Source: a virus. From it: a stretch of DNA of 24,551 nt. Position numbers and translations under genes: made by a program. Below are positions 1-24,551 of this stretch, in pieces (within the stretch, counting starts at the first letter, position 1; each line of letters starts with the position of its first letter). Where the stretch lies: positions 1 to 24,551 of the IMG/VR virus record IMGVR_UViG_3300045931_000039, one strand, 5' to 3'. The notes below the pieces were generated by a model that did not search any database, was not told the DNA's origin, and was given only the letters and a program-made list of their open reading frames with translations.

Positions 1-1
1 T

Positions 2-250
2 GCGTCGGCTGATCATGCATCCGTGACCTCCTACACGATCAACATCTACGCGCTGGGGACCAGCAGCCCCACGGTCGCGTCTGTGAACATCGGCAAGCCG
101 ACGCCGGCGGCGAATAACTCGATCAGTTACGACATTACGGCGCTCGTGGCGCCGCTGACGCCAGGGAACTACACCGCCAAGGTGCAGGCGACCGCGCCCG
201 GCGGTTCATCCGAGTCCACTGGCGTCAACTTCGAGGTGCCTTTGACATGA
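2..250 (+). CDS. C-terminal end of a fibronectin III-like phage appendage protein (5' partial)
   Basis: The reading frame is open from the left edge of the window, so this is the 3' end of a longer gene; the GTG at 23 is only an internal valine unless the gene is tiny. The visible 82 residues alternate short beta-strand-like stretches and end with L-x-P-G-N-Y-T followed by V-x-A, the usual last strands of a fibronectin type III or Ig-like domain. Such domains decorate phage tail tips, fibres and exposed capsid proteins and bind surfaces weakly; that role here is inference. The TGA stop (248-250) overlaps the ATG of the next gene at 247, so the two are probably translationally coupled and belong to one adhesion operon. 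What lies upstream cannot be seen. Confidence 0.6.
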   Translation, partial: ASADHASVTSYTINIYALGTSSPTVASVNIGKPTPAANNSISYDITALVAPLTPGNYTAKVQATAPGGSSESTGVNFEVPLT

Positions 251-3200
251 CAGCCCTGTTCTTCTTGTTGCTCTCGGCGATCCTGCTGCAGGTTCCCGCG
301 GCACCCACGAATCCAAATCTGTCCGTCCTGCACGTCGTCATCACGGCCCCCACGGCGAACCCGACGTATAACGCGGGCTCTGCGACCGAGCTGACCACGC
401 TCGCAGGGACGGCGACCTCGAGCCAGACGATCACCGTCTGCACCTGGACGAACAGCCTCGGCGGCGGTGGATCCGCGACCGGGACGACGTCCTGGAGCGT
501 CTCGAGCATTGCGCTCGCAGACGGCGACAACGTGATCACGGTGACCTGCACGACGAATGGCGGGGTGCAGCGGAGTGATGTCATCACGGTGTCCAGCGGC
601 GAGGCCGCCGGCGTGTCGGTCAACCTGACCGTCCAGGAGGCCCTCTACGACGGCGGCTCGGTGGGCGTCAACCGCACCAATGAGCCAGTCGTGGTCGGGG
701 TTCCCCTGCCAGATGGCGACGGCTGCGAAACCGATACGTCGAATTTTGGGCTGACGGGCGCGTCCTACGGCCAATTCCGGGTGCTCGGAACATGGGACTC
801 CGGCTGCATCAAGTGGGTGCAGGTTGCGACACTGCTGGGGTCACTGAGTGCGGGTGCCGAGTCCACCGCTGTGACGTTGACGAACAGCGGGTCGGGCAAC
901 TTCGGGGCGTCAAACATGGCGACCGATACCGGGAGCACCCTCGTGGTCGATACGGGGCCTGCCGAGTTCACGATCAAAGAAGCCAATTACAACGGGTTTG
1001 ACATCGTCGTCATCGACGGAGCCACGGTCGTCTCGACCGGCGGGAGCGGTGGTCCCGTTCTGACTGGTCCGACGTTCAGTAATACGCGCTGCGGGTCGGG
1101 TGGCGCCGATGGGCCGGTGTGCTCCACGATCTACGCCGCATTCAACGACGACGACACAGCCTGCACGATTGAGCAAAACGGCCCAGTCCTCGCGGTGATC
1201 AAGTGCGAAGGGGCATTGGAAGACAGTTCAAACAACATCTACATGCGGTACACGGACCGCCTCTATTTCTACCAGGGGAAGAAGCACGTTAAGGTCGTCA
1301 ATACGCTGCGGAATGCGGACGATGGGTCCGGGGGATCATTTGCGACCGCCTACAAGGGGATGGCCGCGTACGAGTGGCGAGTCGCACCCAACATCAGCGG
1401 CACGCGCACCTACGACATCTCAGAGCACGGCGGCAATGTTGAGAACGGCACGATCAGCGGCACCGACGATGTCTATCTCTATCAGGCCAAGTCGCTGCTG
1501 ATGGAGTCGGGGGATTGGGGTGAAGCGACCCTGTCCACCGGCTACGCGTTCGACTACACGACGACGACCGGCTACACCATCGAGAAGACGTCGGGGAACT
1601 TGGGCAGCGGGACGTCAGCCTATACCAACGCGCCTGGCGGCTGGGCGGACATCCGTGACTCCGGTGGGAAAGGCGTCACGATCGGCTTCTATCAGATGGC
1701 CGCCTACTGGCCGAAGTCGCTGGAGTTCAACGACGCGGGATCAGATACGCGGCTCGGCATCTGGCCCAGACAGAATGTCCAGCAGTACTATCAGGCGTGG
1801 CCACAGTGGAGCACGCACGATCTGTACTTCAACTTCCACGACGAAGCCCTCGCGTCTCCCGGCGATGAGTTCCTGAAGTTCCAGCACGAATTGCTCGCCC
1901 GGGCCTCCGTCGCGCATTACAACTCGACGCAGGTCTTCCCGCTCCCGCTCCCCGACGCGACGGAGGAGGAGAACTACTACAAGGCGGTGGGCGCGGCGGG
2001 GGTGCCGACGATCAGCGCGGGCGCCATGTGGCCCTACCCGGACCCGGCGGTTCCGGGCACTGGCAACGCGGGCAGCGGTCTGCACATCCACCGTGCGTGG
2101 GCGTGGCCCGCAGGCGGCGGCGGTAATCAGATGGAGCTGCGCTGGTCCGGGCTGATGAACTGGATCGTGCGGGGCTACACCGGCCGGTATCTCTACGCGA
2201 AGCACTTCTACCGGTTCCAGACCGATGACACGCAGCCGCATTCGGACGGCGGCTTCCACTGGCGGGACAAGACGTCCGGGGTGGAAATCGATGTTGGGGT
2301 CGGGCGCCCGCGCATCACATCGACGAACGGGAAGTCATCTGCCCACGGCTTCGAGCAGATCGGCGCGCTCCTCTCGGGCGCGACGGTGTCCAGCGCGAAT
2401 CCCGCCGTGGTGACCGTGACCTCCCATGGACTGGAGACAGGCCAGAAGGTGGCGTTGAGTAGTGCGACGACGAGCGGCTGGACCGATTACAACACTCGCA
2501 TCCTGACGATCACCGTCCTCAGCGCGAACACATTCAGCCTCCAATATAGCGGCTCGAATCTCGATGCCTCCACGTTCGGATCTTTCGATGGCAACGTCGG
2601 GTTTTTCACCGCCTTTACCGCGTGGACCGACTCCGAGCACGCGCACGTCTACGGGATGGGTGATTACTACTTCATGACCGGGGATGAGCTGATCAGGGAC
2701 TCGATCGTGGACACGATCCCGGACTACCTGACGGCCCCCGGCTACTACACGACCAACCTCCTGAAAACGACCACCCGCGCCTGGGGTGTGCGGATGATCA
2801 ACAACGGGCGCTGGCTCGCGTTCCTCAAGGCGATCGGCGAGGACACCGAGGCTGAGAATATCTCCGACATCGTCGACGCAGCCTTTCCGGTCATGTTCGC
2901 GACCGATCCCGGTCCGTGTCCGGTATCTTCAGAAACGGCTCTTGGGTGTACTGCTCCCTCACCGCCCGGGTATGGCTCTGATGATGAGGGCATGGGTGTG
3001 GACATCACGCGGGGGATCTACTGGAACGGCGGGACCAATCAGGGGTGGGTGTGCGACTCCGACGGGGGGAACCGCGCCCACGGCGTCGTGATGAGCCACA
3101 CCGTCGTGGAGGGGCTGATCAACTACAGCGACGCTCGCGGGACTGGCTGGTCCGACTACTGGAAGGCGCGTGACTACGCCTACGGGATTTCGCAAGGGGT

Positions 3201-4968
3201 CATGAACGAAACCCTCGCGGAGCTGTGGTACGACAACGGCAGCGACCGGTGGGATCAGGAGGGGCCGCGCCCGTGGGCACGCATGGATCTCAAGAGCGGG
3301 TGCGGGGCGAGTCCAGACGACAGTAACTATGAGGTCGGGGCCCGTACGACCATCTGGTACTTCTACTACGTTGATTGGCTGACCAATGGCGGCCTGCGGT
3401 GGAAGGAGCGTTTCGACCGAGCCCTGCAGGTCATCATGGGGGAGATCGGTCTGAACTGGGGCGAGAACGGATCCTTCGGCGTCGGCGCGCTGACGCACCT
3501 GGCCGAGAATCCGGGCGAGACGGAGTTGCAGGATGTCTACATCAACACGTTCACGCACCTGGGGAGCGGCACCTATCGCCTCCAGTGGGCGGTGCCGGAT
3601 GGGACCACGTCCTACCGGATCAAGTGGTCGGACAAGGAGATCGTCGACTGGATCGGGTTCGACACCGACGAGGCCTACGCCTACGTCGGCGACCCGACCA
3701 CGCAGATCAACTGGTTCGCGGCGACCAACGTCGATCCGGACGACATCCCGACGCCGGGGGCGGCAGGCTCCCAGCAGTCCATCACGATCGCCACGGGCGA
3801 CACCGGCCTGACCCTCGACAACTTCTCGGTCAAGGCCTACTACCCGCCCGCCGAGGACGGCCTGCCGTCGCTGACCTGGAGCACGATGTCGCTCGGTGGC
3901 GACACCTACAACGCGGCGGCACAGATCAAGCACATCTACGATGACGTCTCGGGCCAGATCCTCACCTACATCAAGCGCGGCACGGGCGCGGGGATCTACT
4001 CGACCGACTACTTCGCCCTCAACTCCAACACGGAGGTGCTCACCCGGATCGGCGGCACCGGATCGCCGTCGCATGGGTGCGTCACCTACCCGAACGACGA
4101 CCCCGGTGTGTGGGACGACGGCAGCGGATCAGACATTCAGCCCTGGCTGAGCGACCGCCACCCGGATCACCGCAGCGCGATCCTGAACGGGTATCTCTGG
4201 CAGTCGGGCGGCTTGGTCTGCGGAGACATCCCGAACGACCTGCTCCGAATGGAGCTGGAGGCCGACCCGACCGACAACACGACGGCGAAGTACACCCCGG
4301 CCAACGACGATGGGCAGGATGTCAACTCGTCGATGGCATCGGACCCGACGCATGAAGTGCTGCTGTTGATTGGCACGACCGGGAGCCAGGGCACCATCAG
4401 CGTCAAGGCCTACTGCCCGGTGGTGGGATCGCTGACGGCAGCCCAGACGGCCGCCGGATGCTCCGTGGGCGATACCTGGGAGACGGTCTACTCCCTCGGG
4501 GTCACGAACTCGCCGAATGAGTACGAATCTCGCGTGGCGGCCGACACGTTCTACGACGCCACGCTGGACAAGGTGCTCATCTTCAAGGCGCGTGACGAGA
4601 GTTCGACCTGGTCGAACGAGGTCTGGGAATACGACGTCGAGTCCAAGACGATGACCCAGGCCAGCGTGACCGGGGCGCCTAGCAACCTCATCTCCTTCCA
4701 GATGGAGTCGTTGACGGTCCCGATTCGAGGTGGCCGCTGGAAGGGCAAGTACCTCTACATCCGGACCAGTCATCATCTGACCACCAGCAGCAGCCAGTCA
4801 GGGGTGTGGCTCTATGACCCGGTGGCCCGGAGCTACACGGCGATCTCGACGTCAGGGACCGGGCCGGAGCTGGTCTCGGCCACGGAGTTCGATCCCTCGG
4901 TCGGCACCGACGGCGCGGTGATCTCGCTGGAATACAACAACACGTGGCGTAAGGGAGTGCTGAAGTAA
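247..4968 (+). CDS. large secreted-type tailspike/appendage protein with PcRGLX/YetA-like lyase region
   Basis: This 1573-residue protein starts with a Sec-type signal sequence (residues 1-19: hydrophobic FFLLLSAILL core, then VPAAP). Residues about 30-118 look like a bacterial Ig domain (aGTAts, WsvsSiaLadGdNvItVTC). Residues about 120-1010 have the build of the exo-rhamnogalacturonan lyase (PcRGLX/YetA) family: a first beta domain with EPVVVGVPLPDG and a later WDSGCIKW, then a helical toroid segment with W793-T-D-S-E-H-A-H and DYYFMTGDE. An E1-FCCH-like phage domain (NPAVVTVTSHGL..TGQ) is embedded at about 711-782. A fibronectin-like stretch follows near 1095-1200, and about 1215-1573 repeats blades reminiscent of a Kelch propeller. 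By analogy it degrades a host surface polysaccharide from the virion, but no catalytic residue can be assigned. The family call is from motif memory and is moderate; phage-tail association is inferred from its neighbours. Confidence 0.6.
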   Translation: MTALFFLLLSAILLQVPAAPTNPNLSVLHVVITAPTANPTYNAGSATELTTLAGTATSSQTITVCTWTNSLGGGGSATGTTSWSVSSIALADGDNVITVTCTTNGGVQRSDVITVSSGEAAGVSVNLTVQEALYDGGSVGVNRTNEPVVVGVPLPDGDGCETDTSNFGLTGASYGQFRVLGTWDSGCIKWVQVATLLGSLSAGAESTAVTLTNSGSGNFGASNMATDTGSTLVVDTGPAEFTIKEANYNGFDIVVIDGATVVSTGGSGGPVLTGPTFSNTRCGSGGADGPVCSTIYAAFNDDDTACTIEQNGPVLAVIKCEGALEDSSNNIYMRYTDRLYFYQGKKHVKVVNTLRNADDGSGGSFATAYKGMAAYEWRVAPNISGTRTYDISEHGGNVENGTISGTDDVYLYQAKSLLMESGDWGEATLSTGYAFDYTTTTGYTIEKTSGNLGSGTSAYTNAPGGWADIRDSGGKGVTIGFYQMAAYWPKSLEFNDAGSDTRLGIWPRQNVQQYYQAWPQWSTHDLYFNFHDEALASPGDEFLKFQHELLARASVAHYNSTQVFPLPLPDATEEENYYKAVGAAGVPTISAGAMWPYPDPAVPGTGNAGSGLHIHRAWAWPAGGGGNQMELRWSGLMNWIVRGYTGRYLYAKHFYRFQTDDTQPHSDGGFHWRDKTSGVEIDVGVGRPRITSTNGKSSAHGFEQIGALLSGATVSSANPAVVTVTSHGLETGQKVALSSATTSGWTDYNTRILTITVLSANTFSLQYSGSNLDASTFGSFDGNVGFFTAFTAWTDSEHAHVYGMGDYYFMTGDELIRDSIVDTIPDYLTAPGYYTTNLLKTTTRAWGVRMINNGRWLAFLKAIGEDTEAENISDIVDAAFPVMFATDPGPCPVSSETALGCTAPSPPGYGSDDEGMGVDITRGIYWNGGTNQGWVCDSDGGNRAHGVVMSHTVVEGLINYSDARGTGWSDYWKARDYAYGISQGVMNETLAELWYDNGSDRWDQEGPRPWARMDLKSGCGASPDDSNYEVGARTTIWYFYYVDWLTNGGLRWKERFDRALQVIMGEIGLNWGENGSFGVGALTHLAENPGETELQDVYINTFTHLGSGTYRLQWAVPDGTTSYRIKWSDKEIVDWIGFDTDEAYAYVGDPTTQINWFAATNVDPDDIPTPGAAGSQQSITIATGDTGLTLDNFSVKAYYPPAEDGLPSLTWSTMSLGGDTYNAAAQIKHIYDDVSGQILTYIKRGTGAGIYSTDYFALNSNTEVLTRIGGTGSPSHGCVTYPNDDPGVWDDGSGSDIQPWLSDRHPDHRSAILNGYLWQSGGLVCGDIPNDLLRMELEADPTDNTTAKYTPANDDGQDVNSSMASDPTHEVLLLIGTTGSQGTISVKAYCPVVGSLTAAQTAAGCSVGDTWETVYSLGVTNSPNEYESRVAADTFYDATLDKVLIFKARDESSTWSNEVWEYDVESKTMTQASVTGAPSNLISFQMESLTVPIRGGRWKGKYLYIRTSHHLTTSSSQSGVWLYDPVARSYTAISTSGTGPELVSATEFDPSVGTDGAVISLEYNNTWRKGVLK

Positions 4969-5726
4969 TGCCGCTGCTCGACGACCTGAAGGTCTTCTAC
5001 GAGTTCGAGGGCGACGGCACCGACGCGCACACCGTCGGCCCGTATGACTTGACGGCGGTGAACAGTCCCACGTTCGCCGCCGGGAAGGTCAACGACGCCG
5101 TCGAGTTCGATGGCGCGAACTTCCCGAACGTCCAGAGCCTGCGGGTCAACAGCAACTCGGACCTGCAGAACGGCAGTATTGATTTCAGCTACGGCCTCTG
5201 GGTCTACCTGGACTCGGACCCCGGCGAGGACCGCTACGTGTTCAGTCGCTGGGGCTCGACCGGATCCACGCATCGATCCTGCTACTTGCAGTGGGCCGAC
5301 GCGTTCAATCTGTTGCGGTTCGTGGTCGGGTATGACTCCGGCGGCGGCAGCTACACGACCAATGACGTGTATTCGACGCAAAACGTCAACGTCGGCAGCT
5401 GGTACTACGTGCAGTGCGGCCATCGGAACGGCTCGAACATCTGGATCGCGATCAACGACAACGACCAGAACACCACAAACCACACACAAGGCACGCTGGC
5501 CGGGTCGGCGCGGCTGAACATCGGCGGCTTTGATAGCGACGACGGGTCACTGACCGACAAGGGCTGGCCGGGGCTCGTGGATCAATTCGGCTACTGGAAG
5601 CGGACCATCTACGGGGACCAGGACGCGCTGTATAACAGCGGCGCGGGGCTGTCGTACGCCGCTATGGGCGGGGGCGGCGGCGGCGGGGGCGGGGCCCAGA
5701 ACGTGTACTACCGACGCCGCCGATGA
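4968..5726 (+). CDS. LamG/concanavalin A-like lectin-domain appendage protein
   Basis: The 252-residue product opens with LLDDLKVFYEFEG and DAVEFDGAN, then SFDFSYGLWVY-like strands, a WYYVQCGHRNG segment and a closing GLVDQFGYWKR; this is the strand order of LamG-like jelly-roll domains (Laminin_G_3), which bind carbohydrates. One domain fills residues about 5-225. The tail of the protein is a run of nine glycines followed by AQNVYYRRRR, an odd basic end. The ATG is formed within the TAATG that ends the previous gene, and its own TGA overlaps the next ATG (ATGA at 5723), so it is coupled on both sides. A role as receptor-binding lectin on the tail tip is inferred from domain type and neighbourhood. 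Confidence 0.75.
   Translation: MPLLDDLKVFYEFEGDGTDAHTVGPYDLTAVNSPTFAAGKVNDAVEFDGANFPNVQSLRVNSNSDLQNGSIDFSYGLWVYLDSDPGEDRYVFSRWGSTGSTHRSCYLQWADAFNLLRFVVGYDSGGGSYTTNDVYSTQNVNVGSWYYVQCGHRNGSNIWIAINDNDQNTTNHTQGTLAGSARLNIGGFDSDDGSLTDKGWPGLVDQFGYWKRTIYGDQDALYNSGAGLSYAAMGGGGGGGGGAQNVYYRRRR
5666..5694 (+). other. possible G-quadruplex in the poly-glycine codons of the lectin gene
   Basis: The coding strand carries G runs of 3, 5, 5 and 4 bases at 5666-5668, 5670-5674, 5685-5689 and 5691-5694, separated by loops of 1, 10 and 1 bases. This meets the usual four-run pattern for a G-quadruplex. It also encodes the glycine stretch, so codon composition alone may explain it. Confidence 0.35.
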
Positions 5727-7105
5727 GACGCTTCGAAACGCCCCGCCTCGGGTTCCAGCACCGCCGCACCGTCAAGCGGCTGTTCGTGTTGGTCGCCGCG
5801 GCGGCAGCCATCGACGGCGCCACGATCAGTGCCACGACCCTGTTCGCCGGGGACGTCCGGCATGTGGTCGAAGGGGCCCACATCGCGCAGACCACGGTCA
5901 ACGCGGGCAGCGCGACCTACGTGGTCGCCGGGGCGTCCGTCAGTCAAACCGCGCTGTTCGCTGGCACCGTCAGCTTCCCTGGCCAGCCCGTCGACGGCGC
6001 GTCGATCAGTCAGACACAGGTCTTCGCCGGCAGCGCCACGCACGTGGTCGAGGGGGCCACGATCGGCCAGACCGCGCTCTTTGCGGGGTCAGTGTCCTCC
6101 ACCGGCGCAGTCACCGGGGCCTCGATTAACCAGACGCAGGTGTTCGCCGGATCCGCCGCGTATGTCGTGGCGGGCCAGACCATCAGCCAGACGCAACTGT
6201 TTGCAGGGAGCGTCGCGGTCGGAGTCGCCGGGGCCTCCATCAGCCAGACGCAGCTGTTTGCCGGCACGGTCGCTGGCGGCGCGGACACGACCTACACGCC
6301 GATCCGGAAGAAGCGACACAAGCTGAAGCCGGAGCAGCGGTTCTGGCAGCAGCGGATCACGCACCCGCGCCGGGACCGGCGGGCGGCGCTCCTGTATGCC
6401 CCGGTGGTCTACGGGGCGCGCATCAGCCAGACGCAGTTGTTTGCCGGGGCGGTGACCTCCACGCAGCAGGTGGTGGGCGCGCATATCAGTCAGACGCAGG
6501 TCTTCGCGCCTAGTCTGGCCTACGTGGTCAACGGGGCCTCGATCAGCGCGACGACCCTGTTCCCGGGCACGGTCACCACCTCGGACACGATCGCGGGCGC
6601 GTCGATCGGCCAAACCAGCCTGTTTGCCGGGTCTGCGACCTACGTGGTCGCCGGGGCCTCTATCAGCCAGACGCAGCTGTTTGCCGGCACGGTCACGCCC
6701 TCTGGCACCGTCGCCGGGGCGCACGTCAGCCAGACGGCGGTGTTCCCAGGCACGGCCAGGTACGCCATCAGCGGAGCGTCGATCGCTCAGACCAGTCTGT
6801 TCGCTGGCGCTGCGGCCTACGCGGTGAGTGGCGCGTCTGTCAGTCAGACCTCGCTGTTTCCTGGCACAGTCACCACCTTAGGCACGGTGGCCGGAGCGTC
6901 TATCGCGCAGACGCAACTGTTTACCGGGACGGTCAGCAACACACAGGTGGCGGCGGGCGCTCACATCAGCGCCACCCAAGTGTTCGCGGGCACAGCCTTC
7001 GAGATCGTGTTCGGACCTTCGGCGCGCACACAACTCGGTCCGGTCGGTGGTCCGACCGATCTGGGTCCAATGGGTGGACCCGCTGATTTGGGGCCTCTGC
7101 CATGA
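5723..7105 (+). CDS. phage appendage protein made of 18 tandem GASISQTQLFAGTV-type repeats
   Basis: The 460-residue product begins with a basic segment and a short hydrophobic run (VKRLFVLVAAAAA, residues 17-29) that could act as a signal or anchor. From residue 30 to about 430 it consists of 18 units of 19-21 residues with the core G-A-x-I-S-Q-T-x-L/V-F-A/P-G followed by a valine-rich strand. Units 1-8 and 9-18 are separated by a strongly basic insert (residues 188-226, with PIRKKRHKLKP and HPRRDRR). The C-terminus repeats GGPxDLGP twice. Repeats of this spacing suggest a regular beta-solenoid or fibrous shaft; related short G/I/F repeats occur in phage fibre proteins, but I cannot name a family. 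The ATGA overlaps on both ends tie it to the lectin gene and the BppU-like gene, so a role in the host-contact apparatus is inferred. Confidence 0.7.
   Translation: MRRFETPRLGFQHRRTVKRLFVLVAAAAAIDGATISATTLFAGDVRHVVEGAHIAQTTVNAGSATYVVAGASVSQTALFAGTVSFPGQPVDGASISQTQVFAGSATHVVEGATIGQTALFAGSVSSTGAVTGASINQTQVFAGSAAYVVAGQTISQTQLFAGSVAVGVAGASISQTQLFAGTVAGGADTTYTPIRKKRHKLKPEQRFWQQRITHPRRDRRAALLYAPVVYGARISQTQLFAGAVTSTQQVVGAHISQTQVFAPSLAYVVNGASISATTLFPGTVTTSDTIAGASIGQTSLFAGSATYVVAGASISQTQLFAGTVTPSGTVAGAHVSQTAVFPGTARYAISGASIAQTSLFAGAAAYAVSGASVSQTSLFPGTVTTLGTVAGASIAQTQLFTGTVSNTQVAAGAHISATQVFAGTAFEIVFGPSARTQLGPVGGPTDLGPMGGPADLGPLP
5810..7012 (+). repeat. in-frame tandem repeat array, 18 units of about 57-66 bp
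   Basis: The units encode 19-21 residues each and are degenerate at the DNA level, with the most similar stretch spelling ATCAGCCAGACGCAG. The array is interrupted once, at 6284-6400, by the basic insert. Variation is mostly at third codon positions and in the last third of each unit, which suggests old duplication held by protein selection; near-identical units (for example around 6229-6260 and 6650-6690) suggest some recent copying or conversion. Confidence 0.85.
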
Positions 7106-7431
7106 ATCTCCGACCCATCGTCGAAGGCGATACCGCCAGGATCACGTTTCAGCTCTACGACGCGCCAGGGGTCGCGCTCGATGGCACCGGGCTGACGTTG
7201 CTCGATCTAGTCATCACGGGGAACGACGGGACGGCGGTCGATACAGTCGGCGACTTCGGGTGGGCCAACCAGGCTGGCGGACAGATCTACTACGACCCGG
7301 ATTCTACTGACTTCGTGGCGAGCAAGAGCCCGTATCGGGTGCGGGCGCAGCTGCGAGACGGCACGCTCAAGACCAGGCACTACCCGCAGGGCGCGGCGTC
7401 GTTGATGATGGTGAGGACGGCCAGGCAATGA
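7102..7431 (+). CDS. BppU N-terminal-like phage baseplate/fibre-attachment protein
   Basis: The 109-residue protein has the pattern DTARITFQLYD, then GTGLTLLDLVI, GDFGWANQ, GGQIYYDPDS and YRVRAQLRDG ending near the C-terminus with YPQGAASLMMV. This matches the small Ig-like domain found at the N-terminus of lactococcal baseplate upper protein BppU (PF10651) and in many stand-alone siphovirus tail genes, where it holds receptor-binding subunits on the tail tip. Here the domain stands alone with no C-terminal receptor-binding part, so the neighbouring lectin or repeat protein may supply that function; this is inference. It is coupled to both neighbours by 4-base overlaps. Confidence 0.6.
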   Translation: MNLRPIVEGDTARITFQLYDAPGVALDGTGLTLLDLVITGNDGTAVDTVGDFGWANQAGGQIYYDPDSTDFVASKSPYRVRAQLRDGTLKTRHYPQGAASLMMVRTARQ

Positions 7432-7634
7432 CAAAGCAGGAATCGCACGTGATCCACCAAGTGAGTCTCGACCTGAGTGACATCGGGGCAGGCCTCCAAG
7501 CCAGCCATGGGGCGAGCGTGGATCTCCCGGTCGCCCTCCTCGAGGGGGTCCGGGACAGACTCAGTAGCCTGCTTGAGGGGTATCGGCGCGACGTCGTGCG
7601 GGACACGGTCGGCGTGCATGTGGCCCAGGACTGA
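7428..7634 (+). CDS. small hypothetical phage protein
   Basis: This 68-residue protein is not recognised. It has a charged N-terminus, a middle SLDLSDIGAGL segment and an amphipathic helix-like stretch around residues 34-58 (LPVALLEGVRDRL, then GYRRDVVRD). The ATG overlaps the TGA of the BppU-like gene and its own TGA overlaps the HNH start (TGATG at 7632-7636), so it is part of the same translationally coupled chain and likely real. It has no signal peptide or cysteine. It could be a small virion or packaging accessory protein, but nothing in the sequence decides this. Confidence 0.55.
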   Translation: MTKQESHVIHQVSLDLSDIGAGLQASHGASVDLPVALLEGVRDRLSSLLEGYRRDVVRDTVGVHVAQD

Positions 7635-7996
7635 TGCTCTCCGCGCCTCCTCGGTACTGCTCCGTGCCACGGTGCCGCAACAAGGTGAAGTCCGGGCGAT
7701 GCGAGGAGCACCAGCGGAGGGCGTGGTCCCGCGAGGACGCGCCGCAGCGGATTCGTGGGAGGCGACTGCAGCAGATGCGGGCCAGGCTCTTTGCGGAGCG
7801 CCCCATGTGCGCTGAATGCGAGCGGAACGGACTCGTCAGGCTGGCGGTGATTCGTGACCATATCGTGCCGCTGTTCGAAGGCGGGGCCGATGACGAGGCG
7901 AACGTCCAGCCGCTGTGTCAGGCGTGTAGCGACCGGAAGACGTTTCAAGAGTCGCTTCGAGGACGGGGGGGCGGGTCAAAAGTTTGGCAGAAGTAG
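7634..7996 (+). CDS. HNH endonuclease (HK97 gp74-like packaging nuclease)
   Basis: The 120-residue protein has the compact HNH fold with its zinc frame: C59-x2-C62, the catalytic-metal motif R-D75-H76-I-V-P-L, N90 in NVQPLC, and C95-x2-C98. A second cysteine/histidine cluster at the N-terminus (C9, C14, C23, H26) is the extra knuckle seen in many phage HNH proteins encoded beside terminase. In HK97 and similar phages this protein works with the terminase and portal to cut concatemeric DNA at cos. The position directly before the small terminase gene supports the same role here. All key residues are present and the length is normal. Confidence 0.9.
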   Translation: MLSAPPRYCSVPRCRNKVKSGRCEEHQRRAWSREDAPQRIRGRRLQQMRARLFAERPMCAECERNGLVRLAVIRDHIVPLFEGGADDEANVQPLCQACSDRKTFQESLRGRGGGSKVWQK

Positions 7997-8103
7997 TGGC
8001 CGGAAACCTCTTCGGAGGCTTCGGTCTATGAAAGGCGAATCCGAGGCCTCTGGTATTCGGGTCAAGCTGTGTAATCAGACGTAAATCAAAGGAATCAAAC
8101 GCG
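7997..8103 (+). other. structured gap between HNH and small terminase; candidate cos region
   Basis: This 107-base gap holds two inverted repeats. The first, 8000-8024, has the stem CCTC/GAGG closed by a TTCG tetraloop (8007-8018), extended by GAA/TTC and CC/GG with small mismatches. The second pairs CGAATCC at 8036-8042 with GGtATTCG at 8052-8059. No T tract follows either, so they are not good intrinsic terminators. In cos phages with an HNH gene, the cleavage site often lies near the small terminase gene; assignment as cos is inference. An AAAGGA Shine-Dalgarno site at 8088-8093 serves the terminase start. Confidence 0.35.
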
Positions 8104-8547
8104 ATGCCACGTGGAGGAAGACGGCCAGGAGCCGGAAGGAAGCCAAAGACGCCGCTCGCGAAGATCTTGGCGCTGCCGTCGGTGCCGGTGTCGCCGACGT
8201 TGCCGCCGGCTGTCGAGGAGTTCGACGCGCCTGACACGCTGACGCGTGAGGAGCGGGTGGTGTGGCTCCATCAGGCGCCGTTTGCGTTCCGGATGGGGAC
8301 GCTGACCAGGGCGACCGCTCTGGCGTTCGAGCGGTATTGCCGGATGGTGGTGCAGGAGACGGTGGAGGCGAAAAGCTCGGCGGTCAACGGGCCCGGCCAC
8401 CGGGGGTTGCGGCGTGACATCAACATGCTGGAGTTGCAGTTCGTTCTGACGCCGTGTGGGAAGCCAATGCCAGATCTCCAGGCGGCCGGCGGGAAGTCCA
8501 CGGCCAGTGAGGCTGGCGGGAAGTTGGCGCGGTTCAGGAACGGATGA
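8104..8547 (+). CDS. terS: terminase small subunit, P27-like
   Basis: The 147-residue protein begins with the basic MPRGGRRPGAGRKPK tract typical of phage small terminases, followed by an Ala/Pro linker, a DTLTREERVVWLHQAPF helix and a helical core (residues about 45-120, with LTRATALAFERYCRMVV and INMLELQFVLTPCG). This is the P27 family layout. The small subunit recognises the packaging site and loads the large subunit. It starts with ATG at 8104 after AAAGGA with a 10-base gap, and its TGA overlaps the large terminase start. Family length is normal. Confidence 0.85.
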   Translation: MPRGGRRPGAGRKPKTPLAKILALPSVPVSPTLPPAVEEFDAPDTLTREERVVWLHQAPFAFRMGTLTRATALAFERYCRMVVQETVEAKSSAVNGPGHRGLRRDINMLELQFVLTPCGKPMPDLQAAGGKSTASEAGGKLARFRNG

Positions 8548-10292
8548 TGAGCGACCCAGTCACCCAGTACGCGCGGCGTGTGGGGGCCGGCGAGGAGATC
8601 GCGAGCGCGCTCGTCCGGAAGGCGTGCGCCCGTCACCTCGCGGACCTCGAGCACGGATCGCGGCGCGGGCTCGAGTGGCGACCGGCGGCGGCCGGCCGGG
8701 CGATCGACTTCTTCGCGGATGTCCTGTTCCTCCCGGAGTACACCGACGCCACCGAGGACGTGGCGGCCTCCTCGAGTAGCGAGCCGCGGCCGTTCGTGCT
8801 GGCGCCCTGGCAGGCGTTCATCGTCGGCAGCCTGTTCGGGTGGTACACCAGCGGTGGGTTCAGGCGATTCCGCGAAGCCTACATCGAGACGTCCAAGGGC
8901 GCAGGCAAGACGCCGCTCGGCGCCGGGATCATGCTCTACCTCCTCGTGGCGGACGGTGAGCGCGGCGCGCAAGTCTTTCTGGCCGCCGTCACGAAGGACC
9001 AGGCCGGGTATGCCTGGCGCGACTGCCGGGCGATGGTGCAGGCGTCACCGGAACTGTACGCCCTATTCGGGGAGGACGGGTTTCTCGCCAACGAGCTCCG
9101 GGTGACAGAGGATGGGTCGTTTCTGAGGCCGGTCTCGTCGGAGAAGCGCGGCCTCGATGGGAAGCGCGTGCACGGGGCGCTCGTCGACGAGCTCCATGAA
9201 CATGCGACCCCGATCGTGGTGAATAAGATGCGGGCCGGGACGAAGGGGCGCCGGAACGCGCTGATCGTGAAGACCACGAACAGCGGGTTCGACCGGACGT
9301 CCGTCTGTTGGCAGCATCACGAGTACTCGCGTCGGGTCCTCGACGGATCCATCACGAACGACACCTGGTTCGCCTTCATCTGCGGCCTCGATCCGTGTCA
9401 GGCGTGCGCGACTAAAGGGCTGTGGTTTCCCCAGGAGGACTGTCCGCACTGCGACGACTGGAAGACCGAGGGGCCGCACTGGTTGAAGGCGAATCCCAAC
9501 CTCGGGGTGTCGCTGCCGTGGCAATACGTGCGCGAGCGTGTGAGCCAGGCGATCGGGATGACGAGCCAGATCAGCGACGTCCTGCGGTTCAACTTCTGCG
9601 TGTGGACGCAGGTCCATAGCCACTTCCTGGACGTGGCGCGCTGGCAGCTGTGTGAGGGGGCTGTCACGGAGGCGGAGCTGGCAGGCGCGCGCTGTTTTGC
9701 GGGGCTGGACCTAGGGCAGTCCGATGACTTCACGGCGTTCGTGCTGGTGTGGATGCTCCAGGACGGCCGGATCGCGATTCGACCGAGGTTCTGGATACCG
9801 TCGTCGGCGCTCGAGAAACCGGGCCGGCCGTATCAGGACTGGCAGCGCGCGGGCGCGCTCGTCGTCGTGCCCGAGAGCGAAATCGTGGATTTGAACCAGG
9901 TCCAGGCGGAAGTGCAGGCGCTCTGTCTCGAGCACGGCGTCATCGAGTGCGCGTATGACAAGCGGTTCGCCGAGCAGATGTCCCAGAGCCTGACCGCTGC
10001 CGGGATCATGATGGTCAACACGGCGCAGGGGTTCCAGCTGACCGAAGCCCTTCGGAAGCTGTCGGACCTCGTGACGAACGAGACCCTGATCCACGACGGC
10101 AACCCGGTCATGACGTGGATGGCCGGGAACCTGGTGGTCAAGCACGGACCGAACCGGACGATGCGGCCTGACAAGGACAAGGCGACCGAGAAGATCGACG
10201 GAACAGTCGCGCTCGTGATGGCGCTCGACATCATCGTGCGGCAACCGGCCGACGGCGACGTGAGCGCAGATGACCTGGTGATGGTGCTATGA
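8544..10292 (+). CDS. terL: terminase large subunit (ATPase and nuclease)
   Basis: The 582-residue protein carries a Walker A motif S117-K-G-A-G-K-T123, a Walker B motif A-L-V-D215-E216-L-H, and the RNase H-like nuclease acidic residues at G-L-D389-L-G-Q-S-D-D-F, with a later K-I-D-G-T-V-A-L motif near the C-terminus. It drives DNA into the prohead through the portal and cuts the concatemer. Between the two domains lies a four-cysteine cluster C285-x2-C288-x11-C300-x2-C303, likely a zinc knuckle, just before the conserved WLKANPNLGVSL segment. Two adjacent ATGs are possible: 8544 overlaps the upstream stop, while 8547 sits at the better distance (6 bases) from AGGAA at 8536-8540. Confidence 0.93.
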   Translation: MMSDPVTQYARRVGAGEEIASALVRKACARHLADLEHGSRRGLEWRPAAAGRAIDFFADVLFLPEYTDATEDVAASSSSEPRPFVLAPWQAFIVGSLFGWYTSGGFRRFREAYIETSKGAGKTPLGAGIMLYLLVADGERGAQVFLAAVTKDQAGYAWRDCRAMVQASPELYALFGEDGFLANELRVTEDGSFLRPVSSEKRGLDGKRVHGALVDELHEHATPIVVNKMRAGTKGRRNALIVKTTNSGFDRTSVCWQHHEYSRRVLDGSITNDTWFAFICGLDPCQACATKGLWFPQEDCPHCDDWKTEGPHWLKANPNLGVSLPWQYVRERVSQAIGMTSQISDVLRFNFCVWTQVHSHFLDVARWQLCEGAVTEAELAGARCFAGLDLGQSDDFTAFVLVWMLQDGRIAIRPRFWIPSSALEKPGRPYQDWQRAGALVVVPESEIVDLNQVQAEVQALCLEHGVIECAYDKRFAEQMSQSLTAAGIMMVNTAQGFQLTEALRKLSDLVTNETLIHDGNPVMTWMAGNLVVKHGPNRTMRPDKDKATEKIDGTVALVMALDIIVRQPADGDVSADDLVMVL

Positions 10293-12586
10293 ACGTCTTT
10301 CAACGCACGTGGCATGCCCTGACGGGTCGGTCCTACTCTCCTGGCCCCTTGACGTGGGAATCCCTGATGCGCGAACACGTCAACACCAGCTCGGGGATCG
10401 CCGTCAGCGAAGAGACGGCGCTGCACCATTCGCCGATCTGGTCGGGGGTGTTCCAGCTCGCCGGCGACGTGGCGAAGTTGCCGCTCTCGCATAATCGCGT
10501 GCTAGCGAACGGCGGACGGCAGGTCTTCGCCGGGAAACTCCACGCCATCCTGCACGACAAGCCGAACCCGGAGATGACGTCGTTCAAGTTCCGGGAATGC
10601 ATGCAGGCGCTGTGTCTGCTTTACGGGAACGCGTACGCCGAGATCATCCGGGACGCGATCGGCCGTGTCGCGGGTCTGTATCCGATCGCGCCGCCGCGTG
10701 TCACACCGGTGCGCCAGGAGAGGACGGGGCGCCTGGTATACCGGGTTCAGCAGCCGTCGGGCGGTCAGGTGCTCGTCCCGCCAGAGAACATGATTCACCT
10801 GTCGAGCCTAAGTACGGACGGGATCCTCGGCCAGTCCATCACGGAACACGCGCGCGAGTCGATCGCGCTCGGTCTGGCGACGGAGAAGTTCGGCGCTACA
10901 TTCTTCGGAAACGGCTCAACATTCGGCGGCGTCGTTGAAGTCCAGCAGATGCTGAACGGCCCGAAGGGCGAAGAGGTCAAGGCCAACATCCGGAGCGCGA
11001 TTGAAGCGGTCCACTCCGGAGTCGAACGGGCGCACAAGATCCTGGTTCTCGGCGGCGGCGCGAAGTTCAACCAGCGCGGCACAAACCCGAATGAGGCGCA
11101 GTTCATCGAGACGCGCAAATTTCAGATCCAGGAGACTTCCCGGTGGCTCGTGATGCCGCCACACAAGCTGGGGGACCTCGACAACGCGCACTTCACGAAC
11201 ATCGAAGAGAGTGAGATCCAGTACTGGAAAGGGACCGTCCACCGCTGGCTGAAGATGTGGGAGCAGGAGCTGCAGTCGAAGCTGATTCCTGCACTCGAGC
11301 AGAACCTCCAGTCGATCGACTTCAATATGGAGGCCGAGCTTCGCGGCACGTCGCAGCAGCGGGCGGCCTTCTACAAGGAGATGCACGGGCTCGGGGTCTA
11401 CACGGTCAATATGATCCTTGAGAAGGAAGGGCTTCCGACCATCGGTCCTGACGGGGACAGGCGATTTGTTCCGATGAACACATCGATTCCACTGGACCGT
11501 GTCGATGAGTATGTGGACTCAGTGATCAAAAAGAACCAGCCGCCGAAGCCTCCGGAGTTGCCTGTACCTGCACCCAAGCCTGACGAGGACAACGAGCGCA
11601 TCCTCAATGAAGTGAAAGAACTCGCGGCGGCGGTGACTCGAAAACTCGAGCAGGACGTCGTGGACGCTACGGCGAAGGTCGCCGAGGCTGAGCAGCGAGC
11701 TGCAGCGGCGCAGGCGGCGGCCGAAGCGGTCACATCGTCCGAGCAGGCGGCCCGTGCTCAGGCTGAACAAGGGGAGCGCCAAGCAAAAGATGACGCCGCT
11801 GCGGCGCGCGTCGGGTTAGAGGAGTCGGAGGCCCGGCTTACGCAGGCACAGAGCGAGACCGAGACAGTCAGGGCGGATGCTGAGGCGAAGCAGGCCCTGA
11901 TTAACGCGGCGATGGCTGATGTGGTGGCCAAAACCGAAGCTCTCAGGCAGGCTGAAGCCGTGGCGTTGGAGCGGACGGAGGCGGCTCGAGTGGCAGCGGA
12001 GAAGGTGGCGGCGTCTGAAGCGGTGGCCCAGGAGCGAGCCGCAGAGGCCGAACGCCTTCTGGCTGAAGTGTCGGCCGCGGTGGAGGCGAGAGACCTAGAG
12101 CGTGCAAGGGTGGAGCGAGTCGAATCCGAGTTGGCCGATCGACGGAAGTCTGAGCAGGCAAGACTAGTGCGAGTCGTGACGTCGCATCGGGCGCTGGTGC
12201 TCGACGTGTTTCAGCGGGTGGCTCGGACGGAGACGGAGCGGGCTCGACGACGTGCGGCGAATCCGGACCAGTTGCGAAAGTGGGCGGATGCCTTCTATGA
12301 CGACATCGGCCGCGACATCTGCGCCGACATGCTGGTGCCGGCGATCCAGACGCACCTAGCCTGGAAGGGGTCCGACGAGGATCCGCGGGCGGTGGCGCGG
12401 GCGATGGCTAATGACTATTACGACGAGTCGGTCCAGCAGATCCGGACGATCTGTGAGGGGTTCGTGGGGGACGAGTATCACGCGTCGGTGACGCGGATGC
12501 TCGAGCGGTGGGAGCGTGAGCGGCCGCACATGGTCGCAGATAAGGTGGTCCGAGATGAAATCGCCGCACTCGTCAGCCGATCCTGA
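10289..12586 (+). CDS. HK97-family portal protein with long coiled-coil C-terminal extension
   Basis: Residues 1 to about 415 form a complete HK97-type portal: HSPIWSGVFQLAGDVAKLPL near the start, LYGNAYAEIIRD, VPPENMIHL and the RFQIQETSRW-like segment followed by PPHKLGDL. The dodecameric portal is the DNA gate at one capsid vertex. Family members such as HK97 gp3 are roughly 420 residues; this one is 765. After a Pro-rich linker (about 416-434) comes a roughly 190-residue Ala/Glu/Arg-rich heptad region (about 435-625), strongly coiled-coil, and then a helical domain (about 630-765) with QRVARTETERARRR and a WADAFYDDIGRDI segment, of a kind seen at the end of other phage portals. The extension is in frame with no sign of a sequencing join. 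ATG overlaps the terminase stop (ATGA). Confidence 0.9.
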   Translation: MNVFQRTWHALTGRSYSPGPLTWESLMREHVNTSSGIAVSEETALHHSPIWSGVFQLAGDVAKLPLSHNRVLANGGRQVFAGKLHAILHDKPNPEMTSFKFRECMQALCLLYGNAYAEIIRDAIGRVAGLYPIAPPRVTPVRQERTGRLVYRVQQPSGGQVLVPPENMIHLSSLSTDGILGQSITEHARESIALGLATEKFGATFFGNGSTFGGVVEVQQMLNGPKGEEVKANIRSAIEAVHSGVERAHKILVLGGGAKFNQRGTNPNEAQFIETRKFQIQETSRWLVMPPHKLGDLDNAHFTNIEESEIQYWKGTVHRWLKMWEQELQSKLIPALEQNLQSIDFNMEAELRGTSQQRAAFYKEMHGLGVYTVNMILEKEGLPTIGPDGDRRFVPMNTSIPLDRVDEYVDSVIKKNQPPKPPELPVPAPKPDEDNERILNEVKELAAAVTRKLEQDVVDATAKVAEAEQRAAAAQAAAEAVTSSEQAARAQAEQGERQAKDDAAAARVGLEESEARLTQAQSETETVRADAEAKQALINAAMADVVAKTEALRQAEAVALERTEAARVAAEKVAASEAVAQERAAEAERLLAEVSAAVEARDLERARVERVESELADRRKSEQARLVRVVTSHRALVLDVFQRVARTETERARRRAANPDQLRKWADAFYDDIGRDICADMLVPAIQTHLAWKGSDEDPRAVARAMANDYYDESVQQIRTICEGFVGDEYHASVTRMLERWERERPHMVADKVVRDEIAALVSRS

Positions 12587-13154
12587 GCTGGAAATCCGCA
12601 CGACCGGTTCGGCGTCGGTCGACCTGGCCGATGATGCCGTCATCCGTGGGTATGCGATTCGGTTCAACACGCTCTCCGGCAACCTGGGCGGATTCAGGGA
12701 ACGGATCGTGCCCGAAGCGGTCGACCGGTCGCTGAAGGGTGACGTCCGCGCGCTGGTCGACCACGACACGGCCAAGATTCTTGGGCGCACGAAGGCCGGC
12801 ACGTTGTCGATGCGGAAGGACACTAAGGGGCTCAAGGTGGAAATCGAACCAGACCCCGAGATCAGCTATGCCAGGGACATTCTGCGGTCGGTGAGCCGGG
12901 GCGACGTGTCGGGGATGTCGTTCGGATTCCGCGTGCTCGACGATGCCTGGGATGAGGACGAAGAGAGCGGGATGCCGATCCGCACGATTCTCGACATGAC
13001 CATCGCGGAAGTGTCGATCGTGACGTTTCCGGCATACGCGGAGACGTCGGCCGAAGTAGCGAAGCGGTCTTTGAACTTGTTCCTCGCAAAAAAGAAGGGC
13101 GCGAGCGACTGGCGGGCCAAGTACCACGAGATCCAGACGATCGCCGGGATTTGA
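12555..13154 (+). CDS. HK97-family prohead maturation protease (S78)
   Basis: The 199-residue protein shows the herpesvirus/HK97 protease fold: VIRGYAIRFNT near the start, the catalytic histidine in L-V-D-H70-D-T-A-K-I-L-G-R, the serine motif G-D-V-S-G-M-S-F-G-F (residues 116-125) and the following EVSIVTFPAY strand. It cuts the N-terminal scaffold (delta) domains of the capsid protein and itself during maturation. I choose the ATG at 12555 because AAGGTGG at 12542-12548 lies 6 bases upstream; a GTG at 12516 would give 13 more residues with no clear ribosome site. The start lies 32 bases inside the portal gene. Its TGA overlaps the TTGACA of the next promoter. Confidence 0.9.
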   Translation: MKSPHSSADPELEIRTTGSASVDLADDAVIRGYAIRFNTLSGNLGGFRERIVPEAVDRSLKGDVRALVDHDTAKILGRTKAGTLSMRKDTKGLKVEIEPDPEISYARDILRSVSRGDVSGMSFGFRVLDDAWDEDEESGMPIRTILDMTIAEVSIVTFPAYAETSAEVAKRSLNLFLAKKKGASDWRAKYHEIQTIAGI

Positions 13155-13180
13155 CAGAGAAGCGGACGAAGCCGTAATAT
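13151..13180 (+). promoter_or_regulatory. sigma70-like promoter for the major capsid gene
   Basis: A perfect -35 hexamer TTGACA (13151-13156) overlaps the protease TGA, and TAATAT (13175-13180, four of six bases of the -10 consensus) follows after 18 bases. Transcription would start near 13187 and leave a leader of about 200 bases. The position before the capsid gene fits the need for many capsid copies. Similarity to consensus is clear; use in vivo is inference. Confidence 0.6.
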
Positions 13181-13204
13181 TCCATTTCGAAAGACCTGAA
13201 CGAC

Positions 13205-13242
13205 TCGCGCGCGTCCCGTCGGCAGACTGACCACGCGCGCGA
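13205..13242 (+). other. perfect 10-bp inverted repeat in the capsid leader
   Basis: TCGCGCGCGT at 13205-13214 is exactly complementary to ACGCGCGCGA at 13233-13242, with an 18-base loop. It lies in the predicted 5' leader of the capsid transcript. No T tract follows, so it is not an intrinsic terminator. Confidence 0.65.
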
Positions 13243-13278
13243 TCGACAATCCAAGGTGAGATTCGCGCTTCGGTAGAC

Positions 13279-13340
13279 CGGGCGCAGTCCATCGGCAAAC
13301 CCAAATAGCGATTTTTGGGCTTGCCTGTAGGCTGCGCCCG
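13279..13340 (+). other. 62-base two-part hairpin in the capsid leader
   Basis: CGGGCGCAG (13279-13287) pairs with CTGCGCCCG (13332-13340); inside it GGCAA (13294-13298) pairs with TTGCC (13321-13325) and CCCAAA (13300-13305) with TTTGGG (13314-13319). A six-by-six internal loop separates the two stems. About 40 bases further on lies the GAGGA ribosome site of the capsid gene, so the element could stabilise the mRNA or tune initiation. Function is inferred. Confidence 0.65.
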
Positions 13341-13389
13341 TTTCGCGTCCGGGCTGTTCTCCAGGCAAGCGCACCACGAGGACAGCCAA

Positions 13390-14769
13390 ATGACGTACGA
13401 CGAACTCGTCACAAAGATCGGACAACTCAGTCAGCAGTCGAACGAGATCGTCACTCGGAACGCCAACAACGACGAGTGGCCGTCAGAAGACAAGGTCAAG
13501 TTCGACCAGATCCACACCGAGATCCGCAAGCTTGGCGAGACCAAGACCCGGATCGACCAGCAGCGGCGGATCGAAGCCGAACTGAACCAGACCACCCGTC
13601 AAACCGAACCCGACGAGCTCCGTCGCCAGGGGCTCACCGGCCCGAACAACCAGCCCCTCAAGCGCGCGTCTGATGAGGAGTGCGACTTCGCGCTGCGGGC
13701 CTGGCTGATGGCGCAGCACGGGGCTGACGCCGCGCAGCGGATCAAGACGGAGTGGAGATCCGCCGCGCAGAAGTTGGGCGTGAATATCGCCGACGGGTCG
13801 TTTCCGTTCAGGCTCGCGTCACGTCCCCCGCGCTCGACCCGCACGGCCGATGTCGACGCGTGGGAGACCCGCGCGCTGACGCTCACGACGACCGCCGGCG
13901 GCTACCTCGTCTCGGCGGAAATGAACCGGGCGCTCGAGGAGGCGCGGCTCTATTACGGGCCGATGCTCCAGCTCGCGACCACGATCCGCACCGACACCGG
14001 TGCGACGTTGCCGTTCCCGACGTTCAACGGCACGGCGACCAAGGGCCGGATCCTGTCCATCAACACCCAAGTCACGCTGACCGACCCGGCGTTTGGACAG
14101 ATGACGCTGAGCGCGTTCAAGTACTCGTCAGACGGCGTGCTGGTGCCGGAGGAACTGATCCAGGACAGTGGCGTGCCGATGTCGGACTTCCTGGGCCGCG
14201 CGCTCGGCGAGCGCATCGGGCGCATCCTGAACGAGCACTTCACGACCGGCGCCGGCACGACGCTTCCCTGGGGCGTGGCGGTGCGTGCGACGGCGGTCAA
14301 CCTGGGGACCGGCACGGCCGCCGGGTTCGGGTCGACCACGGACGGCACGGCGTACCGCAACATCCTGAAGATCCTGCACGGCGTCGACATCGCCTACCGG
14401 AGCGGCGGTGAAAAGGTCGGCTGGATGATGAACGACGCGACACTCCAGGTGATCGCCGGGTTCGTCGACGGCCAGGGCCGTCCGCTCTGGGTGCCGTCGC
14501 TTGTCGCTGGCGAGCCCGATCGCCTCATGGGCTACCGCATCTTCATCAACAACGACATGACCTCCACGTTCGCCAACAACGCGCGAACGGTCCTGTTCGG
14601 CGACTTCTCGAAGTACATCGTCCGAGAGGTGCGGGACATCGCGGTCGTGAGCTCGCGTGAGCGGTACATCGACTTCCACCAGACGCTGTTCCTGGCCTTC
14701 GGCCGGTACGACGGTGACCTGCTCAACGCCGGAACCGGTCCGATCAAGGCTGGCGTCCATCAGACCTAG
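13390..14769 (+). CDS. HK97-family major capsid protein
   Basis: The 459-residue protein has the usual two parts. Residues 1 to about 100 are a charged helical delta/scaffold region (YDELVTKIGQLSQQ, then a KFDQIHTEIRKLGETKTRI coiled coil). From about residue 155 the capsid fold follows: TTTAGGYLVSAEM, LPFPTFNGTATKGRI, FKYSSDGVLVPEELIQD, a GAGTTLPWGV turn, WMMNDATLQVI, LMGYRIFIN and a closing FGDFSKYIVR with ERYIDFHQTLFLAFGRYDG. It forms the icosahedral shell and the upstream protease should remove the delta region. The ATG at 13390 is chosen because GAGGA (13378-13382) lies 7 bases before it; a TTG 75 bases upstream falls inside the leader hairpin. Confidence 0.93.
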   Translation: MTYDELVTKIGQLSQQSNEIVTRNANNDEWPSEDKVKFDQIHTEIRKLGETKTRIDQQRRIEAELNQTTRQTEPDELRRQGLTGPNNQPLKRASDEECDFALRAWLMAQHGADAAQRIKTEWRSAAQKLGVNIADGSFPFRLASRPPRSTRTADVDAWETRALTLTTTAGGYLVSAEMNRALEEARLYYGPMLQLATTIRTDTGATLPFPTFNGTATKGRILSINTQVTLTDPAFGQMTLSAFKYSSDGVLVPEELIQDSGVPMSDFLGRALGERIGRILNEHFTTGAGTTLPWGVAVRATAVNLGTGTAAGFGSTTDGTAYRNILKILHGVDIAYRSGGEKVGWMMNDATLQVIAGFVDGQGRPLWVPSLVAGEPDRLMGYRIFINNDMTSTFANNARTVLFGDFSKYIVREVRDIAVVSSRERYIDFHQTLFLAFGRYDGDLLNAGTGPIKAGVHQT

Positions 14770-14797
14770 TTCGACACTGAGTTCGATGGAGTTCGCG

Positions 14798-15100
14798 ATG
14801 CTGGAGGCGGCGCCTGAGCGCGCCGTCTCACGCTCAGGGAAGCCGATGAAGGCGTTCCTCCTGCGAAAGTGGGCTGGGTATATGCCGGGCCAGGTGCTGA
14901 CGAATGTTGTGCCTGGCTCGGTCCCAACCGGCGTTGCGCGCTTCTACGCGGACGACGAGCCGACCCCGTGCGACATCGTGAAGGGGTCAGGCCTGGGCCT
15001 AAAACCGCTGGATGTGGTGAACGACGCGATCGATCCGGCGGCGGTAGATGCTGTCGACGCGGCGCACCGCCGCGCGCTCGACGCTGCACGGAACAGGTGA
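14798..15100 (+). CDS. small capsid-associated protein between capsid and connector genes
   Basis: The frame gives about 100 residues. Its core, MKAFLLRKWAGYMPGQVL followed by VPTGVARFYADD, resembles the short proteins found just after the capsid gene in many siphoviruses, which share a K-x-x-F-L-R-x-W-x-G-Y-x-x-G-Q-V opening and often end in a charged tail. Their function is not established. The C-terminus here is Ala/Asp/Arg rich (AVDAVDAAHRRALDAAR). Three starts are possible: 14786, 14798 (GGAG at 14788-14791, 6 bases upstream) and 14846 (AGGGAA just upstream, and the point where similarity to such proteins begins). I list 14798 for its ribosome site. Confidence 0.6.
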   Translation: MLEAAPERAVSRSGKPMKAFLLRKWAGYMPGQVLTNVVPGSVPTGVARFYADDEPTPCDIVKGSGLGLKPLDVVNDAIDPAAVDAVDAAHRRALDAARNR

Positions 15101-15104
15101 CGCC

Positions 15105-15740
15105 GTGCCGAGTACTCCGTATCAGTCTTATGACGCGTATCGGCTGGAGTCGTGGCGCACGCGCGGCGTGTCCAGGTTAGTCACGGCTCCGAGCGATGAG
15201 CCTGTCAGTATCGATACGCTGCGATTGCACGCCGGCATCACGGCGGCGGACGCGGAACTATTGTTGCCGCTGCGGATTAAGGCGGCCCGCGGGTTCGTTG
15301 AGAATTATACCGGCCGGGCGCTGTGGACGCAGACATGGCGGGACACCTTCGACCAGCTGCCGTGTGGGTACGCGCCGCTGATGCTCGGGCGTGCGCCAGT
15401 GATCGCGATCACTTCGATCACGCAGTACAGCCCCACGGACACCGCGACGGTGCTCGACCCGTCGAACTACCGCCTCGACGCCGATTCGGTGCCGGCGCGT
15501 GTCGTGGTCGACGACGGGGTGTACTGGAATCCGGACCCGAGGCGTTTTGGCAGTCTGGTCGTCGAATACACCGCGGGGTACGGGACGAACCCGGAAGCCA
15601 TCCCGGCCGAGCTCCGGCATGCGGTCATTCTCCTGGCGACGCAGTGGAGCACGTATCTCGAGGCGGCCTCTGACATCGAGGTGCAGGAGATGCCGCTCGG
15701 CGTGCGGGCGCTCCTAGATCCGTTCATGGTGGTCGCGTGA
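15105..15740 (+). CDS. head-tail connector, HK97 gp6/phiE125 gp8-like
   Basis: The 211-residue protein begins, after a short N-terminal extension, with VTAPSDEPVSIDTLRLHAGI, continues with LLLPLRIKAARGFVENYTGRAL and a WTQTWRDTFDQLP strand, then the APVIAITSITQYSP and YRLDADSVPARV strands and a VEYTAGYGTN loop; this is the phiE125 gp8 layout (an HK97 gp6-like helical core plus a beta part). Rings of such proteins sit under the portal and lengthen the DNA channel. The GTG at 15105 is chosen because AGGTGA at 15095-15100 is well placed; an ATG-like start further up would overlap the previous gene by 50 bases. The last codons overlap the next GTG. Confidence 0.82.
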   Translation: MPSTPYQSYDAYRLESWRTRGVSRLVTAPSDEPVSIDTLRLHAGITAADAELLLPLRIKAARGFVENYTGRALWTQTWRDTFDQLPCGYAPLMLGRAPVIAITSITQYSPTDTATVLDPSNYRLDADSVPARVVVDDGVYWNPDPRRFGSLVVEYTAGYGTNPEAIPAELRHAVILLATQWSTYLEAASDIEVQEMPLGVRALLDPFMVVA

Positions 15741-16081
15741 AGAGAGACGTCTCCGCGCCGCTGCGTGCCAGTGATTTACGTCACTCCGTGACGATTCACG
15801 CTCCGGCCGGCACGCTCGACCAGGTCGCGCGGGATGTCGAGACCGGCGTCCCGGCGGCGATCACGGTGACGCCGGTGCCGTTCCAGACGCCTGAGCGGTT
15901 GGCCGCCGGCGGGCTCCAGGCGCAAACCCTGTATTCGATTGGGCTCCGGTATCGCACGGACCTGCGGCCGGATTACGTGCTCGTCGAGGAGTGCTGCACG
16001 CAGCGCCAGTTTCAAATCCTCGCGATCGTGCCGTCGGATCGGCGCGACGCGATTGATATGCGCTGCGTGACGGCGGACTGA
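15737..16081 (+). CDS. head-tail adaptor (head closure), SPP1 gp16-like
   Basis: This 114-residue protein has the pattern ASDLRHSVTIHAPAGTLDQV near the start, a middle ERLAAGGLQAQTLYSIGLRYRTDLRPDYVLV and a closing FQILAIVPSDRRDAIDMRC, which is the phage_H_T_join family (SPP1 gp16, HK97 gp9-type). These proteins close the connector once DNA is inside and present the surface for tail docking. The GTG start lies in a GTGA overlap with the upstream stop, so it depends on coupling. Length is typical. Confidence 0.82.
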   Translation: MKRDVSAPLRASDLRHSVTIHAPAGTLDQVARDVETGVPAAITVTPVPFQTPERLAAGGLQAQTLYSIGLRYRTDLRPDYVLVEECCTQRQFQILAIVPSDRRDAIDMRCVTAD

Positions 16082-16082
16082 G

Positions 16083-16532
16083 ATGTCGGCGCTCGGTGGG
16101 GTCTATTCGGCGCTGAAAACCGCGATCGCGGCCGATTCGGGGGTCGCGGCGCTCCTGGCGGCGGCCCCGTTCGCCGGCGCGGGAGTCAACGGAAAGGCGG
16201 TCTACGACGAGGGCGCGGTCCCGCAATTGTCCGCGGTGCCGTACCTGACCGTCGGGGCCGGGACCGAGTTCCCGCAGTCGACGTTTCGTTCGAGGGGCTG
16301 GAATTGCACGGTCCAGGTGAAGGTCACGGCGCGCGGGTCGGAAGCGAGCGGGCACGCGATCGTCGAGGCGTTGTCGGCCCTGCTGTTACCGCCGGGGCCC
16401 TACGAGTTGACTGTGATCGGGTTCACGCGATCGTGGGTTGACGAATTCACGCTGCAGCCGACGCTGATTGAGCTGATCGCGGGGGTCACGACGCGAAGCT
16501 GGCCGGTCATCCTGCGGGTGATGGCGACATGA
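16083..16532 (+). CDS. tail completion/terminator protein, DUF3168 family
   Basis: The 149-residue protein starts with YSALKTAIAADSGVAALLAA, continues with VPYLTVGAGTEFPQSTF and an NCTVQVKVTARG strand, then a helix before LLLPPGPYELTV and a final strand; this is the order of DUF3168 (SPP1 gp17-like) tail completion proteins, which cap the tail end that meets the head. In most relatives an HK97 gp10-like gene lies just before it, but here that gene is found 2 kb downstream. ATG at 16083 is two bases after the previous stop. Confidence 0.75.
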   Translation: MSALGGVYSALKTAIAADSGVAALLAAAPFAGAGVNGKAVYDEGAVPQLSAVPYLTVGAGTEFPQSTFRSRGWNCTVQVKVTARGSEASGHAIVEALSALLLPPGPYELTVIGFTRSWVDEFTLQPTLIELIAGVTTRSWPVILRVMAT

Positions 16533-16750
16533 GCGCGGCATTGCTCGCGCAGCTGTACGCGCTCCGTGCGCAAGTGGACGCGGTCATCGTCGCGGTGCAG
16601 GAGCACGTGCCACAGCCAGCGCCGCCGCTGGACCCGGCGGACACGTGTCCGACCTGCGGCGCGACAGGAGATGCCGTGCTCGACACGTCGACGCTCGACG
16701 GGACGAGCCGCCGGCTGTGTTCGGTGTGCCGATCGGATTGGGTGCTCTGA
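16529..16750 (+). CDS. small zinc-ribbon protein
   Basis: This 73-residue protein has an N-terminal amphipathic helix (LLAQLYALRAQVDAVIVAVQ), a Pro-rich linker and a zinc ribbon C-P-T-C-G at residues about 40-44 paired with C-S-V-C-R near 64-68. The ATG lies in an ATGA overlap with the DUF3168 stop. Short zinc-ribbon proteins with a helical stem are scattered through phage genomes with no settled role; binding of nucleic acid or a structural role in a tail complex are both possible. Position between tail terminator and tube gene argues for expression with the tail genes. Confidence 0.65.
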   Translation: MSAALLAQLYALRAQVDAVIVAVQEHVPQPAPPLDPADTCPTCGATGDAVLDTSTLDGTSRRLCSVCRSDWVL

Positions 16751-16754
16751 GTCA

Positions 16755-16949
16755 ATGCTGACGCCGGACACGGTCCACATGATGGCGCAAGTCATCCGGC
16801 ATCAGCGGGCGCTGGCGACGTCGATTGAGAAGTGGGTGCGGTCGCCGACCTTCAGTCGGCAGCAGGCGGAAGCGGCCATTTTCATGTTTCGAGGAGTGCT
16901 CGACAGTTATGAAGCGCAGTTAAGCCAGGTCATCACGTCAGACAAGTAA
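16755..16949 (+). CDS. small helical hypothetical protein
   Basis: The 64-residue product is not recognised. It is predicted mostly helical (VHMMAQVIRHQRALATSIEKW and then QQAEAAIFMFRGVLDSYEAQL), with no cysteines or membrane segment. The ATG at 16755 is 4 bases after the zinc-ribbon stop and has no strong ribosome site, so it may depend on coupling. The frame is closed upstream by poor-composition codons, supporting this start. It could be a small assembly factor for the tail; no evidence decides this. Confidence 0.5.
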   Translation: MLTPDTVHMMAQVIRHQRALATSIEKWVRSPTFSRQQAEAAIFMFRGVLDSYEAQLSQVITSDK

Positions 16950-17048
16950 ACCGGAAGTCAATCGGGGCGTGTCGCAGGTCCAGCCCTTCCGCTCACGCGG
17001 ATCGCCTGGCCTCTCCCGGAGGGCGGAGTCTCTCAGAGGAGTAGGCGC

Positions 17049-17468
17049 ATGGCAGCACTTCCCGGCATTGGGGCAAGTCTCAAGGTGGATTCCGCCGTCA
17101 ACGTGTTGACGGAGATCGCGACATACCTGACGGACATCAGTGGCGACGTCTCGACCGACGAGCTGGACGGGACCACGTTCCAGCCCGGCGCGACGTCGCC
17201 GACAAAGTACATCGTGTTCGGCGCGACCGAACGTACGATGGCCATCACGGGCATGTGGGTCCCGGCCGCGGAGACGTTTTTCGCGGCGATCGACGGGCTC
17301 CAGAACCTCGATTACGAGTACGGGCCGGAGGGCACGGCGAGCGGGAAGACCAAGATCAGCGGCACGCTCAACGCCGGTGGCTGGTCGGGTCCGCAGCAGA
17401 CCGTCAATGGGTTGATCACATTTACGATGACCTTCAAGGTCAACAGCCGGACCGTCAGCACGTTCTAA
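17049..17468 (+). CDS. major tail tube protein
   Basis: The 139-residue protein has the siphovirus tube layout: a strand with VLTEIATYLTDISGDVSTDEL, then GATSPTKYIVFGATERTMAITGMW, a helix at WVPAAETFFAAIDGL, and paired strands with GKTKISGTLNAGGW and LITFTMTFKVNSRTV. Hexamer rings of this protein stack to make the tail tube around the tape measure. A strong GAGGAG site (17036-17041) sits 7 bases before the ATG, fitting a highly made protein. It follows a 99-base gap that holds only a small hairpin (TCCGC/GCGGA at 16988-17001). Confidence 0.8.
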   Translation: MAALPGIGASLKVDSAVNVLTEIATYLTDISGDVSTDELDGTTFQPGATSPTKYIVFGATERTMAITGMWVPAAETFFAAIDGLQNLDYEYGPEGTASGKTKISGTLNAGGWSGPQQTVNGLITFTMTFKVNSRTVSTF

Positions 17469-17494
17469 CCGCGAGAAGGAGACGGAGAGTCATC

Positions 17495-17908
17495 ATGGCA
17501 GATTTGACCATTACCGCGGCAAACGTGCTCTTTACCTCAGGAACGAAGGAGTTCGGGGTGGCTGGCGCGTCGATCACGGCGGGCCAGGCGCTCTATCTGG
17601 ACAGCGCGACCAATACCCTCAAGCTCACGCAGTGCGACGGGACCGCCGCCGAAGCGGCGGCCGTGGGGATCGCGCTGAATGCTGCCGGCACCGGTCAGAC
17701 GGTCGGCTATGCGAGGACCGGGGCGACGATCAACATCGGCGCGACGACGGCGAAGACGACGACGTACATGGTGAGCGCGGCCGCCGGCGGCGTGGCGCCG
17801 AATGCCGACATCGTCACGGGCGGCCATCGTCTCGTACAGCTCGGCTACGCGACCGATACGGCCGGCGTCTTCGTCGTGCAGATCGTGAATCGGAACATCA
17901 CGGTCTGA
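17495..17908 (+). CDS. DUF2190-like decoration protein
   Basis: The 137-residue protein opens with MADLTITAANVLFTSG and continues with AGASITAGQALYLDS, TAAEAAAVGIALNAAGTGQ and a GATINIGA strand ending in a VFVVQIVNRNI segment. This order of small beta segments is that of DUF2190 and similar capsid cement proteins, which trimerise on the outside of the head. Those genes usually lie beside the capsid gene; here it lies directly after the tail tube gene, so it may instead decorate the tail tube. The ATG has GGAGAG at 17484-17489, 5 bases upstream. Confidence 0.65.
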   Translation: MADLTITAANVLFTSGTKEFGVAGASITAGQALYLDSATNTLKLTQCDGTAAEAAAVGIALNAAGTGQTVGYARTGATINIGATTAKTTTYMVSAAAGGVAPNADIVTGGHRLVQLGYATDTAGVFVVQIVNRNITV

Positions 17909-17927
17909 TCGCAGGGATCCCGACTCT

Positions 17928-17948
17928 GGCCGGCGATGGGCGCCGGCC
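17928..17948 (+). other. 8-bp GC hairpin between decoration and tail-chaperone genes
   Basis: GGCCGGCG (17928-17935) pairs perfectly with CGCCGGCC (17941-17948) around a 5-base loop, 19 bases after the decoration stop and 22 bases before the chaperone GTG. No T tract follows. It may mark an mRNA end or slow polymerase between highly and weakly made genes. Confidence 0.55.
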
Positions 17949-17970
17949 TCACTCGGAAAGGGCGTGGTGT

Positions 17971-18315
17971 GTGGCGGTGATCGACTTCGGTGGGAAGCCA
18001 CGGACTCTCAAGTTCGACCTCGCGGCCATTCGTGATCTGGAGACGGCGCTCGACGGCCGTCCGCTGGCGACCGTGATCGGGGACATCACGCGGATCGGCG
18101 TGACGGCCACGACGGCGGCGCTCTGGGCGGGCCTCAAGCACGAAGACAAGACCCTCAATATCAACCTCGTCACGAAGATGCTCGAGCGGCACTTGAGCGA
18201 AGGGAAAGGGCTCCGAACGCTGGCGCGGGCGATCGACGCCGCGCTCGAGGAGACGGGGCTCTTCAAGACGGACGAGGACGATGACGTGGGAAACGGACCG
18301 GCGGCGGAGCTGTAG
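17971..18315 (+). CDS. tail assembly chaperone, first frame (GTA gp10/TAC-like)
   Basis: The 114-residue protein has DFGGKPRTLKFDLAAIRDLETAL and LNINLVTKMLERHL, the pattern of gene-transfer-agent/siphovirus tail assembly chaperones that coat the tape measure before the tube forms. It starts with GTG at 17971 after AAAGGG; no ATG is in frame. Near its end the codons read GTG GGA AAC, forming the slippery heptamer GGGAAAC at 18288-18294, and its TAG (18313-18315) lies in the loop of the downstream stem. This is the non-shifted product; a share of ribosomes is expected to shift to the second frame, as with lambda gpG and gpGT. Confidence 0.8.
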   Translation: MAVIDFGGKPRTLKFDLAAIRDLETALDGRPLATVIGDITRIGVTATTAALWAGLKHEDKTLNINLVTKMLERHLSEGKGLRTLARAIDAALEETGLFKTDEDDDVGNGPAAEL

Positions 18316-18611
18316 AAGCGCCGCCGCCGTCATTCCGTGCGTGGCTCGAGTGGGCGGAAGCGTGGGGGATCGGCGAGCTCGGTCTGATGCCGGCGCAGTT
18401 CTGGTCGCTGACGGTGCGGGAGTTCTGGCTGAAGTGGCACGCCTACGCGCGCACCGAAGATCGGCGCCGGTCCCTGCTGTTTGAATACCTCGGGATGACG
18501 GCGTCGGCACAGATGAAACCGTCGGACCGGTCGAAGGTGTGGCGCAGCGTGAATCAGTTGCGGCGGTATCCGCTGAAACGATGGCTCTTACCAGACGGAC
18601 CGACGTCGTAA
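18285..18611 (+). CDS. tail assembly chaperone, second frame reached by -1 frameshift
   Basis: This frame is open from 18285 to the TAA at 18611 but has no ATG, GTG or TTG before the ATG at 18387. Conserved-looking sequence starts well before that ATG (PPPSFRAWLEWAEAWGIGELGLMPAQFW), the W-A..LGLxPxxFWxLTxxEF pattern of the short rcc01693-type proteins that follow the first chaperone in gene transfer agents. So it is best read as join(17971..18294, 18294..18611), a 213-residue fusion made by slipping back one base at GGGAAAC. The shorter product from ATG 18387 would lack this part. The end overlaps the gp10-like gene by 31 bases. Confidence 0.75.
   Translation, partial: RGKRTGGGAVEAPPPSFRAWLEWAEAWGIGELGLMPAQFWSLTVREFWLKWHAYARTEDRRRSLLFEYLGMTASAQMKPSDRSKVWRSVNQLRRYPLKRWLLPDGPTS
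18288..18329 (+). promoter_or_regulatory. -1 programmed ribosomal frameshift signal
   Basis: G-GGA-AAC (18288-18294) is in the first chaperone frame exactly as the X-XXY-YYZ rule requires. Four bases later CGGCGGCGG (18299-18307) is perfectly complementary to CCGCCGCCG (18321-18329), with a 13-base loop that can form a further GCT/AGC stem. A slippery heptamer plus a close downstream stem is the established frameshift design. Confidence 0.8.
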
Positions 18612-18976
18612 GGCTCGAGGGGATGGACGCGCTCCAGCGGGCGCTGAAGGATTCGCTCGAGGAGATGCGGGCGCAGGTCGCGCAGGCCGTCGCCGTCACG
18701 ACGTTCGCGGCGGCGCAGGGCGTGCGGGCGCGGGCGCCGCGGGACACGGGGCTCCTGCTCAGCCAGATCACGTCGTCGTCCCGCGGGCTGCGCGGGGTCG
18801 TCGAGATGGGGGTAGACGCCTTTTACTGGCCGTGGGTCGAGTACGGGACTGTGAAGATGGCGGCGCGGCCGTTCGTGCGGCCGGCGGCCGAAGCCGAGTT
18901 CCCAAACCTCGAACGCCGGTTGAGGGACATCGGGACTCGGCTCGAGCGCGGCTTCACCCTGGCGAGGGCTGCTTAG
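18581..18976 (+). CDS. HK97 gp10-like protein
   Basis: The 131-residue protein carries the family pattern: V-R-L-E-G-M-D-A-L-Q-R-A-L near the start, V-R-A-R-A-P-R-D-T-G-L-L in the middle, then W-V-E-Y-G-T-V-K-M-A-A-R-P-F-V-R-P-A. HK97 gp10 proteins are thought to act in head-tail joining or tail completion. They normally lie between the head-closure and DUF3168 genes; here the gene lies between the chaperone and the tape measure. The ATG at 18581 is inside the chaperone gene and has no strong ribosome site, suggesting coupling. Its TAG is directly followed by the tape measure ATG. Confidence 0.8.
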   Translation: MALTRRTDVVRLEGMDALQRALKDSLEEMRAQVAQAVAVTTFAAAQGVRARAPRDTGLLLSQITSSSRGLRGVVEMGVDAFYWPWVEYGTVKMAARPFVRPAAEAEFPNLERRLRDIGTRLERGFTLARAA

Positions 18977-21865
18977 ATGGCGGCAGCCTCCCTGATGATC
19001 CGGATCGGCGCGCAGGTCGCCGAAGCCCAGAAAGCCTTCGCCGAGGTCACGCGCTCCGCGCAACGATTCGAGCGCGACTTCGCGAATACCGCGTCCTCGG
19101 TCTCGGCGCAGCAAAAGCGGATCAATGACGCGTTCGCGACGTTTTCCGGCGACCGGCTGGCGCGGGATGCTTCGGCCGTCGCGAAGGCGGTCGAGCAGAT
19201 CGGCGGGGCGGCGCGGCTGACCGCCGCCGAGCAGGCCAAGGTCAACGCGCTGATGACCGAGGCGATCGCGAAATACCAGGCGCTCGGCCAAACCGCGCCC
19301 AAGGCGATGCTCGATCTCGCGGCGGCGACCCAAAAAGTCGAGACGGCCACGACCGCCCTGAAGAGCCCGACCGCGATCTTCGCCAACAGTATCGGGGACC
19401 TCGAAGAGCGCGGCCGCGGCTCGAGCGCGGCGATGGGCCTGCTGACGGGCACGTTCGGGAAGTTCACGGCCGCTGGCGTCGCGGTCAATGTGATCAACCG
19501 GCTCGGCGGCGAGCTCTCGAACCTGGTCGCGCGGGGATCGCAGATCGGACCGCTAGAGCAGTCGTTCGAGCGGCTGTCGACCAGCGTCGGGCAGAACAGC
19601 GAGGACATGCTCGACAGCCTCCGCACCGCGACGCGTGGCATGGTGCAGGACTTCGACCTGATGCAGTCCTCGAACAAAGCCCTGCTGCTCGGCCTGCCGG
19701 TCACGGCGGATTCCATGGCCGAACTGGCGAAGACGGCGAGCGTCCTCGGGAAAGCGATGGGGCAGGACGCGACGAAGTCCTTCGATGACCTGATCACCGC
19801 GCTCGGCCGATCCTCGCCGCTCATTCTCGACAACCTCGGGCTCACCGTCAGCGTCGAGAAGGCGAACGAGAAATATGCGGCCAGCCTCGGGAAAACCGCG
19901 GACGCGCTGACCGACGCCGAAAAGCAACTCGCCTTCTACAACGAGGCGATGGTCAAGGCGCGCGAGCGCACGAATCAGATCGGGGAGCAGTCGCTGACGG
20001 CGAGCGAGCACGCGGTCTCGGCCTGGAATATCGTCGCGAACGTGGTCACGCGGACCGCGGGATCGATTGATAAGGCGGCCGGGGAACTGATCTCCGGCGC
20101 CGGTCAAGCGGCGTCCAGTGTCGCCGGCTTCTTCGCGGATCTCTACAACAACGGCGTGCGGGCGACGCTGGCCGTCCGGCTGTTGAACGACGAGATGCGG
20201 AAGGTGACGCAGGCCGGGGCCGGGGCGGCCCCGCCGGTGGTCGTCAGCGAGTCGCTCTCGGCACGCGTGCAGCGGCTGCAAGAGGACCTCAAGAACCTGA
20301 CCGTCGAGCAGCGGAAAAACATTGCGGCCGGCGAGGCGCTGGGTCTCTCCAACGACAAGATCGCTGAGAAGGTTAATGCGCTCGGCGGGAAGGTCCAGAT
20401 CACCGCCGAACACTTGAAGCTCCTGGAGACCAACACGCGCGCCGTGGCGAAGGCCAACACGGACCTCGAGCGATCCGCCGGCGAGATGGTCAAGCGCGTG
20501 CAGGATCAAGCGACCTCCCAGCGCAAAGTCGAGACCAGCCTCGAGGGCACGCTGCGGGCGCTCCGCGAGTACGTGACCGAGCATCGCGTTGCCAATGAGA
20601 TCATCACGGCGACGATCCCCGAGCTGCACACCTGGGCCGACGAGTTGAACCACGCGCGGGCGGGCGTCGCGGCGATGGTCCCGGCGCTCGGCACCATGAA
20701 CGCGCAGATGGCTGAGATCCAGCGCACCGCGCGCGGCTTCATCCAGCAAGCGACCGCGGCGATCGAGGCGGAATTTCAGCGCGGCCTGAACTTCGGCGGC
20801 CGGTTGTCCCAGACCATCATCAGCGCGTTCCAGGGCGGCGGCGACGTCGGGCAGGCCATCGGGGCGCAGCTCGGGGCCGACATCGGCGGCGTGCTAGGGA
20901 AGACCCTGGGGAAGACGCTGGCGAAGTCGCTCGGTGAGACGCTCGGCGGAGCGATCGGCGGCCTGCTCGGGCCACTCGGCGCGCTCGCGGGCTCACTCCT
21001 CGGGGATTTGTTTAGCAACATCGGCGGACCCTCTGCCGATGAACTGCTCGGCCGCGACGTCGTGGCGAGCTTTGAACAGACCCTGCAGGGCACGCTGACG
21101 GCACAGCAAAAGCTCGAAGCTGGCAATGAGTCGTGGAAGCTGACGACCATCGCGGTCAGGGATGCGTACGTCGCCGCCGGCCGAACGGCCGCCGAAGCCG
21201 AGAAAGCGGTCGCGAAGCTGTGGGCCTCCAGCAAGAGCGGCGCGGATGCCTCCCGGCTGGCCGTGCTCGAGATTCAGGCGGTCATGGACATTGCGGCCTC
21301 CAAGCAGGAAGAGATCGCGCAATCGCAACAGGACAGCGCGAAGGCGATCGAAGAGGCGACGGCCGGCATCCGGTCGCAGATCGATGCGCTGTCGTCGGAG
21401 TACGACGCACTCAACAAGAGCATTGCGAACGAAGCGCCCGAGGAGGTGCTCGGCATCGTCGAGACACTGGCCCGTGAGCGCATGAAGGCGATCGAGATCG
21501 AGCGGACAGGCCTGGAAGCCGAGATGGATCGGGTCACGAAACAGGTTGAAGAGAACCTGGCTGGACTCGGACCAGCGGCCGAAGACGCCGCTCGAGCCAT
21601 CGAGGACGCCCTCCGGAACATCCGCATCGAGCCGATTTCGATCCCGATCGAGTCGAGCGGGGTCCCGGCGCTGGGCTCCGGCGGCATCGTGCGGAAACCG
21701 ACGCTCGCGCTCATCGGCGAGTCGGGTCCGGAGGCGGTCGTCCCGCTCGGGTCAGGGTTCGGTGACGCGGGCGCGCCGATTGTGACGCAGGTGTTTCTCG
21801 ACGGACGGCAGATCGCGGAGGCGACCGTCCCGCATATCCCGCACGTCGTGCGCCGGCGGACATGA
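18977..21865 (+). CDS. tape measure protein
   Basis: The 962-residue protein sets tail length and is ejected with DNA. The N-terminal 140 residues are helical coiled coil (MIRIGAQVAEAQKAFAEV, then AQQKRINDAF). Residues about 150-345 form the classic phage tail tape measure core with NKALLLGLPVTADSMAEL, SFDDLITALGRSSPLILDNLG and DAEKQLAFYNEAM. A Gly-rich hydrophobic stretch lies near 615-685 (GGAIGGLLGPLGALAGSLLG), a likely membrane-active segment. The C-terminus has the usual GGIVRKPTLALIGESGPEAVVPL motif (about 900-922). At about 0.15 nm per residue, a tail near 140 nm is expected. No lysozyme or peptidase domain is visible. Confidence 0.92.
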   Translation: MAAASLMIRIGAQVAEAQKAFAEVTRSAQRFERDFANTASSVSAQQKRINDAFATFSGDRLARDASAVAKAVEQIGGAARLTAAEQAKVNALMTEAIAKYQALGQTAPKAMLDLAAATQKVETATTALKSPTAIFANSIGDLEERGRGSSAAMGLLTGTFGKFTAAGVAVNVINRLGGELSNLVARGSQIGPLEQSFERLSTSVGQNSEDMLDSLRTATRGMVQDFDLMQSSNKALLLGLPVTADSMAELAKTASVLGKAMGQDATKSFDDLITALGRSSPLILDNLGLTVSVEKANEKYAASLGKTADALTDAEKQLAFYNEAMVKARERTNQIGEQSLTASEHAVSAWNIVANVVTRTAGSIDKAAGELISGAGQAASSVAGFFADLYNNGVRATLAVRLLNDEMRKVTQAGAGAAPPVVVSESLSARVQRLQEDLKNLTVEQRKNIAAGEALGLSNDKIAEKVNALGGKVQITAEHLKLLETNTRAVAKANTDLERSAGEMVKRVQDQATSQRKVETSLEGTLRALREYVTEHRVANEIITATIPELHTWADELNHARAGVAAMVPALGTMNAQMAEIQRTARGFIQQATAAIEAEFQRGLNFGGRLSQTIISAFQGGGDVGQAIGAQLGADIGGVLGKTLGKTLAKSLGETLGGAIGGLLGPLGALAGSLLGDLFSNIGGPSADELLGRDVVASFEQTLQGTLTAQQKLEAGNESWKLTTIAVRDAYVAAGRTAAEAEKAVAKLWASSKSGADASRLAVLEIQAVMDIAASKQEEIAQSQQDSAKAIEEATAGIRSQIDALSSEYDALNKSIANEAPEEVLGIVETLARERMKAIEIERTGLEAEMDRVTKQVEENLAGLGPAAEDAARAIEDALRNIRIEPISIPIESSGVPALGSGGIVRKPTLALIGESGPEAVVPLGSGFGDAGAPIVTQVFLDGRQIAEATVPHIPHVVRRRT

Positions 21866-23530
21866 ATGCCGACCTATACGCTGACGATCGGGGGCGTGGC
21901 GAAGGACATCAAGGCCGGCACGCTGCGGATCAGTGAGACCCTGAACGGGCGTAACACGCTGGCGTGTGAGGTGATCTCCTGGGATGGCACGTATCGTCCC
22001 GCGATGGGGGCCGAGGTGATCTATACCAAAGACAGCACGCGCCTGTTCGGCGGCCTGATCGACGTGCCGGCCGAGCGCGGGCTGTCCCCCTACGGCGGCA
22101 CACGGATCGTGAATACCGTCTCCGCGGTGGATTTCAATGCCTACGCGGATCGCCGGTACGTGACGGAGACGATCCCTGCCGGGACGCTGAAGGCCGCGCT
22201 CCAGGTCCTCGACAACTACCTCGCGACCTACGGCGTGACGCTCGACGCCGGGCAGGTCAACGGTCCGACGCTCCAGCAGCTGATTTACAACTACAAGCTC
22301 CTGCGCGAGTGTCTCGACGAGCTGTCTGTGATGACGGGCTATGTCTGGGAGATCGATTACAACAAGATCCTCCGCATGACCCTGCCGGGCGGGACTGCGG
22401 CGCCATTCGATGTCGTACCAGCCTCCGATCCCTCGACGGTCCGGGGTGACATCACGGTGTCGACCGAGCGACAGGAGTACGCCAACCGCATCATCCTGCG
22501 GGCGGGGCCACGCGCGCCTGAAGATTTTGTCGCGGGCTGGCACGGGAACGGGGTCGCGGACACGTTCACGATGTATTTCCACATCCTCCAGCATTACGGA
22601 TTCGTCTGGGTCGATACCCCGGCGCCGGAGCATCCGGAAACGCTGGGCGCGGCCGGGTCCGGAGCGCAATGGATCTTCACCGAGGGCACGCCGCAGACTA
22701 TGACTAGGGCCGCCGGCGCGCTCGCGAACGGGGCGCTGGTGCTACTGCGGGCACTCACGGACTTTCCCGTCACGGTGCAGGCTGACGACGCCGCCGAGCA
22801 GGCGTCGCAGGGCCTGTGGGAAACCGTCGTCGAGGTGCCGGCGATGTATGTCGAGGACGCCGCGCAGGCGCTGGCCGACGGTTATCTCGAGCGGACGGTC
22901 ACGGCCTTCAAGGTCGTCGAGTACTTGACGCCACGGGAGGGCATTCTCCCCGGCCAGGTGCAGACGATCACGGTGCCAGACCGGAACCTCTCGGGGCAAT
23001 TCCTGATCACGGATGTTGAGATCAACGATACCGCCGACCACGAGTTCCTCCGGCGCGTGCGGGCCGTCGGGGGGACGACGATCCCCGGGTCGTGGCGGGA
23101 CCTGTACCGCGAGTGGAGCGGGAGCAGCGGCACGTCCGCGGCGGCGTCGGCGACGTTTACGACGCCGAGCAGTGGGCCTCTGCTCGGAGGCCCTGCGTAT
23201 CTGGGCGGCGCGCGGAATACCAGCGTCGCGCCGAGCCCGGCGGCCTGGACGCCGGTCCCGGACTACGTGCCGTTTACGGCGACGACGTCCTTCGGCGGAC
23301 GGGTGCGGGCGCAGATTTTCACGCGGAACGCCGGCGTCACGGTCACGGCGCGGCTGTTCAATGTCACCGATGCGGTCGCCGTCGCGACGTCGAGCGGCGT
23401 CACGTCGCAGACGGCCACAGAGGTGACGTTCCTGGTGAGTATCACGGAAGGGAAGACGTACCGGCTCGAGGTGCTGTCGTCGTCGAGCGGCGAGGGCGTC
23501 TTCGGGATCGGTGTCCTGGAGAGCGCATGA
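21866..23530 (+). CDS. tail tip/baseplate hub-like protein
   Basis: The 554-residue protein follows the tape measure at once, as tail-tip proteins do. Its first 400 residues hold the layout of hub proteins (T4 gp27/siphovirus Tal-like): an ISETLNGRNTLACEV strand, VIYTKDSTRLFGGLID, a helix with LKAALQVLDNYLATYGV, LLRECLDELSVMTGYVWEID, a DITVSTERQEYANRIILR strand, and GQVQTITVPDRNLSGQFLITDVEI. A Gly/Ser/Ala linker (about 417-450) leads to a C-terminal beta-sandwich-like domain of about 100 residues (TSFGGRVRAQIF..VTARLFNV), probably carbohydrate binding. The call as hub is by order and layout, without a named family match. The stop overlaps the next ATG (ATGA). Confidence 0.72.
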   Translation: MPTYTLTIGGVAKDIKAGTLRISETLNGRNTLACEVISWDGTYRPAMGAEVIYTKDSTRLFGGLIDVPAERGLSPYGGTRIVNTVSAVDFNAYADRRYVTETIPAGTLKAALQVLDNYLATYGVTLDAGQVNGPTLQQLIYNYKLLRECLDELSVMTGYVWEIDYNKILRMTLPGGTAAPFDVVPASDPSTVRGDITVSTERQEYANRIILRAGPRAPEDFVAGWHGNGVADTFTMYFHILQHYGFVWVDTPAPEHPETLGAAGSGAQWIFTEGTPQTMTRAAGALANGALVLLRALTDFPVTVQADDAAEQASQGLWETVVEVPAMYVEDAAQALADGYLERTVTAFKVVEYLTPREGILPGQVQTITVPDRNLSGQFLITDVEINDTADHEFLRRVRAVGGTTIPGSWRDLYREWSGSSGTSAAASATFTTPSSGPLLGGPAYLGGARNTSVAPSPAAWTPVPDYVPFTATTSFGGRVRAQIFTRNAGVTVTARLFNVTDAVAVATSSGVTSQTATEVTFLVSITEGKTYRLEVLSSSSGEGVFGIGVLESA

Positions 23531-24551
23531 GGACCAGAGGGATCGCGATCCTGATCGCGCTGATCGTCTCGAGCGGCACGGCGTGGGCGCAAGAGGAGCT
23601 GACCGTCACGAAGATTTACTCGCCGTCGGCGACCGACCTCACCCTGGTCCCGACGAGCGACGTGGTCCTGAACCCGACCGGGAAAGACGTCCTCCCAGGC
23701 CTCGGCTACGACGTCAACCTCGGCATGCTGACGAAGAAGTATCTCACGCTGCATGCCGCGGAGCTCTGGGTGGAGACGCTGGTGGCGCAGAACACGCTGG
23801 CGACGATTGGCGGGCGGGTGCTCGTGGCACCCACAACCCTGCTGACGGCAGATCTGTCGTCTGGCGCGACGTCGATTACGGTCAAGCATAACAACCTGGC
23901 GAACGGCGACCGAGTGTACATGGAGGCTGACGGCAAGGTCGAGTTCATGGCGATCGCGTCCGGCGCCAGCGGGAGCGCGGGCGCGTATGTCTACAGCGTG
24001 ACGCGGAATCTCGACGGCTCTGGCGCGAACGACTGGTATGCCGGAGATGCGATTCTGAACACTGGCCAGACGGGGAACGGGTTTATTGACCTCTATTCGG
24101 TGCGGGGCGTGAAGGCCGGGACTGAGATCGGGCCTACGATTGTCGGGAATGTGCGCGCGAGCTCCACGTATAACGACTGGTCCCCGCGATGGGCCATCGG
24201 CAATCTCGACGGGCTGTATGGGTACTCGGGGTCTACCTATGGTGCGGCGTTCGGTGTGCCAAGTGGGGCACGTGTGACCGTGGACAGCACGAACGGGATT
24301 CGCATCTACGGCGGAGACAACGACCAGAAGGTCACGATTGACACCAGCGGCAACGCGACGTTTGATGGGAACCTCACGGTGGGCACGGGTCGCAACATGA
24401 TCCGGAATTCCGACTGCACGGTCGCCACGACCGACTGGAACCTATTCACGAATACCGGCCTCACGACGCAGCTGCTCGGCCCATGGCCAGGCGTCGGCGA
24501 TTGGGGCCTCGGCGGGTATCCGAACGACTGTTACATCGCGGTCACCGGCAC
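23527..24551 (+). CDS. tail fibre-type protein with signal peptide (3' partial)
   Basis: From ATG 23527 the frame stays open to the right edge, giving at least 341 residues. The N-terminus is a classic Sec signal: MRTRG, a hydrophobic IAILIALIVSSG core and an AWA-Q cleavage site. Residues about 100-170 contain SGATSITVKHNNLANGDRVYM and VTRNLDGSGANDWYAGDA, a module often seen in phage fibres. Later come GIRIYGGDNDQKVTI and ATFDGNLTVGTG strands, then MIRNSDCTVATTDW, which looks like the start of a carbohydrate-binding jelly roll. A signal peptide on a virion fibre is odd: either the protein is exported and added late or acts outside the cell. It sits in an ATGA overlap with the hub gene. Confidence 0.7.
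   Translation, partial: MRTRGIAILIALIVSSGTAWAQEELTVTKIYSPSATDLTLVPTSDVVLNPTGKDVLPGLGYDVNLGMLTKKYLTLHAAELWVETLVAQNTLATIGGRVLVAPTTLLTADLSSGATSITVKHNNLANGDRVYMEADGKVEFMAIASGASGSAGAYVYSVTRNLDGSGANDWYAGDAILNTGQTGNGFIDLYSVRGVKAGTEIGPTIVGNVRASSTYNDWSPRWAIGNLDGLYGYSGSTYGAAFGVPSGARVTVDSTNGIRIYGGDNDQKVTIDTSGNATFDGNLTVGTGRNMIRNSDCTVATTDWNLFTNTGLTTQLLGPWPGVGDWGLGGYPNDCYIAVTG

Follow-up and report, generated by a model that had tools for sequence, protein, structure and literature searches.

Do two overlapping frames in the tail module of a virus form one gene that is expressed through a ribosomal frameshift, or two genes that are expressed independently? The question is raised by a 24.5-kb IMG/VR virus record analysed over its full length of 24,551 nucleotides (the window). 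Between the genes for the major tail protein and the probable tape measure, two chaperone frames overlap, with the second in the -1 frame relative to the first (Table 1). An earlier, sequence-only reading of the window had described a slippery heptamer and a hairpin at this overlap, and had likened the pair to the chaperones of gene transfer agents.

Table 1. Features of the chaperone locus and its neighbors in the window.
Feature	Position	Strand	Basis
Major tail protein, upstream neighbor of the chaperone pair	17049..17468	+	phrog_10528, 2.7e-10
Zero-frame tail assembly chaperone (G-like)	17971..18315	+	phrog_2115 tail protein, 1.8e-13
Slippery heptamer G_GGA_AAC, in phase for a -1 shift	18288..18294	+	Sequence; in-phase GGGAAAC in 21/70 relatives
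T-like chaperone extension in the -1 frame (TAC_6), lacking a usable start	18294..18611	+	PF09550, 5.7e-6
4-nt spacer GGAC	18295..18298	+	Sequence
Putative stimulatory hairpin: 9 bp, A.G mismatch, 3 bp, 5-nt loop GTAGA with zero-frame stop	18299..18329	+	Folding, arm shuffling, relatives
Zero-frame stop TAG, within hairpin loop	18313..18315	+	Sequence
HK97-gp10-like (Neck1/tail completion) gene, overlaps 3′ end of -1 frame	18581..18976	+	PF04883, 1.6e-7; phrog_5, 3.4e-20
Probable tail tape measure protein, 962 aa	18977..21865	+	Position, length, weak coiled-coil/tape-measure matches only

The head-tail genes of the window comprise terminase, portal, HK97-type capsid, connectors, major tail protein, the chaperone pair, an HK97-gp10-like gene and the probable tape measure, and the surroundings of the pair are those of an ordinary siphovirus-type head-tail module. 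The frame of the upstream, G-like protein has two start options, GTG 17971 with GGAAAGGG 8 nt upstream or GTG 17977. The best match of this protein is phrog_2115, a phage tail family, and it scored below the cut-offs for both PF12363 (TAC_12; 0.0021) and PF11836 (GTA-gp10; 0.0046, 17.4 bits versus a cut-off of 27.8). The T-like frame exceeded the Pfam cut-off for TAC_6 (PF09550; 27.1 bits versus 23.4), a family for which a control search gave matches in Caulobacter vibrioides and Corynebacterium glutamicum. The proposed pairing of a GTA gp10-like with an rcc01693-like chaperone therefore held for the second protein, but not at the level of the Pfam cut-off for the first. The likeness to gene transfer agent g10 and rcc01693 (PF11836 and PF09550) concerns the domain families only, whereas the window, as a virus record, encodes a terminase, portal and capsid of its own. 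A plasmid search for a GTA-type locus returned weak matches only.

Slip site, stop codon and hairpin

The zero frame ends ...GAC GTG GGA AAC GGA CCG GCG GCG GAG CTG TAG. The codons at the heptamer are thus GTG, GGA and AAC, which is the X_XXY_YYZ arrangement productive for a -1 shift, and 18 nt separate the heptamer from the zero-frame stop. The open stretch of the -1 frame spans 18285-18611; its earliest ATG, GTG or TTG is the ATG at 18387, which already lies within the conserved domain. Both the phase and the four-base gap described in the sequence-only reading were borne out, as was the lack of a start codon ahead of the conserved part of the downstream frame. The bare GGGAAAC string is not rare, with four occurrences in the window compared to 2.64 expected; chance is excluded instead by the phase, the place and the conservation of the signal in relatives.

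The hairpin begins with a perfect 9-bp stem (18299-18307 paired with 18321-18329). This stem had been described exactly, but three further pairs (18309-18311 with 18317-18319) beyond an A.G mismatch (18308/18320) had been missed. The zero-frame stop is indeed inside the loop (18312-18316). It was also correctly noted that neither product can be made without unwinding of the stem, as its 5′ arm lies between the slip site and the stop. In a 63-nt context none of 200 shuffles folded as well as the native sequence (energy z -3.48). When the 5′ arm region was shuffled, none of 300 variants paired as well (z 4.39), which places the window among the strongest of the tested loci. In a 141-nt context the total folding energy was unremarkable (z -0.46) because the whole region is GC-rich, and the hairpin was still present in the predicted structure. 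Thus, the hairpin in the window does not easily arise by chance.

Taken with the survey described below, the sequence, the phase, the hairpin, the missing start codon and the conservation in relatives make it very probable that the window carries a programmed -1 ribosomal frameshift in a phage tail assembly chaperone gene. As far as sequence can settle it, the two frames function as a single recoded gene. We infer from the family that slippage occurs, how frequent it is, and which roles the two proteins have. The majority of ribosomes would read from 17971 or 17977 to 18315 and release a short G-type chaperone. A minority would pause at the hairpin 4 nt downstream of the heptamer, where tRNA-Gly on GGA and tRNA-Asn on AAC could slip back together by one base onto GGG_AAA. 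These ribosomes would bypass the TAG at 18313 and continue to 18611, producing a G-T fusion (...DDVGN-RTGGGAVEAPPPSFRAWLEW...). If the pair behaves as in lambda, the tape measure protein would be coated by numerous G and a few G-T molecules, with the T part recruiting the major tail protein.

G-T frameshifting has been described as widely conserved across long-tailed phages (PMC5009743), and the window pair is a new example of the known lambda G/GT-type frameshift, a trick familiar from many tailed phages. The likeness to lambda extends to the place after the major tail protein, the two overlapping chaperone frames in the -1 relation, the in-phase X_XXY_YYZ near the zero-frame stop and the downstream frame that lacks its own start (PMC5009743). 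In contrast to lambda, the heptamer is G_GGA_AAC rather than G_GGA_AAG, a strong hairpin with the stop in its loop lies 4 nt downstream, the T domain is of the TAC_6 type, and a gp10-like gene intervenes between T and the tape measure. G_GGA_AAC itself has been reported as the g-t shift site in the haloarchaeal siphovirus HCTV-1 (PMC5009743), where the identical heptamer serves the same gene function. The motif is of low efficiency in E. coli, yet is common in IS elements (PMC4066793). This low efficiency was counted against a frameshift, as was the absence of the heptamer from some relatives. A weak site would suit a small fusion share of the lambda kind, which is about 1 in 30 (PMC5009743).

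Conservation of the signal among relatives

Relatives were collected with a profile of four diverged zero-frame chaperones, which retrieved 80 IMG/VR loci at 25-100% identity, including two identical copies. Further loci were added by one search from the T side and two from loci with an in-phase C_CCT. Searches with single proteins for close relatives found only the identical copies, which come from two other records. The survey set comprised 70 non-redundant loci, most of which were found via the zero-frame protein; as a -1-frame partner was required for selection, the counts apply to such chaperone pairs and not to chaperones in general. The T-like frame sat in the -1 frame in nearly all loci fetched. 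In close relatives the G-like protein is 51-57% identical to that in the window with the same gene order, and for the T-like frame the identity to its -1-frame counterpart in the closest of them is 42-54%.

An X_XXY_YYZ heptamer was present near the stop in the productive phase in 54 of the 70 loci compared to six in each of the other phases, and codon shuffling predicted only 13.1 (maximum 24 among 1000 shuffles). For XXXAAA[CG], the corresponding values were 44 in the productive phase versus one and none. In-phase GGGAAAC was the most frequent form, against a codon-shuffle expectation of 1.4 loci, followed by AAAAAAC and CCCAAAC. The tail of the zero frame is not conserved in close relatives save for the Gly-Asn encoded by GGAAAC, which is its most constant point. 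The best stems 3′ of the heptamer surpassed dinucleotide shuffles (p<=0.1) in 18 of 32 loci. Twelve of these 18 strong hairpins held the stop in the loop, compared to 7.5 by permutation (p 0.0003), although this placement follows partly from geometry as the 3′ arm is also coding sequence for the beginning of T. As the register of the hairpin varies among relatives, 5′-arm shuffling was used in place of base-by-base covariation. With only the stretch from slip site to stop shuffled, a stop-in-loop stem was significant (p<0.05) in 12 of 31 testable loci (binomial 1.4e-8), and therefore the arrangement recurs. Thus, as expected of a stimulatory 3′ RNA structure, a stable fold is located a few nucleotides past the slip site, exceeds chance and recurs in relatives, and the hairpin is proposed to be a putative stimulator of slippage.

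The alignment of relatives that the sequence-only reading had recommended consequently favored its view that a -1 frameshift probably joins the two chaperone frames: the comparison supports this strongly, with the in-phase heptamer retained in the majority of loci and hairpins beyond chance. Relatives with both proteins and no slippery run were to speak against it; the heptamer is indeed absent from 16 of the 70 loci, nine of which have an in-phase C_CCT. It is very unlikely that the downstream frame is instead a separate gene whose translation begins 3′ of the TAG through reinitiation or an internal start. Phages with independent chaperone genes do occur, and in some relatives a start overlaps the stop (for example GTG A in L028 and L111). 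However, a separate gene in the window would have to begin at or after 18387 and would lose the conserved FRAWLEWAEAWGIGELGL part, and it would leave the phase-specific heptamer and hairpin of the relatives unexplained. Reinitiation at such NTGA overlaps is possible in L028 and L111, which are among the loci without a heptamer.

A single gene interrupted either by a true frameshift mutation or by an error of sequencing or assembly would look alike in one sequence if a single base were at fault. This explanation has next to no probability and is in effect refuted by the relatives: the -1 relation and the in-phase slip site are shared by dozens of diverged loci that come from different samples, and two other records contain the identical sequence. 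Transcriptional slippage can arise at runs of one base in other systems, and might in principle produce the shift in place of the ribosome. GGGAAAC has runs of only three bases, and the conserved pattern is one of tandem codons in a specific phase with a hairpin downstream, so that a transcriptional origin is scarcely credible.

Similar loci were noted elsewhere. Among bacterial genomes, a scan returned a single locus, in a Clostridiales MAG, with in-phase GGGAAAC directly before the stop. The joined frames are annotated in deposited records of distant relatives, namely the Paenibacillus phages Bob and LincolnB (in-phase AAAAAAC) and the Bacillus phage Silence (in-phase CCCAAAG). Silence and the Geobacillus phage GBK2 resemble the window in possessing a homologous G (31% identity for GBK2; Silence is 54% identical to GBK2), a TAC_6-like T in the -1 frame, and in-phase CCCAAAG and CCCAAAC, respectively, near the stop. 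They differ in that the heptamer is at the stop or within 3 nt of it, and GBK2 differs further in that its Neck1 gene is upstream of the major tail protein and only a shorter, separate gene is annotated for T. Overall, the survey provides a well-sampled family of chaperone frameshift cassettes that combine a slip site with a hairpin and a stop in its loop, and reveals that the T frame has been missed or shortened in some public annotations. In the public records of GBK2 (L006, 2845-3153) and L008 (2758-3111), the annotated T gene starts within the domain; as CCCAAAC occurs in phase at the zero-frame stop or immediately 5′ of it, a frameshift fusion seems to have been missed in each. In the Methanosarcinales virus vir515 (L007, 2408-2594), in-phase GGGAAAC is 180 nt 5′ of the zero-frame stop in a long two-frame overlap, no heptamer is found near that stop, and most of the T frame is without an annotated gene.

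Loci with an in-phase C_CCT

The nine loci with in-phase C_CCT among the 16 that lack a heptamer compare with two and none in the other phases, and with 4.8 by codon shuffling. The codon-shuffle test gave p 0.014, and 0.0025 in a first, smaller set, values that are optimistic because the pattern was noticed by inspection and most of the loci used to test it were those in which it had been noticed. More telling is a series of close relatives. Some relatives, close ones included, have lost the heptamer and carry an in-phase C_CCT at the corresponding position, in many cases with a hairpin after it. The aligned place reads GAG GGA AAC GCG in L023, GAG GGA AAC CCT in L029, GCC GAA AAC CCT in L024, GCG GCA AAC CCT in L113 and L114, GCC GAC CCT in L028 and L111, CGC CCT in L025 and L105, and GTC CCT in L026. 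Across L024-L029, L105, L111, L113 and L114, the sites just 5′ of the zero-frame stop are GGGAAAC, GGGAAACCCT, AAACCCT or CCCT, and both chaperone frames are kept. In L027 the CCCT form is CCCTTTG.

The series is suggestive of a slip site that moved by one codon, from GGGAAAC through GGGAAACCCT and AAACCCT to CCCT; we infer the order, and hence the direction of change, from aligned sequences rather than from a tree. It is conceivable, at somewhat below even chances, that the site moved stepwise downstream by one codon via a stage with two overlapping sites (GGGAAACCCT), and that several phages now make G-T by a -1 slip of a single tRNA-Pro on C_CCU, aided by a hairpin with the stop in its loop. 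C_CCU allows moderate slippage in E. coli if a stimulator is present (PMC4066793), and no report of its use in tail chaperones was found in open-access text.

Two further loci are candidate tetramer frameshift cassettes. In L046 (2770-2850), C_CCT is followed after 5 nt by an 11-bp perfect hairpin around the stop (shuffle test p 0.003), and in L070 (2820-2905), also after 5 nt, by a hairpin of 15 positions with one mismatch around the stop (0 of 300 shuffles). Neither has a heptamer or a nearby T-frame start, the first starts being 68 nt (L046) and 104 nt (L070) past the stop. If the C_CCT relatives do shift, they would constitute a natural series of a slippery site that moves or shrinks to a single-tRNA tetramer.

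Neighboring genes

The order of major tail protein, G, T and HK97-gp10-like gene is maintained in most close relatives checked. The HK97-gp10-like (Neck1) gene separates T from the tape measure in the window and in several close relatives, and is upstream of G in GBK2, L031 and L039; its place in the tail module has changed. An N-terminal relative of the tape measure candidate is present in L020. A capsid search retrieved L012, whose capsid is 72% identical and whose tail module is different. That module (9440-15263) includes an inserted methyltransferase-like ORF and its own chaperone-like ORF with in-phase AAAAAAC ~50 nt before the stop. At the other end of the window, a very long ORF of 1573 aa (247-4968) with a PcRGLX-like beta-sandwich match adjoins a gene for a laminin-G/ConA-like protein (4968-5726), and the products are likely to be receptor-binding or tail-fiber proteins.
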